A model generated the notes under the pieces. The model had not been told where the DNA came from, made no database searches, and worked only from the letters and a program-made list of their open reading frames with translations. The position numbers were made by a program, and so were the translations under genes. From positions 7,535,001 to 7,599,000 of the forward strand of contig NZ_LT670818.1 of assembly GCF_900129505.1 (NCBI RefSeq): DNA of 64,000 nucleotides, written 5' to 3'. The stretch is from Bradyrhizobium erythrophlei (GTDB lineage: Bacteria > Pseudomonadota > Alphaproteobacteria > Rhizobiales > Xanthobacteraceae). Below, one piece after another: positions 1 through 64,000 of this stretch (within the stretch, counting starts at the first letter, position 1; every line of letters starts with the position of its first letter).

Positions 1-94
1 ATATGGGTGCCCTCAGGAGCCCACGAGCGCCTGATGCCTCTCCGGATGCTCAAGACCCAGAGCGGGCCTCCGCAGGCCGGATGGGCCGCCATCG

Positions 95-292
95 TCAGAT
101 ATCGCGCCTTCCCATGACGTCCGCCAAATCAAATACCCTTTGTTCAAAAGTGGCCCCCTTCGGAACGCAGTAGCCGTCGACCGCAAGAAACGATCGAACT
201 AGTCTCCCCCAACGTACAATCTCCAATCGAAGCGGCCGCCCTTGCGAAGCCTGACCGTCAAACATGAAACCGGGTGCTTTACGTAGAGACAT
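95..292 (-). CDS. hypothetical protein, 65 aa
   Basis: Short open frame with no domain I recognise. The protein is mixed in composition with no signal peptide or membrane segment, and there is no clear ribosome binding site before the ATG. It lies just downstream (on the same strand) of the small zinc-finger gene at 325-522, which is the only contextual support. It could be a chance frame. Confidence 0.3.
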   Translation of the reverse strand: MSLRKAPGFMFDGQASQGRPLRLEIVRWGRLVRSFLAVDGYCVPKGATFEQRVFDLADVMGRRDI

Positions 293-324
293 TCGTCGAC
301 CGGCATCTCGGGCCGGACGTCAAA

Positions 325-522
325 TCACGTTGCGGCTGGCTTAGTGGGAGGTGTTCCGGGTGGCTTCTTTATTCGGCCTTTGCCGAGACACTCCTCGCAC
401 TTGGCAGGATAGATTTTGCGGCCCGGCTGCGTCGGCTGTTTGACCTTCTGTAACCCTGTGCCATCACAGGCGGGGCAAATAGCTTCGGCCACACTCTCAC
501 GCGGTTTTTTCACAGCGACCAA
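325..522 (-). CDS. small DnaJ-type zinc-finger protein
   Basis: A 65-residue protein with two motifs, CPACDGTG near residue 17 and CEECLGKG near residue 43, the spacing of one DnaJ central-domain zinc centre (CxxCxGxG twice). This probably binds one zinc ion. The tail is basic and proline-rich. There is no J domain, so it is not a DnaJ itself; free-standing CxxCxGxG proteins of this size are common in Bradyrhizobium and have no assigned role. The start is TTG at 522 or GTG three codons later; neither has a convincing ribosome binding site. Confidence 0.6.
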   Translation of the reverse strand: MVAVKKPRESVAEAICPACDGTGLQKVKQPTQPGRKIYPAKCEECLGKGRIKKPPGTPPTKPAAT

Positions 523-780
523 TCATTAAAACAAAACAAAAAATTGAATTCATTTGCGCGAAGATAGCGCCTAGTCGCAACAGCGCAACCTAACTCGCTT
601 CTTAACCTAACCGGTCAACGTTACCGCCGCAGAAGAAGGTCGTGCGTTGTCTTCAAAAGAGGCCGCGCAGGGGGCGGACCTGCGCAATCGCCAAGTGTGC
701 TTTGGCACCAATAGCTGACATGACCGACCCGGCAACTCAGGCCCGAAAAGTACCAGACTCGGAAGTGACCCGGTACGAGG

Positions 781-852
781 CGCATGTCCGTTCTACCTTA
801 AGAGCGGACATCGTCAGGCCACCCCGGCATGTCCGAAAGGTGCCAATACCGG
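781..852 (-). repeat. GGACAT hairpin repeat module (short form)
   Basis: Read on the minus strand this holds TTGGCA, then C plus 28 bases, then a palindrome of the form ATGTCCGCTCTTAAGG with a distal CGGACAT arm. The same order and the same 29-base spacing occur at 38385-38462 and inside the long repeats near 15.5, 27.8 and 33.3 kb. It is the intact, intron-free version of the group II intron target seen elsewhere in the window. Confidence 0.7.
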
Positions 853-859
853 AAGTTGG

Positions 860-1492
860 TCATCCGCACGAATGATCTGACATAGCTATCTCCGCTCGAC
901 GGCGTAGCGTGACTTCATTTCGTCGAATGAAAATTGAGAGTGCATATCCTGCCGCAATAAATAGGCCCAGTGAGATCATACTCAGCGCACCAGAAATCTT
1001 GTAGAATTCGCCGCCCACTGCATAAGCACCGAAGCCGAAGAGACACGCCCAGCAGACTCCACCAGCTATATTGAAGAAGAAAAAGCGACCTGCCGGCATG
1101 CTATTGGCGCCCGCAAGCAAAGCAGCAAACATTCGTAGCACCGCAATGAAACGCCCAAAGAACACCACGGCGTTCCCATACCGAAAAAAAAGATATCGGC
1201 CGATCAGCAATCGATCCTCATCGAGGCGGATGTACCAGCCGTATCGGCGAAGAAAGGGCAAACCAAGCCGACGTCCGACCATGTATCCCAAACCGTCCCC
1301 GACAATCGCACCTGTTGCAGCTGCTAGTACAACGACAGCGATGTTGATCTGACCAGTGGTGGCGGCAAGGAGTGCAGCAGCAACAAGGATAGTCTCTCCG
1401 GGGAGAGGCACGCCGGCACTTTCGAGCGCAACAACACCAAAGATGATCCACGGGCCATAGGTTGGGATCAAGCTAATCAATGCATCGGACAA
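860..1492 (-). CDS. DedA family membrane protein
   Basis: A 210-residue inner-membrane protein of the DedA / SNARE-associated family, which acts in phospholipid (undecaprenyl-phosphate or lipid) translocation and membrane homeostasis. The family signature ESAGVPLPGE is at about residue 24 and the second signature FFGRFIAVLRMFAALLAG at about 112; several hydrophobic segments follow. The start is TTG at 1492, preceded by GGAG nine bases upstream; no better ATG is in frame. It is divergent from the OxyR-type gene, with a 260-base region between them. The substrate cannot be inferred. Confidence 0.9.
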   Translation of the reverse strand: MSDALISLIPTYGPWIIFGVVALESAGVPLPGETILVAAALLAATTGQINIAVVVLAAATGAIVGDGLGYMVGRRLGLPFLRRYGWYIRLDEDRLLIGRYLFFRYGNAVVFFGRFIAVLRMFAALLAGANSMPAGRFFFFNIAGGVCWACLFGFGAYAVGGEFYKISGALSMISLGLFIAAGYALSIFIRRNEVTLRRRAEIAMSDHSCG

Positions 1493-1751
1493 AGAAGCAA
1501 CTCCATCTTTTGGGTTTTAGATCCGTGTAGACGCACGACCCTCGCGGCGAATTGCCACGATGGTGGATTCGAAATGTTGACGATATTTCATGGTGCTTCA
1601 CCAAATGGTGAGATGTTCGCAAGCGACTGATTTATCAGTAGCCGGCGATGGAAAGATCAGCTGCCGGCTCTTATCTCGTGTGTGCGGAGGGTCCGCCATT
1701 CCTGGCCATTGGTCCAATGGATAAAAACGCACAGCTTCATTGGACATTCCG

Positions 1752-2705
1752 ATGGCCATTCTGCCCAGTCTTCAACAACTCCGCTTTCTGTGTGCTCTGG
1801 CCGAGCAACGCCATTTCGGCCGTGCTGCGGAAAATTGTGCCGTCACCCAATCTACGCTGAGCGGTGGGATCAAGGAACTCGAGGCAAGGCTGGGCATCAC
1901 GCTGTTCGAGCGCAGCCAGCGCCAGGTGATGCTGACGCCCTTGGGGAAAGAGATCGCGACGCGCGCCCAGCGCCTGCTGGTCGACGCCGAGGAGATGGTC
2001 GGGTTGGCCCGCAACGCGCAGGAGCCATTGTCCGGGCCGCTCCGGTTCGGGGTAATCCCGACAGTCGGGCCGTATGTCCTGCCCTCGCTGCTGTCGCATC
2101 TGGGCACTGCGCTGCCGAAGCTCAAGCTGTACGTGCGGGAGGCTCCGACCACAGTCCTGCTGGACAAGCTCGCGAGCGGAGAGCTCGACATTTTGCTGGT
2201 GGCCATTCCTTACGGACTTGGCGATGTCGAGGCGATGGAAATGGCGGAAGATCCAATCGTCGTTGCGATGCCGCGCAACCATCCTCTTCGCCATCACAAA
2301 GTGGTAACCCGTGATGACCTGGCGCGTGAGCAACTGCTCCTGATCGAGGACGGGCATTGCCTGCGCAGCCAATCGCTGCAGGCATGTCGGATCGTGGATC
2401 CGGTGCGCAATGAGGTCTTCCAGGCGACCAGCCTGCGAACCCTTGTCCAGATGGTGGCTGCAGAGCTTGGCATCACACTAATGCCCCAGATCGCGGTGGC
2501 TTCGGAACTCGCTTCAACTCGCAATGTTGTGATTCGCCCGCTCTCTCCAGACAAGCCGTTCCGCACCCTGGTCCTGGCCTGGCGGCCGACCACCTCGCGC
2601 GGCGCTGAATTCAGGATGCTCGGAAATCTTATCCGAGAGTGTCTGACGGGTACCAAGAGAGCATTTGCGCCTGACCAGGACATTGAAGCACTGGCAGCGC
2701 GCTGA
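1752..2705 (+). CDS. oxyR: LysR-family hydrogen peroxide sensor OxyR
   Basis: A LysR-type regulator of 317 residues with an N-terminal winged helix (LRFLCALAEQRHFGRAA, then TQSTLSGGIKELEARLG) and a periplasmic-binding-protein-like sensor domain. It carries EDGHCLRSQSLQAC, with cysteines at about residues 203 and 212, the nine-residue spacing of the redox cysteine pair of E. coli OxyR. This is what separates it from other LysR proteins. It should form a disulfide on peroxide exposure and activate peroxide defence genes. ATG 1752 is chosen over the in-frame TTG at 1740. No catalase or alkyl hydroperoxide reductase is adjacent, so its targets lie elsewhere; the divergent DedA gene is the nearest candidate. 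Confidence 0.88.
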   Translation: MAILPSLQQLRFLCALAEQRHFGRAAENCAVTQSTLSGGIKELEARLGITLFERSQRQVMLTPLGKEIATRAQRLLVDAEEMVGLARNAQEPLSGPLRFGVIPTVGPYVLPSLLSHLGTALPKLKLYVREAPTTVLLDKLASGELDILLVAIPYGLGDVEAMEMAEDPIVVAMPRNHPLRHHKVVTRDDLAREQLLLIEDGHCLRSQSLQACRIVDPVRNEVFQATSLRTLVQMVAAELGITLMPQIAVASELASTRNVVIRPLSPDKPFRTLVLAWRPTTSRGAEFRMLGNLIRECLTGTKRAFAPDQDIEALAAR

Positions 2706-2883
2706 CAGCGTGCCAGGCCGGCATCCATTGTGGCGATGCCTGGGTGCTGGCCGGGCGCCATCGGCTGCTCCGATTAATGCCTTCGAAATTTCCCGTTAGC
2801 TATTCGGAGCCGGGCGACCACATGAGGGCCGGGCGAGAAGTTCGATGATCACTGATGGCTCTGCCCGTCGAAAGGAACGATTC

Positions 2884-3369
2884 ATGACTGGACGAAAACC
2901 GATGATGGTATTGGCAACCGCCCTGCTTGCCGGCTCTCTGCTCGCGACGGGTGCACAGGCACACGGCGGTGGCGGCGGCGGTGGAGGTGGAGGTGGAGGT
3001 GGCGGTGGACACGGGGGCGGCGGCTTTGGTGGCGGCGGCTTTGGCGGCGGCTTCCACAGTGGCGCTTTCGCTGGGGGATTTCACGGTGGCCCCGGCCCTG
3101 TCGTTCAAGGATTCAACAATGGCGGCTTCCACGGTTTTGGCCCCGGCCCCGTCGTTCGAGGATCCAACAATGGCGGCTTCCACGGTTTTGGCCCCGGTCC
3201 CGTCGTTCGAGGATTTCATGGCCACGACTACGGACACCACCGCTACGGCTACGCTTACGACTATCCGTACTACGATTCCTACTACGACAACGGCAGTTGC
3301 TACGTTGTTCAGCGACGGGTGCACACCGCGCATGGCTCGCGTCTGCAACCCCGCCGGGTATGCGGCTGA
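2884..3369 (+). CDS. secreted glycine-rich protein with C-terminal cysteine tail
   Basis: A 161-residue protein with a signal peptide (residues 1-24, ending AQAHGG), a long GGGG/GGFG region, two tandem copies of an NNGGFHGFGPGPVVRG unit encoded by a 57-base direct repeat (3117-3230), a Tyr/Asp-rich stretch, and a tail with the pattern YYDNGSCYVVQRRVHT...RRVCG. The tail is shared almost exactly with the protein at 27869-28555, so the two are paralogues. The two cysteines in the tail may form a disulfide outside the cytoplasm. Function unknown; an envelope or surface structural role is only inference. A strong terminator follows at 3444. Confidence 0.75.
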   Translation: MTGRKPMMVLATALLAGSLLATGAQAHGGGGGGGGGGGGGGGHGGGGFGGGGFGGGFHSGAFAGGFHGGPGPVVQGFNNGGFHGFGPGPVVRGSNNGGFHGFGPGPVVRGFHGHDYGHHRYGYAYDYPYYDSYYDNGSCYVVQRRVHTAHGSRLQPRRVCG

Positions 3370-3443
3370 TCGACCGTCGCGCATCGATGTTGATCGCGGT
3401 CTGAAACGTCAACTGACTGCTTAAGCGTCGATTGCCATGAGAT

Positions 3444-3478
3444 GACCTCAGCGCGGTCCCGCGCTGAGGTCAATTTTT
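3444..3478 (+). terminator. rho-independent terminator after glycine-rich gene
   Basis: GACCTCAGCGCGG, loop TC, then CCGCGCTGAGGTC followed by AATTTTT: a 13-bp perfect stem with a T run. It ends the transcript of the gene at 2884-3369, 75 bases upstream. Confidence 0.85.
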
Positions 3479-3786
3479 GCGGGATGCGCCCCTGGTGGCG
3501 ATGTCCATTTTGGCTCAAAAGCTGAATAGCTCAAGGCGAGTAAATGTTTTCTGGTCTTCCCGGAAGGTTAGGCGCGGTCTGCCGATTTGCGACGATTGCC
3601 AAGCCCTTCGGGGCGACTTTCGCTGGTGGTTCCGGCAAGCGTTAACCCGCGCCGCGGACATCAAGCTTAATAGCGGCCTTTGATTGCGGTTTGGCTCCGA
3701 AGTGAAGACAATTCGAGCATGAACGACCATGATCGGGCGGTAAGGTACCGCCGCCTCGCACTCGGCCACCCTGGGGAAAGTCGGTG

Positions 3787-4050
3787 ATGGAAATGGCCAT
3801 GGAGTTCAGCCGTATCATTGGTCCCGTCGAGGACATGGAAATATGGAACGCGAGCAGCGCCGGCTTTTCGTTCGTGATCAGTTATGAGAGGCGGAGCGGC
3901 CCCGGCTTTCACGGACACACCGGCTTCGTAGCGTCGTGGCGGCCGATCGATCAGAACAAGGGCGCCATCAAGATCGGCGGCTCGCCCTTCAAAACATTCG
4001 CTGAGGCCGAAGAAGCCTGCGAGGCCATGCTGGGACACCTGACGCGATAG
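3787..4050 (+). CDS. hypothetical protein, 87 aa
   Basis: A soluble protein of mixed composition (MEMAMEFSRIIGPVEDMEIW..., ending in an acidic helix, FAEAEEACEAMLGHLTR). I recognise no domain. ATG 3787 is preferred to the GTG one codon earlier. It stands alone between the glycine-rich gene and the oppositely oriented gene at 4212. Its composition and length fit a real small gene. Confidence 0.6.
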   Translation: MEMAMEFSRIIGPVEDMEIWNASSAGFSFVISYERRSGPGFHGHTGFVASWRPIDQNKGAIKIGGSPFKTFAEAEEACEAMLGHLTR

Positions 4051-4211
4051 TTATTGCTGCGGCGTTAGTAGCAAGCCTCCGGGCCCGCTTCGCGCGCCTA
4101 AGCGAGGCATCCGGATTGAAGCGCAGCCTCACGAACGGCGGGGTTGTCTTTTTCTGTCATGTAGATGACCGCCACAGAAATGTTCGCTGCAGAAAAACGG
4201 ATGGATAAAGC

Positions 4212-4421
4212 CTACTGTTGAGGGAACAGCTTGTCGGTCGCTTTGTCCAAACGCTTCTTCTCGCCGCGTGCATCCGGCAAATGACCAACTAGGTCGCCAT
4301 TCAACTTGTAAATGTTCGAACCCTTGAGATCGTAAAGCTTTTGACCTTTAAGGCCGAAGACTGCGTCGTCCATGACTATGCCGACATGGACGCCTTTGCT
4401 GTTGAATATATTGCCGTTCAC
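4212..4421 (-). CDS. small beta-repeat protein (4-fold beta flower type)
   Basis: A 69-residue protein made of repeated short beta units: GIVMDDAVFGLKGQKLYDLKGSNIYKLNGDLVGHL. The spacing of the G-x-x-[LI]-Y-[DK]-L-[KN]-G elements fits the small 4-fold beta flower family, for which no function is known to me. It starts with GTG preceded by a very good AGGAGG eight bases upstream, which decides the start. The tail is basic (EKKRLDKATDKLF). Confidence 0.6.
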   Translation of the reverse strand: MNGNIFNSKGVHVGIVMDDAVFGLKGQKLYDLKGSNIYKLNGDLVGHLPDARGEKKRLDKATDKLFPQQ

Positions 4422-4494
4422 GACCCGACCTCCTCTCGAGGCCCCTTAGCAAGGGCTGCGCTTGTTAGCCGGGAATAGCGAGACAAACCGCGGC

Positions 4495-4839
4495 TCATTT
4501 CTTCGCCTTCGGCAGATCGACCCGATCCTCCCGAAATTCAGAAGGCCCCTTCGTCAGTCGGTGCTTCCGTTGAGCACGTTCTTCGGGCGGCGCAGCGGGA
4601 TCGATCATCTTCTTGATCGCGTTTGCTGCCAGCTCCTGAGCGCGCAGCCTCCGGCCGGGCTTGTTGACCGGTTTCGCTGGCGTCCTGACCGTGAGCCCCA
4701 GCTCGACCAGGCGGCGGACGGCCTCTGAGAAATTAGGGACCGGTTTTTGCTTGGCGCGCCAGCTCTCAACTGCCGCGACCATTTCATCGGTAAAACCGAG
4801 AACTTTCTTGACTGGGTGGGTCTCCGGCCTACCAATCAT
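4495..4839 (-). CDS. probable DNA-binding protein with ribbon-helix-helix-like N terminus
   Basis: A 114-residue protein, MIGRPETHPVKKVLGFTDEMVAAVESW...FSEAVRRLVELGL, then a basic tail rich in Lys/Arg. The order strand, helix with DEMVAAVE, helix with SEAVRRLVELGL resembles ribbon-helix-helix regulators, but I cannot name a family. ATG 4839 is preferred over longer upstream frames because the first 46 residues of the longer frame would run through the operator-like direct repeats at 4839-4871. Autoregulation is inference from those repeats. Confidence 0.55.
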   Translation of the reverse strand: MIGRPETHPVKKVLGFTDEMVAAVESWRAKQKPVPNFSEAVRRLVELGLTVRTPAKPVNKPGRRLRAQELAANAIKKMIDPAAPPEERAQRKHRLTKGPSEFREDRVDLPKAKK

Positions 4840-4871
4840 TTCGCATATGCCTAATTTTACTTTCGCATATG
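4839..4871. promoter_or_regulatory. two direct TTTCGCATATG repeats upstream of the small regulator gene
   Basis: TTTCGCATATG occurs at 4839-4849 and 4861-4871, an exact 22-base period, so both face the same side of the helix. They sit at and just upstream of the start codon of the putative ribbon-helix-helix gene in an AT-rich patch. Such spacing is usual for operators of small autoregulators. Confidence 0.5.
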
Positions 4872-5021
4872 TCACATATATCAAATTAGCAAGCCGAGGG
4901 GAAGCGTGAACTTCCGCCTCGGCTCTAACCCCGACCATACAGGAGGCCCTCCAATGGCCAAGGCTACCCGCGCGCATAGCACGCCACCCACAAACACGTC
5001 TGCGACCGGGAGGGCGCAGCT

Positions 5022-5481
5022 ATGACCCTCGAACGTCCCATGTTCCCGCCCGTCGACCCGACGCGGCGGTGGCTTTTATCAGTTGCGGCCGGCGGCGCAG
5101 TTGCCGCCGCCGCGAGCGCAACCACGGCCCAAGCCAATGATACGCCGGACGATACGGATCCTCTGCGCGTAGGATCGCTCGAACTTGATCCCGTCAATCG
5201 AACTGCCAGGCGCGGTGACCGATCATTTGATCTCCGGCGGTGCGAATCCCGCCTGCTCGAAGAGGTGCGGACAAGTTTTGACGCGCGCAAAACTCTTGGA
5301 AGATGTGTGGCATTACAAATTCGTTCCTGAGGAATCGAACCTCGTCGATGTTCATATGGGCAAACTGCGCCGCAAGGTCGATGGACCAAATGACGCCCCG
5401 ATGATTTGCAGCGTTCGCGGCGCCGGGTTCATTCTCAATGCGACCGACCTCGACCCGGCCGGATCGACGGTGCAGCCGTGA
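5022..5481 (+). pseudogene. Tat-like leader joined to a broken OmpR-type winged-helix domain
   Basis: The N-terminal frame starts MTLERPMFPPVDPTRRWLLS with an Arg-Arg hydrophobic segment like a Tat leader, then enters LRVGSLELDPVNRTARRGDRSFDLRR, the first strands of an OmpR/PhoB DNA-binding domain. The rest of that domain (QVLTRAKLLEDVWHYKFVPE, ESNLVDVHMGKLRRKVD, SVRGAGFILN) is in another frame, with the shift between about 5240 and 5285. A cytosolic DNA-binding domain behind an export signal would be unusual even if intact, so this looks like a decayed fusion. There is no receiver domain. Confidence 0.6.
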
Positions 5482-5736
5482 GCAGCATCATCGACTTTCC
5501 GCTTCCCAACCGCCCCATCACCGAACGCCGAAGCGTTTCGCGATCTTGAGGGCAGGATTTCCGATTGCGTGCACATGGCGAGTATTGCTGTGCAGATGGC
5601 CGAGAGCGCGATTGTCGGCAGGGACGATAAGCACGAAAGGGCAATGTTCGCGGTGTTTCAAGTCGCGATTATGTTGAAGAAGCTCAACGCGGACTATCAA
5701 GCCGCTAGGCACGGCGAGCGGGACATCGAACCATGA
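5478..5736 (+). pseudogene. small hypothetical gene with N-terminal frameshift
   Basis: GTG 5478 overlaps the preceding stop as GTGA and opens VSSIIDFPLPNRP, then the frame is lost near 5518-5522. The body continues in the next frame: SPNAEAFRDLEGRISDCVHMASIAVQMAE...MFAVFQVAIMLKKLNADYQAARHGE. Intact proteins with this start and this body are common in Bradyrhizobium as short helical proteins without known function. A single base near 5520 would restore it. An Arg-rich 25-codon frame starts at its stop (ATG 5733) but is too small to call. Confidence 0.5.
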
Positions 5737-5947
5737 AGCGCCGGCGCCAATGGTACCGAAAGCGGAACCGCCGGCGGCTAGCGTCTCACAGTAGGCGGCT
5801 GAAGCGGTAACAAGAATGCGGCGCGGGCTCAGGTCCGCGCTCACGGGGCAAAGAATACCGGCTGTATTTTGGAACGAATGCCGTCGGGGTAACTTGGCTA
5901 TGCACTGCCGGATGCCGGGGCCGCACCTTGGCATCCGATGAAAAGAC

Positions 5948-5989
5948 GGCCCCAGCTCGCCCCCCCCCCCGCGCTGGGGCTGTTTCTTT
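5948..5989 (+). terminator. terminator-like hairpin with an 11-C loop
   Basis: GGCCCCAGC and GCGCTGGGGC form the arms around a run of eleven C (5960-5970), followed by TGTTTCTTT. The GC arm and T-rich tail fit a weak intrinsic terminator for the + strand genes upstream. Confidence 0.45.
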
Positions 5990-6013
5990 GCCACTCGCGG
6001 AATACATTCTTCC

Positions 6014-6247
6014 TTACGTTGGCGATTGCAGCTGTCCCTGCAGCCAACCGCGCGTTTCGACTGATTTTATCGGATCGACTAGCACCCTTTGGACGTGCTC
6101 ACACTTCGGACACTCGAAGATCCGCAGATCGGAATGGGCGGGGCCGGGTTCGATCCGGGCCAGCATCATGCGGCCCGGACACTTGGGACAGCGAGGCCGA
6201 TCAATAGGAAGTAGCGATGGGTCGGAGCGATGGTACGCTAGAGGCAT
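6014..6247 (-). CDS. small zinc-ribbon protein
   Basis: A 77-residue protein, MPLAYHRSDPSLLPIDRPRC, with CPKC near residue 20 and CPKC near residue 45 separated by a short beta region (MMLARIEPGP...LRIFE): a classic zinc ribbon. ATG 6247 is preferred over the longer frame to 6283 because this N terminus is the one I remember from homologues in Bradyrhizobium. Role unknown. Confidence 0.7.
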   Translation of the reverse strand: MPLAYHRSDPSLLPIDRPRCPKCPGRMMLARIEPGPAHSDLRIFECPKCEHVQRVLVDPIKSVETRGWLQGQLQSPT

Positions 6248-6502
6248 GTGATGCTGCCGCAGATCAGGCGGGGAGCGCAACACTCTCAGTCACCGGTAAA
6301 CGCCTAGGTGGGGCGGTGACAGAAGAAATCGTGGAACCCGCGCTTGTCCCGCGCTGCGCAATTTTGCTCACTTTCGAGAAATTAATGAATTGGGATACCC
6401 CACACGGAAGTACCGGCTCGGTACGTCGTCCTCTAGTCGGGCCCGTTTAATCCGGCGCGCGATCAAACCGCGCTCGCCAGCCGAGCGTTGGCGCCGATCG
6501 GA

Positions 6503-6730
6503 CTATTTGAAAGACTCCGTGGTCACCCGGAAAAGGTGGCAGGTTGTGCCAGACTCATCCACGACTTCTAGCCGCCATTCCGGGCTGTCTCTAAGCCTCG
6601 CGACGGTATCGCGGATCATGTCAGAGCACGCCGCCGCGGCCTCGTCCCAAGCCGCGTTATCGTCCGGCAAATCGACGCGGGGGGTACTTGAATGAGATCC
6701 TTGGCGGATTCGGAATGTATAACGTGCCAT
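6503..6730 (-). CDS. DUF6894 family protein
   Basis: A 75-residue protein beginning MARYTFRIRQGSHSSTPRVD and continuing LPDDNAAWDEAAAACSDMIRD, the layout of DUF6894: a beta hairpin, an aspartate-rich turn, then the D-x-x-A-A-x-x-E-A helix. The family is highly expanded in rhizobia and has no known function. Its length is normal and the frame intact. Confidence 0.7.
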   Translation of the reverse strand: MARYTFRIRQGSHSSTPRVDLPDDNAAWDEAAAACSDMIRDTVARLRDSPEWRLEVVDESGTTCHLFRVTTESFK

Positions 6731-6826
6731 GGCGGTGAACTATATAATCTCCACGCGCATATGTCGGTCCGGCGCCCGACACTCGCTTCGGATCGCCCCT
6801 CCGAGCGCCCGGGCCGAGGGCCCCTA

Positions 6827-6970
6827 CGCTGGCGCCGGTCGGTCGGTACAATGACAGCCCGCGAGCCGGACCGGCACCAGCGACTCTCTCCGGCCCAGCG
6901 ATCGGGCCTTCTAGGATTCTGGTAGTGGGTCGGTTTGATTATGGCAGGATAGCTGGCTTGAACCGGCTCG
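6827..6970. repeat. GGCGCCGATCGG-type intergenic repeat, copy 1 (diverged)
   Basis: CGCTGGCGCCGGTCGG followed by a diverged unit with CCGGACCGGCACCAGCGA and a tail GGCAGGATAGCTGGCTTGAACCG that recurs at 7635-7658. The core is degenerate relative to the copies at 7543, 9127 and 10327. A bare core also lies at 6487-6501. Confidence 0.5.
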
Positions 6971-6991
6971 CCATGGGCTCATATCAATTGA

Positions 6992-7087
6992 ATGCGTAAG
7001 AACGAATTTCCGTTGGTCATGAGCTATCTAACCGCTGCCGTTGGGCTGGTTTGGATTTTGCACATCATCGGCACTTACTACGTGTGA
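6992..7087 (+). CDS. possible 31-aa single-span membrane peptide
   Basis: ATG 6992 opens MRKNEFPLVMSYLTAAVGL, followed by VWILHIIGTYYV and TGA: a positively charged start then one hydrophobic span. Very small membrane proteins of this kind are common in the group. No clear ribosome binding site is visible, so it is tentative. Confidence 0.35.
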   Translation: MRKNEFPLVMSYLTAAVGLVWILHIIGTYYV

Positions 7088-7201
7088 CCGACAAATACCC
7101 CAAACGCCCTGGGGACCCCAACCAGCTCGCCAAGTCTTGAGCCTGAGCAGCAGTCTACAGTGCCCTGATAACGAAAGGCGCGGGCTCAAGGTTCGAGCCT
7201 C

Positions 7202-7291
7202 TCAAACCGGTGCGGCGAAAAAGCCGATGGCGAGGGCGAACAGCATAAAGCCACCGAATGCATAGATCGCTACGTTCAAAGGACTGGTCAT
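7202..7291 (-). CDS. 29-aa single-span membrane protein
   Basis: ATG 7291 with GGAGAG about 11 bases upstream opens MTSPLNVAIYAFGGFMLFAL, then AIGFFAAPV and TGA. It is almost wholly one hydrophobic helix. The good ribosome binding site and codon use support translation. Function unknown. Confidence 0.5.
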   Translation of the reverse strand: MTSPLNVAIYAFGGFMLFALAIGFFAAPV

Positions 7292-7542
7292 TGGAAAATA
7301 ACTCTCCTGGCAATCTTGGGTTCCGGTGACACCGATGTCAGCCGGGCCGTCCGGCGTCAGGCCCAGCGGTGCCACCGCAGGGCGGTCAGATATTGCCTGC
7401 AAGCTTGGCGGTAAATCGCGTTGAGCAAGGTTACCATCATCGAACCGCGTTGTTTGATCACGGGAGATGCTAGGCCGCCTCTGTTTCCGGAATGCTTCGC
7501 GGTCGGCCCAAAATGGTTTCACGCAAGGTGGGGTCCGCCTGT

Positions 7543-7680
7543 GCGCTGGCGCCGATCGGCTGGACAACATGAGGCCAGCAGAAGCCGGACTCACCAGCGG
7601 GCTTCCTAGAGTCAGGGAGGGGCTATCTGCTGATTGTGGCAGGATAGCTGGCTTGAACCGTGTCGGCGCGGGCGCATATT
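7543..7680. repeat. GGCGCCGATCGG-type intergenic repeat, copy 2
   Basis: GCGCTGGCGCCGATCGGCTG, then ACAACATGAGGCCAGCAGAA, GCCGGACTCACCAGCGGGCT and TCCTAGAGTC. The GCCGATCGGC core is a perfect palindrome. The whole block is matched at 10327-10405 over about 75 bases with few changes. Confidence 0.6.
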
Positions 7681-7686
7681 CGCCGG

Positions 7687-7887
7687 ATGCTCGAGCAGCG
7701 ACCAACTTTCTTGGCGCGGAAAAATCCCGGATCTGGCTGGGAGGTCGATATTCTATGGCCCGATGGCGAAACGGGAGTAATCAAGGGCTTCATTGCGGAA
7801 TATGACGCGGTTAAGTGGATTGCTGAGCATGAGCACTCTAAGGCGAGGTCGGGAAATGCGAATGATAAGTCGCCCCAAACGCACTAG
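7687..7887 (+). CDS. hypothetical protein, 66 aa
   Basis: MLEQRPTFLARKNPGSGWEV, then DILWPDGETGVIKGFIAEYDAV and a WIAEHE helix. The layout, a short beta sheet built on W-x-V-x-x-x-W-P-D-G then a W-I helix, recurs in small rhizobial proteins that I cannot assign to a function. ATG 7687 is preferred to the GTG at 7660, which lies inside repeat sequence. Confidence 0.5.
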   Translation: MLEQRPTFLARKNPGSGWEVDILWPDGETGVIKGFIAEYDAVKWIAEHEHSKARSGNANDKSPQTH

Positions 7888-7987
7888 GGACTCCAACCGG
7901 CCCGCAAAGATTTGCTGACGGGGCCCCGCCCGAAATCCCCTTACCTGCACCAGCGGCCTTCCTGGAGTCATAGCGAGGCTATCGCCG

Positions 7988-8194
7988 TTAGCCGCCAGGC
8001 AATTCATCGTCGAAGGGATCCGGTTGGCCGGGCGGCAGCCCGCGCGCTACCTCGTCCACGATCCCAACGATCTCCCGAACAATGTCACCACGGTCGCTGC
8101 CGGCTGCACCTTCGAGCAAATAGCGGACTGCCGCGCGGATCACTGCCTTGGCGTCGTCTGGACCGCTAAAATCCCAATCGAACTCATCTGGCAT
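7988..8194 (-). CDS. hypothetical acidic protein, 68 aa
   Basis: MPDEFDWDFSGPDDAKAVIR, then a helical region (AAVRYLLEG, IVREIVGIVDEVARGL) and an acidic proline-rich tail. ATG 8194 has GCAGGTG at the right distance, which decides it over the longer frame from 8263. I recognise no domain. Confidence 0.55.
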   Translation of the reverse strand: MPDEFDWDFSGPDDAKAVIRAAVRYLLEGAAGSDRGDIVREIVGIVDEVARGLPPGQPDPFDDELPGG

Positions 8195-8517
8195 GACAGC
8201 ACCTGCTAACGCACCGCCAAAAGGCGATCGGACCCGACTTAGAGCCTTCCTAGGCTCGTGCAAGGGCCATTTGGAAAACGTGACGTTTAGTGCCTTGCGA
8301 GGGTGCGAGCCACGCCGATAGTGCGATCATGAAAACCGCCACGCCCGACAAAATGCCCGACAAGCGCTGGCTTGCCACGCTCGACAATCCCCCATCGCCG
8401 GCCGATGTCGGCCCACCCAAGGCGCATCTCCAGGAAAATCCCCTCTCCGTGTGTGAATTACGACACATAGCCCCGCCACGATTCGACTTACCGTGCCGAA
8501 CACTTCCTCCCTAGACT

Positions 8518-8549
8518 GGGACCCGTCGCCAACGACGGGTCCTTTTTTG
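8518..8549 (+). terminator. strong intrinsic terminator without an obvious upstream gene
   Basis: GGACCCGTCG, loop CCAA, CGACGGGTCC, then TTTTTTG. The stem is ten perfect base pairs. No convincing protein gene on the + strand ends just upstream (nearest is 7887), so it may end a small RNA from about 8.3 kb. Confidence 0.8.
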
Positions 8550-8758
8550 AGAAGCGCCGTCGGCGGCCCGCGCTGGCAAACCCTGTGCTGGCGCCGATCG
8601 ATGAGAGGAATCGGCGGCGGCTGGCGAGCCACGCCCGACGGTTGAGAGAACGGGCACGGGGTTGAGAGGCCCCGCGTCGTTGGGCTAGCTATGGTCATAA
8701 TTGGCGCGCAATGCTGGCGGCATCGAATGATTGTCCCCTGAGTACATGTTGGGCGTTG

Positions 8759-9067
8759 ATGTCGAAGGATGGAAAGGTCACAGCGCTTGCTGCGGTAGCG
8801 CTGCTACTGTCGAGTCTTTCGCTTGGCGGATGCGCGACTTCAACTGCCGGCTCATCACTGATGGACGCGCGGGCTGAGACACCGGCGCCTCCGAAAACAA
8901 GCGTTTATCTCCCGGTGGAAGATCTGCCGCCGAAGCGCGAGAAGCCTGCCATGACGGCCGACGAGCGGTCGAAGCTCCAGAAAGAACTGATCGCGGCGCG
9001 CGATCGCCAGGCGTCTGGTGGTAAAGCCAAAGGGGGCGCAGCGCCCCCTCAATCCATAAAGCCCTAG
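8759..9067 (+). CDS. small lipoprotein
   Basis: A 102-residue protein with a lipoprotein signal: a hydrophobic stretch VTALAAVALLLSSLSLGGC with the lipobox LGGC, cysteine at about residue 23. The mature part is proline-rich (PAPPKTSVYLPVEDLPPKREKP) then a charged helix (TADERSKLQKELIAARDRQ). It should be anchored in the envelope. ATG 8759 places the signal peptide at the N terminus; the longer frame from 8711 would bury it. No known family. Confidence 0.7.
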   Translation: MSKDGKVTALAAVALLLSSLSLGGCATSTAGSSLMDARAETPAPPKTSVYLPVEDLPPKREKPAMTADERSKLQKELIAARDRQASGGKAKGGAAPPQSIKP

Positions 9068-9126
9068 AAAGCGAAACCTCCTTGCCGGGCCGGCGCTTCA
9101 AAGACGGGCTGGCCAGGACCGCCCGC

Positions 9127-9190
9127 GCGCTGGCGCCGATCGGCCGGCACATGACAGTGCGCCAGAGCCGGACGGCAGTGAGTCTCCCAG
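9127..9190. repeat. GGCGCCGATCGG-type intergenic repeat, copy 3
   Basis: GCGCTGGCGCCGATCGGCCG, GCACATGACAGTGCGCCAGA and GCCGGACGGCAGTGAGTCTC: same order as copies 2 and 4, more diverged after the core. A shorter core lies at 8587-8600. Confidence 0.5.
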
Positions 9191-9344
9191 GCCCGGGAAC
9201 GGCATCGCGCGGTCGGCAACCGAACATATGCGGCACGTTCGCACTGCCCTTTTTTGCTCACTGGCAAGCCGCAACGGCTATTTAATACTTTTGGCTACAA
9301 TGCCCCAGCGCTGTTCTCAGCCGCGCGCGCGACCCAAAGAGAGG

Positions 9345-9378
9345 AACCCCGCTGGCCTGCCTCCGGCGGGGTTTTTTT
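9345..9378 (+). terminator. intrinsic terminator
   Basis: AACCCCGC...GGCCTGCC...GCGGGGTTTTTTT: a GC stem and seven T. It lies 280 bases past the lipoprotein gene and just before the convergent gene at 9393, so it may serve that transcript. Confidence 0.75.
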
Positions 9379-9392
9379 CATTGCTCGTCCCT

Positions 9393-9608
9393 CTAGGCTT
9401 TGCCAGCGCGCTTCGCCCGGGCCTCCTCATGGACCTTCTTCATTAACGTCTGCAGCGGACTCCAGCAGATTTCGCAAAGGTCTCGATCGTCGTCGGGCAT
9501 CAATTGCTTGCCGCCGCTGGCGCCGTTTACATGGACGTGAGCCCATCCCAAATTGCTGTCGGCCTCGCGGAAACAGCAATCGCAAACAAAGGTCGTTTTC
9601 GTTCCCAT
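9393..9608 (-). CDS. small zinc-binding protein
   Basis: A 71-residue protein, MGTKTTFVCDCCFREADSNL, with CDCC near residue 9 and CEIC near residue 49, then a basic helix (LMKKVHEEARAKRAG). The two CxxC pairs probably bind zinc. ATG 9608 is chosen because this N terminus is the one I recall from rhizobial homologues; the frame is open to 9632. Role unknown. Confidence 0.65.
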   Translation of the reverse strand: MGTKTTFVCDCCFREADSNLGWAHVHVNGASGGKQLMPDDDRDLCEICWSPLQTLMKKVHEEARAKRAGKA

Positions 9609-9711
9609 GCGTGAGATTAGAGCGGTGAACATGCGCGGGGCAAGAGGCTAAGATCCCTAGTTGATTGAGCCCCGAACACGCCCCGGTCGTGGCGAGCTTT
9701 AGTAGTGTCCC

Positions 9712-10116
9712 TCATTGACGCTTGGTACACAAAATAACAGCTTCCGGCGCGTCCGCTTGGCCGGACTGTGCGTCGCAGGTTGCTCCGTTATCGCCAATCG
9801 TTTTGGCCGCTTCGTCCACAGAACCAACCTTTGACATGCAAGTGGCGCTGACCATCACCTCGTCGACCGCACACATGGCGGCTTTTGCCATCCCGTTATC
9901 GGAGGTAGATCGCACGACGCGAAATTGAGCTAGCGGCGACACGCCGTCCTTGCCTGCAGGTCCCTGCGGTCCCTGAGGACCGGGAGTGCCAGCCGATCCA
10001 GCCGGGCCACTTTCGCCCCGATCGCCCTAGTCGCCCTTATCGCCCTTCGGACCTGAGCAGCCCGCGACGACCAGCGCGAGGGCTAGGCTAAACACGACAA
10101 TGATGGATTTCTGCAT
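9712..10116 (-). pseudogene. collagen-like lipoprotein with in-frame TAG at codon 30
   Basis: ATG 10116 opens MQKSIIVVFSLALALVVAGC, a lipoprotein signal with lipobox VAGC (Cys 20), then SGPKGDKGD, a TAG at 10029-10027, and in the same frame GDRGESGPAGSAGTPGPQGP with further G-x-y triplets, then a cysteine-containing C-terminal domain (CAVDEVMVSATCMSK, ATCDAQSG, ILCTKRQ). Everything on both sides of the TAG is in one frame, so one base change (for example CAG or AAG to TAG) inactivates it. Intact homologues with this layout are frequent in the group. It could still be translated from an internal start, but then lacks export. Confidence 0.75.
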
Positions 10117-10553
10117 CTGGGAGCCCGAGGCTTGCGGGCGCTCAACGTTTGCGTACGCTGAGTTGTTCCCCTTCAGAAAACGGCTCCTGAAGCCAGTGAG
10201 CAACTGGGGCCGTCTGCGGGGTGTCGAAACTGGGGTCGCGACACGCCGATCTAACCGACGGCGATATGACTCGTTCCAGCAGACTACTAATCAGACCCGA
10301 ATACTGGGCCGGCCGAATCCGCCCGTGCACTGGCGCCGATCGGCGGACAACATGGAGCCCGCGAATCCCGGACTCAGCAGCGGCCTTCCTAGAGTCATGC
10401 AGGGGCAAAACCAAGGGGCGGGAGCCGGAGAGGGTTGCCCGGATCGAGCCGGAACTAAGTGCCCGGGTTTGACATAGCGATTTAACTTCTCGCTATCGGC
10501 GCGCATTAGGCGCGTAGTCGGATTGGAGGCTGGAGACGGATTGGAGGCCGCAG
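10117..10553. other. intergenic stretch holding a repeat and a hairpin
   Basis: No protein gene is convincing here. It contains the GGCGCCGATCGG-type repeat at 10327-10405, and two copies of GATTGGAGGC (10521 and 10540) just before the gene at 10554. Confidence 0.5.
10327..10405. repeat. GGCGCCGATCGG-type intergenic repeat, copy 4
   Basis: GCACTGGCGCCGATCGGCGG, ACAACATGGAGCCCGCGAAT, CCCGGACTCAGCAGCGGCCT, TCCTAGAGTCATGCAGGGGC. It matches copy 2 at 7543-7625 over its full length. Confidence 0.6.
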
Positions 10554-10799
10554 ATGGTTTCGACCGATCACTTCCGACAAGAGCTGCTCGCCCAGTTGGG
10601 CCGCGCAGCAACACGGGGGCGCATAGATATTCTCGTCAATTCGGGAGAACTCTGTCGCTCCACCACTAGGGACGGTTCCGGCCCCGGTTCTTGCTGTGAC
10701 GCAATGCAAGAAGAGTTCAAGCTGGGAGATACGCTGCTTCTTGACCGGACCAATGGTGCAGGGATGACGATCCGGTACTTATTGCCACGCGCCAACTGA
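10554..10799 (+). CDS. hypothetical protein, 81 aa
   Basis: MVSTDHFRQELLAQLGRAAT, then RGRIDILVNSGELCRSTTRD, CCDAMQEEFKLGDTLLLDRT, NGAGMTIRYLLPRAN. I recall close homologues throughout Bradyrhizobium, always without function. GGAGG lies seven bases before ATG 10554. The conserved CC pair and the small beta core suggest a compact fold. A terminator follows at 10884. Confidence 0.7.
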   Translation: MVSTDHFRQELLAQLGRAATRGRIDILVNSGELCRSTTRDGSGPGSCCDAMQEEFKLGDTLLLDRTNGAGMTIRYLLPRAN

Positions 10800-10883
10800 G
10801 GCGGCCTTACTTCACTTCCGTTTTTCTTCTTTCAATAAATCGAACCGAAAATCCGCCAGCGCTTGCTTGCCCGCAAATCTCGC

Positions 10884-10913
10884 GGCCCGGCCTCGCGCCG
10901 GGCTTTTTTTTGC
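10884..10913 (+). terminator. intrinsic terminator
   Basis: GCCCGGC, loop CTC, GCGCCGGGC then eight or more T. It ends the transcript of the gene at 10554-10799. Confidence 0.85.
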
Positions 10914-11157
10914 TCGACGAGCTGCTGGCGGCTTGACGGGCTACTTATAGTGAGCACGAGTAACCTCTATGAAATCTCCGTTCCATCCCACACTCCATCT
11001 TTTCCCTTTAAGATAAAGTGTTGCGTCGACCGGTTGAGACCGCCCCCCGACAACGGACATTCGGTGCCTAAACCGCGATGACCGTTTCGGTAGAGTCGAG
11101 GATGGGCGCGGTAGCTTGGGCCATTCGGCAACGCTCCGTTTCCCATCCCCGCTCATC

Positions 11158-11190
11158 GAACCGGACGTGCCCGATTAAGGCATCCGGCTC
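11158..11190 (-). ncRNA. group II intron domain V (catalytic hairpin)
   Basis: A 33-base hairpin with 5' GAGCCGGATGCC and 3' GGGCACGTCCGGTTC; it contains the terminal-loop and bulge arrangement of bacterial domain V. The same sequence recurs at 35723-35755 in the second intron copy. Confidence 0.85.
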
Positions 11191-11201
11191 TCCGACTGAT
11201 T

Positions 11202-12527
11202 TCACCGTGAGGCACACAGCGGGGCCGTTAGGGGTAGGCGTTCGAGACGCAGCAGACCGTGTTGTCCATAGACAACGTCGAGAGAGAACCGGTGTGTGCC
11301 ACGTCCTGCCACTTTGTGCCGTCTGGCGAGGAAGTCGCGTACGCGCTCATAAACGTATCGGTCAATGCCGCGGAATGCCGATCGGCGCGTTCCATGGCAG
11401 AAGTAGTTCGACCAGCCAAGCAGAGAGCTGTTCAGCGTGTCGCGCACTTCGGGCCATGGATCGTTGTTGCCAGGCACCAGCAGATTGCCAACCTTCGTTT
11501 TGAGCCGTTGCACGCTCTTCTTGGACGGGCTCGCGCTCAGATACCAATGACCGTTCGCTTTGTAACGGTGAGGTCCGAACGAGTAGCCGAGGAAGTCGAA
11601 GCGTTCTTGCCGAGCATTCTTCAACGAGGTCTTGGCCTCGTTGAGTGTCAGCCCGAGCCGCGTCATCACCGCCTTCGTCCACGCCAGGGCCTCGGCCGCA
11701 CATCCGCGACTGAGGATAACGAAGTCGTCGGCATACGCGATGACGTGTGCCCGGAACGCCTCCCCGCGCCCGGTCAGCCGCCAATACTTCAGGAACCGAT
11801 TCATGTAGATGTTGGCCAGCAGTGGGCTCACGACGCCGCCCTGTGGCGTGCCGCGCGCGTTGCTCTTGCCACCACCGATGCGCCGGGTCCCGTCGCCATC
11901 ATCCCGTTCCTCGATCGGCGCTTTCAGCCACAGCTTGATCAGCCGGAGCACGTGCCGGTCCACGATGCGACGAGCTACTGATTTCAGAAGCTCGCCGTGC
12001 GGAATCGAATCGAAGTAGCGGGATAAGTCGGCGTCGACCACGTCGGTATGGCCCCGGCAGATCAGCCGGTGCACTTCCTTGACCGCGTCCACCGCTCCGC
12101 GAACGGGGCGGTAGCCGTAGGCATTGTCCTCGAAGTCCGCCTCGAAGATCGGTTCCAGCACGAGCTTGGCGGCGGTCTGCACCACCCGATCCCGGATCGT
12201 CGGAATGCCGAGCGGTCGCTCGCCTCCGTCCGGCTTCGGTATGGACACCCGCCGCACCGGATCGGGCCGGTACGCCTTCGAAACCAGTTCCTCGCGCAGG
12301 CCCGCCAGCCACCTCTCCAGGCCCGACGCCTCAACCGCCGCAAAGGTCATTCCGTCCGTACCCGGCGCACCCGCATTTGCTCGGGCCAGCGCATAGGCAT
12401 GACGCAGGATGTCCGCTCGGTAAATCTTGTCGTAGAGCAGGTAGAAGCGGAAGGCAGGCTCCGCCTTCGCCTTGCGGTATAGCTTTCTCTGAAGGGTCCG
12501 GATCGTTGTCGGTGTTGCCAGGCTCAT
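11202..12527 (-). CDS. ltrA: group II intron reverse transcriptase / maturase
   Basis: A 441-residue intron-encoded protein. RT motifs in order: GTDGMTFAAVEASGLERWL (RT1 region), PKPDGGERPLGIPTIRDRVV, DLSRYFDSIPH, GTPQGGVVSPLLANIYMN, the catalytic YADDFVIL, then the thumb/maturase X region (SLLGWSNYFCHG, IDRYVYERVRDFLARRHK). There is no HNH endonuclease domain after X, so it is an endonuclease-minus type that would use nascent DNA strands for priming. ATG 12527 is preferred over TTG 12533. The protein splices its own intron and may act in trans on the ORF-less relative at 35002-36382. Confidence 0.93.
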   Translation of the reverse strand: MSLATPTTIRTLQRKLYRKAKAEPAFRFYLLYDKIYRADILRHAYALARANAGAPGTDGMTFAAVEASGLERWLAGLREELVSKAYRPDPVRRVSIPKPDGGERPLGIPTIRDRVVQTAAKLVLEPIFEADFEDNAYGYRPVRGAVDAVKEVHRLICRGHTDVVDADLSRYFDSIPHGELLKSVARRIVDRHVLRLIKLWLKAPIEERDDGDGTRRIGGGKSNARGTPQGGVVSPLLANIYMNRFLKYWRLTGRGEAFRAHVIAYADDFVILSRGCAAEALAWTKAVMTRLGLTLNEAKTSLKNARQERFDFLGYSFGPHRYKANGHWYLSASPSKKSVQRLKTKVGNLLVPGNNDPWPEVRDTLNSSLLGWSNYFCHGTRRSAFRGIDRYVYERVRDFLARRHKVAGRGTHRFSLDVVYGQHGLLRLERLPLTAPLCASR

Positions 12528-13189
12528 CGCCAATCACCTTCACCTCACCATCTTCGAAAGCGCACCAGAAGTCAGGGCCCTTTCCTCAGCCAGCATTACC
12601 CGGCTTCGACGGTCATACGACCCCGTCCGACTCCCGCCATGGCCGCCGCCTTCGCGACGTTGAGGCCGCTACCCTCGCCCTTGACGGGTCTCCCCCGATT
12701 ACCCGAACCACCTTTCCGACGTGCCGTGCCCACTACCCCGGCGGATCAAGCGGGTGCGCGTGTCGATTGCTTCCCCGCTCATACAGCCTTCCCCAAATGG
12801 CAGGAGGGTCGGCATCCGCATTGTCACTTTCGAGGCCTGCTCAGGCTTCACTCACGTTACGGCCCGCCGGATTGCTCAACCGCCTAAAGCGGCCTTTGTC
12901 ACGAGGCTCCAGCCCTGCCGGTTACCCGGCCGAACCGCTCGTCAGCTACCAGATCAATCGACAACTCTCTGGGTGGAATCTTCCTCCACTAGTGATCCGC
13001 GCCTTCGGGGCGCACTGCCAACAGGAGACTAATGTACCGCAGCAATGACCGGCGCTGTTCGATCACCTCGTCCGCAGCTACTTGCCGAGGCGGTGGGACC
13101 GTAAGTCCAAGTGCTTTGGCGGTCAGTGATTGCTGTCTTGGCAAGCACTCTATCGAGGTCTAGCATTTGAGCAGCGTGTGGAGACTTCG

Positions 13190-13990
13190 ATGGCTTCAAG
13201 CTTCAATGTCCATGATGCGGCCGGCTATGAGCGGCTCATGGGCCGGTGGAGCCAAAAACTCGCGCCCCTGTTCATCGAGTTCGCGGGTCTTGCCAACGGC
13301 GAAAAGATTCTTGACGTCGGCTGCGGCACTGGCAGCCTGACATTCGCGCTAACCAAGGCCGCCGATCTCGGCGAGATCAGTGCCATCGACTATTCATCCG
13401 TCTTCGTAGAGGCGGCGAATCGACGCAATACCGATCCACGCATCAAGATCCGCCAGGCGGACGCCTGCGCCTTGCCCTTCAAGGACGCTATGTTCGACCG
13501 GGCATTTGCGCTGCTCGTGCTCCACTTTGTGCCGGAAGCCGGCAAGGCCGTGGCCGAAATGCGCCGCGTCGTACGGCCGGGCGGCGCCGTCGCAGCCGTC
13601 GTGTGGGACCACCTTGGCGGCATGGCCGGCATGCGCATGATGATCGACACGGTCGCGGCGCTGGGCGAAAGCGGGCGGCAGTTACGAAGCCGCTATTGCT
13701 TCCAGCCGATGATGCAGCCGGGCGAAATGAAGCGGACTTTTATCCACCAGGGGCTTGCGGATGTCACGGAAACCGATCTGATGATCCGCATGGACTATCA
13801 GAACTTCGACGACTATTGGGCACCGATTGCCGCGGGCGAAGGTCCGCTTGGGAAATATATGACCACGCTCGACGCAGCGGAGCGGCGGCGCACCGATGCC
13901 GCCGTGCGCGATGCCTACGAGGCCGGCCAGCCCGATGGCCCGAGGTCATTCGCGAATGTCGCTCGGGCCTGCCGCGGCATCGTTCCCTGA
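13190..13990 (+). CDS. class I SAM-dependent methyltransferase
   Basis: A 266-residue soluble enzyme with Rossmann-like motifs: motif I ILDVGCGTGSLTFAL at about residue 40, an acidic motif II (ISAIDYS), motif post-I QADACALPF, motif LLVLHFVPE and the motif III loop RVVRPGGAVAAVVWD. This is the methyltransferase 11/25 group. The C terminus varies and gives no substrate. Start ATG 13190. It stands alone between an intron and an IS element, so context says nothing on its pathway. Confidence 0.85.
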   Translation: MASSFNVHDAAGYERLMGRWSQKLAPLFIEFAGLANGEKILDVGCGTGSLTFALTKAADLGEISAIDYSSVFVEAANRRNTDPRIKIRQADACALPFKDAMFDRAFALLVLHFVPEAGKAVAEMRRVVRPGGAVAAVVWDHLGGMAGMRMMIDTVAALGESGRQLRSRYCFQPMMQPGEMKRTFIHQGLADVTETDLMIRMDYQNFDDYWAPIAAGEGPLGKYMTTLDAAERRRTDAAVRDAYEAGQPDGPRSFANVARACRGIVP

Positions 13991-14034
13991 CCCAATTACA
14001 GCCCTCAGCATGAAATGCTGGTCGATGTCTCATA

Positions 14035-15196
14035 CCAACGGCCCTAATTATTGACTGTTGCCCATGTTCGTGTGGTGATTGAGGCGATGCGCTTTGGATC
14101 GTGTTCAAAGAAGTTCCATGCGTCGCAGGTTTTATCAACGATGTCGTCGTAGTCGTCGAAGACGGTGATCGCGAGTTTGTTGCCGCGCAGATATTCCCAG
14201 ACGTTTTCGATCGGATTGAGTTCAGGCGCGTAGGGTGGCAGACGCACCAGGGTGACGTTTTCGGGGATCGTGAGCGCGGCAGCAATGTGATAGCCGGCGC
14301 CATCGAGGACAAGAGCGGCGTGGCTACCTGCCGCCACCTTGCGGCAGATCGCTGTGAGATGCAGCGACATGGCCTCGGCGTTCGCCGCCGGCATGACCAG
14401 ACCTGCTGCGACGCGACGCTGCGGACAGGCCGCGCCGAACAGGTAGGCCCAGTCGTAGCGCTGGTCGTGCGGTGCGCGGGGCCTCGTTCCACGCTTGGCC
14501 CAGACGCGGGTCAGCGTGCCCTGCTGGCCGATCCGGGCCTCATCTTGGAACCAGATTTCGATCGGCTTGTCTTTGGCGTGCTCGGGAATTTGCGCCCTGA
14601 CGGTCGCGGCGAAGTTTTTTTAAACGTCTGCTGGGCTTCTTCGTCAGCCTGCGGGTGGCGGGGCCTTACCGACAGTTTGCGGTAGCCGAGCTTGGCTAGA
14701 ACCTTCCCGACCGAACGCTCGTGGAGCGTGACACCGAAGCGCCGCTGCAATTCGTCGCGCAGATCGACCCGCCGCCAACGCACTACCCCGTGCACCGCGG
14801 GGTCGGGGCCGGCCTCGACAAGCTCGGCCAATTCGGCCTGCTGCCGCACCGTGAGTTTTGATCCGGGACCTGGCGATTTGAGATTGCGAAGCCCGGCCAG
14901 TCCCGCGGCGTTGTAACGGTGCACCCAGTCCCGCAAGGTCTGACGGTCCATGCCGCAGGTTTCGGCCGCCGTTTTGCGGTCCGAGCCATCGAGCACCAGC
15001 GCAAGCGCGAGTATCCGACGCGCCGCGGCGCTATCCTTCTCTCCGCTCGCCGCCTTGCGAAGCGCCGAAGCCGTCAGATCAAGTCGGGTGATCGATACCG
15101 CCGCTCCCATCGATGCCGCTCCTCTCAAAGGCTAGCATCGAGTCAGAGTTTCCCTGATTTGGGAATCCCTAATGAGTCACAGTTTCGGGCCGTTGG
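14035..15196 (-). mobile_element. IS630-family insertion sequence, complete
   Basis: Terminal inverted repeats CCAACGGCCC (left, 14035) and GGGCCGTTGG (right, 15196) flanked by TA at 14033-14034 and 15197-15198, the target duplication of the IS630/Tc1 group. The 1162-base element holds one transposase in two frames. It interrupts a copy of the long dispersed repeat: the sequence ATGTCTCA on the left and TCAGATGGGTCAAAGG on the right are continuous in the uninterrupted copy at 29448. Confidence 0.88.
14044..15110 (-). CDS. IS630-family transposase, expressed by -1 frameshifting
   Basis: Frame 1 (15110 to about 14610) gives an N-terminal helix-turn-helix region (TAAETCGMDRQTLRDWVHRY, then a second one ending VGKVLAKLGYRKLS). 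Frame 2 gives the DDE catalytic domain: IEIWFQDEARIGQQG, ALVLDGAGYHIAAAL, VRLPPYAPELNPIENVWEYL (final E). They join at TTTAAAAAAAC near 14620, an A7 slippery run; a -1 slip there makes one continuous protein of about 355 residues. This is the known expression mode of several IS630 members, so the element is counted as functional, not broken. Confidence 0.82.
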
Positions 15197-15535
15197 TATC
15201 AGATGGGTCAAAGGCCGACCTCAAGCCGAGAATGCTCAAGGTCCGCTCTTCCATCAACAGCGGACATTCGCCGAAGCAGCCAAGTGGGCTTTTCCTTTTA
15301 AAAGAACTGAAGATCTTGCCTGTGAACCAGGCCCACCGGTCCGCATCCTCATCGCGCCAGAGAATTGACCACCCCCCACCCCGAAGGTCGGATGACGCGC
15401 CTAGTTCCGGTTGAAGTAGACCTCAAGCAGCAAATCTTTGATGTCTGCTCTACCTCAACAACGGACATTCACCAAAGAGGGCGGTTACGTCAGCTTTGGT
15501 AGAGTCGAGGATATCCGCCTGATGTCCGGTTTGAG
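15197..15535. repeat. long dispersed repeat, copy R1 (carries IS630 and an intron scar)
   Basis: In order: GGGTCAAAGGCCGACC; a hairpin GGTCCGCTCTTCCATC/AACAGCGGACATTC; the inverted pair GTGGGC...GCCCAC around an AT-rich loop; CCGGTCCGCATCCTC; ATTGACCACCCCCCACC; GTAGACCTCAAGCAGC; then the GGACAT hairpin and GGTTACGTCAGCTTTG. Related copies are at 27527, 29448 and 33003, with relatives at 18896, 22245 and 39190. The IS630 element is inserted near its left end. Confidence 0.8.
15499..15512 (-). other. group II intron 3'-end scar inside repeat R1
   Basis: Between CAGCTTTG and the rest of the repeat, R1 has an extra 36 or so bases beginning GTAGAGTCGAGGAT, identical to the 3' terminus of introns A and A' read on the + strand. 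Copies R2 and R4 run CAGCTTTGTGCCA without it. The junction is the same bond at which the two larger introns sit. Confidence 0.65.
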
Positions 15536-15559
15536 TGCCATAAACGGCAGTGGCGAGAT

Positions 15560-15668
15560 TTATTCAGTCACCTCATCGGCGCGGGCGAGCAATGTTGGTG
15601 GGATCGCAAGGCCGAGGCTCTTGGCTGTCTTGAGGTTGACGGCCAGTTCGAACTTGGTCGGAAGCTGT
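15560..15668 (-). pseudogene. C-terminal remnant of ABC transporter substrate-binding protein
   Basis: The frame reads [20 protein letters not shown] then [15 protein letters not shown] and TAA. This is the typical end of the periplasmic substrate-binding proteins of the COG2984-like group (usually ending [18 protein letters not shown]). Nothing of the first 280 or so residues is present, so it is a fragment left by rearrangement at the edge of repeat R1. Confidence 0.75.
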
Positions 15669-15691
15669 GCGTGGCGACGAGGTTTATTAGT

Positions 15692-15952
15692 TCAGTAGAG
15701 TTGGCGACGCCGGTGCCGTGGGCCCACCGGCTCTTCCGCGTTCGCGAAATATGGATTGGGTACACACTGTGCCGCCCGGCTCGACGCGGTGCCGGCGCAC
15801 GCGACCATCCTCAGGTAGCTGCATTCGTAATAGGTGGGGTCGCCAAAGACTTACATGCAAACCGGAAAATGCGGATCGTAGGTCTGAGCCCGCCCCGGCC
15901 CGGTCGCCCAGACCGCCCGGATCGCAAAATTCGCCAGAGCCAAAATGCGCAT
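15692..15952 (-). pseudogene. DUF3551 protein with in-frame TAA at codon 34
   Basis: ATG 15952 follows GGAGG and overlaps the stop of the upstream gene by one base (TGATG). It opens MRILALANFAIRAVWATGPG, a weak signal peptide ending in RAQTYD, then HFPVCM, TAA (15853-15851), and continues in the same frame VFGDPTYYECSYLRMVACAG, SSRAAQCVPNPYFANAEE. The layout C...YYEC...C...QCVPNPYF is DUF3551. A CAA to TAA change would explain it. It is the second of a tandem pair. Confidence 0.7.
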
Positions 15953-16209
15953 CAGAACCTCCTTCGGGACATGATCCGATGAGGTAGCAGTTCGGCTTTG
16001 GCGTTGAAATAGGGATTGGCCGCGCACGAGGCGTCCCGGCCCGAAGCGGCCGCCAGGCACTGCTGATAGCTCGTAAAGCTGCAGTCGCCCAAGCCACCGC
16101 CGAAGTCGCAACCCTTGATGCAATATGGCAAATTCTGCGCCGCGGCTGGCATCGCGCCTGACGCCGAAGCGGCATAGCATACCATCATCGCCCAAAATGC
16201 TTTTCGCAT
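15952..16209 (-). CDS. DUF3551 family secreted protein
   Basis: An 85-residue protein with a signal peptide (MRKAFWAMMVCYAASASGAM, cleavage near PAAAQ) and the DUF3551 pattern LPYCIKGCDFGGGLGDCSFT, SYQQCLAAASGRDASCAANPYF: six cysteines and the conserved NPYF end. These periplasmic proteins are abundant in Bradyrhizobium; role unknown. GGAGGACACC precedes ATG 16209. It is translationally coupled to the broken paralogue downstream. Confidence 0.8.
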   Translation of the reverse strand: MRKAFWAMMVCYAASASGAMPAAAQNLPYCIKGCDFGGGLGDCSFTSYQQCLAAASGRDASCAANPYFNAKAELLPHRIMSRRRF

Positions 16210-16693
16210 GGTGTCCTCCGTGTTGACATCAAGCGGCATTGCCGGTTCGCAACCAGACAGCTCTCAACGATCCCGGTCAATTCACGTTCGCGCGTTGGGC
16301 GGCGTGCGAGAAATCGCAGCGCGTTCAGTAAGCAGGATAGGCGAGACGTACCCGATGGTGGTCGCGATAGCCGCGCGGATCGCCGCCGGCGGGACGGGGT
16401 AGACCGAAATAGGGTCCGGTGCAGTCGGAGAGGCTCATTTTCTTACAGGACCACGCGACGTGACCCGCGCGCCAATTCAAAGCAGAGCCGAACGATAACT
16501 AGCTATTACAAGCTGGATTATCTGGAGAGTTGGGCTTTCGGGGCGCGTGTGCTGGCTTGCGGGCACGCTCCGATGAAGATTGAAGACCGCGTTCGGGGCG
16601 GCTTTGTTTGGGCGCATCGGAGGACCGGAACTTAGCCGAAGAACGGTCGCACCCTTTTAGAGGGGGTAGGATGCGGCTTGTCATTTCGCCTTT
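16210..16693. other. intergenic stretch, no certain gene
   Basis: A short frame on the minus strand (16438-16325, MSLSDCTGPYFGLPRPAGGD...) resembles the end of a secreted protein but has no convincing start. A 61-codon Lys/Ser-rich frame (16684-16499) directly downstream of the AEC transporter is also possible. I see no RNA or mobile element. Confidence 0.4.
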
Positions 16694-17599
16694 TCAAAAG
16701 TGATGCAGGGCGTAGGACCACAGCGGCAATGTCAGAAAAGAAAGGGATATGCCGAGGCCCACCATCAACGATACCAGAGGCGGGTTGAGACCATGCTGAA
16801 CGGCGACGATCGCTCCGCCGATTTGCGGACCCATCGCAGCCTCGAACAGGGTCACCCGTGTGGTTTCTTCCGTGGTGCCCAGAATGCCAAAGTACAACAA
16901 TGCGAGCACGGCGGGCGCGAGAAACAACTTGAACCCGAGGCCTGTCGCCAGCGCGGTCTTAAGCCCACTGGTTTGATCAAACCTAAGTTGCAGGCCGACC
17001 GAAACCAGGGCCAGCGGAGCGAGCGTGTCGCCCAGCCGCTTTAATGCGTCGGCAACCCAAGTGGGAAACTCAAAGGGCATCAGAGCGAAAGCGGCTACCA
17101 GCGCAATCAACGGCGGGAAAACGATAATTCGTTTGAAGATGGCGGCTTTCGATTCCGTGCCCGCAGAATAGATGGTTGCAACGGTGATGCCCAACGTGCT
17201 GAGGACAAGATAGGTACCAAGCTGATCTATCAGAATACCGGTTGCCATGCTGGGGGCGCCAAAAAACGCTTCAATCATGGGCAGGCCCACGAAAGATGTG
17301 TTGGCCAGTCCGCCAGCCAGCATCAGCGCGCCGGTGGTTTCCCGCGAAAATTTCAAACGTGCAGAAAGCGCCCAAAAAAACCAAACCCCGAGGGCGAACA
17401 TCAGCCACGGCATCGCGATGCTGAACAGCAATGAAGTGTGCAGTTTGACATTGTGAATCTGCAGGATAATCAGCGCCGGGAGCGATATGTGAATGATAAA
17501 GGCATTAAGCGCGAGATGCGCGTTCTCAGGAGCTTTTTTCGCGGCGCGGAGACCCATCCCAAGGAGAAGGCAAACAAAGAGCAGCACGATATTGTTCAT
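16694..17599 (-). CDS. AEC (auxin efflux carrier) family transporter
   Basis: A 301-residue membrane protein with about ten hydrophobic spans in two inverted five-span halves. Family features visible: GMGLRAAKKAPENAHLALNAF at the N terminus, GGLANTSFVGLPMIEAFFG (the N-T-x-F-x-G-x-P motif) in the first half, and DTLAPLALVSVGLQLR in the second. Bacterial members move small carboxylates such as malonate or malate; the substrate here is unknown. Its start overlaps the upstream small gene as ATGA, so the two form one operon. Confidence 0.85.
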   Translation of the reverse strand: MNNIVLLFVCLLLGMGLRAAKKAPENAHLALNAFIIHISLPALIILQIHNVKLHTSLLFSIAMPWLMFALGVWFFWALSARLKFSRETTGALMLAGGLANTSFVGLPMIEAFFGAPSMATGILIDQLGTYLVLSTLGITVATIYSAGTESKAAIFKRIIVFPPLIALVAAFALMPFEFPTWVADALKRLGDTLAPLALVSVGLQLRFDQTSGLKTALATGLGFKLFLAPAVLALLYFGILGTTEETTRVTLFEAAMGPQIGGAIVAVQHGLNPPLVSLMVGLGISLSFLTLPLWSYALHHF

Positions 17600-17883
17600 T
17601 GCATCATCTCCGAACGTCTGCCGGTGTCTGAAGTCGCAGTCGGAAATGAATCGCTTGAGCTCAACGGCACCGGCTGCGCGCCTGAGAACTTTTTAAACGC
17701 TGAAGCTTTGAGAAGATCGAGGTCGCGTTCTCCCTGCTGGACCAGAGCCAGAATATAGCCGGCGACCTGACAGGCGGACATTGATTGACGAACAAAGAAC
17801 CGATGGTCGGTGGACACGTCGTCCAGTGCGAGCCGCAAGATGGAGATCGCCGAGGTGTCGTTTGAAGGGCTAACCATTCTCAT
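17596..17883 (-). CDS. hypothetical protein, 95 aa, upstream of AEC transporter
   Basis: MRMVSPSNDTSAISILRLAL, then DDVSTDHRFFVRQSMSACQV and AGYILALVQQGERDLDLLKA. The stop overlaps the transporter start by four bases (ATGA), which argues for translation as a coupled pair. No domain recognised; the middle is helical and slightly hydrophobic. Confidence 0.5.
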   Translation of the reverse strand: MRMVSPSNDTSAISILRLALDDVSTDHRFFVRQSMSACQVAGYILALVQQGERDLDLLKASAFKKFSGAQPVPLSSSDSFPTATSDTGRRSEMMQ

Positions 17884-18122
17884 GAATCAGCCTGACCGCA
17901 ACTGCGAAATCCCGCGAGATCGATCCAGATCATTCGGCGTTCCGCTGGATAACAATTAACGCATCGACCGCGCGTGAACCGCTTCACATCCGCTTGCACT
18001 TATGAGTTCATCCACGGCTCAACACAAAAGTAGTTCGAAAGACGACAACCGTCTCTCAATCAGCTTCAAATACCATGTGGTGTCGCTATCTTCATTCGAA
18101 GGTAGCTCGAAGGTCATTCGCC

Positions 18123-18302
18123 CTACGGAAAAACAGCCATCGATGCCAAATCGCCAGGCGCTATTCCAGACGACATCGAACCGAAATAGATCGCGATCAG
18201 AAGCACAAGCGCGAAAATTGAGTAGCCAAGTAAGATCGTCGCATCGCGATGTCGGACTTCGCCTTTGACGGTTTTAAACCTGCGCTGTTCCGCAATTGCC
18301 AT
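18123..18302 (-). CDS. 59-aa single-span membrane protein
   Basis: ATG 18302 with GGAGA upstream opens MAIAEQRRFKTVKGEVRHRD, then one hydrophobic helix (ATILLGYSIFALVLLIAIYF) and a short outside tail (GSMSSGIAPGDLASMAVFP). The charged N terminus, single span and good ribosome binding site support a real gene. Function unknown. Confidence 0.55.
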   Translation of the reverse strand: MAIAEQRRFKTVKGEVRHRDATILLGYSIFALVLLIAIYFGSMSSGIAPGDLASMAVFP

Positions 18303-19724
18303 TGTCTCATCTCCAATGTATACGCGCTAGCTCGTGTCAGATTGACAATACATTTCGACGCTGCCAGCGATGTGATTTCGTTCACATTGCCCAATTAAAA
18401 AGCGATTGAGTTACAACGGAACAATTACTCGGAACACATGACCGCAGATTTTCAATTTTCCGACGCAGGCGTGATCGATCTCTATAGTTTGCGCAATAAA
18501 CAATGCCCGTGTCTGAGCGGCGCCTTCCTCCGAGGGAGGCGGCTAGATTATGGTGACCCACGACCCAGCGCCCGACCACGTAAATCCTTGATAGCTTGAG
18601 ATTGTTACAAACGGATTTGGATCGGCAGCGAAGCCAAACACGCTTGCGCGCCCCTCGCATGGAAGCAAAAGCAAAGAGAGAGGCGCGATAACCGCTGACC
18701 AAAAACCAAGCTTTTTCAAAATAGTGTCCTCAAAATTAGGTTGAGCTCGGATGGCTCAGGTTGACAGTAGATGGGAGGACGACAGGCGTCATTGCCTATC
18801 AGCGTCAATAATGGTCGTGAGGGTTTTGACGGTGACTTGCACACTGACCCCGTGAGTCGGCGAGTTTGGCAGATTTGCACTCTGCGCTCATCCTGACTCA
18901 TGACCGAAGCGATCCAGACCCAATGTCTGAGTTGGGTCAAAAACGGTTGTGACGCGCTTAAAATGCGATGTCTGCTTTTCTCCCGAAAACAGACGTGTAT
19001 CGGACGTTGTCCCAAGGTGGGCTTTTCGGATTGGCAGCCGGAAATTTTGCGTATGAAGCAGGCCCACCGGTCCGCACCCGCATCACGCCAGAGATTTGAC
19101 CACCCCCATCCCATCCGCAAAAGACGACGCTCACGATAAGACTATGACGGCAAGCATCCGAGCAGAAGCCAGCGTCCCGTCTGGCGTTCTGAAGCCAAAC
19201 TTGCAAACCACACAAGAAAATGACTTTGTCCGCTGTTTCGAACGAAGGTATCGCGAATAACAGGCCCTCCATCGACCCTTCACGTTGTCGATCAAGCTTG
19301 TCTTTCGGCAATCTGTGCAAATTATCGCGGCCATGCGTTACGGATACATGGAGTGCTCGATTCGCACCGCGGGTATCTTTAACAAAGGCTGAGGCACATA
19401 GACGAGTCCGAAAAGCGCCACTTTCGGACTGACTGCAGCAAAAGGCGCCCACTCGATCACCTCGTCGCACGTGGGGAAATGCTGCGCATTGGTCGTCTCG
19501 ACGACGTTGGAACTCGTGCAACCGCGGCACGCCATACGGTGTTACCCATACGCATTTTGCAATGGCTTCCCGTAGCGCACTTGGTCTACGTTTCAACGAC
19601 GCGCTGATTGTTGAGAGCGAAAGGCGTTTTTAAGTGAATTGGATATCGGTGCGGGTAGAGAAAGAAAGCAGATTTAAACAAATGTTAAGGTCGCGCGCGC
19701 CGCTCGGAATGGAGAAGGCGGCGG
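18303..19724. other. 1.4-kb stretch without a convincing gene
   Basis: AT-rich at 18303-18440 (probable promoter of the small gene at 18123). A 106-codon frame on the minus strand (18702-18382) is basic and shows no domain. From 18896 the stretch is repeat R6. Between 19200 and 19724 I see only short frames with no domain; AT-rich sequence before 19725 is the likely promoter of the Crp/Fnr gene. Confidence 0.4.
18896..19200. repeat. long dispersed repeat, copy R6 (subfamily B)
   Basis: GGGTCAAAAACGG, a GGACGT/CAGACG hairpin zone, GTGGGCTTTTCGGATTGG...GGCCCACCGGTCCGCACCC, ATTTGACCACCCCC, then AAAGACGACGCTCACGATAA and GAGCAGAAGCCAGCGTC. It shares GGCTTTTCGGATTG and the distal part with R7 at 39190 but not with R1-R4, which defines a second subfamily. 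On the minus strand the distal part would encode FCSDACRHS, a cysteine motif also in R7. Confidence 0.65.
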
Positions 19725-20501
19725 ATGCGTCATAGCGGGTCCGGCGGAATTGGTAACCGCCTTTTGGCAGCACTGCCGCCAGCGGACTTCGAACTGCTGG
19801 TGCCCGAGCTAGAGACGGTCGCGCTCGATCAGGACGCGGTCCTCTCGCGAGAGGGTGACCAGATCGAGCATGTCTTCTTCCCTCATAGCGGCGCCATTTC
19901 GCTAATGATCGACATGGCGGACGGGCAGACGGTAGCCACCGCCGCAGTTGGGCGCGACGGGGCAGTAGGCATTCTTTCCGTGCTAGGCCCGTCACCTTCG
20001 GCCAGCACCGCCATCATTCGCGCGGCCGGGAGAGCCTCGCGGATCCCCGCCTCGCGATTTCACGCCGCTTTCAACCGAAGCCCCGCGATCCGCCACGCGG
20101 TCCAGATTCACATCAGGGCGATGCTGATACAGTTTCAGCTCGGCGCGGCCTGCAATGCCCTGCATCCGGCCGAAGCCCGCATGGCACGCTGGCTGCTCCA
20201 TCTTCGCGACTGCGTTGACCACGACGTCCTCCCGCTCACCCAGGACGCGCTGTCGCAAATACTCGGTGTACAACGAACGACAGTGACGGTCCTGATGCGC
20301 AATCTGCGCGCGTCCGGAGCGATCAGATCTGATCGACGAGGCCAGATCGAGATCGACCGATCGCGGCTCGCGGCGGCGGCCTGCGAATGCCACCGCAACT
20401 TGCGTCTCGAAGTCGAGGAGATCTTCTCGATGAATACGGCCCGATCTCGCGTTTTGGTTGTGGCGAATGATGCCGCAAATGAATCGGGCGATGCTATGTG
20501 A
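19725..20501 (+). CDS. Crp/Fnr-family transcriptional regulator
   Basis: A 258-residue regulator. Residues 15-130 form the cyclic-nucleotide-binding-like fold (VLSREGDQIEHVFFPHSGAI, MADGQTVATAAVGRDGAVGI) and residues 160-230 a Crp-type helix-turn-helix (LPLTQDALSQILGVQRTTVT). It lacks the FNR cysteine cluster, so no iron-sulfur oxygen sensing. Members with the GREGAVG-like loop are common in rhizobia and mostly uncharacterised. It stands alone; targets unknown. Start ATG 19725. Confidence 0.85.
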   Translation: MRHSGSGGIGNRLLAALPPADFELLVPELETVALDQDAVLSREGDQIEHVFFPHSGAISLMIDMADGQTVATAAVGRDGAVGILSVLGPSPSASTAIIRAAGRASRIPASRFHAAFNRSPAIRHAVQIHIRAMLIQFQLGAACNALHPAEARMARWLLHLRDCVDHDVLPLTQDALSQILGVQRTTVTVLMRNLRASGAIRSDRRGQIEIDRSRLAAAACECHRNLRLEVEEIFSMNTARSRVLVVANDAANESGDAM

Positions 20502-20697
20502 GCCGATTTCGCGCGGCCGCCTATCTGGAAAAAGCATCGGACGCCGCGCGTTCCGTTAAGTCAAAACAATATTCATCCCGGCTGCCACAAATGCTTTGGT
20601 GCACTGGTTGCCCGTTCACGGAAGGACTCCGTGACGGGGCGCCCGACCAGCGGCGCCATCGCCTTCATGGTCGATATGCCCGAAGACGGTGCTGAAA

Positions 20698-20922
20698 TCA
20701 AAGCCGCTTCGCCGGAGAGGAAATAGCGGATCCTTTCGCCCCGATCAGGTTCTCTCCGGCGGAGAGGCCCTCGACCTTCGCAATCTCGCGCAGGATCTTC
20801 GCCACCTGGCGCAGGTCGTTGCGCGCTGCGCCCGGCTTCAGCCGTCGTGCTTCGACAAGAAAGTCCTTGGCTTGCAGTAGCCAGGTAGAGGACGTTTCAG
20901 GGGAGATTTGCATGTGCGCCAT
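20698..20922 (-). CDS. hypothetical helical protein, 74 aa
   Basis: MAHMQISPETSSTWLLQAKD, FLVEARRLKPGAARNDLRQV, AKILREIAKVEGLSAGENLI. Mostly amphipathic helix with no domain known to me. GGAGGG sits before ATG 20922. It lies in a minus-strand run with the genes at 20964 and 21385. Confidence 0.6.
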   Translation of the reverse strand: MAHMQISPETSSTWLLQAKDFLVEARRLKPGAARNDLRQVAKILREIAKVEGLSAGENLIGAKGSAISSPAKRL

Positions 20923-20963
20923 CGTGTCCCTCCATCGCTATCATCGATGACCTGTGTGAACGA

Positions 20964-21176
20964 TCAGGCCAGAGAGCCCGCGCTGCGACGACGCGCCCAG
21001 GCGTTCGGTTCGTCGACCCAGGCTTCCTGTGCGAACCAAGCATGATCGACGTGGCAGATCGGGCAATGGGTGCGGCCGAAAAACACGGGGCGGCGCCGAA
21101 AACTCTCGCGATCGGACTTGATGCCGGTGGGGATCGCACGTCCAGTTTGCGGGCATTTGACCATGACCATACTCAT
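20964..21176 (-). CDS. small zinc-ribbon-like protein, 70 aa
   Basis: MSMVMVKCPQTGRAIPTGIK, SDRESFRRRPVFFGRTHCPI, CHVDHAWFAQEAWVDEPNAW. Cysteines at KCPQT and CPIC plus a His give a likely zinc site. I recall many rhizobial homologues of this length. GAGAGG precedes ATG 21176; longer upstream frames run into sequence without coding character. Role unknown. Confidence 0.7.
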   Translation of the reverse strand: MSMVMVKCPQTGRAIPTGIKSDRESFRRRPVFFGRTHCPICHVDHAWFAQEAWVDEPNAWARRRSAGSLA

Positions 21177-21384
21177 GTGAGCCTCTCTCGGATTTGGTTT
21201 TGTTGCTTTTTGAAGCAAGAAGCCGGCCGGTTGGATTGAGCCTTTTGTCGGTGCGGTTACTTGGGGGCATCGCGCACCTGCCCTTTGTTCGATCGAGCAT
21301 GGGGTCGCATGCTCATGGCTGGCTTGTTCCAACCGGCCGGGTCGCCCTCTTGAACGAACCCTGGACGTGAATTAATGCCACTTT

Positions 21385-21852
21385 CTATTTGGCTTGGCGG
21401 AGAACCTTGGCGACGTGCTTTCTGATCGGCTCGCCCGTTTCCGTCGCAAGCTTCTGAGCAAGCTCCCACAATTCCTTGTTCTGGGCGGATGCGGTGTCGA
21501 AAGCCTTGTGCGCTTGCGCCACGGACAAAGTGAAGACATCCGTCACCGACTTGCCGCCCAAGAGATGGGCGAAGAAATCGATCGCGGAGGCGGTATTGGC
21601 GTTTGAGGTCTCGATGACCTTGAGCCCGTAGTCGGTCGCGCTCCTGGCATTGCTCGAATAGCTCTCACGCAGCGCTTCCGCCATCTCCTCCGACGCGACC
21701 TTTACCTTTTCGCATCCTTCCTGTGCGCGGGCGACCCCCTGCTTGGCAAGCTCGTCGAACACGCCGGGCAACGCGATCCTCGGGAATTCAAACAACGGCA
21801 TCCTGAAACCATTCGCTCCGTTCAGTCCGGCATTCACTTCACTCTCACTCAC
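21385..21852 (-). CDS. phasin family protein
   Basis: A 155-residue helical protein with the phasin_2 pattern: FDELAKQGVARAQEGCEKVKVASEEMAEALRESYSSNARSATDYG, VIETSNANTASAIDFFAHLLGGKSVTDVFTLSVAQAHKAFDTASAQNKELWELAQK. Phasins coat polyhydroxybutyrate granules and prevent their coalescence. Length is normal. No phb synthesis gene is adjacent, which is usual for dispersed phasins in rhizobia. Confidence 0.85.
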   Translation of the reverse strand: MSESEVNAGLNGANGFRMPLFEFPRIALPGVFDELAKQGVARAQEGCEKVKVASEEMAEALRESYSSNARSATDYGLKVIETSNANTASAIDFFAHLLGGKSVTDVFTLSVAQAHKAFDTASAQNKELWELAQKLATETGEPIRKHVAKVLRQAK

Positions 21853-21867
21853 GGCACATCACCTTTC

Positions 21868-22068
21868 TCAAGCGAAATCATTCCCCGAGACGCCGGCTTG
21901 CGTCACGAGATCTCGTGGAGGCGGAGAGTTGTCCCCGCTTCCGTGTTCGACCAGCTTTCGGATGAGCTTCAACCCAGCCCCGATGCCACCATGTCCGAGG
22001 AAAGGGGTGCCGTCCGTGCGATTCCCGACTCTCGCTTGGAATTTTTTCGGGGATGTCAATACACGCAA
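21868..22068 (-). CDS. possible hypothetical protein, 66 aa
   Basis: TTG 22068 would open LRVLTSPKKFQARVGNRTDG, then TPFLGHGGIGAGLKLIRKLV. The stretch is open in two frames and neither has a good ribosome binding site; the glycine-rich turn gives a mild coding look. Low confidence. Confidence 0.3.
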   Translation of the reverse strand: MRVLTSPKKFQARVGNRTDGTPFLGHGGIGAGLKLIRKLVEHGSGDNSPPPRDLVTQAGVSGNDFA

Positions 22069-22244
22069 TCGTCATATACAGGAATGGTGCTGTGCATAAC
22101 GGGGACATCGCGAGAGGCGGTAAGGGGCTGCCGCTTTTTTCAGCGTCATCGGAAGCTCAGCGCTCCCGCCAGAGAGCGCCATGATCAAGGGATCCTGCCT
22201 CAGAAAACGTCGCTTGCGAACGAGATGTCCAGACGTCTCCGCTA

Positions 22245-22380
22245 GATGTCCTGCCACTTTGGGCCCTTTTACAAGGTGGGCTTTTCTTTTTAAAAAAATC
22301 GAAGATTTTGGGTATGAACCAGTCCCACCGGTCCGCGGGCGATTTAACCGAGGGATTCGAACACCCCCACCCCCTCACAG
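22245..22380. repeat. long dispersed repeat, partial copy R5
   Basis: Contains GGTGGGCTTTTCTTTTTAAA, AAATCGAAGATTTTGGGTAT and GAACCAGTCCCACCGGTCCG, the GTGGGC...CCCAC part of the repeat, then diverges before the CCACCCCC tract. The flanking hairpin modules are missing. Confidence 0.65.
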
Positions 22381-22575
22381 GTATTTGCCGCCGATGTACC
22401 CGTCGTACACTTCGAGAAATTCCTCCAGCGTCACGACCTGCAAGCTCGGCGGCAGCACCACGGCCAACTCCGCCCGCTTCCGCAGGATGCGGGCAACCGA
22501 GATACCCAAGCGAACTGTCCAACGATCGCCATGAACGCCGGCGAGTTTGGGCGGGCGAACCAATCGGACCACCAT
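22375..22575 (-). CDS. hypothetical protein, 66 aa
   Basis: MVVRLVRPPKLAGVHGDRWT, VRLGISVARILRKRAELAVV, LPPSLQVVTLEEFLEVYDGY then IGGKYL. Start ATG 22575 has GGAG/GAGG upstream. Its start codon overlaps that of the divergent gene at 22574, so only one may be real, or the two share a very tight divergent promoter. No domain known. Confidence 0.4.
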   Translation of the reverse strand: MVVRLVRPPKLAGVHGDRWTVRLGISVARILRKRAELAVVLPPSLQVVTLEEFLEVYDGYIGGKYL

Positions 22576-23008
22576 GTCCTCTAGCTCCAACACCAGTATC
22601 GCCAAGAAAGCTCGCACGAAGGCCGAGGCGGATTTTGCCACTTGGCTCATGATGGCCAAGCTCGGTGGTTTCGATGACCTTCCGTCAAACGCACAGAGCT
22701 TTCTGACTAACTATCGAACCCGACTCGAGACGATGAGCGAGGCCGAGTCCACGGCCCTGGCCGTTCGCGAGGTCTACAGCGCTTATTACAGCGAGCTGGG
22801 AGGCGTGGGCGCGGCGCCGGAACCAAAGGCTCGCACACCAACGACAGAGGGCAAAGCCGTGCGGTTCCAGAGACGACCTAAACCTCAGCCCGGTCTATCG
22901 GCTGCGCGCCATTCGACGAGGCCAATGATCCGAAAATCCCTCCCGGCACTGCTGATTTTCGCGAGCATGGTGGCTCTGATTGTCGCATATAGATTTCTGA
23001 CGCAGTAA
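22574..23008 (+). CDS. hypothetical tail-anchored protein, 144 aa
   Basis: MSSSSNTSIAKKARTKAEAD, a helical cytosolic part (FATWLMMAKLGGFDDLP, YRTRLETMSEAESTALAVRE), a basic linker (VRFQRRPKPQPG), then a single C-terminal hydrophobic span LPALLIFASMVALIVAYRFL. The layout is that of a tail-anchored inner-membrane protein. No family recognised. Composition is convincingly coding although the ribosome binding site is weak. Confidence 0.55.
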   Translation: MSSSSNTSIAKKARTKAEADFATWLMMAKLGGFDDLPSNAQSFLTNYRTRLETMSEAESTALAVREVYSAYYSELGGVGAAPEPKARTPTTEGKAVRFQRRPKPQPGLSAARHSTRPMIRKSLPALLIFASMVALIVAYRFLTQ

Positions 23009-23329
23009 CACCGCCCGCGGATTGTGTGCGGGGACGAAGTGCTGCTCACAACAACCGCGCGGAACCTGGGGCGGCTCGCCAAGCTTCTCTGCCGTGCCCC
23101 GCCACCTCTGGCAGCGGCCCGCCTCGTATGACCTCCGTATCTACAAAAACGCGATGTCCGCGACGTCCGCTTTTCCCCTGATAGCGACCAAATAGCGGAC
23201 ATCGCTGCCCTTCGCATTTGTGCCAGAAGCGGCCATTGAACCGGATTTGAGGCTCGCGCTCGCCAAGCCGCGCTTTCGCTGGTTACGATCCACGTAATCC
23301 AGCACGCCGCTGCAGTTCTGAGCGTTACC
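23009..23329. other. intergenic stretch with a GGACAT repeat relic
   Basis: GATGTCCGC...GCGGACATCGC between 23152 and 23206 and TTTGTGCCAG at 23218 resemble a shortened GGACAT module. I see no gene. Confidence 0.45.
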
Positions 23330-24499
23330 TCAACGCGCGTTGAAGGTGAGGCCGGCGCGCTCCTTCAGACGCTTGCGCAACGCCGGCCCCATCAGCGCGC
23401 CCGGCGTCCAGGTGCCGCCCTCGCCCTGCACGTCGCGCACGAGGCAGAGAGCGCTTTCGGCGATCATCTTGCTGGTCGAGCCGTAGCCCGGATCGCGGTC
23501 GCCCGTGACTACCGCCTCGACCCGTCCGCCATCCGGCAGCTCGCCCAGGAAGAGGATGTCGTAGAAGCCCTTTTCGCGCTCTTCCCGAGTCGGGCCTGCA
23601 CCGGGTTTGAGACCCCCGGTCCCGAACAAGGAAACCATCGTGGCGAACGTCTCCGTCGTCACGCGAGCGATTTCCCCAAATCCCGGCGCGACCATCATCT
23701 CGTCGTAGACGAAGCCCGTGCCGTAGGGATGACCCAACAGGAAATTCGTGCGGTGCACGTTCTTGGTGTTGATCGGCGCCATTGGGAACGGCACGAGCCA
23801 CACGTTCATGCTCGGGTCGTATTCGGGGATGAGGCCCGACGGCTGAGACGGCCCGGTGAACCCCGGCGTCAACGCGAAGGGATCGGTCAGCAGCCGGATC
23901 AGGGCCGGGTCGCGCGCGGCGGCGGCCAACGTCGCCCGAGCGCTCGCCGCGGTGCCGCCAGACATGCCGCCTTTCACCTTGCGCAGGCGGGCTTTGACCC
24001 GCCGCGCCGGGCGTCCGAATTTCTCGCGCGCCTTCTCCTGCAATGTGAGCACGCCGAGATCGAACGGGATGGAATCGAAGCCGCAGGAGAAGACGATGCG
24101 CGCGCCGGTCCGTTTCGCCTCTTCGTGATGGGCGTCGATCATGCGCCGCATCCAAGCCGGTTCGCCGCACAGATCAACATAGGCCGTGCCCGTGGCCGCG
24201 CAGGCCGCCACGAGCTCGGGACCGTGGAGCTGATAAGGCCCGACCGTCGTGATAATCACGGCCGCACGCTCGCACATCGAACGTAGGCTGGCCGACTCGG
24301 CGGCGTCCGCCTTCACCAAAGGCAGATCGTCCGGCGCGCCGATCTCGGCACGCACCTTCTGGAGCTTGTCGGTCGAGCGTCCCGCGATCGCCCAGGACGG
24401 AGCATCGTCGCCGCGATAGGACGTCGCCAGATATTCGGCGATGAGACGGCCGGTGTAACCCGTCGCGCCATAGACGATGAGGTCGAAGTCCCGCTTCAC
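23330..24499 (-). CDS. saccharopine dehydrogenase-like / trans-acting enoyl reductase family protein
   Basis: A 389-residue protein with an N-terminal Rossmann fold, MKRDFDLIVYGATGYTGRLI, then AIAGRSTDKLQKV and VITTVGPYQLHGPELVAACAATGTAYVDLCGE, the order found in saccharopine dehydrogenase-like proteins related to mycobacterial trans-enoyl reductase Rv2953. The body SCGFDSIPFDLGVL and the C-terminal half GGTAASARATLA are also typical. NAD(P) binding is expected; true substrate unknown. It probably acts on lipid or polyketide intermediates rather than lysine synthesis, as a free-standing member. Confidence 0.85.
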   Translation of the reverse strand: MKRDFDLIVYGATGYTGRLIAEYLATSYRGDDAPSWAIAGRSTDKLQKVRAEIGAPDDLPLVKADAAESASLRSMCERAAVIITTVGPYQLHGPELVAACAATGTAYVDLCGEPAWMRRMIDAHHEEAKRTGARIVFSCGFDSIPFDLGVLTLQEKAREKFGRPARRVKARLRKVKGGMSGGTAASARATLAAAARDPALIRLLTDPFALTPGFTGPSQPSGLIPEYDPSMNVWLVPFPMAPINTKNVHRTNFLLGHPYGTGFVYDEMMVAPGFGEIARVTTETFATMVSLFGTGGLKPGAGPTREEREKGFYDILFLGELPDGGRVEAVVTGDRDPGYGSTSKMIAESALCLVRDVQGEGGTWTPGALMGPALRKRLKERAGLTFNAR

Positions 24500-24601
24500 G
24501 ACGTTGGTCCTCCTCGAGACCCGGGAGAGCTATCTTCAGATCCGTGTGCAATCGCTCTGAGGCGCCGATCGACGATGTGCATAGCCACCCTTGCATTTGC
24601 C

Positions 24602-26545
24602 TCAGCCGGCTTGCTTCACCCGCATGTACCATTCGACGAGGCGGCGAACCTGACGCTCGGTATAGCCGCGTCCCACCATGCGCGCGACAAACTCGCCGTG
24701 CTTCTTTTCGGTATCGCTGTCCTTTTTCGAGCCAAACGAGATAACCGGAAGAAGGTCTTCGACCTGCGAAAATATCCGTTTCTCGATTACTTCTCGAATC
24801 TTTTCATAGCTGGTCCAGGACGGGTTTTTGCCGCTGTTCTGTGCCCTCGACCGCAGCGAGAACTTGACGACCTCGTTGCGGAAGTCCTTCGGGCTGGCGA
24901 TGCCCGCAGGCTTCTCGATCTTGGTCAGTTCCTGGTTGAGAAGGTTGCGATTGAGCATCTGGCCGGTATCAGGGTCCTTGAAGTCCTGATCTTCGATCCA
25001 CGCATCGGCGTAATCCACGTAGCGGTCGAACAGGTTTTGTCCGTAATCCCCGTAGGATTCGAGATAGGCCTTCTGGATCTCGTGGCCGATGAATTCCGCG
25101 TAGCGTGGAACGAGTTCGGCCTTGATGAATTCGAGGTAGCGCTTTTCGACTTCATCGGGCAGCTGCTCGCGGCGGATCGCATGCTCGAGCGTATACATCA
25201 GATGGACGGGATCGGCACCGAGTTCCGTTGTGTCGTGATTGTAGGTTGCGGCGAGAATCTTGAACGCGAAGCGCGTCGAGACGCCGTCCATGCCTTCGTC
25301 GACGCCGGCGGCGTCCTTGTATTCCTGAACGCTGCGGGCTTTCGGGTCGGATTCCTTGAGGCTTTCGCCGTCATAGACCCGCATTTTTGCAAACACGGTC
25401 GAGTTCTCGTGCTTGCGCAAGCGTGACATCACCGAGAAGCGCGCAAGCGTCTCCAGGGTTGCCGGTGCACATGGCGCGGAGGCGAGTTCGGATCCTTGAA
25501 TAAGCTTCTCGTAGATCTTCTGCTCTTCGGTCACGCGCAGGCAGTAGGGCACCTTGATGACGCAGATGCGATCGATGAAGGCTTCGTTGTTCTTGTTGGC
25601 CTTGAAGTTTTGCCATTCGGATTCGTTCGAATGCGCAAGGACGACGCCGGTAAAGGGAACCGCGCCGATATTCTCGGTGCCGATATAGTTGCCCTCCTGC
25701 GTCGCCGTCAGCAGCGGATGCAGCATCTTTATGGGTGCTTTGAACATCTCGACGAATTCGAGGATGCCCTGGTTGGCCCGGTTCAAGCCGCCCGAATAGC
25801 TGTAGGCATCGGGGTCGTTCTGGGCAAAAGTCTCCAGTTTGCGAATGTCGACCTTGCCAACGAGTGACGAGATGTCCTGATTGTTCTCGTCGCCAGGCTC
25901 CGTCTTGGCAATCGCGATCTGCCGCAGGCGCGAGGGCTGGATCCTGGCGACGCGGAATTGCGAAATATCCCCGCCGAAAGCTTCGAGCCGCTTGTAGCAC
26001 CAGGGACTCATCAGTCCACTCAAGCGGCGGCGCGGAATGCCGTACTTTTCCTCAATCATCGGCCCCAGCGTTTCCGGATTGAACAGGCTGAGAGGGCTCT
26101 CGAAGACCGGACTGAGCTGGTCGCCGGCCTTCAACACATAGATCGGATGGACCTCCATCAACGACTTCAGCCGTTCGGCAAGCGATGACTTTCCGCCGCC
26201 TACCGGTCCGAGCAGATAGAGAATCTGCTTGCGCTCCTCCAGGCCTTGCGCTGCGTGCCGGAAGAACCCGACGATGCGCTCGATGGTTTCTTCCATGCCG
26301 TAGAACCCGGTGAAAGCCGGATAGGCTCGCATCGTCCTGTTCAAAAAAATACGGCCAAGGCGGGGGTCCTTGGCCGTGTCGATCATTTGAGGTTCGCCGA
26401 TCGCGGCCAAAAGCCGCTCAGCGGCATTGGCATATCGCATCGGATCGCCTCGACACGATTCCAGATATTCCGCCATCGACATTTCAGCTTCGCTTCGAAC
26501 CTCAAAGGACCGAGCGAAAGCATTGAACAGAGAATCGTTGTACAT
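24602..26545 (-). CDS. prkA: PrkA family serine protein kinase
   Basis: A 647-residue protein with an AAA+ module: Walker A LLGPVGGGKSSLAERLKSLM, the PrkA region with LFNPETLGPMIEEKYGIPRR and GLNRANQGILEFVEMFKAPI, then the PrkA C-terminal kinase-like domain (DPVHLMYTLEHAIRREQL). E. coli YeaG is the best-known relative and acts in nitrogen-starvation and stationary-phase survival. Start ATG 26545 with GGAGAGGG upstream; the frame to 26650 has no better start. Normally prkA is followed by yeaH (DUF444) and spoVR; here a different gene lies downstream, so it is orphaned in this window. Confidence 0.93.
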   Translation of the reverse strand: MYNDSLFNAFARSFEVRSEAEMSMAEYLESCRGDPMRYANAAERLLAAIGEPQMIDTAKDPRLGRIFLNRTMRAYPAFTGFYGMEETIERIVGFFRHAAQGLEERKQILYLLGPVGGGKSSLAERLKSLMEVHPIYVLKAGDQLSPVFESPLSLFNPETLGPMIEEKYGIPRRRLSGLMSPWCYKRLEAFGGDISQFRVARIQPSRLRQIAIAKTEPGDENNQDISSLVGKVDIRKLETFAQNDPDAYSYSGGLNRANQGILEFVEMFKAPIKMLHPLLTATQEGNYIGTENIGAVPFTGVVLAHSNESEWQNFKANKNNEAFIDRICVIKVPYCLRVTEEQKIYEKLIQGSELASAPCAPATLETLARFSVMSRLRKHENSTVFAKMRVYDGESLKESDPKARSVQEYKDAAGVDEGMDGVSTRFAFKILAATYNHDTTELGADPVHLMYTLEHAIRREQLPDEVEKRYLEFIKAELVPRYAEFIGHEIQKAYLESYGDYGQNLFDRYVDYADAWIEDQDFKDPDTGQMLNRNLLNQELTKIEKPAGIASPKDFRNEVVKFSLRSRAQNSGKNPSWTSYEKIREVIEKRIFSQVEDLLPVISFGSKKDSDTEKKHGEFVARMVGRGYTERQVRRLVEWYMRVKQAG

Positions 26546-26742
26546 GATCCCTCTCCTCATGAGGTAAACTGCTGGAACGCGCGGCAAAGTCCGACGGCCG
26601 ACCGAACAGATCGTCCGACTGCCGGAACAGTTAGGATCGCGCGGCATCAACTAGTCAGCGACTTGCTGCTTGGCCGTGGACGCACGAAAATCCCGCGGTG
26701 GTTATCTTATGGCCCGAGCAAATCTAATCGACGTAGGCCGCC

Positions 26743-26898
26743 CTAGCCGCGATCATTTTTGGCCTTCGGGCGCTTCGACCCGTTCCCCGCGCTGGGCTGC
26801 GTGTTGCGGACGGCCTCGGTCAGCATCTGGCGCAGCTCAACCTTCGTCTTCGGCGGCTCCCGCGTAAAGCTAGATTTTTGCCATTGGGTCACGGTCAC
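26743..26898 (-). CDS. small basic protein, 51 aa
   Basis: GTG 26898 opens VTVTQWQKSSFTREPPKTKV, then ELRQMLTEAVRNTQPSAGNG and SKRPKAKNDRG. Short rhizobial proteins with FTR-x-PPKTK-x-ELRQML-x-EAVRNTQP are familiar to me, always without function. It lies upstream of prkA but on the same strand with a 200-base gap. Confidence 0.5.
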   Translation of the reverse strand: MTVTQWQKSSFTREPPKTKVELRQMLTEAVRNTQPSAGNGSKRPKAKNDRG

Positions 26899-27129
26899 TA
26901 TGTGGGGATGCCCGAGGGAGAAGTAAATGCCACTGGGGCCGCAAAATCAGGGGCAGCCGACATCAACTATTTTGAGGATAATCCACGTCCGCTCCGGAGC
27001 GCTTAACGGACTCAACTGAGACATCGCGCTAGGTCCGAAATTGCCAATACGCGACATCGACTATGCAGTGAATTTACTATCGGCTGACCGATGAGGCGCA
27101 CGTAGGGAACTTCAGCGGCGGCGGCTCAC

Positions 27130-27435
27130 TCAGCTCGCTCCCTTCATCCGAAGTTGTTTCATCGGAAGAATTTCATACGTCGCACCGACATCATCTAGAA
27201 TTATCGGATCGGCGGCTGTCAGACGCTCTACCTCCGTTTGGTCCTTTGCAGAAAAGATCGACAGCCCCCACCCCCCTTTGGGATCATCTACAGGGCCGTG
27301 ACACACGATCGAACCAACTTCGGCCAGGCTCTGAAGGTAGTCGCCGTGAGCCTTCATGATATTTCTTTCGCTGTCGGTCATCGTTTGGATGAAGTCCGAG
27401 CGCGGCAGGATCATTTTGCACAAGAAGTAGGTCAT
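27130..27435 (-). CDS. YciI-like domain protein
   Basis: A 101-residue protein with the ferredoxin-like YciI fold: MTYFLCKMILPRSDFIQTMT at the start, MKAHGDYLQSLAEVGSIVCHGPVDD with the His-Asp pair expected near the active pocket, GGWGLSIFSAKDQTEVERLTAADPII near the end. Biochemical role of such proteins is poorly known. Intact and normal length. Confidence 0.75.
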   Translation of the reverse strand: MTYFLCKMILPRSDFIQTMTDSERNIMKAHGDYLQSLAEVGSIVCHGPVDDPKGGWGLSIFSAKDQTEVERLTAADPIILDDVGATYEILPMKQLRMKGAS

Positions 27436-27526
27436 TTGTTGCCTCTCTAGAGCTGAGGTTCAACAGAGCACGTCTGCGGCTTGGGCGGTAGAACATTGTG
27501 GCCAAGGGCCGGCCGATGTCTGGTCC

Positions 27527-27815
27527 GGGTCAAAAAGCTGAATAGCTCAAGTCGAAGCGCGTCTTGTAGCTTTCGACCACAGAAGTGGGTCTTTTGTTTT
27601 TTAAAAACCGGAATTCTGGCGTGTGAATGAGGCCCACCGGTCCGCATCCTCTTCGCGCCAGAGAATTGACCACCCCCCACCCCGAAGGTCTGACGACGCG
27701 CCTAGTTCCGGTTGAAGTTCACCTCAAGCAGCAAATCTTTGATGTCTGCTCTTCCCTCAACAACGGACGTTCACCAAAGGGGCGGTTACGTCAGCTTTGT
27801 GCCAATAACGGAAGT
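27527..27815. repeat. long dispersed repeat, copy R2
   Basis: GGGTCAAAAAGCTGAATAGC at the left (also at 3512), GTGGGTCTTTTGTTTTTTAA...GGCCCACCGGTCCGCATCCT, CCACCCCCCACCCCGAAGGT, CTCAAGCAGCAAATCTTTGA, then the GGACAT hairpin, GGTTACGTCAGCTTTG and TGCCAATAACGG: an intron-free target site. It lies between the YciI gene and the glycine-rich gene. Confidence 0.8.
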
Positions 27816-27868
27816 CGCGACCTGGCTTCATATTCCGGAGCTGTTCCTTTCCGCACGCGCGACTGCCG

Positions 27869-28555
27869 TCAGCCGCAGACTTGAACCGGCCTAATGCGCC
27901 ATCCGTACCGAGTATGCACACGGCGTTGCACGACATAGCAGCCGCCATTGTCATAGTAGGAATCGTCGTAGGCATAGTCCGGGTAATCCCAATAATCATC
28001 GTAGTAGCCGGGTCCCCAGCCGCCGGCGAAGAAGCCTCGATGGAAGCCTCGGCCATGGTGGAAGCCGCCGCGGCCGAAGCCGTGACCGAAATTGCCACCG
28101 GCAAAACGACCGAAATTGCCACCGGCAAAACGGTTGCCTTGAACCGCCCCGACACCGCCTCGCGGCGCTGTGTGCGCGAAGCTGTTGCCGAAGCCTCCAG
28201 CGCCAACGCCTCGCGCGCCGAAGCCTCGCCCGCCAAAGCCGCCACCACCGAAGCCGCCGGCATGTCCACCGAAACCACCGCCGCCGAAGCCGCCGGCATG
28301 TCCACCGAAACCACCGCCGCCGAAGCCACCGGCGTGTCCACCACCGCCACCGCCGCCGAAGCCACCGTGTCCACCACCGCCACCGCCGCCGAAGCCACCG
28401 TGTCCACCACCGCCACCGCCGAAACCGCCACCGCCGCCGTGGCCACCGCCGCCGCCACCACCGCCGCCACCACCGCCGCGCGCCAACGCCATGTCAGGCG
28501 CCAGCATGCCGATGGATGCTATCGCGCAAAGCGTGATCATGGTTTTACGCAACAT
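27869..28555 (-). CDS. secreted glycine-rich protein, paralogue of 2884-3369
   Basis: A 228-residue protein: signal peptide (MLRKTMITLCAIASIGMLAP, ending ALARGG), then nearly pure GGGG with regular HGGFGGGG and HAGGFGGGGFGG units, a Phe/Gly/His region, and the tail YYDNGGCYVVQRRVHTRYGW...QVCG. The tail is nearly identical to that of the protein at 2884-3369; the glycine block is longer here. GGAGAACAGGAG precedes ATG 28555. It lies 75 bases after a TPR protein gene on the same strand, a likely operon. Role unknown. Confidence 0.78.
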   Translation of the reverse strand: MLRKTMITLCAIASIGMLAPDMALARGGGGGGGGGGGGHGGGGGFGGGGGGHGGFGGGGGGGHGGFGGGGGGGHAGGFGGGGFGGHAGGFGGGGFGGHAGGFGGGGFGGRGFGARGVGAGGFGNSFAHTAPRGGVGAVQGNRFAGGNFGRFAGGNFGHGFGRGGFHHGRGFHRGFFAGGWGPGYYDDYWDYPDYAYDDSYYDNGGCYVVQRRVHTRYGWRIRPVQVCG

Positions 28556-28630
28556 CTCCTGTTCTCCTTCCGCAGAGGCGCACCCCACCCGTAAGCGACT
28601 ACGCTTTCCAAAATGGCGTTGCGGTTATAC

Positions 28631-29245
28631 TCAATAAACGAGACCTGTGCCGGGCGGCTTTTCGAGCGCGTCCGCCAAAGACCGATACTCCGCGCAGTCG
28701 GTTCCGCAGATCGCAGCGATCCGGCTCAGATGATACTCCGCCTGCTCGCGGTTGCCCTGCTCGATCTGCCACAGACCGTAATAATTCCAGGTCAGCACAT
28801 GGTTCCGATCCGCTTTCAGTGCCCGCTCGTACCAGACTTGCGAGAGCTTGTAGTCGCCGAGTTTACGATAGGAGTAGCCGATCAGGTTGGCCACGTTCGG
28901 GTGATCGTCGTGGCCGAGCGCCTGAAGCTGCTCGATCGCGGCAGCGTAAACGTGGTCATCATAGATCGTCGAATAGGCCGCGCGATACCCCTGAGCAAAA
29001 GCGGGATCGTCGAAAAGAGACTGGTTGCTGGGCTTCTTTTTGACTTTGTGGGTGGTGTGTGTGGCCTTGGCAGCTGGCGACGGTGTCGTCGAAGTGTAAG
29101 GAGAAGCATAAGGATCATAACCACCACCACCACCGCCACCGCCGCCACCACCTCCAGCCGCACCGGCCGGTGTTAGCGAGTACGCAGTAATCAGCGCCAT
29201 CAGAAATGTTGCTACCGTCCCAAGCTTGATCACTAGTTTGATCAT
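28631..29245 (-). CDS. secreted tetratricopeptide-repeat protein with glycine-rich linker
   Basis: A 204-residue protein: signal peptide (residues 1-29, ending AGAA), a run of eleven or so glycines, a Ser/Thr/Pro linker, then TPR units (IEQLQALGHDDHPNVANLIG, YSYRKLGDYKLSQVWYERAL, LTWNYYGLWQIEQGNREQAE). A CGTDC pair lies near the C terminus. It should act outside the cytoplasm as a protein-interaction scaffold. GCAGGAGG before ATG 29245 decides the start. It is the first gene of a pair with the glycine-rich protein. Confidence 0.78.
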   Translation of the reverse strand: MIKLVIKLGTVATFLMALITAYSLTPAGAAGGGGGGGGGGGGYDPYASPYTSTTPSPAAKATHTTHKVKKKPSNQSLFDDPAFAQGYRAAYSTIYDDHVYAAAIEQLQALGHDDHPNVANLIGYSYRKLGDYKLSQVWYERALKADRNHVLTWNYYGLWQIEQGNREQAEYHLSRIAAICGTDCAEYRSLADALEKPPGTGLVY

Positions 29246-29447
29246 TCGAGCCTCCTGCTCAAGCAGGCGGGTGACACCTCTAGCTGCGCATGTTAACTCC
29301 GCTTTGCTTGAAATATTCCCCTCGAAAAGATTTTTTTCCGAGTGAGATTTGGAAATAAACGCTAGCTTGGGTGTGACAGTCACGCTGTCCTTTTCGACAG
29401 CTCGGGTCACTGCAACGTCGATTTTGGCGTCGCGACCGAAACGAATG

Positions 29448-29740
29448 TCTCAATTGGGTCAAAGGCTGACCTCGAGCCGCTAATGCTCAAGGTCTGCTCT
29501 TCCATCCACAGCGGACATTCACCGAAGCCGCAAGTGGGCTTTTCCTTGTAAAAAAATCGAAGATTTTGGATATGAACCAGGCCGGTCCGCATCCTCTTCG
29601 CGCCAGAGAATTGACCACCCCCCACCCGAGGGTCTGACGACGCGCCTAGTTCCGGTTGAAGTAGACCTCAATCAGCAAATCTTTGATGTCTGCTCTTCCC
29701 TCAGAAAGGGACATTCACCAAAAGGGCGGTTACGTCATCC
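29448..29740. repeat. long dispersed repeat, copy R3
   Basis: Starts ATGTCTCAATTGGGTCAAAG, has the hairpin GGTCTGCTCTTCCATC...AGCGGACATTC, GTGGGCTTTTCCTTGTAAAA, CCACCCCCCACCCGAGGGTC and the second GGACAT hairpin, and stops at GGTTACGTCA. Its last three bases are the stop codon (TCA on this strand) of the small gene at 29735, so the TTGGCA side is missing. Confidence 0.8.
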
Positions 29741-29881
29741 GAACAATAAATAGTCCAGAAGCGCATAGTACAAGCCGCCAAAAGCGGGCAGCGCAATGGC
29801 GGCTAAAACAACGATCCGCACCCAGTTGACCGGTTGCTCGTGACTGTTCGTCACGGCCTCGTTTACCGAGGTGTTCGACAT
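29735..29881 (-). CDS. 48-aa single-span membrane protein
   Basis: ATG 29881 with AGGAGAG upstream opens MSNTSVNEAVTNSHEQPVNW, then one hydrophobic helix VRIVVLAAIALPAFGGLYYA and the end LLDYLLFG. The good ribosome binding site and topology support it. Its stop codon is formed by the edge of repeat R3, so the original C terminus may have been altered by repeat insertion. Confidence 0.55.
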   Translation of the reverse strand: MSNTSVNEAVTNSHEQPVNWVRIVVLAAIALPAFGGLYYALLDYLLFG

Positions 29882-30068
29882 GGGAAGCTCTCCTAAGCTA
29901 GAACGTCGAGAGTGAACCCAGTGTAAAATCGCAATCCGTCGAAACACCATTAAATTGAGTTTTAGAAAGCATCCATGCATCAGGCGGGGGCCGCCCGCCC
30001 TTTTCTCGCCGCCATTAGGGAGCCAACAGGGCGCGCCCTACGGCGGGCAGTGTTCCTGAAGGTTCCGT

Positions 30069-31091
30069 GTGATCGTCCGACGTTTGCTGCAACACAAGAC
30101 TATTGCATCCCGCCGCGCGGTCCTGGGCGGGCTTGCGTCCGCAACCAGCGTGCTCGCGCTCGGGGGATGCGCCCGCTTAGGCGCGACGGGCGCGTCCTTC
30201 GACGCTTCGCCGCTCTCAGTTGACCCTACATTGCTCGTCACAACCACACGCAAGCGGGTGAACGGCGGGCGCGCGAAGCCATGGTTCGGGCCGGAGCGCG
30301 CTTCTACGATGACCGTCGCACGGGCGAAGCTGGTGCCGCCAGACGACGGCCGTCTCTCTCTCGCCGCAGTCGGACTTGGCGATTGGCGTATTGAAGAGGT
30401 CGAGCCGGTGTCGGGGGAGGTCGGCGATCTTCTTGCGCAGGCCGGCGGCGGACCAGACGTCCTGATCTACGTGCACGGCTTCAAACAGACGTTCGAGACA
30501 GCGGCGCTCGATGCCGCGCACCTCTCCGATGCAATCAAGTTCCGCGGCCGGACAATGGTATTCTCCTGGCCCTCCAAGGCGGGATTTTTCGACTACGCCT
30601 ATGACCGTGAAAGCGCGATGTGGTCCCGCGACGACTTCGAACGCGTGCTCTCTTCCATCGTGTCGGCTCCGGGCGGCGGCCGCGTCCACATCGTCGCGCA
30701 CAGCATGGGAACCATGCTGACGCTCGAAAGCTTGCGTCAGCTCTATGCGCGATACGGTGACACCGTTGCGGGAAGGATCGGCGCGGTAGTGTTTGCCGCA
30801 CCGGACATCGATATGGACGTGTTCTCGTCGGCAATCAACCGCATCGGTCCGCTCGCCGGCAAGATCACCGTCATCGCCGCGACGAACGATCGCGCGTTGG
30901 CGCTGTCGGGACGAATCGCTGGCGGGATGACACGAGTCGGCGCCGCCGAGAAGGCCGCCATCGAGCAGCTCGGGGTGCGTGTGATCGATGCTTCCCAGGC
31001 AGGCTGGGGTATCATCAACCACGATTTGTTCCTGTCGAATGCGGAGGTGCAGCAGGTGATACGCCGCTCGATTGATACCGCGGCTGCGTGA
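30069..31091 (+). CDS. alpha/beta hydrolase (DUF900), exported lipoprotein
   Basis: A 340-residue protein with a Tat/lipoprotein leader (SRRAVLGGLASATSVLALGGC, lipobox LGGC at about residue 35). The DUF900 hydrolase body shows DVLIYVHGFKQTFETAALDA (oxyanion region), FSWPSKAGFFDYAYDRESAM, the nucleophile elbow HIVAHSMGT (Ser), VFAAPDIDMDVF (Asp) and a C-terminal WGIINHDLFLS (His). A lipase/esterase-like activity at the envelope is expected; substrate unknown. GTG start at 30069. Confidence 0.85.
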   Translation: MIVRRLLQHKTIASRRAVLGGLASATSVLALGGCARLGATGASFDASPLSVDPTLLVTTTRKRVNGGRAKPWFGPERASTMTVARAKLVPPDDGRLSLAAVGLGDWRIEEVEPVSGEVGDLLAQAGGGPDVLIYVHGFKQTFETAALDAAHLSDAIKFRGRTMVFSWPSKAGFFDYAYDRESAMWSRDDFERVLSSIVSAPGGGRVHIVAHSMGTMLTLESLRQLYARYGDTVAGRIGAVVFAAPDIDMDVFSSAINRIGPLAGKITVIAATNDRALALSGRIAGGMTRVGAAEKAAIEQLGVRVIDASQAGWGIINHDLFLSNAEVQQVIRRSIDTAAA

Positions 31092-31316
31092 ACTCGGCTT
31101 GGCAAAAACGACCACGCAGGAGTGCTTGCCGGGCGCTTGTAGCGCTCTCGCGTAGAGTGGCGCGCCACGGGCGATGATGATGGGCACTATTTGTTTCGCC
31201 GTGGCGCAATGATGCCGGCGTCCGCCACACACCCAAATCGGCAAAGCGGCGACGGGCTGCGATATTGCGCTACGCCTCACCGACAGCTCTCTTCCGGATG
31301 TCGCGGGGCGGTCCGG

Positions 31317-31871
31317 TTATTCGTCCTTCCATTTGATAGAGCAGCCAATAGACGCCTTTTGGTCAGCCGGCGCCAGACCGGTGTTCGCAATCGCGCGCAT
31401 GGCCTCGACGAGCTCTCGAGGCGCCCTCGCGCGAGGCGGAGTTGCGCGGCCTTCGTCGAGCCGGCCGCGATACTTGAGCTTGCGGTCGGCATTGTAACCG
31501 AAGAAGTCCGGCGTACAGACCGCCCCATACGCGCGGGCGACTGTCTGGGTCTCGTCGTGGAGATATGGAAACGGGAAATCATGAGCCTTCGCGAAACGCT
31601 TCATATTCTCAAATGAGTCTTCGGGATAGCTCGCCGCATCGTTCGAACAAATCGCCGCAAAGCCTATGCTCTCCGACATCAGCACGCGGGCGTCCGAAAC
31701 CATGCGGTCGATCACCGCTTTGACATAGGGACAATGGTTGCAGATGAAGACGACGACCGTGCCTTTTTCGCCCGCAACGTCGTCCAGTGCGTAAGTCTTG
31801 CCGTCGGTGGCCGGAAGCCGGAACTCCGCGGCCGGCGCATCAAGAACGACTTGGGTAGCTGTTGTCGCCAT
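31317..31871 (-). CDS. thioredoxin-like redoxin (AhpC/TSA-type) protein
   Basis: A 184-residue protein: APAAEFRLPATDGKTYALDD, VVVFICNHCPYVKAVIDRMV (N-x-C-P-Y redox region), IGFAAICSNDAASYPEDSFE, FPFPYLHDETQTVARAYGAV, CTPDFFGYNADRKLKYRGRL. This is the group of redoxins with CNHCPYVKA and a C-T-P-D-F loop, found widely in bacteria, with probable peroxidase or disulfide exchange function that is not proven. AAGGAGG precedes ATG 31871. Confidence 0.85.
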   Translation of the reverse strand: MATTATQVVLDAPAAEFRLPATDGKTYALDDVAGEKGTVVVFICNHCPYVKAVIDRMVSDARVLMSESIGFAAICSNDAASYPEDSFENMKRFAKAHDFPFPYLHDETQTVARAYGAVCTPDFFGYNADRKLKYRGRLDEGRATPPRARAPRELVEAMRAIANTGLAPADQKASIGCSIKWKDE

Positions 31872-32176
31872 ATCGCACCTCCTTGTGCCCAAATATCCGC
31901 TGACGACGGCCTGCCGGGGCACAGTTTCAAAAGCCTGCTCGCCAGTCGCGTCGTTTCCGGTCGTACCTTAACAGCCGACATTTGGACGAGCGCGGGATTT
32001 CGTCGGTGTGGGCCAGGAGCCAACCAAATGCGGGACCTACAGATAAGGGCTGCATCGGCAGCCGCTGCATCATCGAGCGGGTTCCCCCCGGGGCCCTAGT
32101 GAGATCAAGATTTCTCCGCTTTTGGACCTCGATATCAGTGCATGGTCGGCAAGAACTGCAAGCGGAGGTTCAGCCA
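31872..32176. other. intergenic stretch, divergent promoters
   Basis: Lies between the divergent redoxin and the gene at 32177. Contains a short GGACAT-type relic (ACCTTAACAGCCGACATTTG near 31965). No gene seen. Confidence 0.4.
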
Positions 32177-32656
32177 ATGCCGATAAGAGACGGCTTTGAT
32201 CCGAACCACCCTTTGCCTTTCTTTCTCTCCGGTCATGCTGATGAGCACGAGGAACGCGGCTCGTTGCTGCTCCTCAATGCGAGTATTTTGGTTCTAGTGG
32301 CGTCACTGGTCGGTATGGCGATTCTCCTATCGTTCGGAAATCCGGCGAAGGTCTTTGCGGACATCAAAACTTCGCTGACCGACATTTCGGCTCTTCAGCC
32401 TGCCACCGTTCAAACGACGCCGACTGCATGGGGCGCGCCAGCCCGCGATGAAATTGCTACCACTTTTGATACCGCCCATCAGAGCCAGGCAGAAATCAGG
32501 GCGGCACCACCTGGAGCCCCGTTGAAACAATTTCAAGATTGGGCGGCCAAGGAAGATGCACGCGCACAAATCGAGACTGTGCGGCCCGCGCAAGATGCAC
32601 GAGCACAGATTTTGCAAAATGCTCAAGCACGCGTCCTTCCCATCCAAAGGCACTGA
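32177..32656 (+). CDS. membrane protein with QDARAQI repeats, C terminus frameshifted
   Basis: MPIRDGFDPNHPLPFFLSGH, one hydrophobic span (SLLLLNASILVLVASLVGMAILLSF, residues 30-54), then a Pro/Ala-rich part and a repeated unit DARAQI (EDARAQIETVRPAQDARAQI). The frame stops at 32656, but the next frame continues the same repeat with VQDARAEIQNLQNPRARVRR and DQDARV to about 32760. Intact homologues I recall have the longer repeat tail, so one base near 32640 shifts the end. Function unknown; a periplasmic repeat tail is likely. Confidence 0.55.
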   Translation: MPIRDGFDPNHPLPFFLSGHADEHEERGSLLLLNASILVLVASLVGMAILLSFGNPAKVFADIKTSLTDISALQPATVQTTPTAWGAPARDEIATTFDTAHQSQAEIRAAPPGAPLKQFQDWAAKEDARAQIETVRPAQDARAQILQNAQARVLPIQRH

Positions 32657-33002
32657 AGGGTCCGCCCGTCCAAGATGCACGAGCAGAGATCCAGAATCTG
32701 CAGAATCCTCGAGCGAGGGTCCGGCGGGATCAAGATGCGCGGGTGGCGGAGCAGCATAGCAAACTATCGAATTCCCGCCGACCACCGGCGGGTACCAAGG
32801 TCCCTGCCGGGACGCTGGCGTTGGTGCGATCGCCCCTGGCTTTGCGATGCTCAAAAAAGCAAGCGCGCTTCACACATTGATCCACCAGCGTCATCCTACG
32901 CCATCATGCGGAGGGCATGCCCCTACCGCGGAGAGAACCATGAACCCGGCAAGGATGTTTTTGGAGAGTCTTGACCGCAGGCCCGGAATTAGAGAACAGC
33001 CA

Positions 33003-33325
33003 GGGTCATCTGCGGACCTCAGGAAGCAAATGCTCAAGGTCTGCTATTTCCTCAACAGCGGACATTCGCAACACTACGGTCTACCGACCAGGTCGCCTCG
33101 AGAGGGTGGGTTTTTCCTTTTAAAAAAACTGAAAATTCTGCATACGAACCAGGCCCACCGGTCCGCATCCTCTTTGCGCCAGAGAATTGACCACCCCCCA
33201 CCCCGAAGGTCTGACGACGCGCCTAGTTCCGGTTGAAGTAGACCTCAAGCAGCAAATCTTTGATGTCTGCTCACCTCAACAACGGACATTCACCAAAGGG
33301 GCGGTTACGTCAGCTTTGTGCCAGG
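33003..33325. repeat. long dispersed repeat, copy R4
   Basis: AATGCTCAAGGTCTGCTATT, CCTCAACAGCGGACATTCGC, GGTGGGTTTTTCCTTTTAAA, GGCCCACCGGTCCGCATCCT, CCACCCCCCACCCCGAAGGT, CTCAAGCAGCAAATCTTTGA, GGACAT hairpin, GGTTACGTCAGCTTTG, TGCCA. Nearly base-for-base like R2 across the second half. Confidence 0.8.
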
Positions 33326-33421
33326 AGGAGACTCTCGCGCTGCAGCAAACGCAACACTATCTTCATTCGGCCCGGTTTCGACGCGGCGCGCCATGCAATC
33401 CTGATTGGAGAGGAACCTCGA

Positions 33422-33997
33422 ATGCAAACGATCCTGCAAGACAGAATGGATATCGCTGACCTGATGACGGGCTGGATTCACCGCGATCTCGCTCAGTGGG
33501 ACGACCTGCGCACACTGTTCCATCCGGACGGCGAGATCGAGATCACGTGGTTTGAAGGTAAGGCGAGCGACTTTGTCGATGCCTCGATGCGCATGGGCGC
33601 ATCGGATCTGCGGACGAAACACCTCATCACGTCGCCGGTGGTGGCGTTCAATGGCTACAAGGCAGTGGCCGAAACCAACGTGGTGATAATTGGCGAGAAC
33701 CTGAAGCTTGGTCTCGGCTGCGCGGGACACAGCCGCTTCTACGATCTCGTCGAAAAGCGCGGCGGCGTCTGGAAAATAGTCAAGCGTCAATGCATTTACG
33801 ACATGGGATCGTTCACATTTCCGATCGGGATTGTCGACATCGACAAGGCAATCGTTGCCCGTTATCCCAGCGCTTATGCACCGCTTGCCTATCTGCTGGA
33901 AAAAAGCGGATTTCCGGTGCGCCGCGTCTTTGCGACGAAGGGTAGCGACCTCGAAGTACAGATGAAGAAGGGCGGGCAGGCCTGGCTCGCGCAATGA
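33422..33997 (+). CDS. NTF2-like (SnoaL_4) family protein
   Basis: A 191-residue protein with an alpha-beta barrel layout: DRMDIADLMTGWIHRDLAQW, TLFHPDGEIEITWFEGKASD, MGASDLRTKHLITSPVVAFN, AVAETNVVIIGENLKLGLGC, FYDLVEKRGGVWKIVKRQCI. This matches the SnoaL-like fold of NTF2 proteins (ring hydroxylase beta subunit relatives). No enzyme partner is adjacent, so the substrate is unknown. GAGAGG precedes ATG 33422. Confidence 0.75.
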   Translation: MQTILQDRMDIADLMTGWIHRDLAQWDDLRTLFHPDGEIEITWFEGKASDFVDASMRMGASDLRTKHLITSPVVAFNGYKAVAETNVVIIGENLKLGLGCAGHSRFYDLVEKRGGVWKIVKRQCIYDMGSFTFPIGIVDIDKAIVARYPSAYAPLAYLLEKSGFPVRRVFATKGSDLEVQMKKGGQAWLAQ

Positions 33998-34503
33998 TCG
34001 CGTACGACGCGATCAGAGAGCGACAGTGTGGGCACGTTTGAGCATTGGCGTGCAGTTTCATGGCTAGTTCCTTTTGCAGCGCCCCCGACTGGCAGCGGGA
34101 CCACCAAACTAGCATGTCTCAGTTGGGTCATAAGCCGTCGATGACGGCCAAGCGGGGCGACTTCCGCTTCACCCTCGGAAGCTGACGTTTATGAGTACGC
34201 GCCCGAGTATGTGGTGGTTGGTACAGGTTGGTACAGGCGGACACTATGGTCGACCTTTAGCACTTGGCTTTTGTGTGCATAGGCGGACCCCAAGTTGGGG
34301 TGTACCAAGCTGTACCAATCTTGGTTTGGGCACCTAATCATCGGTTTGGTTCAGGTTTAGCCTGCGCAGGATACGGCCTTTGAGAAGGAAACAAAAATTG
34401 TTCTTGATAAGAGGGGCAAAGAGTTCTTGATTGGACGTTGACGTTCTAGTGAGCCCAAACAATACTAGGTCGACCGGAATAATCCTCGTCAAGGAGCGTC
34501 CCG
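33998..34503. other. intergenic stretch with repeat relics and an inverted repeat
   Basis: ATGTCTCAGTTGGGTCATAA at 34113 is the start of a dispersed repeat that is otherwise lost. It also holds the TTGGTACAG inverted repeat at 34216-34320. No gene seen. Confidence 0.45.
34216..34320. repeat. double direct plus inverted TTGGTACAG repeat
   Basis: The left arm has TTGGTACAGG twice in tandem (34218 and 34228); the right arm, 61 bases on, has GTACCAAGC and GTACCAATC, the same pair inverted. Arms match at about 17 of 20 positions. Each GGTACC-like half lies 10 bases from the next. Confidence 0.55.
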
Positions 34504-34713
34504 ATGCCTGACGTAAGGGAAAAGCAACGCGAAGCCCGCCGGAAGATCATTCGCCAATGGGCGAAGCTTCCGAAGGATAAACGGCAGTCTATGGAGGGGA
34601 TTTCTGAATTCGCCAGGACCGCCGCTCAGCAGAACGAGAACGCATTCGTCCGCAGTCGTCGCGATCCGTATCAGAAGATCATGGGATGGCTATTGCCGCG
34701 TGCTCATCTCTGA
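34504..34713 (+). CDS. hypothetical basic helical protein, 69 aa
   Basis: MPDVREKQREARRKIIRQWA, KLPKDKRQSMEGISEFARTA, AQQNENAFVRSRRDPYQKIM. Helical and basic; no domain known. AAGGAGCG lies nine bases before the ATG, supporting translation. Confidence 0.6.
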   Translation: MPDVREKQREARRKIIRQWAKLPKDKRQSMEGISEFARTAAQQNENAFVRSRRDPYQKIMGWLLPRAHL

Positions 34714-35001
34714 ACGACTGAGCCCTCTGCACATCCTTCGAAGGCGACACCGGGTTCTTCAGCTTGACCCCATGTGGCGAACGGCCCGCGCGATTTAGGG
34801 AGCAAATCACGCACCTTGTCGCAAGAAAAATTTGTTACCCTACCGGTCACTTCATGTCCGCTTCGCCCCAAAAGCGACCCGATGAATACGCACACGCGAG
34901 ATGACGCGAAGGGTCAAAAACGGAAGTTGGGTCACGTCTGAGCTTGGTCCGTTCATCCCTCAACAGCGGACATGCGGCGACTGCATTGGCATGTCATTTC
35001 G

Positions 35002-36382
35002 GTAGAGTCGAGGATGAGCGCGGTAGCTTGGGCCATTCGGCAACGCTCCGTTTCCCATCCCACCGGGTCGCCGGAGGCGGTCGCCCGCCCCCGGCTCCCA
35101 CAGAACGTGGCGTGCGGATTTCCCGCACCACGCTCTTCGGCAGTTGGTTCACAGCTTTCACTGCTATCTGTTCAAGTTTCGTTTCCATGGTCAGCTGATC
35201 TTCTCACTGAGTAGAAGGCCGTAACTCCCGTTGAATGGAGCCCATGTCGCCCAAGAACAATTCAACTACCGCTGACCGCTTCCCCATGTGGCCGGCTCTC
35301 CCGTCCTCGGAGTACTACCAGTCAGTCTGACTTCCACTCGGTCATCAGGCCTCCCTCACCTTGTCGGCTTGTCGGGCCCTACAAACTTGCGTTTGAACCG
35401 AATGGATCTCCCTTGTTCACGTTGCTTCCTTTGGTTGCATGCTGGCGGTACCGAACCCCGGGAGCACCTCAGACCGCTCGCGTTGACGCGGTCTGCGATT
35501 CCGCCTTCCCCTTTGAGCGACGGGGTCGGCTACTCCGATCACGTTCGATTTCGGGGCTATATTCCCGTTCACTTCATTCCGGCCTACAACCTCCCTGTCT
35601 ACGCTTCGCAACGGCCGTTACCGGACGTCACGCAAGACTCGGTTCGCGGCTGCTCGCTAGGCTTTGCCGCGGCCGTCATTGCAGACTGCAGACTTCAACG
35701 CGCTTGCAAGGCGCAACGCTCATCGAACCGGACGTGCCCGATTAAGGCATCCGGCTCTCCGACTGGCTTCACCGTGAGGCACACGGAGAGCAAACTAACC
35801 GCACGCGGCTTCCGCGCAGTGAGTAACTCTCCTTCGCCCCTCGACACAGCAATCTCCGGCGGCGCCTGTCGATAATGGTGTTTGCAGGCTCATCGCCAAT
35901 CACCACGACCTCGCCATCTTCGAAAGCGCACCAGAAGTCGGGGCCCTTTCCTCAGCCAGCATTACCCGGCTTCAACGGTCATACGACCCCGTCCGACTCC
36001 CGCCATGGCCGCCGCCTTTCGCGACGTTGAGGCCGCTACCCTCACCCTTGACGGGTCTCCCCCGATTACCCGAACCACCTTTCCGACGTGCCGTGCCCAC
36101 TACCCCGGCGGATCGAGCGGGTGCGCGTGTCGATTGCTTCCCCGCTCATACAGCCTTCCCCAAATGGCAGGAGGGTCGGCATCCGCATTGTCACTTTCGA
36201 GGCCTGCTCAGGCTTCACACACGTTACGGCCCGCCGGATTGCTCAACCGCCTAAAGCGGCCTTTGTCACGAGGCTCCAGCCCTGCCAGTTACCCGGCCGA
36301 ACCGCTCGTCAGCTACCAGATCAATCGACAACTCTCTGGGTGGAATCTTCCTCCACTAGTGATTCGCGCCTTCGGGGCGCAC
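35002..36382 (-). mobile_element. ORF-less group II intron A' with a nested second intron
   Basis: The 5' end GTGCGCCCCGAAGGCGCG at 36382 and about 480 bases of domain I-III match intron A almost exactly. Where intron A has its 1.3-kb reverse transcriptase, A' has only about 90 bases (35793-35888); the first codons and the 3' flank of the ORF remain. Domain V is at 35755-35723. Domain VI is interrupted by intron B at 35062-35717 and resumes to the 3' end CTCTAC at 35002. The exons are GTTGGCA and CGAAA, as for intron A. Without B the intron is about 725 bases. It needs a maturase in trans. Confidence 0.82.
35062..35717 (-). mobile_element. ORF-less group II intron B nested in domain VI of A'
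   Basis: A different intron: start GTTGCGCCTTGCAAGCGCG at 35717, domain I features GAAGTGAACGGGAATATAGC, then a truncated ORF beginning METKLEQIAVKAVNQLPKSV (the usual N terminus of intron-encoded RTs) that runs straight into domain V (GAGCGTGGTGCGGGAAATCC, GCACGCCACGTTC) and a GC-rich domain VI (CCGGGGGCGGGCGACCGCC...). The 656-base unit has lost nearly all of the RT. Its boundaries coincide with a break of the intron A' sequence between GATGAGC and GGGATGGG. Confidence 0.75.
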
Positions 36383-36618
36383 TGCCAACTGCGGACGTGC
36401 CGTCTCACACAACCGAGGCAGCTGTGGGCCTAGGCCGTGTGAAAAGCCGAAGACGCTCGACTGCGTTAGAATAAGTAGTTCATTCAAGACCGCGGGGATT
36501 TTGATCCCCGCTATTGTCTCAGACATAGTGCAACCCTCGACGTCGTTGAAGGCTCCGATCACCGTCCGGATCACGCTGCCGGCGCGCCTGAACTCACAGG
36601 CTGCGAATACCACACGAC

Positions 36619-38169
36619 CTACAACTGCTGCATGAACTCAACCAGATTGTGCTTTTCCTCGGGAGTGAGTTTGAGTTCCAGGACCAGGTTGAAGAACTCC
36701 ACCGTGTCTTCCAGTGTCAAAGCCCGGCCGTCATGGAGATACGGTGGGCTGTCCTTGATACCCCGCAGCGTGAACGCCTTAATCGGTCCATCGCCGGCTT
36801 CGTTCTTCAGGAATCGCTCGACGTGGAGGTCGTGCATCTGGTTATCGAGATAGACCGGCGCCGGATGGCAGGTGGAGCATTGCGCTTTGCCAAAGAACAA
36901 TGTCTGCCCCGCGAGTTCACCGGCCGTGGCCTTCGCCGGGTCGAGCATGCCGGTGACCGTCAGTTTCGGTGCCGGCGGGAAGTCGAACATATTCTGCATC
37001 TGGGCCATGTTCGTCACCTGGATTCGGTCCAGAATGTTCATGCCTTTCTTGAGCGCGTGAATCATATCGCCATTGAAGTAAGCGGTGCGCTGCTCAAATT
37101 CGGTGAAGTCCTCGACCGAACGTAGGCTCCGCTTCGAGCCGTGAATCTGTTGATTGAACAAGCCGCGGAGACTGACGGTGTCCAGTCGAATGCGCCGCTG
37201 CTCGGGCCTGATGTCTGGAGTGATGTGGAACTGACCGCTGGTGTGACCATTCGTGTGACAATCCAGGCACGTCACTCCCAGGCTGGGCTGAGCAGTCCTT
37301 CGATCGCCGGTTGGGTTGAACTCTTCTTGAGGGAATGGCGTCACCAGCAAACGCAGGCCATCGAGCTGCACGGCTGTCAATACGTCTGCGAACAAGCGGT
37401 AATAGTTGTTGATCGAGACCACTTCGCCGCGGGAGACATCGCCCAGCTCGGGCCGGTTTTGCAGAAACATCCCCGGCGGAAACTCGGGCAAGAATGCCTC
37501 TGGAAGGTCGAACTCGACGTCGTACCGCTCCAGCCGCGGAAACATTTTGATCTGCATCTGGGGGAAGACCTGACCGCCTAGCCCGCCGCCTTGGGCGGCG
37601 TGAGGCAGTGCCTTGTAGGGGAAGATGTCTCGCTCACGAATCTCGGCCGGGCTCAACGCGGCCAGTGCTTCCCAGGTCATCCCCGCCGGCAATCTTGCTG
37701 TCGGCCCCATCGCAAGGGGTTTGCCGCGCGACATGGTGACGACCGGGGCAAGCCTCGGTTCAAGGTTGTACCGGCCTTCGAGGAGCCTGCGCTGGGTCGC
37801 CGTGACCGCCGCCTTATTGGCGACGCCAGCCCTGTAAAAGTCGTCAAACGTCATCCCAGGTCGCGTCGCGCCAAGCGGGTCGCGGTAGAAATCGAAACCG
37901 TTCATCTGTCCGCGATCTGTTTGATTAGTCAAAGCCCCCGACGATGGCACCGCATTGCTCGGGCTGAAGACGTCGGAGAGGTCGTGGGCGGTTTTCTTCT
38001 GTTCCGGCCGCTCCACTGGAGCTTCCTTGGGGGTCTGCGCCTGTGCGATAGCGTCTGGAGGCGCCTCGTTAGTGGGCGGTTGCGATCTCGCGCCCTCGGG
38101 CACGGTAAGGCTGAAAATACCCAGGATCAGACCAGCAACAGGAAGGGCTATTTTTAGGTAACGTGGCAT
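36619..38169 (-). CDS. diheme cytochrome c (cytochrome c peroxidase-like)
   Basis: A 516-residue exported protein: signal peptide (MPRYLKIALPVAGLILGIFS, ending GARSQ), a proline-rich linker, then two c-type heme sites, CLDCH at about residue 305 and CSTCH at about 430, with GVTCLDCHTNGHTSGQFHIT, DTVSLRGLFNQQIHGSKRSL and the C-terminal FTLRGIKDSPPYLHDGRALT LEDTVEFFN element of the MauG/CcpA superfamily. It resembles proteins annotated as cytochrome B6 or cytochrome-c peroxidase in Bradyrhizobium. A role in peroxide reduction or oxidation of a periplasmic donor is inferred only from the family. AAGGAGG precedes ATG 38169. Confidence 0.8.
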   Translation of the reverse strand: MPRYLKIALPVAGLILGIFSLTVPEGARSQPPTNEAPPDAIAQAQTPKEAPVERPEQKKTAHDLSDVFSPSNAVPSSGALTNQTDRGQMNGFDFYRDPLGATRPGMTFDDFYRAGVANKAAVTATQRRLLEGRYNLEPRLAPVVTMSRGKPLAMGPTARLPAGMTWEALAALSPAEIRERDIFPYKALPHAAQGGGLGGQVFPQMQIKMFPRLERYDVEFDLPEAFLPEFPPGMFLQNRPELGDVSRGEVVSINNYYRLFADVLTAVQLDGLRLLVTPFPQEEFNPTGDRRTAQPSLGVTCLDCHTNGHTSGQFHITPDIRPEQRRIRLDTVSLRGLFNQQIHGSKRSLRSVEDFTEFEQRTAYFNGDMIHALKKGMNILDRIQVTNMAQMQNMFDFPPAPKLTVTGMLDPAKATAGELAGQTLFFGKAQCSTCHPAPVYLDNQMHDLHVERFLKNEAGDGPIKAFTLRGIKDSPPYLHDGRALTLEDTVEFFNLVLELKLTPEEKHNLVEFMQQL

Positions 38170-38776
38170 AGCAAACCTCCTTCTCGGATGGCTTGTTGCG
38201 GTATGCCAGGTAGCATGTAAGGAATTGACAGAGCCGGAACGCTTTAAACTCGATTCTGTTCCAGTGTGCTGAAAAACATTATGGCCAGGTGAACTTCAAG
38301 ACCTGCTGAGCGGCTTCATCCGTGTTGGGCAGAGCTTAGGCCAGGTCCGGTTGGGGTCAAACTCGGAAGTCGCGGGGCTCGCGGGGCACGTCCGTTCTAC
38401 CCTCAACAGCAGACATCGTCCGGCCGGCCCGGCATGTCCGAAAAGTGCCATGCGCGGACATCAGCGAGTGCGATGCGTTCGCTCATTTCACGAGTTCGAA
38501 ATCCGCCAGTTGCCACGTCTTGTTGAAGAACGGCTCAAGCGGACCATTCGTGAATTTGGGCATCCCAACAGCGGCGACATGCTCTAACGTACCAGCGAGT
38601 CTGCCTCGCGCTTTTGCGCGCCTATTGTCTCTCCCAGTTTCAGCAGGTCTTATTTGCAGGATCGCGCTTGTTAGGAGACTTAACAGCGCAAACGGGCGAG
38701 CGGCGACGTCCGCCGTTTCAGTTCGCGCGTTGGCTGCGCAGCGGGTTCGATTAACGACTTCGCGGAGCCAGTGGAA
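38170..38776. other. intergenic stretch with a GGACAT repeat copy
   Basis: Holds the short repeat at 38385-38462 and nothing else I can support. The first 100 bases before the cytochrome gene are the likely promoter. Confidence 0.45.
38385..38462 (-). repeat. GGACAT hairpin repeat module (short form)
   Basis: Minus strand: ATGGCA, then C plus 28 bases, then ATGTCTGCTGTTGAGGGTAG with arm ACGGAC. Same spacing as 781-852. An unoccupied relative of the intron target. Confidence 0.7.
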
Positions 38777-39016
38777 TTACTTAGCTGCGCCGGTAGTTGT
38801 ACCTGGGGCGGTATTTGTACCTGTGCGCCGCACCTCACGTCGCTCGTGCCGTCCTGCGCGTCGCTCCTGACGCCGCTCCATGCCAACGGTCTGAGCCTCA
38901 GCATCAGATACTGTCAGTACCGTAGGGGCCGCCGCGAGGCCGAACGCTGCCGCCAATCCCATCAGTGAAAGGGCCTTTCGGCGAGAGATCATTTCCGACT
39001 TGATGATTGCACTCAT
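38777..39016 (-). CDS. small Tat-signal protein
   Basis: A 79-residue protein: MSAIIKSEMISRRKALSLMG with the twin-arginine motif SRRKAL, hydrophobic LAAAFGLAAAPTVLTVSDAEA (cleavage near AEAQ), then a very basic tail (RRQERRAGRHERREVRRTG). Exported through Tat; function unknown. GGGAGG precedes ATG 39016. Proteins of this layout are common in Bradyrhizobium. Confidence 0.72.
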   Translation of the reverse strand: MSAIIKSEMISRRKALSLMGLAAAFGLAAAPTVLTVSDAEAQTVGMERRQERRAGRHERREVRRTGTNTAPGTTTGAAK

Positions 39017-39189
39017 GTCGAACCTCCCTTGGCTAGATGAACCCTCTGCCAATGCACCCAATGCCAGAGTGCCTACATTGTTCCACATTAACAGGGGCGG
39101 TCCGGCTACCATAAGCTGCGCTGAAGGCGTTAGACATTCCAGCCCTGCCTGGCAGCGTGGAGCACCCCCGTCCTTCCATGCGTCCATGG

Positions 39190-39530
39190 TCGCATTTGGG
39201 TCCAAAGCTGACCTGGGCGTGTAGCGATGGATCGTCTGTTTTCTCCCCAACAACGGACATTGAAACCGCATCGGATAGCAGGGCCGAGACGGATGATGAA
39301 AGACAAGTGGCCTCGCGCGAAAGCTCTTAGGCGACTTAAAACCGTAGGGGTGACGTAACTCACAAGTGGGCTTTTCGGATTGATACCGAATTTTTTGCGT
39401 ACGAAGGAGGACCACCGGTCCGCACCCTCATCGCGCTAGAGATTTGACCACCCCCCACTCGCGAAAGACGACGCTTACGGTAGGACGATTGGCGACAAGC
39501 GTCCGAACAGAAGCGAGCGTCATGCCTGGC
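39190..39530. repeat. long dispersed repeat, copy R7 (subfamily B)
   Basis: TTGGGTCCAAAGCTGACCTG, CCCAACAACGGACATTGAAA, GTGGGCTTTTCGGATTGATA, CCACCGGTCCGCACCCTCAT, TTTGACCACCCCCCACTCGC, GACGACGCTTACGGTAGG, GAACAGAAGCGAGCGTCAT. Minus strand of the distal end encodes ARFCSDACRQSSYRKRR, a cysteine motif shared with R6, so subfamily B seems to carry the 3' end of an old gene. Confidence 0.65.
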
Positions 39531-39705
39531 GGGGGCCCGAACATCCAAGCGCGGGCACCCGTTTCGCCGGAGTGCCCGGCCGTGCGCCAGCGGCGATGGC
39601 ACCGCCATCACCCCAGCGCGCACCGCGCGTGTCAACCATATCAACCTTGCTTTTCTGCAGCTTCGGCTACCGGGATCCCGCGGTGCGGCCCCTCCCGGAC
39701 GATCC

Positions 39706-40611
39706 TCATCCGACGTAATCACCAGATGGCGGCAGCGGCGATATCCCGGCGGTTGGCGGGCTCACCTTTTGCCGTGCGATAATTCTAATCCGAGCGGTTC
39801 CGGGGACCTTTGGGCAAAAGCACTCCTCCATCTTGGAGCCGTATTCGCTTTCGACCCTGCTGCGAACGAACTTGTTGGGTGCTGAAAATACCAGGCAGCC
39901 ATCGATGCTCTCCTCGAACTCAATGTCCCGGAACCAAGCAACATACTCGCCTGGTTTGACGCGATATTGCAATTGGACGGCGCCGGCCTTGATTGCAGCG
40001 CGCGTCAAACGGTCCGAGGCACAGACAGAAGAGGGCCGAAATGCTCGTTGAGCAGCATCGCCGCTCGCCGTCAGATCATTAGGCGTGCGACCGTCGCAGC
40101 CAGCCTCCCTTGAATGCCCCTTAGTGGATACATCACCAACATCGTGACTTTTCAGGATGGGCTGGCTCGTGGAGGTTACAGGAAACTTGTTTAAGGGAAA
40201 GGTTTGGGTGCCGTTACCGTCACCTTCAGTGTGACACGGCCGTCCCTCCGAAAGTGTCACATCTGGCACGGACTTTTGATAGCGCGATTGCTTGCGGTGC
40301 GTGACCCAGTTTTCTTCGTCCAATTGGAATCGCGACCAAATCGGCTCGTAGCTATTCCGATGAAAATACCCTCCATGCGTCTTCTTCCTAAGATACCCTT
40401 TCAAGACCAGCGCATTGATCGCACGAATTACAGTGCGGCGGCTAAGCCGCAGCAGCTTGGCGACCGTGTTTAGCGCAGGATCGCATTGGTGAGTTTTGAA
40501 ATTGAAACAGTCAACGAGCACCGCAGCGACACGCTTCTCCGAGGCAGTAAGATCCCCAGCGAGATTTATGGCTTTGTGGGCAATTAATGAAGCAGACGGC
40601 TTCTTGGACAT
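39706..40611 (-). CDS. replication-initiator-like protein with HTH and DnaA_N-like domains
   Basis: A 301-residue protein. Residues 15-85: winged helix (LTASEKRVAAVLVDCFN, NTVAKLLRLSRRTVIRAINA, GYLRKKTHGGYFHRNSYEPI) like helix-turn-helix 36 replication or phage proteins. Residues 210-275: WFRDIEFEESIDGCLVFSAP, NKFVRSRVESEYGSKMEECF, the L-x-A-P-N-x-F pattern of the DnaA N-terminal domain that recruits helicase loaders. The pair suggests a replication initiator of a mobile element. Two GATTGGCCAGT repeats lie 480 bases upstream. ACAGGAGAG precedes ATG 40611. Confidence 0.65.
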   Translation of the reverse strand: MSKKPSASLIAHKAINLAGDLTASEKRVAAVLVDCFNFKTHQCDPALNTVAKLLRLSRRTVIRAINALVLKGYLRKKTHGGYFHRNSYEPIWSRFQLDEENWVTHRKQSRYQKSVPDVTLSEGRPCHTEGDGNGTQTFPLNKFPVTSTSQPILKSHDVGDVSTKGHSREAGCDGRTPNDLTASGDAAQRAFRPSSVCASDRLTRAAIKAGAVQLQYRVKPGEYVAWFRDIEFEESIDGCLVFSAPNKFVRSRVESEYGSKMEECFCPKVPGTARIRIIARQKVSPPTAGISPLPPSGDYVG

Positions 40612-40791
40612 TGATCTCTCTCCTGTAGCACTCGCACGTCGAGGCAATTACAGAAAGCGGCCGATTAGAAATCTGACGCAACGGCAATTGATGTCGTCGC
40701 GGAGCCAGGCGTACACAAAGCGGCATGCTGCGGCGTTGAGATATCGAACGAGCAGTTCTGACGTCCGACAGATTGCGATCCGGGACGCGAA

Positions 40792-40992
40792 TCATCGATG
40801 GCAGCGCTTGGAGTTCATCCAGTTCACTAGGTCGCTCTGACAATAGCGTATAACTCGGCCCATTTTTATAAACAGCGGCCCTGTTCCAGATACGCGCCAG
40901 GCTTGGAGTGTTCTTTGCGATACCGACAGGAAGCGGGCCGCGAGTTTTTCAGACAGCAGTGGAGTGAGATCGATCTGTGTCAACGTATTCAT
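40792..40992 (-). CDS. AlpA/excisionase-type helix-turn-helix protein
   Basis: A 66-residue protein: LLSEKLAARFLSVSQRTLQA, WRVSGTGPLFIKMGRVIRYC, QSDLVNWMNSKRCHR. The MerR-like winged helix with G-P-x-F-x-K-x-G-R-x-I-R-Y and D-L-x-x-W is the MerR/excisionase (HTH_17) family, directing DNA bending in excision or activating integrase genes. GGAGCTCC before ATG 40992. It lies upstream of the initiator-like gene on the same strand. Confidence 0.75.
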   Translation of the reverse strand: MNTLTQIDLTPLLSEKLAARFLSVSQRTLQAWRVSGTGPLFIKMGRVIRYCQSDLVNWMNSKRCHR

Positions 40993-41092
40993 TGGAGCTC
41001 CGTGCGCTCGAGCAGTGTGACGGACAGCATGTCGGTCGAGCGCACTGAGAAGTAACAGGGCTGGAAATTCCGCTAAATAGAATCAATTTCTC

Positions 41093-41141
41093 GATTGGCC
41101 AGTCTGGAATTAGGTATCCCTCCGGATTGGCCAGTTTGGAA
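41093..41141. repeat. two direct GATTGGCCAGTYTGGAA repeats
   Basis: Copies at 41093-41109 and 41125-41141, 32 bases apart (about three helical turns). They overlap the stop of the gene at 41110 and lie upstream of the excisionase and initiator genes. Possible iterons or excisionase sites. Confidence 0.5.
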
Positions 41142-41964
41142 AAACTTTCGCATCCCGGCCCGCCCGAATATCATCGCCGATGGTCTTAATGCTTCGATCC
41201 GCTTTGGAGGCTAACCCGGCTATCACCAAATCCGCATTCACGAGCCTTGCTATTTCTGAGGCCGTGCCCTCGACGAGGCCAATGTATCTCGGGGATGATT
41301 GCCAGCATTCTTCGGCTCGGCGCCAAACGATCCGTCTAATCGACTCGCGCTTTTTGCTTTTCGCCAATGGACCCGCTGCTCTGCCGGAAACTGCGGCGGC
41401 GCCTGCGGTTGCGAGTGAGTTGATCTGGCTCACTCGAAACTCGCCATAGCGAAACATCGCGGTTCCAAAGTGTAGAATGTAATCGTCTATGCCTTCAAGC
41501 TTTCCGAGCTCGATGAGCGCCATCAGCAGGTCGCCTGCCAGCCGAGCTTCGGACAATCGTTCAGTAGAATGAACCACGTCGTAATACCAAAGCACCTCGT
41601 CGTCGCAGAGCCGCTTTTCAAAGACGTCCAATTCCTCCGGCATAAGGCGGGTTTTGTCCGTTGGAAGATCGTTCTGCTCCAAGATCTCCCTGAGCTCTTG
41701 GCAAACATCATTATAAATTCCCCAAGGGTCTGGGAAGTGAGGTTGGCGGTTGGCGTCGTCTGCCATCGATATGAAAGTCATTCGAGATAGAACGCCTCGC
41801 GTTTCCGTGACCAGATATTCGCGCGTGCCGGGCGTTACCTTATTGAGGGGCTCATATGAGCGAACGAGCTTCACCTCAGAAGAAGGCTTGCTCTTTTTGG
41901 GAGGTTTCATGGCGTCGTCCGGTTTGCCCGCGTGCGTCCAATTGATGCGGGTGATTCGCGCCAT
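41110..41964 (-). CDS. hypothetical protein, up to 284 aa
   Basis: MARITRINWTHAGKPDDAMK opens the long frame; ATG at codon 19 (MKPPKKSKPS...) is an alternative start. The body is helical and acidic (GIYNDVCQELREILEQNDLP, LARLAGDLLMALIELGKLEG-like region) and ends VFPNWPIRRDT. C-terminal part (RRIVWRRAEECWQSSPRYIG, ADRSIKTIGDDIRAGRDA) looks like a basic DNA-associated end. I recognise no family. It is in the mobile island, same strand as the excisionase and initiator. Confidence 0.55.
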   Translation of the reverse strand: MARITRINWTHAGKPDDAMKPPKKSKPSSEVKLVRSYEPLNKVTPGTREYLVTETRGVLSRMTFISMADDANRQPHFPDPWGIYNDVCQELREILEQNDLPTDKTRLMPEELDVFEKRLCDDEVLWYYDVVHSTERLSEARLAGDLLMALIELGKLEGIDDYILHFGTAMFRYGEFRVSQINSLATAGAAAVSGRAAGPLAKSKKRESIRRIVWRRAEECWQSSPRYIGLVEGTASEIARLVNADLVIAGLASKADRSIKTIGDDIRAGRDAKVFPNWPIRRDT

Positions 41965-42120
41965 TGTGGGCCCGAAGCCCTAGAGTGCATGGCCGCAACG
42001 ACGATTTGCCACAGAAATCGACTCCGTTCGTCTCCTACTGAGTTCGCTCATCGCTGTTTGAGAGCGGTCAAACTTTATGGAGGCTAGATCGGTGGTGAAT
42101 GACACGTCACCTTCCGACCG

Positions 42121-42309
42121 ATGGACGACTTTTTGAACAGAAATTCGGACGGGCTCGGTGAAATCGCCGGCATCCTTGCGCTCGGCCTTCTGCGTCTTAA
42201 CGTCCGGAAGTCCAGTCTCATTTCGCCGGAAAATCGAGATAATCCGCTCGACTTAGAGCCCGGGTCGCACGGTCATGTCAGCGGGAACACGAGGATGTCC
42301 GGCACGTGA
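42121..42309 (+). CDS. small leader protein of the recombinase cassette
   Basis: MDDFLNRNSDGLGEIAGILA, LGLLRLNVRKSSLISPENRD, NPLDLEPGSHGHVSGNTRMS. Proteins with GEIA-x-I-L-A-x-G-L-x-R-L-x-x-R-K-S-S occur upstream of DUF2924 in similar islands in my recollection. Its TGA overlaps the GTG of DUF2924 (GTGA), so the cassette of four is translationally coupled. Confidence 0.5.
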   Translation: MDDFLNRNSDGLGEIAGILALGLLRLNVRKSSLISPENRDNPLDLEPGSHGHVSGNTRMSGT

Positions 42310-42752
42310 ATGACACCGTTTTAAGCCAATTGGCCGCCCTAAAAGGCGCATCTGCCTTGGTTCTGAAGGCAAAGTGGCGGGAGCTGTTTGAGAGCGAGCC
42401 GCCGCAATATAACCGGCGGTTTCTGGAAAGCCGGCTGGCCTACCGGATCCAGGAGCTGGCCTATGGCGGGCTCGGCCGCGAGACCCTCGACCGGCTCCGC
42501 GCCATGGCCAAGCAATACGACGCCAAGAGCGCCGCGGAACGGAAGGCCCGGCCGGTTCACCGACCGATCGCCGGCACACAACTGATCAGGGATTGGCAGG
42601 GCGTCTCGCACTGTGTGACCGTCCGGATCGACGACTTCGAATATCTGGGTCGACCATACAAGTCGCTGTCGTCCGTCGCCCAGGAGATCACCGGCACCAA
42701 ATGGAACGGCTGGGTGTTCTTTGGCCTAAAAAGCAATCAGGGCAAATCATGA
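42306..42752 (+). CDS. DUF2924 family protein
   Basis: A 148-residue protein: MNDTVLSQLAALKGASALVL, KAKWRELFESEPPQYNRRFL, ESRLAYRIQELAYGGLGRET, then GTQLIRDWQGVSHCVTVRID, YLGRPYKSLSSVAQEITGTK, WNGWVFFGL. The N part W-R-x-L-F-x-x-x-P-P-x-x-x-R-x-x-L-x-x-x-L-A-Y-R-I-Q-E and the C part are DUF2924 throughout. The C half resembles small DNA-associated domains; the family sits next to large serine recombinases in prophages and islands, so a helper role in recombination is inferred. GTG start; stop overlaps the recombinase ATG (ATGA). Confidence 0.85.
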   Translation: MNDTVLSQLAALKGASALVLKAKWRELFESEPPQYNRRFLESRLAYRIQELAYGGLGRETLDRLRAMAKQYDAKSAAERKARPVHRPIAGTQLIRDWQGVSHCVTVRIDDFEYLGRPYKSLSSVAQEITGTKWNGWVFFGLKSNQGKS

Positions 42753-44150
42753 GAACCGAGCGAGGGCGATCGCACGACCGCCATTCCGACCTCGACGGCT
42801 TTAGCCAGGAGTCGATGCAATCGTCATCATCACGCGGCTCTTCTGCTCAGCCCGTCCCAAAACTCCGGTGTGCGGTATACACCCGCAAATCGAGCGAAGA
42901 AGGCCTCGAGATGCAGTTCAACTCCCTCGATGCCCAGCGCGATGCCGGCGAGGCCTATATCGTCAGCCAGAGGGCGAAGGGCTGGACGCTTGTGCCGGAC
43001 CGCTACGACGATGGCGGCATCTCCGGAGGAACAAATGACCGCCCGGCATTAAAGCGGCTGATGGCCGATATTGAGGCAGGTAAGCTGGACATTGTGGTGG
43101 TCTACAAGATGGACCGGCTGTCGCGCTCGATGCTGGGCTTCCTGCAGATGGTCGAAACGTTCGGCCAGCGCAACGCCACGGTCGTCTCCATCACAGAATC
43201 GTTCGACACCCGGACTTCAATGGGCCGCATGACCCTGAACATGCTGCTGACCTTCGCCCAATATGAGCGAGAGCAGACGGGGGACCGCATCCGCGACAAG
43301 GTAGCCGCCTCCCGCAAGAAAGGTATGTGGATGGGCGGGTGGACACCGCTCGGGTACGAGGTCCAGGATCGCAAGCTCATTATTCGCAAGGCGGATGCCG
43401 ATCAGGTTCGGGCGATCTTCAAGCGTTTCCTGGTGTTGAAATCAGCAACATTCGCGGGAACTAGTCGCCAAACGGGCCACCAACCGATATGGCCACCTCC
43501 TGGACAAAGGCGTGCTGTACAAGCTCCTGAAAAACCGGGTGTACATCGGCGAAGCCGTCCACAAAGGCACGTCCTATCCGGGCGAACACCAGCCCATTAT
43601 CGACCGGAAACTTTGGGACCAGGTCCATGCCATCATCAAGGCCAGCCCTCGCAAGCGGGCGGCCAGCGCCAGGGCGCAAACCCCGGCAATCCTGAAGGGG
43701 CTGCTGTTCGGTCCCGACGGTGCTGCAATGTCGCCGACCCACACCCGGAAAAGCGGCCGGCTCTATCGCTATTACATCAGCCAGAGCGTCATCAAACGGG
43801 GGACAGACGCCTGCCCGGTTCGACAGGTCCCGGCGGCCGAGATCGAGCGGATCGTCATTGAGCAGATTCGATCGTTGCTGCAGACGCCCGAGATCATCAT
43901 CCAGATGTGGCGCGCGGCTCAGAAGACCAACAAGGGCGTCAGCGAGAATGACGTCCGCAGCGCCCTTGTCGAATTCGAGCCGCTCTGGGCGGAGCTATTC
44001 CCCGCCGAGCAGGCCCGCATTATTGAGCTGCTGGTCGACCGGGTCGATCTCAGCCCCACCGGAATTGACCTTCGCTTGCGGATCGAGGGACTGACCTCCC
44101 TTTGCAACGATCTTCGGAGCGCCACCACCTCGCAGAATGAGGCCGCATGA
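42749..44150 (+). pseudogene. large serine recombinase with one-base frameshift
   Basis: N part in frame from ATG 42749: resolvase domain (RCAVYTRKSSEEGLEMQFNS, catalytic Ser in TRKSS; DGGISGGTNDRPALKRLMAD; VYKMDRLSRSMLGFLQMVET) and GWTPLGYEVQDRKLIIRKAD. At 43451 an extra T in AACATTCGCGG shifts the frame; the rest (SRELVAKRATNRYGHLLDKG, VLYKLLKNRVYIGEAVHKGT, then a recombinase and zinc-ribbon-like part ending about 44150) is in the next frame. Deleting one T restores one protein of about 466 residues. It would catalyse excision and integration of the island. Confidence 0.82.
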
Positions 44151-44593
44151 CCACCCAACCGAGCCTCATCGTCGGCCGATTGGGCCGCCCCACCCTCAGC
44201 AGGGACGGGCGGACGATTTCGGTCCACATCCCCATCTCGATACGCCACCAGGGTGGCCGGAAGCAGGTCGTGACGCCGGCCGACGCAACACCTTGGACCT
44301 CGCGGGCCTCCCGTATTGACAGCACTCTGGTCAAGGCAGTCGTCCGTGCCCATCGCTGGCGGGACATGCTGGAGTCCGGCCACTACGCCACCGTTCGAGA
44401 ACTGGCCAAAGCGGAAAGCATCAATGAGTCCTACCTCAGCCGCGTGCTGCGCCTGACATTGCTCGCGCCCGACATCATCCAAGGCATTCTCGAAGGGCAG
44501 CAATCAGTTGATCTCGAACTCGATGACCTACTTGAGCCTATACCCCCTGATTGGGCTCAGCAGCGCGCTCAGCTAGTCAGGAATCAGCCCTAG
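44147..44593 (+). CDS. helix-turn-helix partner protein of the recombinase
   Basis: A 148-residue protein: PSLIVGRLGRPTLSRDGRTI, SVHIPISIRHQGGRKQVVTP, VKAVVRAHRWRDMLESGHYA, TVRELAKAESINESYLSRVL, RLTLLAPDIIQGILEGQQSV. The part TVRELAKAE-x-I-x-x-S-Y-L-S-R-x-L-R-L-x-L-L is a ParB-type helix-turn-helix. It begins at the recombinase stop (ATGA) and follows DUF2924 and the recombinase in the same order as in other islands. A directionality or accessory factor is a reasonable guess. Confidence 0.7.
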   Translation: MTTQPSLIVGRLGRPTLSRDGRTISVHIPISIRHQGGRKQVVTPADATPWTSRASRIDSTLVKAVVRAHRWRDMLESGHYATVRELAKAESINESYLSRVLRLTLLAPDIIQGILEGQQSVDLELDDLLEPIPPDWAQQRAQLVRNQP

Positions 44594-44666
44594 GCTGCAG
44601 TCGACTGCCCGTCGATAGAACCGAGCAAATGACCGTCAAACTCGGCGCTTTCGCGCGTGCGGGAGC

Positions 44667-45104
44667 CTACGATATTTTGAACAGGCCTTGCCGACCTTGA
44701 GAGCGATCATTGGTGAAGGTCTCGATGTGTGCCAACGAACCTGCGTTGGCAGGGGGGTCCGCGTTGTCGAACACGATAAACTGACCGTCGCTGCCCAAAG
44801 ATGAGAGATGCTGGAAGAAACGCTCCTTTAAGTCCGATCGGCTAATCGTTTGCTCGTCGGGCGAGAGAGCGCCCAAGGGAGACCTGATTGGATCCCGGTA
44901 TGTGATCAATGGCGTGTCGAGGATGACAAACCCTGGGTGGGGCGATTGACGCGCCTGACAATAAGTTAACAAAGCCACCTTGAACGCGGCATGGGTGATC
45001 GCGCGCACACCTTTGCCGTTATGTGTCATCGACATGATCACATTCGCCCCGCAGTGCGGTGCTTTGCCGGCAGATAAGGCGCTAACGACCAGTGTATACC
45101 ATTC
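44667..45104 (-). pseudogene. C-terminal remnant of an SMC-like / AAA ATPase
   Basis: The frame opens after a TAG at 45107: EWYTLVVSALSAGKAPHCGA, NVIMSMTHNGKGVRAITHAA, FKVALLTYCQARQSPHPGFV, ILDTPLITYRDP (Walker B, hhhhD), ERFFQHLSSLGSDGQFIVFD, NADPPANAGSLAHIETFTND. This is the C-terminal lobe of RecF/SMC-like ATPases with N-G-K-G-x-R-A signature region and the D-T-P-L Walker B. The N-terminal Walker A and coiled coil are missing. It may derive from a defence-type ATPase. No start codon with a good site. Confidence 0.6.
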
Positions 45105-45419
45105 CTAAATGTCGCAAATGTCCGCGCCAATATTTGCAAGCCGTTTACTAAAGGTTTTGACTCAATCGGGTTGTTGCCCTTCCTTGTCCGATGGGGATTC
45201 GAACCGTTTCTAGGGCTGCGGCTGCAGATACCTTAAGTGCCGGCCTTTCAGAACCGTACCAAATTGCCGAAGTACGAAGCTTTGGAGAAAAACGGCGTCT
45301 CCAAACGTCAATCTAAGAAACCGATGCATCTCTAGTACGGCGCCACCTTAGAAGAAGGCCCGTTTTATTGGGTTTTATGGGGCTTTGGTTGCCGACGAGA
45401 CAGGCACTCGAACCGACAG

Positions 45420-45450
45420 TGGCGGACCGAGAGGGATTCGAACGCTCAAT
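45420..45450 (-). pseudogene. 3' fragment of a tRNA-Ser gene
   Basis: Minus strand: GGTTCGAATCCCTCTCGG-like T arm then TCCGCCA. Discriminator G and encoded CCA fit tRNA-Ser. Only the T loop, T-stem and acceptor 3' strand remain. Confidence 0.55.
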
Positions 45451-45524
45451 ACGGCTTGGACCTCCCTTAAGGGTGGGCTTCCTGAGATTCTCGGCTCGCG
45501 GCGACTCGGTGGCGATTCCCGAAA

Positions 45525-45554
45525 ACCAAAAGGCCGCCCTTGCGGACGGCCTCT
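45525..45554 (-). terminator. intrinsic terminator after the tRNA-fMet fragment
   Basis: Minus strand: GGCCGTCC, loop GCAA, GGGCGGCC then TTTTGGTTTT. It lies 32 bases beyond the 3' end of the tRNA fragment, as for a native tRNA transcript. Confidence 0.65.
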
Positions 45555-45585
45555 TAGTTTTAAGCCAATATATCAGTCACTTATT

Positions 45586-45648
45586 TGGTTGCGGGGATAG
45601 GATTTGAACCTATGACCTTCAGGTTATGAGCCTGACGAGCTTGACCGG
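45586..45648 (-). pseudogene. 3' part of an initiator tRNA-Met gene
   Basis: Minus strand: CGGTCAAGCTCGTCAGG, CTCATAA (anticodon CAT), CCTGAAGGTCATAGG, TTCAAATCC, TATCCCCGCAACCA. Everything from the D loop to CCA is present; the first 15 or so bases of the tRNA are replaced. A native-looking terminator follows. This is the classical picture of a tRNA 3' end kept at an integration boundary. Confidence 0.8.
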
Positions 45649-45767
45649 GGTTTGCAAATGCTGGCTGTGCCGGCGGCCCGTTCGCAGGATTTCGGCAAAA
45701 CTCGCAAGCTTCTGCGGGTTTGTTTATCGTCTGGTGATTATTCTGTTTTGCCGACTAGGTTCGCGGA

Positions 45768-45989
45768 ATGAATGCATCTTCCCCAGAAGCAATTGCACAC
45801 AGCCTGACGCCGGAGCAGCGCACTATTGTCCTGGTCGGGCCACAAAACTTCGAAGAAGCAGACGCCATACCAGAGGGCTTGTTTGATTTCGATGTTTGTT
45901 GGGACGTTGAAAACGCTAGTGAGACCTCCTTTTGGACACCCACCGAACTCGGCCGTTTGGTTCGGGACAAGCTTGAGCAACTACCGTGA
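45768..45989 (+). CDS. hypothetical acidic protein, 73 aa
   Basis: MNASSPEAIAHSLTPEQRTI, VLVGPQNFEEADAIPEGLFD, FDVCWDVENASETSFWTPTE, LGRLVRDKLEQLP. Acidic and well balanced, no domain recognised. It sits between two tRNA fragments in the island end. Confidence 0.45.
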   Translation: MNASSPEAIAHSLTPEQRTIVLVGPQNFEEADAIPEGLFDFDVCWDVENASETSFWTPTELGRLVRDKLEQLP

Positions 45990-46125
45990 GATGCGAGCGC
46001 GTAAAGCGATGAACTCGCAAGGGCGGACTGCACCAGTTTCGCATCGGAAACGACATCGCTAAGGCGCGACAAAGGCGATCGCACTCGAATGAAACCCTAA
46101 GAATCTCAACGAAGCCGACTTGTAG

Positions 46126-46177
46126 CCTCCCGCTCATAACGGTCTGGTTGCAGGTTCGAGTCCTGCCGGGCTCACCA
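46126..46177 (+). pseudogene. 3' part of a tRNA gene with CAT anticodon
   Basis: Plus strand: CCGCTCATAACGG (anticodon loop CTCATAA), then TGGTTGCAGGTTCGAGTCCT, GCCGGGCTCACCA. It runs from the anticodon stem to the encoded CCA. The 5' half is unrelated. CAT can be elongator Met or Ile2; I cannot separate them here. Confidence 0.7.
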
Positions 46178-46494
46178 GCGAAATCAATGGCTGGTCAGAT
46201 TGCGGTCGCGGTGGACTCTCGCCCTAAGTATCGGGAAGTGCGTTCATCGTCAGAGCGGGCTGCGTGCATCACCCCTAACGCCGAAAATTTCGACAATCAG
46301 CTTCTTTCCTTTTTTGTTCGCCGTGGCACCCAATCGTACGATGAGTTTATAGCCGCCGTTCCATTTCGGCCTCGCCTGAGCATGATACTCGGGATGATCA
46401 ACACGACATTTTCTCGATTGGCGAAAACGCAAGTGCGTGTACCTCATCGGGTCGCAGGGTGACCTGAGCGCGAGCGCTGGGGACAACTCGGACT

Positions 46495-46719
46495 ATGATC
46501 GACGAAGACGAAGGTGAACAACACGCGGCTGCTGGAGAGATTCGGCCAATGCTGAGCATAAAGCAGGTGCTCGCCTTGATCCCATTCTCGCGGGCGACGC
46601 TTTACCGCGAAATGGAAGCCGGCCGTTTTCCCGCCGCTCACGAGATCGCACCTCGCAGAATTGCGTGGTTCAAGGATGACGTTGCCGCGTGGCAACTCGG
46701 CACCAAAAAGGGCGCTTGA
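46495..46719 (+). CDS. AlpA family phage regulatory protein / excisionase
   Basis: A 74-residue protein: MLSIKQVLALIPFSRATLYR, EMEAGRFPAAHEIAPRRIAW, FKDDVAAWQLGTKKGA. This is AlpA (helix-turn-helix with S-R-A-T-L-Y-R and R-R-I-A-W at the wing), which controls prophage or island integrase and excision. ATG 46549 with GGAGAG upstream is as likely a start as ATG 46495. It lies between the tRNA fragment at 46177 and the intact tRNA-Pro. Confidence 0.82.
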   Translation: MIDEDEGEQHAAAGEIRPMLSIKQVLALIPFSRATLYREMEAGRFPAAHEIAPRRIAWFKDDVAAWQLGTKKGA

Positions 46720-46790
46720 GATTTCCTTCCCCCAGCCTTCCCCCAGACGATTTCAAATATAGGGCCTCTCCGCTAAGCTATTGTTTTTAT

Positions 46791-46868
46791 TGGTCGGAGC
46801 GAGAGGATTTGAACCTCCGACCCCTAGTCTCCCAGACTAGTGCGCTAACCGGGCTGCGCCACGCTCCG
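46791..46868 (-). tRNA. tRNA-Pro (GGG anticodon)
   Basis: Minus strand: acceptor CGGAGCG...CGCTCCG, discriminator A and encoded CCA (46793-46791); D arm GCGCAGCCCGGTTAGCGC; anticodon arm CTAGT, loop CTGGGAG, ACTAG (anticodon GGG); T arm with GGTTCAAATCC. All arms pair. This is the first intact gene of the core block. Confidence 0.93.
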
Positions 46869-46969
46869 ATGCCGTTCCATTAGCTGCGATCAGGCCCGCG
46901 CGCAAGGCAGGCGATGGCACCGGTCGCGGGATGGCGGACGGGCGGTAACGGCGGGTTCCAGGGGAAAAT

Positions 46970-47536
46970 CTAGCCCTTCAGGGCCTGATCCAGCAACTGC
47001 CGGCAGGCGATCAGGTCCTGCAGCACGCTTTCCAGGCGTGCGACTTCGAGCGGACGCACCTCGCCGGCGATCCCGGGAATGGGGCCGTCGTCATACGCCG
47101 CCGGCATGCCTTCCTCGTCGGTTTCGAGCAGGCGAAAATCGATGCCGTCGGTGCCGCCTTCGTAATCGTCGTCATCCAGATCGACGCCGGGCACGACATC
47201 CTCGTCCTGCTCCGCGATGCTTTGGCCGACCGCCTCTTCGATCGCGCCAAACGAGGCCACCGCCGAGCTGTCGGCCAGACGCTGGACCGAGGCGATGCCG
47301 TGCTCCTTGAGAATGCGCTGCACGCCGCGGATGGTGTAGCCCTCGCCATACAGCAGGCGGCGGATGCCCTTGAGCAGGTCGACGTCGTCGGGGCGGTAAT
47401 AGCGGCGGCCGCCGCTCCGCTTCATCGGCTTGATCTGCGCGAACCTTGTCTCCCAGAACCGCAGGACGTGCTGGGGAATGTCGAGGTCATTGGCGACCTC
47501 GCTGATGGTCCGGAACGCATCCGGCGCTTTGTCCAA
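46970..47536 (-). CDS. MerR-family transcriptional regulator
   Basis: A 188-residue protein with an N-terminal MerR winged helix ([74 protein letters not shown]) and a long acidic tail. This is the MerR type encoded next to ihfA in alphaproteobacteria; no metal-binding cysteines. TTG start at 47536 with GAGGAG eight bases upstream decides the start. Targets unknown. Spacing of 58 bases to ihfA makes an operon likely. Confidence 0.9.
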
Positions 47537-47594
47537 ATGCCCGCTCCTCTTTCGATCGCCCGGCCGGACGGCCAGTCTCTTCCGGCTTGCCTTG

Positions 47595-47924
47595 CTATTC
47601 GGGCTTGCTTTGCCCGTTACCGGGGTTCTGGCCGTTGATCCGCTGCTTCAGAATCGCCGAGGGCTTGAACACCATCACGCGACGCGGCGAAATCGGCACC
47701 TCGGTGCCGGTCTTCGGGTTACGGCCGATACGCTGGCCCTTCTTGCGCACCATGAACGAGCCGAACGACGATAATTTCACCGTCTCGCCCTTCTCCAGGC
47801 AGTCGGTGATCTCCTTCAGCACCAGCTCGACGAAGGCGGATGACTCCGTGCGTGACAGTCCTACCTTCTGGTAGACGGCCTCGCACAAATCGACGCGTGT
47901 AACGGTCTTCCCGGTTCCAGTCAT
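47595..47924 (-). CDS. ihfA: integration host factor alpha subunit
   Basis: A 109-residue HU/IHF fold protein: [80 protein letters not shown]. GRNPKTGxE and the F-K-P-S element are the IHF alpha DNA-bending arm features; it pairs with IhfB. The position after fabH and before merR is conserved. ATG 47924 gives the standard N terminus; the frame opens seven codons earlier at 47942. Confidence 0.93.
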
Positions 47925-48055
47925 CGCCTGCCCCGCACTCACGGCGAAAATTTATCGTCTGAAATTATGAGGTTAACGTACAATGGTCAACAGTGCTCAT
48001 CAATGCAATAGCATGAAAGAACACAACAAAGTACACAGACTTTTTAAGGTTGCGC

Positions 48056-49033
48056 TTACCAGCGTAAAAGCGCCGAGCCCCAGGTGAAACCGCCACCCAT
48101 GGCCTCCAGCAGTACCAGGTCACCCTTCTTGATGCGTCCATCGGCGACCGCGACCGACAGCGCCAGGGGAATCGACGCCGCCGAGGTATTGCCATGCAGG
48201 TCGACGGTCAGCACTACCTTTTGCGGTGCAATATGAAGCTTGTGCGCCGAAGCATCGATGATTCGCTTGTTGGCCTGGTGCGGAACGAACCAGTCGATCT
48301 CCGCGGCCGAGGTGCCGGTGGCCTTGAAGGCGTCCACGATCACGTCGGTGATCATGCCCACCGCATGCTTGAACACTTCGCGGCCTTCCATCCGCAGATA
48401 CCCCACAGTCCGGGTCGAGGACGGGCCGCCATCGACATATAATTTCGACTTGTGCCGGCCGTCGGAGCGCAGATGCGTGGTCAGGATGCCGCGGTCGGAG
48501 GGTTTGCCCGGCTCGAGCTGCGCGTCCAGCACCACGGCGCCGGCGCCATCGCCGAACAGCACGCAGGTGCCGCGGTCGTTCCAGTCCAGGATCCGCGAAA
48601 ACGTCTCGGCGCCGATCACCAGCGCACGCTTGAACGAGCCTGTGCGCAGGAAATTGTCCGCGGTCGCGAGCGCGAACACGAAGCCGGAGCATACTGCCTG
48701 CAGATCGAACGCTGCGCCGTGGTGGATGCCGAGTTCGTTCTGCACGGCGACCGCGGTCGCCGGAAAGGTATTGTCCGGCGTCGAGGTCGCCAGCACGATC
48801 AGGTCGATCGACTGGGCATCGACCCCGGCATTGGCCAGGGCCGCGCGCGCGGCATGCACGGCCAGATGCGAGGTGAACTCGCCTTCGGCGGCGATATGGC
48901 GCTGCCTGATGCCGGTACGCTGTACGATCCACTCGTCGGAGGTGTCGATCCGCGCCGCCAGTTCGGCATTGGTCAGGATCTGCTGCGGCAAATAGGAACC
49001 GCAGCCGAGCACAACCGAACGTAATGCAGTCAC
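48056..49033 (-). CDS. fabH: beta-ketoacyl-ACP synthase III
   Basis: A 325-residue condensing enzyme that starts fatty acid synthesis from acetyl-CoA and malonyl-ACP. Catalytic triad seen: Cys in [20 protein letters not shown] (about residue 115), His in [20 protein letters not shown] and Asn in [19 protein letters not shown] 49033 overlaps the plsX stop (GTGA), so the two are coupled. The C-terminal [13 protein letters not shown] is canonical. Confidence 0.96.
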
Positions 49034-50093
49034 GAGACAGCCTCCTGCGCGGTCGGCGCAGATCCGGGCGCGCTGCCGTCGGGGTTGAGCATTTGGTTGA
49101 TCTTGTTGAGGAGATCGTAGCGGACCATCTCATAGCCAACATCGACGGCATAGGCAAAGCCTTCGGCGTCGGTTCCGCCGTGGCTTTTGACGACGATGCC
49201 GTTTAGTCCAAGCACCACGCTGCCGTTGGATTTGCTCGGGTCGAGCTTGTCGCGCAGCGCCTTGAACGCATTCTTTGCAAAGAGATAGCCGATCCGCGAG
49301 CGCCAGGTGCGCGACATGGCGCCGCGCAGGAAGTCCGTGATCTGCCGCGCGGTGCCCTCGGCGGCCTTCAACGCGATATTGCCGCTGAAACCCTCGGCGA
49401 CGATGACGTCGGCAGCCCCCTTGCCGATGCCGTCGCCCTCGACGAAGCCGATATATTCCAGCTGGGGAAGGTTCATCGCGCGCAGCAGCTCCGCCGCTTC
49501 ACGAATTTCCTCGCGGCCCTTGATCTCCTCGACGCCGATATTGAGCAGGCCGACCGTGGGCCGTTCGAGATCGAACAGCACGCTCGCCATGGCGCTGCCC
49601 ATCACCGCCAGCGCCACCAGGTGATGCGCATCTCCGCCGATGGTGGCGCCGAGGTCGAGCACGACCGAATCGCCGCGGGCGGTGGGCCATATCGCCGCGA
49701 GCGCCGGCCGGTCGATCCCCCGCTGCATGCGCAGGCAAAACCGCGCCATCGCCGCCAGCGCGCCGGTATTGCCGGCGGATACCGCGACGTCGGCCTCGCC
49801 CTTCTTGACCGCTTCAATGGCGAGCCACATCGACGACGATTTGCGGCCGCGGCGCAACGCCTGGCTCGGCTTTTCGTGCATGCTGACGGCGACGTCGGTA
49901 TGAATGACGCGGGAGACCGCCTTCATCGCCGGATATTTGTCGAGCTGCGGGTCGATCAGCGCGCGATCGCCGAACAGCAGAAATTCGCTGTCGGGATGCC
50001 GGGTCAATGAAATCGCGGCGCCGGGAATGACCACCGATGCGCCGACATCGCCCCCCATGGCGTCAAGCGCGATTCGAACCTTCTGAGGCATGA
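49030..50093 (-). CDS. plsX: phosphate acyltransferase
   Basis: A 354-residue enzyme making acyl-phosphate from acyl-ACP for PlsY in phospholipid synthesis. Motifs: [100 protein letters not shown] region with [16 protein letters not shown] 50093 chosen over the longer frame to 50124 by homologue length. Overlaps fabH. Confidence 0.96.
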
Positions 50094-50389
50094 ACGTCCC
50101 GGAAACCTGATCTCTTGCGGACAAGAAGCGCTTCGGCCGCGACTACTGAAATCGCCATGGATGGCAGCGATCGGCGAAGCGCAACGCTGCACCCGGCCGG
50201 GCCGCGACAATAGCGTTTCCGCACCCCGACACAACCTCTTGACCGCGCTCTTTTGAAAAGGAGCCGAACCGGTGCGGAATCGGCACATCGGAATAAAACA
50301 AGCTAATTCAACAAATTATGCCATTTTTTGGACCCATGCCGGTATCTAGCTGTGCTGGAATGCAAGCTCCACCGCCGTGCCGGCGCGGT

Positions 50390-50995
50390 TCAAGGCTTTT
50401 TCGGCTTCTTCGCGCCCGATGGCTCGTCTTCGGCCTTGAGCGCTTTGAGCGCTGCAAACGGATGCGAGTCGGGATCGGCGGCCTCGACGGGGGGCTCGAA
50501 TACGGCGTCCGGCCGGCGCGGATAGGGATCGACACCGAGATACAGCGCATCGGTCGCGAGCCGGCCGAGGTCGATGATGCCGTTTTCGATCGGCTCCGGC
50601 GGATCGGGAATTTCGACGTCGCCCTCAGTGGCGTCATCGACGAGAGTGGAAAGCTCGGGGATCTGCTCCGGCGGCGCGAAGATCAGGTCGATCTCCTCGT
50701 CGATGTCGTTCTCGATCGGATCCAGCGTCACCACGCAGGTTTGCCCGATCCGCGCCCGCACACGGCCGCCGATTTGGAATCGGCCGCCGCTCATGGGCGT
50801 GACATCGAGCGAGGCATTCGCCGACAGGACCTCGCGCAAGTCCCCGACCTCAGCCATTGCCACGCGTTCTGCGGGGCTCGCTTCGATATCAAGATGCAAT
50901 CCGGTCTCGGGGATCTGCGCCACCGCGACGGGAACGCGCCAAGGGTCGGATTTGGACTTGTCGGGCTTGTCAATCATGCTGCTCGGTCGGTTCAT
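50390..50995 (-). CDS. DUF177 (YceD) family protein
   Basis: A 201-residue protein: WRVPVAVAQIPETGLHLDIE, ASPAERVAMAEVGDLREVLS, FQIGGRVRARIGQTCVVTLD, PIENDIDEEIDLIFAPPEQI, IIDLGRLATDALYLGVDPYPR. The C-V-V-T-L-x-P-x-x...I-D-L-x-x-L-x-x-x-x-L-x-L-x-x-x-P-Y-P pattern is DUF177, implicated in 23S rRNA / ribosome maturation in plants and bacteria. Its ATG overlaps the stop of the upstream gene by four bases. Confidence 0.9.
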   Translation of the reverse strand: MNRPSSMIDKPDKSKSDPWRVPVAVAQIPETGLHLDIEASPAERVAMAEVGDLREVLSANASLDVTPMSGGRFQIGGRVRARIGQTCVVTLDPIENDIDEEIDLIFAPPEQIPELSTLVDDATEGDVEIPDPPEPIENGIIDLGRLATDALYLGVDPYPRRPDAVFEPPVEAADPDSHPFAALKALKAEDEPSGAKKPKKP

Positions 50996-51543
50996 TGCTG
51001 TACGCCCACGCGCGCCGGCGACGGAAACCGCCACGATGCACGCTGCACCTTCACATCGTCCAGCCCCGCCAAAGCGGACGTGGCCGCCTCGGCATAGTAA
51101 GCCAGCCGCCGCGCGTTTTCGATCTGGCCGCCGTCCAGGATATTCTTGCACAACGCCTGCGCCAGCGCCTCCCGGCTGTCGGCAATGGCCAGATCATAGG
51201 CCGCACTACGGCCGTAGAACGCCTCCCCGAAGGCCTGCATGCGTTTGGGCACGGTAAGGTCGCCGACCCCCATTTCGCGCAGATTGGCGTCCATATCCTC
51301 GCAGAAGCGGTCGAACAGCGCCTGGCACAGCGCAGCACCTCCCTCGACCGGCCGAAGCCGCCTCAACACCATCCATAAATGCAGCACCAACAGATCGAAT
51401 CGGCCGTCAACCGTGTCCGGCACACCCAAGTCCCGGTAAAATAACGGTTCTCGCGCCTGCGTCACGATCATGCCATAGATGGCCTCAATGGTGCCCGGCA
51501 GGGGTATCTGGGGTTTCCTGAAGTGATTGAACGGCCAAAGCAT
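50992..51543 (-). CDS. ubiquinol-cytochrome c chaperone family protein (CBP3)
   Basis: A 183-residue protein with GTIEAIYGMIVTQAREPLFY, RDLGVPDTVDGRFDLLVLHL, WMVLRRLRPVEGGAALCQAL, FDRFCEDMDANLREMGVGDL and FGEAFYGRSAAYDLAIAD. This is the CBP3/UQCC1 fold, an assembly factor for cytochrome b of complex III. The location between bamE and DUF177 is conserved in the group. Start ATG 51543. The divergent bamE lies 109 bases away. Confidence 0.9.
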   Translation of the reverse strand: MLWPFNHFRKPQIPLPGTIEAIYGMIVTQAREPLFYRDLGVPDTVDGRFDLLVLHLWMVLRRLRPVEGGAALCQALFDRFCEDMDANLREMGVGDLTVPKRMQAFGEAFYGRSAAYDLAIADSREALAQALCKNILDGGQIENARRLAYYAEAATSALAGLDDVKVQRASWRFPSPARVGVQQ

Positions 51544-51651
51544 CGTGGGTTCCGCAAACGAGCCCTTACGGCCCGCATTTGTTGCAATCCTGCTCGCTGC
51601 CCGGTACGTCAACGCCTCGCGCGATGCAAGGGGACGGGATCAGTTCCGTAA

Positions 51652-52137
51652 ATGACCGAAACGAGCCAAAGACAGTTACGCGCGAGATTTCCGCGCGGTC
51701 CGGCCGCGCGCTGGCGCGGCCTGCGCAGCGTCGCCGCGGTCGCGCTGGTCTGCGCGGCGCTCGGCGCCTGCACCGGCGAGCAGTTCCAGAAGGGCTACAT
51801 CATGCCCCCCGGCGCGCTCGAGCAAATCCCGATCGGGGCGAGCCAGGACCAGGTGCTGATCGTGATGGGAACGCCGTCCACCGTCGCCACCCTCAACGGC
51901 GAGGTGTTCTATTATATCTCGCAGCGCTCCAGTCGTCCGGTCGCCTTCATGAACCAGAGGGTGGTCGACCAGCGGGTGATCGCGATCTATTTCGACAACA
52001 ATCGCCAGGTGAAGCGGCTCGCCAATTACGGGCTGCAGGACGGCAAGATCTTCGACTTCGTCAGCCGCACCACCGCGACATCGGGCCAGGAACTCAGCTA
52101 CCTGACGCCGCTGTTCAAGTTGCTGAGTTTCAACTAG
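51652..52137 (+). CDS. bamE: outer membrane protein assembly factor BamE (SmpA/OmlA)
   Basis: A 161-residue lipoprotein: hydrophobic leader ending LVCAALGAC (lipobox LGAC), then QFQKGYIMPPGALEQIPIGA, SQDQVLIVMGTPSTVATLNG, EVFYYISQRSSRPVAFMNQR, VVDQRVIAIYFDNNRQVKRL. The G-x-S-x-x-x-V-x-x-x-x-G-x-P element is the BamE core; it stabilises the BAM complex. ATG 51652 after a short gap. Divergent from the CBP3 gene. Confidence 0.92.
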   Translation: MTETSQRQLRARFPRGPAARWRGLRSVAAVALVCAALGACTGEQFQKGYIMPPGALEQIPIGASQDQVLIVMGTPSTVATLNGEVFYYISQRSSRPVAFMNQRVVDQRVIAIYFDNNRQVKRLANYGLQDGKIFDFVSRTTATSGQELSYLTPLFKLLSFN

Positions 52138-52173
52138 GTCGTTTCCAAATGCAGCGTGTATCGTTCGCATCTC

Positions 52174-52356
52174 TTACTTAGAGTCAGGAACGAAAGTATC
52201 TGCTACGTAGTTTCTATCGACCGAACCAAACCGAATAATAGTGTGCGTATAAATCCAGCCACCCGGCACCCTGAAACGAAATATGGTTTCATCATACTGG
52301 CCGGTGACATGATCTTTAAATACTTCTTCGTGGGTGTGGAGCTTTTGCTCGGGCAT
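52174..52356 (-). CDS. hypothetical protein, 60 aa
   Basis: MPEQKLHTHEEVFKDHVTGQ, YDETIFRFRVPGGWIYTHTI, IRFGSVDRNYVADTFVPDSK. A compact beta-rich sequence with balanced codons. The longer frame to 52584 has no coding look, so ATG 52356 is taken; ribosome binding site weak. No domain known. Confidence 0.4.
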   Translation of the reverse strand: MPEQKLHTHEEVFKDHVTGQYDETIFRFRVPGGWIYTHTIIRFGSVDRNYVADTFVPDSK

Positions 52357-52800
52357 GAACGTCTTTCGAGTACCGCTGCAATAGCCACCAAAATCAACTG
52401 ACTTGCGACGTTTCAAAGACAAAGCCGCGAGGCGATTGACTCGCTCACCGTTCGACTGACGGCGGTTGTCCTCTCTCCAAGAGCTATGCTCAGCATACCG
52501 CAAAAGGGACGCACCGGCAATGCAGTGATGGATGCCAATCTCCGCGCGGCACACACGCGGGAAAGACTCCTCCAATTGGTGCAAGCGTTGTCTTTTGGTG
52601 CAAGCGTTGTCTTTCGAATAGGTTTCTTGGTGGTTGATGCGGTCAACCTCAAATCGTTCCTGTGGTTGTCGCGGATGTTTCTAATCCAGTCGATTGATAA
52701 GGCGGAGGTCAGCCTGCGCGTCGCGCAGTCGGCTTTGTTCTGACCGGTAGAGAAGTGTCGACCACAAACGGCGCAGGGAAATAAAACAGGAATTCTGTCC
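52357..52800. other. intergenic stretch with a tandem repeat, no gene
   Basis: Only the 19-base tandem repeat at 52577 stands out. Long frames here are low-quality. The end of it is the likely promoter of the VOC gene at 52801. Confidence 0.4.
52577..52614. repeat. perfect 19-base tandem repeat
   Basis: TGGTGCAAGCGTTGTCTTT occurs twice back to back with no mismatch. No function is visible; such perfect duplications arise by slippage. Confidence 0.7.
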
Positions 52801-53169
52801 ATGATCGAGGGGATCAGCGCTGTCACACTAGGCACCCACCAAATGCCACGAGCGGTCCGATTCTACCGTGCGCTGGGTTTTGAGGTCCTGCATGGCGGCG
52901 AAGAGTCGTCCTTCACCAGCTTTCGAGCAGGGGCGAGCTATCTTAACCTCATCGCCCAGCCTGCCGAGCGGCGCTGGTTCTGGTGGGGACGCGTCATTTT
53001 CTACGTCACCGATGTTGACGCACTTTACAACCGAGCGCTCGCAGCGGGATACCAGCCAGCTACCGTGCCCCGCGATGCCGAATGGGGTGAGCGCTTTTTT
53101 CACCTGGTTGACCCCGACGGCCACGAACTCAGTTTCGCTCGGCCTTTGCTCCCGGTTTCCGTCCAATAG
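52801..53169 (+). CDS. VOC (glyoxalase/bleomycin resistance) superfamily protein
   Basis: A 122-residue protein: MIEGISAVTLGTHQMPRAVR, FYRALGFEVLHGGEESSFTS, FRAGASYLNLIAQPAERRWF, WWGRVIFYVTDVDALYNRAL, EWGERFFHLVDPDGHELSFA. Two beta-alpha-beta-beta-beta halves with metal ligand positions (T-L-G-T, D-G-H-E-L-S-F-A). It may act as a dioxygenase or a binding protein; substrate unknown. Followed at 83 bases by a cupin gene. Confidence 0.85.
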   Translation: MIEGISAVTLGTHQMPRAVRFYRALGFEVLHGGEESSFTSFRAGASYLNLIAQPAERRWFWWGRVIFYVTDVDALYNRALAAGYQPATVPRDAEWGERFFHLVDPDGHELSFARPLLPVSVQ

Positions 53170-53251
53170 CATCTCGAAGCGGCCAGCCATTCCAAGGGGT
53201 GCCGGGAGAGCGTATGGTGCTCCGATTATCCGCTGAACCTGGGAGGCATTC

Positions 53252-54004
53252 ATGCAGTTCAGGACAACCGGACTATGGTTGCTCGGCGTGATGGAGCTTC
53301 CCGCCCCCGCGACCGCACAAACCACCCCTGCTCCACCGGCAATTACCCGAACAGTGGTCGCCGCGACCAAACTGCCGACCGTCACGGACGTGCCGCTCCA
53401 TTTCAAAGCGGTGAGCATCACTCTTCAGCCGGACGAGAGGAGCAGTGTCTCGGCGGCCAACGGCATCCTCTACCAGATGTCAGGATCGACTGAGGTCGCA
53501 CTCAATGGCGAGGCCAAAACGCTCAAGGCCGGAGATGGGCTGTTCATCGCCGGCGGAAAGACCGCGGCGCTAACGGCGGGCAGCAGAGGGCCATCAACTT
53601 TCCTCCACTTCTTCCTTGTCCCCGCTGTGGACTTGGGTCGGCCTGTCGAAACGGCGCCTGCCGCCGCGAGAGAATTATATCGCACGGCAGATCCGATCCC
53701 CGACCTGAAGCCAGGCGGTTATGATCTCAACCTCACACGAGTCACATTTCCGGCGCAGATGCCTTCCAACCTGCCGCATCATCGGTCAGGAGCGGCTTTG
53801 TATTATATTGTCTCCGGCACCGGAGCCAACACGATCGACGGTAAGACAGAAGCAAGGGGACCAGGTTCCTTGATCTATGAACCATACGCCCTCGTGCACC
53901 AATGGGGAAACCCGGGCAACGAGCCGTTGATATTCCTGGCCTTCAACATCAATCCGGAAGGTGTTGCAGCCGTGCTTCCGGGCGCACCAGCAAACAAGCA
54001 ATAG
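53252..54004 (+). CDS. exported bicupin protein
   Basis: A 250-residue protein with a short signal-like N terminus (MQFRTTGLWLLGVMELPAPA, then TAQTT) and two cupin motifs: GILYQMSGSTEVALNGEAKTLKAGDGLFI and HHRSGAALYYIVSGTGANTI...RGPGSLIYEPYALVHQWGNP. The second cupin has the H-x-x-G-x-x-x-x-Y-x-V-x-x-G and H-x-x-x-N pattern. Function unknown; may bind a small molecule or metal. Follows the VOC gene on the same strand and may be co-transcribed. Confidence 0.78.
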   Translation: MQFRTTGLWLLGVMELPAPATAQTTPAPPAITRTVVAATKLPTVTDVPLHFKAVSITLQPDERSSVSAANGILYQMSGSTEVALNGEAKTLKAGDGLFIAGGKTAALTAGSRGPSTFLHFFLVPAVDLGRPVETAPAAARELYRTADPIPDLKPGGYDLNLTRVTFPAQMPSNLPHHRSGAALYYIVSGTGANTIDGKTEARGPGSLIYEPYALVHQWGNPGNEPLIFLAFNINPEGVAAVLPGAPANKQ

Positions 54005-54066
54005 CTAACGGCGGACGGCCCACCGCATCCGGAGCGCCGTTCGAGATGAATTGGCCAATTTGAGTC

Positions 54067-54990
54067 ATGGTGGCAACGAACGGTCGCACCGTCACCGTAT
54101 TCGGCGGAACCGGATTTCTCGGACGCCGTATCGTTCGGAATCTGCGCTCTCGCGGATTTCCCGTTCGGATCGCGACAAGGCATCCGGATCGGGGGCACAG
54201 ACTGTTTGGTCCTGATGATCCGCAACTTCAATCGGTAGGGGCCGATATTGGCGACGAGCGGTCAGTCGCGGATGCGCTTGCCGGCGCCTACGGCGTTGTA
54301 AATGCAGTTAGTCTTTACGTCGAGCACGGACGCGAGACATTTTATTCCGTTCACGTCGAGTCTGCCCAACGGGTAGCGGCTCGAGCACACCGTGCCGGAG
54401 TCGAACGGCTTGTTCACGTTTCGGGAATTGGCGCAGATGCCGCCTCCCAATCGCGCTACATCCGGAAGCGCGGGGAAGGCGAACTGGCGGTTCGAGCAGC
54501 GTTCCCCAATGCAATTTTCATCCGACCGGCGGTGATGTTTGGACCGGACGACGCGTTTCTTACTACTATCCTCAGGCTCCTCCGTGAGCTTCCAGTCTAT
54601 CCGATGTTCGGCCGCGGCCTGACCAGACTGCAGCCGGCCTATGTAGAGGACGTTGCCGAGGCGATTGGCCGGGTCATGCAGCGAGCCGCGACGCCGTCAA
54701 TGATCTTCGAGTTAGGCGGCCCGCGCGTCTACTCCTACGAGGAGTTTCTCAGAGCCGTTGCGCTCCAAGCCGGACTTGCGCCCCGACTGATTCCAATCCC
54801 ATTTGCCGTTTGGAATGCATTCGCTTGGGCCTCCGAGATGTTCCCAAGTCCGCTCCTCACGCGCAATCAGGTGGAACTGATGCAAATCGACACCGTGTCA
54901 TCGCCGAAGATGCCTGGATTTGCTGAGTTCGGGATCGCGCCGCACTCGGTCGAGGCAATACTGCAGAAGATGCTGTCGAATTGTGGATGA
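54067..54990 (+). CDS. NAD(P)-binding epimerase-like protein (complex I NDUFA9 type)
   Basis: A 307-residue short-chain-type Rossmann protein: RTVTVFGGTGFLGRRIVRNL (GxxGxxG), VRIATRHPDRGHRLFGPDDP, ADIGDERSVADALAGAYGVV, VERLVHVSGIGADAASQSRY (with IRKRGEGE), FIRPAVMFGPDDAFLTTILR and EFLRAVALQAGLAPRLIPIP. The group includes complex I NDUFA9-like proteins with an atypical SDR motif; many are of unknown role. Start ATG 54067; 62 bases from the cupin gene. Confidence 0.85.
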   Translation: MVATNGRTVTVFGGTGFLGRRIVRNLRSRGFPVRIATRHPDRGHRLFGPDDPQLQSVGADIGDERSVADALAGAYGVVNAVSLYVEHGRETFYSVHVESAQRVAARAHRAGVERLVHVSGIGADAASQSRYIRKRGEGELAVRAAFPNAIFIRPAVMFGPDDAFLTTILRLLRELPVYPMFGRGLTRLQPAYVEDVAEAIGRVMQRAATPSMIFELGGPRVYSYEEFLRAVALQAGLAPRLIPIPFAVWNAFAWASEMFPSPLLTRNQVELMQIDTVSSPKMPGFAEFGIAPHSVEAILQKMLSNCG

Positions 54991-55255
54991 AAAAGCCTCC
55001 CCGGGTTAGTCGCTGGGAACCAGGGTATGAGCCATGGCCAACTCCCTGCATTTCTTCGCCACCGAACATTCACGTTCAGTACCCACCTGATCGAACAATA
55101 AGGCAGAACCGGTCCCAAAGGTCGGGTCTTTCAACACCGCCGCACGCGATCCATTGCGGCGCAATAGTGGGGATCCAGATTTTTTAATCGCGCCGACATA
55201 CACATCGGAGCGTGATCGCCCTCTCGTGTTCATTGAAGGAACGTTGCAGCCCCCG

Positions 55256-55441
55256 TCAGCTTTGATGCGGTCCCCGCATCATCTTCATAGCGTCTTCGAT
55301 GTGGCGCCACTCTCTGGCTTCTTCGCTGTCGCCTGTGTTCTCGCAAGCTTGGGCATTCTGGGCCGCCTGGGCGATAGCCTCGAGGCCGTGCTTCTCGAAC
55401 ATCTGCCGCGCGATCACGTGAACCTGTATCTCAGATATCAT
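55256..55441 (-). CDS. hypothetical protein, 61 aa
   Basis: MISEIQVHVIARQMFEKHGL, EAIAQAAQNAQACENTGDSE, EAREWRHIEDAMKMMRGPHQ. A helical protein; similar rhizobial proteins end in W-R-H-I-E-D-A-M-K-M-M-R-G-P-H-Q. GAGGAGAG before ATG 55441. The frame opens eight codons further upstream without a better site. Confidence 0.65.
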   Translation of the reverse strand: MISEIQVHVIARQMFEKHGLEAIAQAAQNAQACENTGDSEEAREWRHIEDAMKMMRGPHQS

Positions 55442-55649
55442 GTCGCTCTCCTCATATTCCACCATGCCCCCAACCGCAGAGACCGATGCCTGTCTGCGGG
55501 CCGATCCAGGTGCCGCTGAACCGGAAGTCTCGATCCTTCTGGCTCACGCAATCTTACGCCTCTCCATCAAAAAAGAGGAGAGCGGTTTGCGAGATTTTCC
55601 TCGGTGAGTGGCGGAACGCCTTGGCTGCCCGGCTAGGGGAGTTCATGAG

Positions 55650-56217
55650 TTGCTAATTTTTGCGGACTGACGGGCCAACCTCACAACTTGTGGCCGCTAA
55701 TGGGACGGTCATGCCGTGCTCCAGTCCCACCAGCAAGCGATGCTTGTGCGGGGCACCAAAGACAACATCACGCAATGCAGTCGGCATGTCCAGGAACAGC
55801 TATGTCGCAACGCTTGTGGAGCGTCATTCGCGCTACGTGATGCTGGTCAAGGTCGCGAACAAGGATACTGAAAGTGTCGTCTCGGCGCTGATCAAACAAT
55901 CACAGAGATTGCCCAGTGAACTTTACCGGTCGCTGACCTGGGACAGAGGCAAAGAGCTCGCCGATCATCAGCGCCTGACATTGGCCACCGAGGTCGCGGT
56001 CTATTTTTGTGACCCTCGGTCTCCCTGGCAGCGTGGCTCAAACGAAAACACCAACCGATTGCTGCGCCAATATCTTCCGCACGGCACCGATCTGTCCCTA
56101 CATAGCCAAGCCAAACTCAGCGCAATAGCAAGGCAGCTCAATGAAAGGCCCCGAAAGACCTTGCTATATCAAACCCCAGCTGAGAAGTTTGCAGAATGTG
56201 TTGCCGCGATCAGTTGA
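55650..56217 (+). pseudogene. truncated IS30-family transposase
   Basis: The C-terminal catalytic part is intact in frame: NSYVATLVERHSRYVMLVKV, LPSELYRSLTWDRGKELADH (D of DDE), RSPWQRGSNENTNRLLRQYL (E of DDE), LNERPRKTLLYQTPAEKFAE. The first Asp (G-D-L element) and the N-terminal helix-turn-helix are missing; upstream residues are corrupted (LCGAPKTTSRNAVG). No inverted repeats seen. Dead remnant of an IS30 element. Confidence 0.8.
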
Positions 56218-56421
56218 ACCCGCCGCGCAAAGCGGACATTCGCTAATCTGTCGATGACGGCTAAATGCCAACAGCGGACATGACGCACAATACGTGCATA
56301 TTGCAAGCGGCGTGACCACGTCGGTTGGCTTCACTAAGTCTCGCGTCGCGGCCTGCGCACTCGCGCCGACGGCAGCATCGAAACGGACCGACAATGCGTA
56401 GCTGCCTTGCCTCCGTGAGTG

Positions 56422-57825
56422 CTATCGCGTCAATTCCAACAGCCGACGACAGTCCGCCGGCAGCCGCCGTTCGTTGAGGTTGGTAACGCAGAGCAATAAT
56501 CCCTGCTGCCGGGGAGGTTGCATGTACCACGCCGACATCGGACGCGGGGCGAGGCCGAACTCTAGCGCGCGTGAAGCGATGTCCACGTCTGACGCGGACT
56601 TGGAAAGCAGGATCACCACTGCAAGACCGGCGGTCGCCTGCACCTTTATCGAGTTTGGCGCCATTTCTCCCAGGCAACGAAGCAGGGTCTCCCGTCGGGC
56701 GGCGTAAAGCCGCTTCATGCGGCGCAGATGGCGAAGATAGTGACCGTCTCGCAGGAATGCCGCCACAGCGCGCTGCATGCCTGCAGCCGGCGCCGGCGCC
56801 AGGGAAGCAGCGAGCTCAGCGAACCGGCGACTCAGTTCCGGCGGCACGACCATAAAACCCAGGCGCAGCGCCGGGCTGATCGTTTTGCTGAAACTGCCGA
56901 TGTGCAGAACCCGGCCGCCATGATCGAGAGATGCAAGAGCCGGAGCCGCCCGTCCTTTCAGTTGCAGTTCGCTCAGGTAATCGTCCTCGATGATCCAGGT
57001 GTCGTTGCGTCGAGCCCAGGCGAGCAATGCAAGCCGCCGCGGCGGCGACATCGTCATCCCGAGCGGCGCCTGCTGGCCTGGTGTCACAACTGCCAATTTC
57101 GCTCCGGCGGCGGTCTGGACACCAGCGGCAACATCCAGTCCTTCCGCATCGACCGGGACAGCTGTCAAAGCCAAGCCAGCCAGGCCGAGTGCGGTGCGCG
57201 TGAGCGGAAAGCCTGGATCCTCGATCCACGCTCCCATCCTTCCAAGCTGAAGCCCTCGGATTGCCAGACCGAGCGCACCGGAGAATCCACCTGTTATGAG
57301 CACCTGAGAGGGATTGCACCGAAGGCCGCGGGCCAGCCCTAAGTAAGCCGCGATCTCCTTCCGCAACTCCGGATCGCCACGCGGATCCGGATACGTCACC
57401 GGCGCCGCCGCAGCCCGCCGGGTCTCACGAGTCAGGATGCGTGACCACAGCTTGAACGGGAAGGCGTCTTGAGCGGGCACGCCCATCTGAAATGGCAGCG
57501 GCGCGTGTCCGAACTCGTAGAAGAGGTCCGGCAGAAGCGGAGCTTCCGGCGAACAATCAGGTATTGAGGATCGGGATTGCCGTTCGGCTACACGAGTTCC
57601 TGCCGGGCCAAGACCAATCGCGAATTGCTCCGCGATGAGACGCTCGTAAGCCACACGCACGGTGCCGCGGGAGACGCCGAGTTGAGCGGCGAGATCCTGC
57701 CAGGAGGGTAACCGCGCGCCCGAGGCGAGCCGTCCGTTCTCAATGCCCTCTCGGATCGCCGAATAAATCTGGGCAGCCAGCGGAGTCCTTCTGGCACGAT
57801 CGAGTTGGATGCGGAGGGCAGCCAT
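56422..57825 (-). CDS. MocR-type PLP-dependent transcriptional regulator
   Basis: A 467-residue protein: N-terminal GntR winged helix (PLAAQIYSAIREGIENGRLA, SGARLPSWQDLAAQLGVSRG, TVRVAYERLIAEQF), then a type I aminotransferase fold with YPDPRGDPELRKEIAAYLGL, VLITGGFSGALGLAIRGLQL, the PLP-Asp/Tyr region IIEDDYLSELQLKG and the PLP-lysine HIGSFSKTISPALRLGFMVV. These regulate nearby metabolic genes via a PLP-bound ligand. It diverges from the oxidoreductase gene at 58082, a likely target. Confidence 0.9.
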   Translation of the reverse strand: MAALRIQLDRARRTPLAAQIYSAIREGIENGRLASGARLPSWQDLAAQLGVSRGTVRVAYERLIAEQFAIGLGPAGTRVAERQSRSSIPDCSPEAPLLPDLFYEFGHAPLPFQMGVPAQDAFPFKLWSRILTRETRRAAAAPVTYPDPRGDPELRKEIAAYLGLARGLRCNPSQVLITGGFSGALGLAIRGLQLGRMGAWIEDPGFPLTRTALGLAGLALTAVPVDAEGLDVAAGVQTAAGAKLAVVTPGQQAPLGMTMSPPRRLALLAWARRNDTWIIEDDYLSELQLKGRAAPALASLDHGGRVLHIGSFSKTISPALRLGFMVVPPELSRRFAELAASLAPAPAAGMQRAVAAFLRDGHYLRHLRRMKRLYAARRETLLRCLGEMAPNSIKVQATAGLAVVILLSKSASDVDIASRALEFGLAPRPMSAWYMQPPRQQGLLLCVTNLNERRLPADCRRLLELTR

Positions 57826-58081
57826 CGCGCGATGGTACAGCCAAAATCGCCGATCTTGGTACTGTTTTATGATCAGGCGCAACGCATCTGTTCGCCAACA
57901 CCAGCGACCGGAGCGATCCCGTTCCATCGGGCTTAATGGGAACCCGGTCAATGCAGACAGCGCAGATCGCAGAAACGGAGACAGGAGTTCGACAATGGCT
58001 GGCATTTTGTGAATAGCCGGCGCGCCCACGCTCCCTGCAACACTTCCACCAAAGAGACAAATGACCGAGGAGATCATTCCC

Positions 58082-58999
58082 ATGAAGGCGATCGTTGTAA
58101 CGGAACAGGCTGCGGGGACGGCCGGGATGAAACTGGTGGAGCGGCCGGAGCCGCAGGCAGCGATAAACGACGTCGTCGTTGAGGTTCATGCGTCGGGATT
58201 CGTTCCGACTGAGCTGGTGTGGCCCTCGACCTGGACCGATCGCCTCGACCGCGATCGAACACCGTCGATCCCTGGGCACGAGCTGGCCGGAGTAGTCACC
58301 GCTCTCGGCTACGGCACGACAGGGCTGTCGGTGGGACAGCGAGTGTTCGGCCTCGCCGACTGGTATCGTGACGGCACCCTGGCGGAGTATGTAGCCATGG
58401 AGGCACGCAACCTCGCGCCGCTCCCGGGCGACGTCGACTTCACGGTGGGCGCGAGTCTGCCAATCTCGGGCCTCACCGCTTGGCAAGGACTGTTCCAACA
58501 CGGCCGCCTTCAGGCGGGGCAGAGCGTCCTCGTGCACGGTGCGGCCGGCGCCGTCGGTTCGGTGGTGACGCAGCTCGCACGAGAGTTCGGCGCCCATGTC
58601 ATCGGCACCGGACGCGCCGCCGACCGTCAGACGGTGCTCGACTTCGGCGCGAAGGAGTTCGTCGACCTCGACAACGAGGCCCTGGAAGACGTCGGCGGTG
58701 TCGATCTGGTGCTCGATGGCATCGGCGGCGACATCGGGAAGCGGTCCGCAGGCCTGATTCGAGCCGGAGGAACGCTGGTGTCCATCGTCGGGCCGGCCGA
58801 GGCACGGCCCGCCGACGGCCACGCGGTCGACTTCGTGGTCGAGTCCGATCGTGCCCAACTGACTGAGATCGTGCAGCGGGTGCGGGACGGACGACTGCGG
58901 ACGAACATCGGCATCGTCTCGACGCTCGACGATGCCGTCGCCGCCTTAAACCCGACCGAGCGACGCAGGGGAAAGACGATCATCCGCATTCGTCCCTGA
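58082..58999 (+). CDS. zinc-free NADPH-dependent quinone oxidoreductase (MDR superfamily)
   Basis: A 305-residue medium-chain reductase: MKAIVVTEQAAGTAGMKLVE, VHASGFVPTELVWPSTWTDR, IPGHELAGVVTALGYGTTGL, SVGQRVFGLADWYRDGTLAE, then the cofactor motif SVLVHGAAGAVGSVVTQLAR, LDFGAKEFVDLDNEALEDVG, VDLVLDGIGGDIGKRSAGLI. No zinc ligands, so quinone-type. ATG 58082 with GAGGAG upstream beats ATG 58061. Divergent from the MocR gene; followed by membrane and SnoaL genes that may form one transcript. Confidence 0.88.
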   Translation: MKAIVVTEQAAGTAGMKLVERPEPQAAINDVVVEVHASGFVPTELVWPSTWTDRLDRDRTPSIPGHELAGVVTALGYGTTGLSVGQRVFGLADWYRDGTLAEYVAMEARNLAPLPGDVDFTVGASLPISGLTAWQGLFQHGRLQAGQSVLVHGAAGAVGSVVTQLAREFGAHVIGTGRAADRQTVLDFGAKEFVDLDNEALEDVGGVDLVLDGIGGDIGKRSAGLIRAGGTLVSIVGPAEARPADGHAVDFVVESDRAQLTEIVQRVRDGRLRTNIGIVSTLDDAVAALNPTERRRGKTIIRIRP

Positions 59000-59146
59000 G
59001 CGACGCACAAGCGCCTGGTGGCCGGACTGCCCGAGGAAGACCCGCGCCGCCGTCGCCGACCGCATTGCGCACGCTCAAGCGCGAGAGAGAAATACCGGGA
59101 GTGTCGCAAGGACCCGCTCGACCAATCAAACACGTAGGAGTCACCG

Positions 59147-59548
59147 ATGTCGTTTCGCTTCATCACCAAGTCTATCCACGCCTACCTAATCGATTATCCC
59201 GTCGCGATCGTCTTGATCGCAGCGCCGTTCGCGCTGAAGCTCGGCCAGAGCGGACCGGTCGCAATGTGGCTTTCGGTTGCTGTCGGTGTCGCGGCGCTAC
59301 TTTTGGCTGCCCTGACCGACCATCCCACCGGGCTCGTCCGCATCATTCCCTACTGGCTGCACCTGTGGGTCGATCGCGCCGTCGGGGTAGTGTTTGTCAT
59401 CGCCCCATTTGCCCTCAAATTCTTCGGGCTCGACGCCTGGTACTACTGGGTCCTCGCTGCCGCTGTCCTGCTCACGACGTCAGTCTTTAACGCGCCTGAG
59501 CAACCAGTCGCGATGCGTTTGGGATTGGACAGGCGCACAGCGGGCTGA
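59147..59548 (+). CDS. SPW-repeat-like integral membrane protein
   Basis: A 133-residue protein with four hydrophobic spans: PVAIVLIAAPFALKLGQSGP, MWLSVAVGVAALLLAALTDH, RAVGVVFVIAPFALKFFGLD, YYWVLAAAVLLTTSVFNAPE. The two halves repeat the motif h-x-I-A-P-F-A-L-K. This matches the SPW-repeat / DUF-type small membrane proteins. Function unknown; lies in the oxidoreductase cluster. Confidence 0.7.
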   Translation: MSFRFITKSIHAYLIDYPVAIVLIAAPFALKLGQSGPVAMWLSVAVGVAALLLAALTDHPTGLVRIIPYWLHLWVDRAVGVVFVIAPFALKFFGLDAWYYWVLAAAVLLTTSVFNAPEQPVAMRLGLDRRTAG

Positions 59549-59631
59549 AGGCGGCGACGGCCTCGTCGAGGGTCGTTCATCGAGTAACGCCGAGAGCAAC
59601 CATTTCAACCAACACGAACAGGAGCCCCCTA

Positions 59632-60039
59632 ATGTCCGACAGCTTTCCACTCCCAACTAAACCGGAAGGCGTTATCCCGTCTCTGCTCAAGCGATTTAAC
59701 TCCGGAAAGATCGAGGCAATGATGGCCTTGTACGCCCCGGAGGCGGTATTCGTCGCGAACGACGGGCGAACCATCACTGATCGCGCCGAGTTCACGGCCA
59801 TACTCGAGCACGATATCAAGCTCGGCCTGCCGCTGAAGGCAAATGTGCGCCATGTGTTCGTCGGCGGCGACACCGCCCAGATTGTGGTGGACTGGTCAAT
59901 TGACGGAACAGGTCCTGACGGCAAGGTCGTGCACATGCACGGCACAGCGAGCGACGTCATGCGGCGCGGCGCGGATGGGTTCTGGCGGTACATTATCGAC
60001 AATAATCAAGGCACGGCGGTGCGACATCCCGGCTCCTGA
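59632..60039 (+). CDS. SnoaL-like (NTF2 fold) protein, SgcJ/EcaC group
   Basis: A 135-residue protein: GVIPSLLKRFNSGKIEAMMA, LYAPEAVFVANDGRTITDRA, EFTAILEHDIKLGLPLKANV, RHVFVGGDTAQIVVDWSIDG, GTASDVMRRGADGFWRYIID, NNQGTA. The pattern is the SgcJ/EcaC-like group of NTF2 proteins. It sits 12 bases before the MFS transporter, likely co-transcribed. A role as small-molecule hydrolase or isomerase helper is only inferred. Confidence 0.8.
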   Translation: MSDSFPLPTKPEGVIPSLLKRFNSGKIEAMMALYAPEAVFVANDGRTITDRAEFTAILEHDIKLGLPLKANVRHVFVGGDTAQIVVDWSIDGTGPDGKVVHMHGTASDVMRRGADGFWRYIIDNNQGTAVRHPGS

Positions 60040-60050
60040 GGGGTTAGGTC

Positions 60051-61487
60051 GTGAGCAGCGCGTCCCTGATCCTCATTGACGGCGGCCTGGCGCTCTCCGA
60101 GCCTAAGGCCGTCGGAGCGCGGGGCAGCACCAAGGTGCTCGCCGCGTCGAGCCTGGGCAGCTGCCTCGTGTTCGTCAGCAGCGCCGTCGTCACGGTCGCG
60201 CTCGCAGCGATTGGCCGAGACATGCGCCTGTCGCCGCTCGACCTGCAGTGGGTGATGAACGCCGAGCTCCTGCCGCTCGCGGCCCTGACCTTGGTCGCCG
60301 GCGCTCTGGGTGATCGGTTCGGACAGAAGCGGATCTTCCTCGCGGGGATCGCTCTCTGTGGCCTGGGCGCGACTGCGATTGGTTTCGCGCCGAGTTTCGC
60401 CCCGCTCATCGTCGGCCGGTTCCTGCAAGGCTTGGGCGAAGCCTTGATCCTGCCCAGCGGCCTTTCCGTGCTCGGGCAGGCCTTTCCCGCCGACAAGAAA
60501 GCCCGTGCGGTCGGCATCTGGTCCGCCGCCGCGGCTGTCGCCAGCGGCGTCGCGCCCGCGATCGCGGGCGCGATCCTCGATCACGGGTCTTGGCGGACGA
60601 CCTTTCTGATGCTCCTGCCCGTAGTCGCCGGCGCGCTGGCCGTCGGCACCGTGTGGATACCCAACGACTCCCCGACGAGCCACGCCCGGGTCGACGTCGG
60701 TGGCGCGGTCTTTTCGACAGCCGGGCTCGGCGGGCTGGGTGCGGGGCTGACCAGCCTGACCAACGGTTCCGGTGCGAACCTTTGGGTGCTCGTCACTCTG
60801 ATCGTTGGTCTGGGCAGCTTATCCGGCCTCATCGTGACCGAAAGGCGATTAGGCGACAACGCCATGCTGCCCCCGTCGCTCTTCGCCTCGCGGTCGGTCG
60901 TCGGCGCGAACCTGTTCACTGCACTCCTCTACGGAGCCTTCACGGTCATGCTAACCTTGATCCCGTTCGTGATGATCCGGGGGGCGCACCTGCCGACGCT
61001 GGTGGCGGGCCTGGCCTTCATTCCCCTGCAAGTGCTGATTGCGGTCGTCTCGCCGCTCGCCGGCATGCTCTGCCGCCGGTTCGGCCGGCGCTTGCCATTG
61101 TTCGCTGGCGGCGCCGTCGTCGCCTTGGGATGCGCCATGACGCTCACTGTCGGTTCGAACGCGACCTATTGGGCGGACATCTTCCGCCCTATCCTGTTGC
61201 TGTCGTTGGGCATGAGCCTGGCGATCGCACCGTTGACGACCCTCGTCCTCACCTCCGTCGAGTCCAATCGCGCCGGAACAGCGTCTGGTGTCAACAGCGC
61301 GGTCTCACGCGCCGGGTCTCTCTTCGCCATCGCCCTGCTCGGCGGCGTCCTGCAGCAGGGCGGTCCTCAACTGTTCTCAGGGTTCCACATGGCGCTGGCT
61401 GTCGCCGCGGTTGCGTGCGTTCTCGCCACGCTCGCGGTGTTCATCATCGAGCCGGGGCCCCACGTCGACTTCATCCCGCGAGACTGA
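60051..61487 (+). CDS. MFS transporter, DHA2 (drug:H+ antiporter) type
   Basis: A 478-residue membrane protein with about 14 spans. DHA2 features: motif A LVAGALGDRFGQKRIFLAGI (GDRFGQKR), motif C-like ALIVGRFLQGLGEALILPSG, the central LTSLTNGSGANLWVLVTLIV and later ALGCAMTLTVGS. The cluster MocR - oxidoreductase - SPW - SnoaL - DHA2 transporter suggests an inducible stress or detoxification unit in which a small molecule is reduced and expelled. GTG start at 60051 nearly overlaps the preceding stop. Confidence 0.88.
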   Translation: MSSASLILIDGGLALSEPKAVGARGSTKVLAASSLGSCLVFVSSAVVTVALAAIGRDMRLSPLDLQWVMNAELLPLAALTLVAGALGDRFGQKRIFLAGIALCGLGATAIGFAPSFAPLIVGRFLQGLGEALILPSGLSVLGQAFPADKKARAVGIWSAAAAVASGVAPAIAGAILDHGSWRTTFLMLLPVVAGALAVGTVWIPNDSPTSHARVDVGGAVFSTAGLGGLGAGLTSLTNGSGANLWVLVTLIVGLGSLSGLIVTERRLGDNAMLPPSLFASRSVVGANLFTALLYGAFTVMLTLIPFVMIRGAHLPTLVAGLAFIPLQVLIAVVSPLAGMLCRRFGRRLPLFAGGAVVALGCAMTLTVGSNATYWADIFRPILLLSLGMSLAIAPLTTLVLTSVESNRAGTASGVNSAVSRAGSLFAIALLGGVLQQGGPQLFSGFHMALAVAAVACVLATLAVFIIEPGPHVDFIPRD

Positions 61488-62210
61488 CCCGTTCGGTGTC
61501 CGTAATCAGCAGGCCGGCAAGAATTACGGTGACAGTGCACTGGAATTACGGTGACAGTGCACTCAATAGCCAGTCACGCGTTCGCAGACATCCTGCCGGA
61601 ATTGCGCGCGCGTCATGTCACCCCCACCCGTTGGCTTGATCCGCGGCTGCGGGCTCCCGGGCGCCCCCTGCGGATTTGCGCGTAAAATCTAATTTCTCCA
61701 GCCGGATCAAGCTGTTTCTATCTGTCCAGTCCCTTCTGAAAAAATATTCTGGTTTTCCGAAGTCGCAAATCGCCTTATACCCGCCGCCGTCCACCCCACT
61801 CGAGGGGCGTATCGCGATCGTCACGGACGCGGGGCTGGATGCGATGGCCGCAAGCGGCGCTTCTGACGAGAGCGCTTTGCTTGCGGACGGCAAAATCGTG
61901 TGGTCCTGACGCCTCGACGCCGGCGTCAAGTTTGCGGGAAGCGATTTTCGCAAGCGACGGTGACAAAAAAGCCCGATCGCCGGGGAGAGCTCGACATAAG
62001 CCGTAAAACCATTGCGTGCGGGGATGCCGGGTGATTTCCGGTGCGACCGCTGTGAATACTCGTGTGCATCTTGCACTACCCACTTCGCACACGAGGCTGC
62101 GGGTGCACTGGGCACCCGGCATTCCCCACGCCCTCTTTTGGGGGCGGAAGATTCACTCAAAGCTTCGGGCGCAATCCGCGCCGCGAGAAGTTAAACGCAT
62201 GTCTGGAAAC
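61488..62210. other. intergenic stretch between MFS gene and hppA
   Basis: Contains the 22-base period repeat at 61521 and a region (61780-62160: GAGGGGCGTATCGCGATCGT, GGCACCCGGCATTCCCCACG) that I recall as a frequent intergenic sequence of Bradyrhizobium and relatives. Open frames across it are unlikely to be genes. Confidence 0.5.
61521..61563. repeat. 22-base tandem repeat
   Basis: GAATTACGGTGACAGTGCAC followed by T is repeated once at an exact 22-base step. The same GAATTACGGTGACAG sequence is known from dispersed repeats near transposase genes in many proteobacteria, here without a transposase. Confidence 0.6.
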
Positions 62211-62322
62211 CGTCATTGCGAGGGCAGCGACTTGTCCGCCGTAGCTCGAAGAGCGAAGGCGGAAGCAATCCAACTTTCTTGCTTTTGCGCGATGGATTGC
62301 TTCGTCGCTCCTCGCAATGACG
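62211..62322. repeat. 112-base element with inverted CGTCATTGCGAG ends
   Basis: CGTCATTGCGAG at the left and CTCGCAATGACG at the right are perfect inverted repeats. Internal parts AGCAATCCAACTTTCTTGC and GCGATGGATTGCTTCGTCGC are also partly complementary. It fits the mobile palindromic elements frequent between genes in this group. Confidence 0.7.
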
Positions 62323-62348
62323 TGGAAACACCATCGCGTCTCGAAAAC

Positions 62349-62380
62349 AAAAACCCCGCGGCTCGCGCCGCGGGGTTTTT
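62349..62380. terminator. bidirectional intrinsic terminator before hppA
   Basis: AAAAACCCCGCGGC, loop TCGC, GCCGCGGGGTTTTT: a near-perfect stem with A and T runs on both sides, so it can end transcripts from either direction. It ends the hppA transcript at 62401 on the minus strand. Confidence 0.85.
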
Positions 62381-62400
62381 GCCTTGGATCGTATCGGGCC

Positions 62401-64000
62401 TCAGTGCGCCAGGATCGCCAGCAGCAGCAGCGCCACGATGTTGGTGATCTTGATCATCGGATTGACGGCCGGGCCCGCCGTATCCTTGTAGGGATCGCCG
62501 ACGGTGTCGCCGGTGACCGCGGCCTTGTGGGCGTCGGAGCCCTTGCCGCCAAAATGGCCGTCCTCGATGTACTTCTTGGCATTATCCCAGGCGCCGCCGC
62601 CCGAGGTCATGGAGATCGCCACGAACAGGCCGGTCACGATCACGCCGAGCAGCATGGCGCCGACGGCCGAGAACGCCGCCGACTTGCCCGCCGCGCCGCC
62701 GCCCGCGATCGTATAGATCACGAAGTAGACGACGATCGGCGACAGCACCGGCAGCAGCGACGGGATGATCATTTCCTTGATCGCCGCCTTGGTCAGGAGG
62801 TCGACCGCCTTGCCGTAGTCGGGCTTGTCGGTGCCCTGCATGATGCCGGGCTTTTCGCGGAACTGGCGCCGCACTTCCTCGACGATGGCGCCGGCCGCGC
62901 GGCCGACCGCCGTCATGCCCATCGCGCCGAACAGATACGGCAAGAGGCCGCCGAACAAGAGGCCGACCACGACGTAGGGGTTGTTCAGCGAGAAGTCGGG
63001 CAGCACGCCCTGGAAGTACGGAAACTTCGCAGCGTTGCCGATGAAGTATTTGAGGTCTTCATTGTACGCCGCGAACAGCACCAGCGCGCCGAGACCGGCC
63101 GAGCCAATCGCGTAGCCTTTTGTCACAGCCTTGGTGGTGTTGCCGACGGCGTCGAGCGCGTCGGTGGCCTTGCGGACTTCCTTGGGCAGACCGGCCATTT
63201 CGGCAATGCCGCCGGCATTGTCGGTGACCGGGCCGAAGGCGTCGAGCGCCACGACCATGCCGGCCAGAGCCAGCATCGTGGCGGTGGCGATCGCGATGCC
63301 GAACAGGCCGGCAAGGCTGTAGGTGACGAGGATGCCGGCGATGATGACGAGCGCAGGCAGCGCGGTCGATTCCATCGAGATCGCAAGGCCCTGGATCACG
63401 TTGGTGCCGTGGCCGGTAACGGACGCGGCAGCGATCGACTTCACCGGACGATATTCGGTGCCGGTGTAGTATTCGGTGATCCAGATGATCAACCCGGTGA
63501 CGGCGAGGCCGACGACGCCGCACTCGAACAGCGCCATGCCGGTGAACTTCACGCCCTCCAGCGGACCGAAACCGATCAGCCAGTTGATGACGCCGGCCAC
63601 GCCGACCAGCGACAGGACGCCGGTGGCGATCAGGCCCTTGTACAGCGCGCCCATGATCGACTGGCTGGCGCCGAGCTTGACGAAGAAGGTGCCGATGATC
63701 GAGGTGATGATGCAGACGCCGCCGATGGCGAGCGGCAAGGTCATCATGTTCACCAGCAGCGGCGAGGTCGCGAAGAAGATCGCGGCCAGCACCATGGTGG
63801 CGACCGCGGTCACCGCATAGGTCTCGAACAGGTCGGCGGCCATGCCGGCGCAGTCACCGACATTGTCGCCGACATTGTCGGCGATGGTGGCGGGGTTGCG
63901 CGGATCGTCCTCGGGAATGCCGGCTTCGACCTTGCCGACCAGGTCGCCGCCGACGTCGGCGCCCTTGGTGAAGATGCCGCCGCCGAGACGGGCGAAGATC
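62401..64000 (-). CDS. hppA: membrane-bound proton-translocating pyrophosphatase, K+-insensitive (partial)
   Basis: The visible 532 residues are the C-terminal part; the N-terminal 170 or so lie beyond the window. Signatures: [60 protein letters not shown] (pyrophosphate/Mg site), and [20 protein letters not shown]. Lys in GNTTK, where K+-dependent enzymes have Ala, marks the K+-independent group. It hydrolyses PPi and pumps protons across the inner membrane. It continues off the right edge; a strong terminator follows at 62349. Confidence 0.95.

Follow-up and report, generated by a model that had tools for sequence, protein, structure and literature searches.

Group II introns recurrently inserted into a dispersed non-coding repeat of Bradyrhizobium erythrophlei

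The 64,000-nucleotide stretch of Bradyrhizobium erythrophlei DNA analyzed here (contig NZ_LT670818.1, positions 7,535,001–7,599,000; the window) contains group II introns that occupy the same bond in separate copies of a dispersed repeat, which raises the question of what directs them there. All feature coordinates in the window refer to the minus strand. The full-length intron A (1926 bp, 11090–13015; Rfam D1D4-4, 99.7 bits) reads GTGCGCC...CTCGACTCTAC, with GTTGGCA as the 5' exon and CGAAACGG as the 3' exon; the same ends, with exons GTTGGCA and CGAAA, had been given in a preliminary description of the window. The D1 core of a mobile group II intron is recognized in the window at 99.7 and 97.3 bits (RF02003). 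Domain 5 of intron A (11158–11190) is readable by eye, and full-length A copies, including this one, score 35.9 bits against RF00029, below its gathering score of 40. Intron A encodes a reverse transcriptase/maturase of 443 aa with RT and maturase domains (11202–12533; TIGR04416, 353 bits against a cut-off of 300). No endonuclease domain was found in this protein by Pfam (E up to 0.001; RVT_1 and GIIM only), and a reverse transcriptase without an endonuclease domain is a character of RmInt1-like (IIB3/class D) introns.

Empty copies of the repeat lie at about 766–860 and 38371–38465, in which TGGCA is followed by C plus 28 bases and then ATGTCYGCT, the order (TGGCA box, C + 28 bases, ATGTC start) that had been proposed, and at 27725–27819 and 33244–33338. 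Repeat R1 (15426–15498) is a 3' half, interrupted at the insertion bond (model match from position 22; genome 7550426–7550497), and is preceded by the terminal 14 bases of an A-type intron (15499–15512), identical to the 3' ends of A and of its second copy, A'; the earlier reading of an intron end at the same point in R1 is borne out. In R1 this remnant is fused to CAAAGCTGACGTAACCGCC, and the unbroken TGGCA-CAAAGCTGACGTAACCGCC is present at 33244–33338 and 27725–27819, both much like R1 downstream of the bond, which provides a direct comparison of a filled remnant with empty sites. A whole-genome repeat model returned 3715 candidates at first look, of which 150 were scored and all 150 matched, so that the 9.18 Mb genome contains 150 matches or more. 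Eleven matches begin at position 22, one base beyond the bond; these comprise nine of the 14 copies of intron A, an A-type end at 5679492, and R1, while for two further A copies the match begins at positions 25 and 27. No transposase gene was seen in the repeat. Intergenic palindromic repeats, Br-REP1 and Br-REP2, are known from Bradyrhizobium japonicum (PMC5082802, from the extract available) and are comparable as intergenic repeats of the same genus, but identity with either was rejected: neither the core of Br-REP1 nor a 20-base segment of Br-REP2 was found in 12 empty copies (up to four mismatches) or in the window (up to three).

Close copies of intron A number 14 in the genome, and all 14 have the 5' exon TGGC(A/G), with TGGC at -5 to -2, and a 3' exon beginning with C. 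One of them (L018) has GGCG instead of GGCA, possibly a wobble. The insertions counted here exclude broken RT fragments (1467063–1467638), a weak RT match (2346568), fragments of a second intron, B (8691876–8692092 and 5265692), and whatever escaped the RF00029 search, in which 150 of 481 candidates were scored. Membership in the repeat is supported by profile for 13 of the 14 copies; the remaining copy (L026) has no match to the profile built from empty copies only and was placed by eye. In the window, the repeat 3' half flanking intron A (11044–11089) was detected at E 0.003 as a site outside the training set, and the joined site scores 26.1 bits with the empties-only profile. Joined flanks of A copies match this profile in 11/12 cases, compared with 10/153 TGGCAC sites sampled over 400 kb of this genome (Fisher p ~9e-11), eight of these 10 being training copies of the profile; the profile was built from 12 empty copies, themselves picked with an earlier profile that included filled sites. 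The site preference of intron A is real and extends genome-wide, as had been anticipated. As a separate observation, the joined flanks of one copy align without a break over the junction to repeats of other genomes, though not at the corresponding locus. No orthologous empty site of that copy was found in other species; in genome G041, the left flank is 92% identical (query 1–189) and then diverges.

The domain I loop of intron A (EBS1 hairpin, 12791–12807) contains TGCCA, the exact complement of the TGGCA (IBS1, 13016–13020) that ends the 5' exon, so that the TGCCAA-like loop on which the preliminary description had hinged is present as TGCCA. Its proposal of TTGGCA as IBS1 holds for the five pairs of TGGCA, the sixth pair forming in a relative (L196). 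Across 23 distinct loops, EBS1 and the 5' exon covary, with 126 of 161 positions pairable against a maximum of 104 in 10,000 shuffles that ignore the relatedness of the introns. Four loops in which 0–3 of seven positions pair (L204, L205, L220, and L238) were retained among the 23; their low scores are probably due to a wrong GTG-like start or misplaced junction assigned by the script. A second pairing, EBS2–IBS2 (GACA/TGTC), is plausible but unproven: the candidate EBS2 (GACA, 12816–12830) might pair with TGTC-like bases at -15 to -12 of the 5' exon, where GTC occupies -14 to -12 in 14/14 filled sites, and G at -14 also occurs in 9/12 empty copies.

Families other than A are placed by sequence at different bonds of the repeat or on its opposite strand, with a predicted EBS1 that fits. 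The sister lineage S has the EBS1 GGTCA and is inserted at TGACC of the same repeat in this genome, and five copies in genomes G236 and G039 likewise have a GGTCA loop at TGACC. In family D, the loop is TGCCA at TGGCA (L105) or GACCC at GGGTC (L103a), and in family E, it is GCAGAT at ATCTGC. Of five E copies, two have a mismatch within the proposed IBS1, and the 5' end that follows ATCTGC in this family is unusual for a group II intron. One repeat copy at 9.058–9.061 Mb contains both A and E. Three introns (L031, L106, and L107) have no profile match and were placed in the repeat by eye from short matches, as was L103, for which the profile match lies 30–100 bases off the junction; beside the insertion at 5267188 (L114), no profile match was found. 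The notion of a single repeat bond as the insertion site thus holds for all A copies, but for the other families several docking bonds on both strands are used. Similarly, the view of the repeat as a genome-wide home for introns is upheld for the A copies and other families, but not for a class C intron at 4081861, which lies outside the repeat, behind a terminator hairpin. Some related introns in a genus relative (G219) are at other targets, indicating that the repeat habit is not genus-wide.

The second A copy in the window, A' (35002–36382, 1381 bp; IBS1 TGGCA at 36383–36387), lacks an ORF and occupies the same bond in a separate copy of the repeat (3' half at 34940–34996; 37.5 bits for the joined site against the empties-only profile), with the 5' exon GTTGGCA and the 3' exon CGAAATGACATG. 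The ends previously assigned to A' (exons GTTGGCA and CGAAA) are retained, but it is not a plain intron, since a second group II intron is nested inside it. This intron B (35062–35716, 655 bp; RF02005 143.7 bits, RF00029 46.1 bits) lies between domains 5 and 6 of the host, after ...GATGAGCG, and the host sequence on either side of it is contiguous in intron A (GATGAGCG|GGGATGGG); A' is accordingly a twintron, one group II intron within another. B has an EBS1-like hairpin (35508–35527) with CGCTCA, the complement of the host D5–D6 linker TGAGCG. Nesting goes deeper at 6493190–6494013, where a third intron lies within a B copy.

The single bond common to all A copies could reflect one insertion event followed by multiplication of the intron-bearing repeat, but we consider this almost certainly wrong. 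Among 12 A copies, the introns have a mean identity of 98.9%, against 53.5% (maximum 68.3%) for the flanking repeats and 35.7% beyond them, where the surroundings are unrelated; these are young introns in old repeats, and 133 of the 150 repeat matches are unbroken at the bond. Siting by a DNA hairpin, as for class C introns at terminators and attC sites, with the pentamer secondary, is very unlikely. The repeat does contain complementary boxes (GACAT/ATGTC and TCCG/CGGA), but its consensus folds at only -1.63 kcal/mol, and the 45-base segments preceding 12 A insertions fold no more stably than their shuffled versions (-4.5 vs. -4.8 kcal/mol), whereas the one class C intron that served as a control in the same genome has a strong terminator hairpin (-15.1 vs. 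-6.1 kcal/mol). On this evidence, the A sites lack the terminator or attC hairpin that directly precedes class C insertions, and the class C-like siting suggested in the preliminary description, as well as the hairpin as a recognition signal for A, was rejected. Covariation of EBS1 with the exon, and the use of a different box by sister introns, also argue against it.

A further alternative is that EBS1 complementarity alone sets the site, and that genic insertions are lost by selection, the repeat being merely harmless. This carries more weight than either of the preceding explanations, although we regard it as unlikely: the known mechanism requires only IBS1/IBS2/IBS3, and intergenic repeats are presumably harmless, but the repeat holds just 10 of the 153 sampled TGGCAC sites, yet 13 of the 14 A copies by profile, and EBS1 loops that fit the repeat are present as well in D and E, two distant families, a fit not predicted from counter-selection alone. 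The insertion pattern may nevertheless owe something to selection as well.

The explanation that very probably holds is that A is an endonuclease-less mobile intron that retrohomes to the repeat by pairing of EBS1 with TGGCA, while other families use other bonds or the other strand, and B homes to the linker after domain 5. Through its TGCCA loop, the excised intron A RNA would pair with TGGCA in one strand of the DNA and reverse-splice between the final A of that box and the C that follows, and the protein would then copy the intron. Because the TGGCA box lies within a scattered non-coding repeat (at least 150 matches), the repeat would constitute a large reservoir of homing sites, in which sister S would reach a different box through its own, distinct EBS1. 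The introns themselves would form a second class of homing site, by which pairing of CGCTCA of B with TGAGCG directly after host domain 5 would generate twintrons such as A'. The 98.9% identical copies in unrelated places suggest that intron A is active in splicing and retrohoming; ORF-less copies would receive the protein in trans. We infer sequential splicing of the twintrons, and a direction of EBS1 change between lineages.

We lean slightly toward a broader reading, in which the repeat is a landing pad shared by at least three distant families (A with sister S, D, and E; probably also F, G, and X) that partition it by bond and strand through EBS1 changes, with convergence on TGCCA in A and D, and in which the D5–D6 linker provides a second tier of landing pads, so that inner introns would hold outer ones hostage for splicing. 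Such a system would be a natural experiment in how a community of retroelements shares one genome. As distant group II introns divide one abundant non-coding target by bond and strand, the evolution of specificity (EBS1 switching and convergence) becomes readable, and compensatory mutation would allow it to be tested. The system is also a clear example of nesting at the D5–D6 linker, a location in which the outer intron should require that the inner one be removed, and the pairs of empty and filled repeats are natural targets for a possible rhizobial intron vector.

By title, none of the top-ranked open-licence literature describes such a shared intron repeat, and novelty is claimed on that basis; the comparisons below follow the available extracts of the cited papers. 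RmInt1 and RmInt2 of Sinorhizobium meliloti retrohome into the multi-copy ISRm2011-2 and the inverted repeats of ISRm17, and RmInt1 has an endonuclease-less protein and a preference for the lagging-strand template (PMC5894124). Intron A resembles RmInt1 in its endonuclease-less protein and in homing into a multi-copy element. Of the A copies, 13/14 are oriented along the replication fork, compared with 78/136 other repeat matches (Fisher p 0.007, or 0.010 under other guesses of the origin; the 136 are the 150 matches minus 14, one of which, at 8719947, begins at position 25 and lacks a known intron). This would fit a lagging-strand preference, and intron A may use that template, although six A copies are clustered at 7.43–7.57 Mb, where all listed repeats point the same way. 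The targets given for RmInt1 and RmInt2 are insertion sequences (PMC5894124), whereas here several distant families enter a non-coding repeat, using different bonds and both of its strands. Class C introns insert at terminators and attC sites (PMC4424553), and A likewise disperses to a recurrent genomic motif; however, its sites have a base-pairing box instead of an upstream hairpin, unlike those of the classical class C intron of the same genome.

In Thermosynechococcus elongatus, the EBS, and hence the target, differs by intron family, ORF-less copies occur, and twintrons arise when one intron homes to a conserved site within another (PMC2882425), all of which have counterparts in this genome. 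There, domain IV carries the inner intron, flanked by two start codons, whereas here it lies between domains 5 and 6; among the targets described in that extract are insertion sequences and other introns, rather than one common repeat as here. In the Trichodesmium twintron, sequential splicing has been shown (PMC4649490); like A', it is a bacterial group II intron within a group II intron, but its inner intron is in domain 1 and its host is a gene, whereas A' is interrupted between domains 5 and 6 and lies in an intergenic repeat. Repeated homing into introns, with up to five nested and a perpetual homing site, is described for Methanosarcina acetivorans (PMC4424553). Intron B similarly homes into introns, but nesting here is at the D5–D6 linker, on top of a repeat that serves as the ground-level target.

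Intron A (11090–13015, minus strand) is a full-length, 1926-bp group II intron. It encodes a reverse transcriptase/maturase of 443 aa; domain searches showed no endonuclease domain in this protein, and its best matches among named records are Bradyrhizobium proteins, at up to 82%, which suggests a probable Bradyrhizobium host. A second copy, A′, lies at 35002–36382, and re-reading of the sequence bears out the exons and distances that the preliminary description gave for both. Between intron A and R1, a repeat copy broken at the insertion point, ORFs at 14030–15200 have inverted ATACCAACGGCCC ends on both sides (by eye); they are taken as an insertion sequence, presumably IS630-like. The genome is one contig of 9,184,651 bases (window at 7535001–7599000), and a probe of 316 bases from the 5′ end of intron A gives 17 matches in it: 14 at 99–100% identity, two at 81–82% (sister lineage S), and one weak. 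The 14 close copies comprise two of 1926 bp with the protein gene, seven of 725–727 bp and four twintrons of 1370–1382 bp without it, and one of 2581 bp (L018) with both protein gene and nested intron. In all 14, the 5′ exon has TGGC (next base A in 13, G in one) and GTC at −14 to −12, and the first 3′ exon base is C.

The A copies share a dispersed non-coding repeat as insertion site, as had been proposed. A repeat profile was trained on 12 empty copies only (eight from a genome sample, four from the window), which had themselves come from a first profile that took in filled sites. Against this profile, the joined flanks of 11 of 12 A copies score 25–57 bits, and those of L026 give no match; for the remaining two A copies, both in L115, the 3′ flank matches the repeat from position 22 on. 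By comparison, 10 of 153 control TGGCAC sites within 400 kb of the same genome reach 10 bits with the same profile, eight of these being its training copies (Fisher p ~9e-11). The genome holds at least 150 copies of the repeat according to a sequence-only model with A's bond at 20|21 (150 of 150 scored candidates match, from 3715 first-look candidates). Seventeen of these matches start no earlier than position 22: 11 at exactly 22 (nine A copies, an A-type end at 5679492, and the remnant R1), and six beyond it, including two A copies. The other 133 start at position 20 or earlier and are thus unbroken by an A-type intron; part of them may be occupied at other bonds. Because 29 of 80 genomes from the family (this one counted), in 22 of 47 genera, have matches to the model, several of them only a single weak one, the repeat is probably older and more widespread than these introns. 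Among 12 A copies, mean identity is 98.9% over the first 500 intron bases, 53.5% over the joined repeat cores, and 35.7% (i.e., unrelated) over the 40–300 bases upstream, which argues for separate insertions of young introns into repeats that were already old and diverged.

The domain I hairpin of A is CCCTCC-TGCCA-TTTGGGG, the loop of which is complementary to TGGCA; the EBS1 of A therefore fits its 5′ exon, as anticipated in the preliminary description. S introns have the hairpin CCCTCC-GGTCA-TTTGGGG and are inserted after the complementary TGACC. In L032 (S), the profile match stops 22 bases before the intron, which places it at a downstream box of the same repeat; L031 (S) gives no match to the profile. 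The EBS1 loop and the last exon bases change together in relatives (Mesorhizobium, Acidobacteria, and others): pairing is possible at 126 of 161 positions over 23 distinct loops, vs. 77.5 on average and at most 104 in 10,000 exon shuffles that ignore the relatedness of the introns. Five copies with EBS1 GGTCA (four in genome G236, one in G039) sit at GA(T/A)TGACC with flanks that are repeat-like by eye, and TGGCA-type copies with upstream ATGTC in G039, G041, and G230 have the loops TGCCAA, CGCCA (one mismatch), and TGTCA (one G-U). The protein tree joins A to S and to three introns of Bradyrhizobium (support 99/98), of which two have TGACC. This is consistent with an EBS1 change, in one direction or the other, that would have shifted a lineage between two boxes of the repeat, with the flanks of L116 and L117 only putatively belonging to it.

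Of 31 insertions examined in the genome, 23 are in or directly beside the repeat by profile: 13 A copies, an A-type end at 5679279, one S intron, five introns of family E (two matching weakly, with E-values of 4e-4 and 1e-3), D in L105 (E-value 6e-4), X in L113 (19 bases away from the match), and F in L104 (same repeat copy as an E intron). Six were placed by short matches read by eye (A in L026, S in L031, D twice in L103, F in L106, and G in L107), and the insertion at 5267188 was assigned neither inside nor outside the repeat. The Rfam D1–D4 models matched differ between families A, D, and E, and the proteins of E and A share 32% identity. The EBS1-like hairpin of family E (read in L109) has GCAGAT; of the five E 5′ exons, two have ATCTGC, a perfect complement, one has ATTTGC, with a G-U pair, and two have ATCTAC, with one mismatch. 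D in L105 has the loop TGCCA and is inserted at A's very bond; D in L103 has the loop GACCC and is inserted at GGGTC, the opposite strand of the TTGACCC box. One repeat copy at 9.058–9.061 Mb holds both A and E introns at two bonds. The E introns of L108–L111 and L104 seemingly start GAAGCGCC, without the usual GUGYG.

Terminator- or attC-style targeting, which the preliminary description had mentioned, is not upheld for A: at 12 A insertions, the 45 upstream bases are no more stable than shuffles, and the repeat consensus folds weakly, so that a hairpin was rejected as A's recognition signal. At the class C intron of the genome, the same upstream stretch does form a strong hairpin; this intron, at 4081861, is the one of the 31 placed outside the repeat, and it follows a terminator hairpin. 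Base pairing explains the insertion site of A, and a hairpin is unnecessary. The class C intron (L085, 4081861–4082868) lies directly 3′ of its 12-bp terminator hairpin in textbook-like fashion.

A′ is a twintron, in which intron B (35062–35716; 655 bp, RF02005) interrupts A between domains 5 and 6, its flanks being contiguous in intron A. B occupies the identical point in five A copies and in the diverged host L113, with a common GATGAGCG; CGCTCA in one hairpin of B is complementary to TGAGCG. Within L113, B is itself broken by a third intron (~824 bp) just after B's own domain 5, giving three levels; L112 has another intron end at the corresponding place. The B copies of L228 (host with protein gene) and L229 (host without) differ at 2 positions, vs. 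31–48 from the other three; thus, B has either undergone repeated homing or been exchanged. Given the roles of domain 5 in catalysis and of domain 6 in branching, normal splicing of the outer intron is predicted to require prior removal of the inner.

Cumulative GC skew from forty 20-kb stretches has its minimum at ~2.0 Mb and maximum at ~6.5 Mb; dnaA is at 1.871 Mb. With the origin at 2.10 and terminus at 6.69 Mb, 13 of 14 A copies and, with the class C intron excluded, 26 of 30 introns (25 of 30 with the origin at dnaA) are oriented along the replication fork, vs. 78 of 136 other repeat matches (81 with other origins). The difference for A copies (Fisher 0.007–0.010) is no more than suggestive of the intron-bearing strand being the lagging-strand template, because six A copies cluster in one region whose listed repeats all share an orientation. 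Listed repeat copies at 1.49–1.51 Mb are all plus, and those at 2.32–2.39 and 7.39–7.57 Mb all minus, which suggests local amplification or islands.

The A probe matches at least 68 of 265 genomes of the genus (three candidates scored per genome). In genome G219, a related intron with EBS1 TGAGAT is present in eleven full matches (L201, L237–L260); 5′ exons end in CTCA in six of nine copies read, and repeat-like surroundings were seen by eye at none of the nine. Several of the 5′ exons have TAGCCCG-N-TTTCTCA in common, perhaps another recurrent target. Another related lineage in the genus (L205–L222) has EBS1 CGTATGG and is inserted in a recurrent TATGTGAAGCC-like stretch, which may be a transposase gene. 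The clade has several targets, of which this repeat is one, and use of the repeat is not genus-wide.

RmInt1 shows a preference for the lagging-strand template (PMC5894124), the same strand as that suggested here. Earlier work already documents intron homing into mobile elements present in multiple copies, target families set by EBS sequences, and twintrons (PMC5894124, PMC2882425, PMC4424553, PMC4649490). No prior description of such shared repeat targeting was found in the literature searched (open-licence papers, titles); as far as that search extends, a non-coding repeat that several distant families target in common, at different bonds and strands, convergent EBS1 between distant families, and the D5–D6 linker as a nesting site are new.
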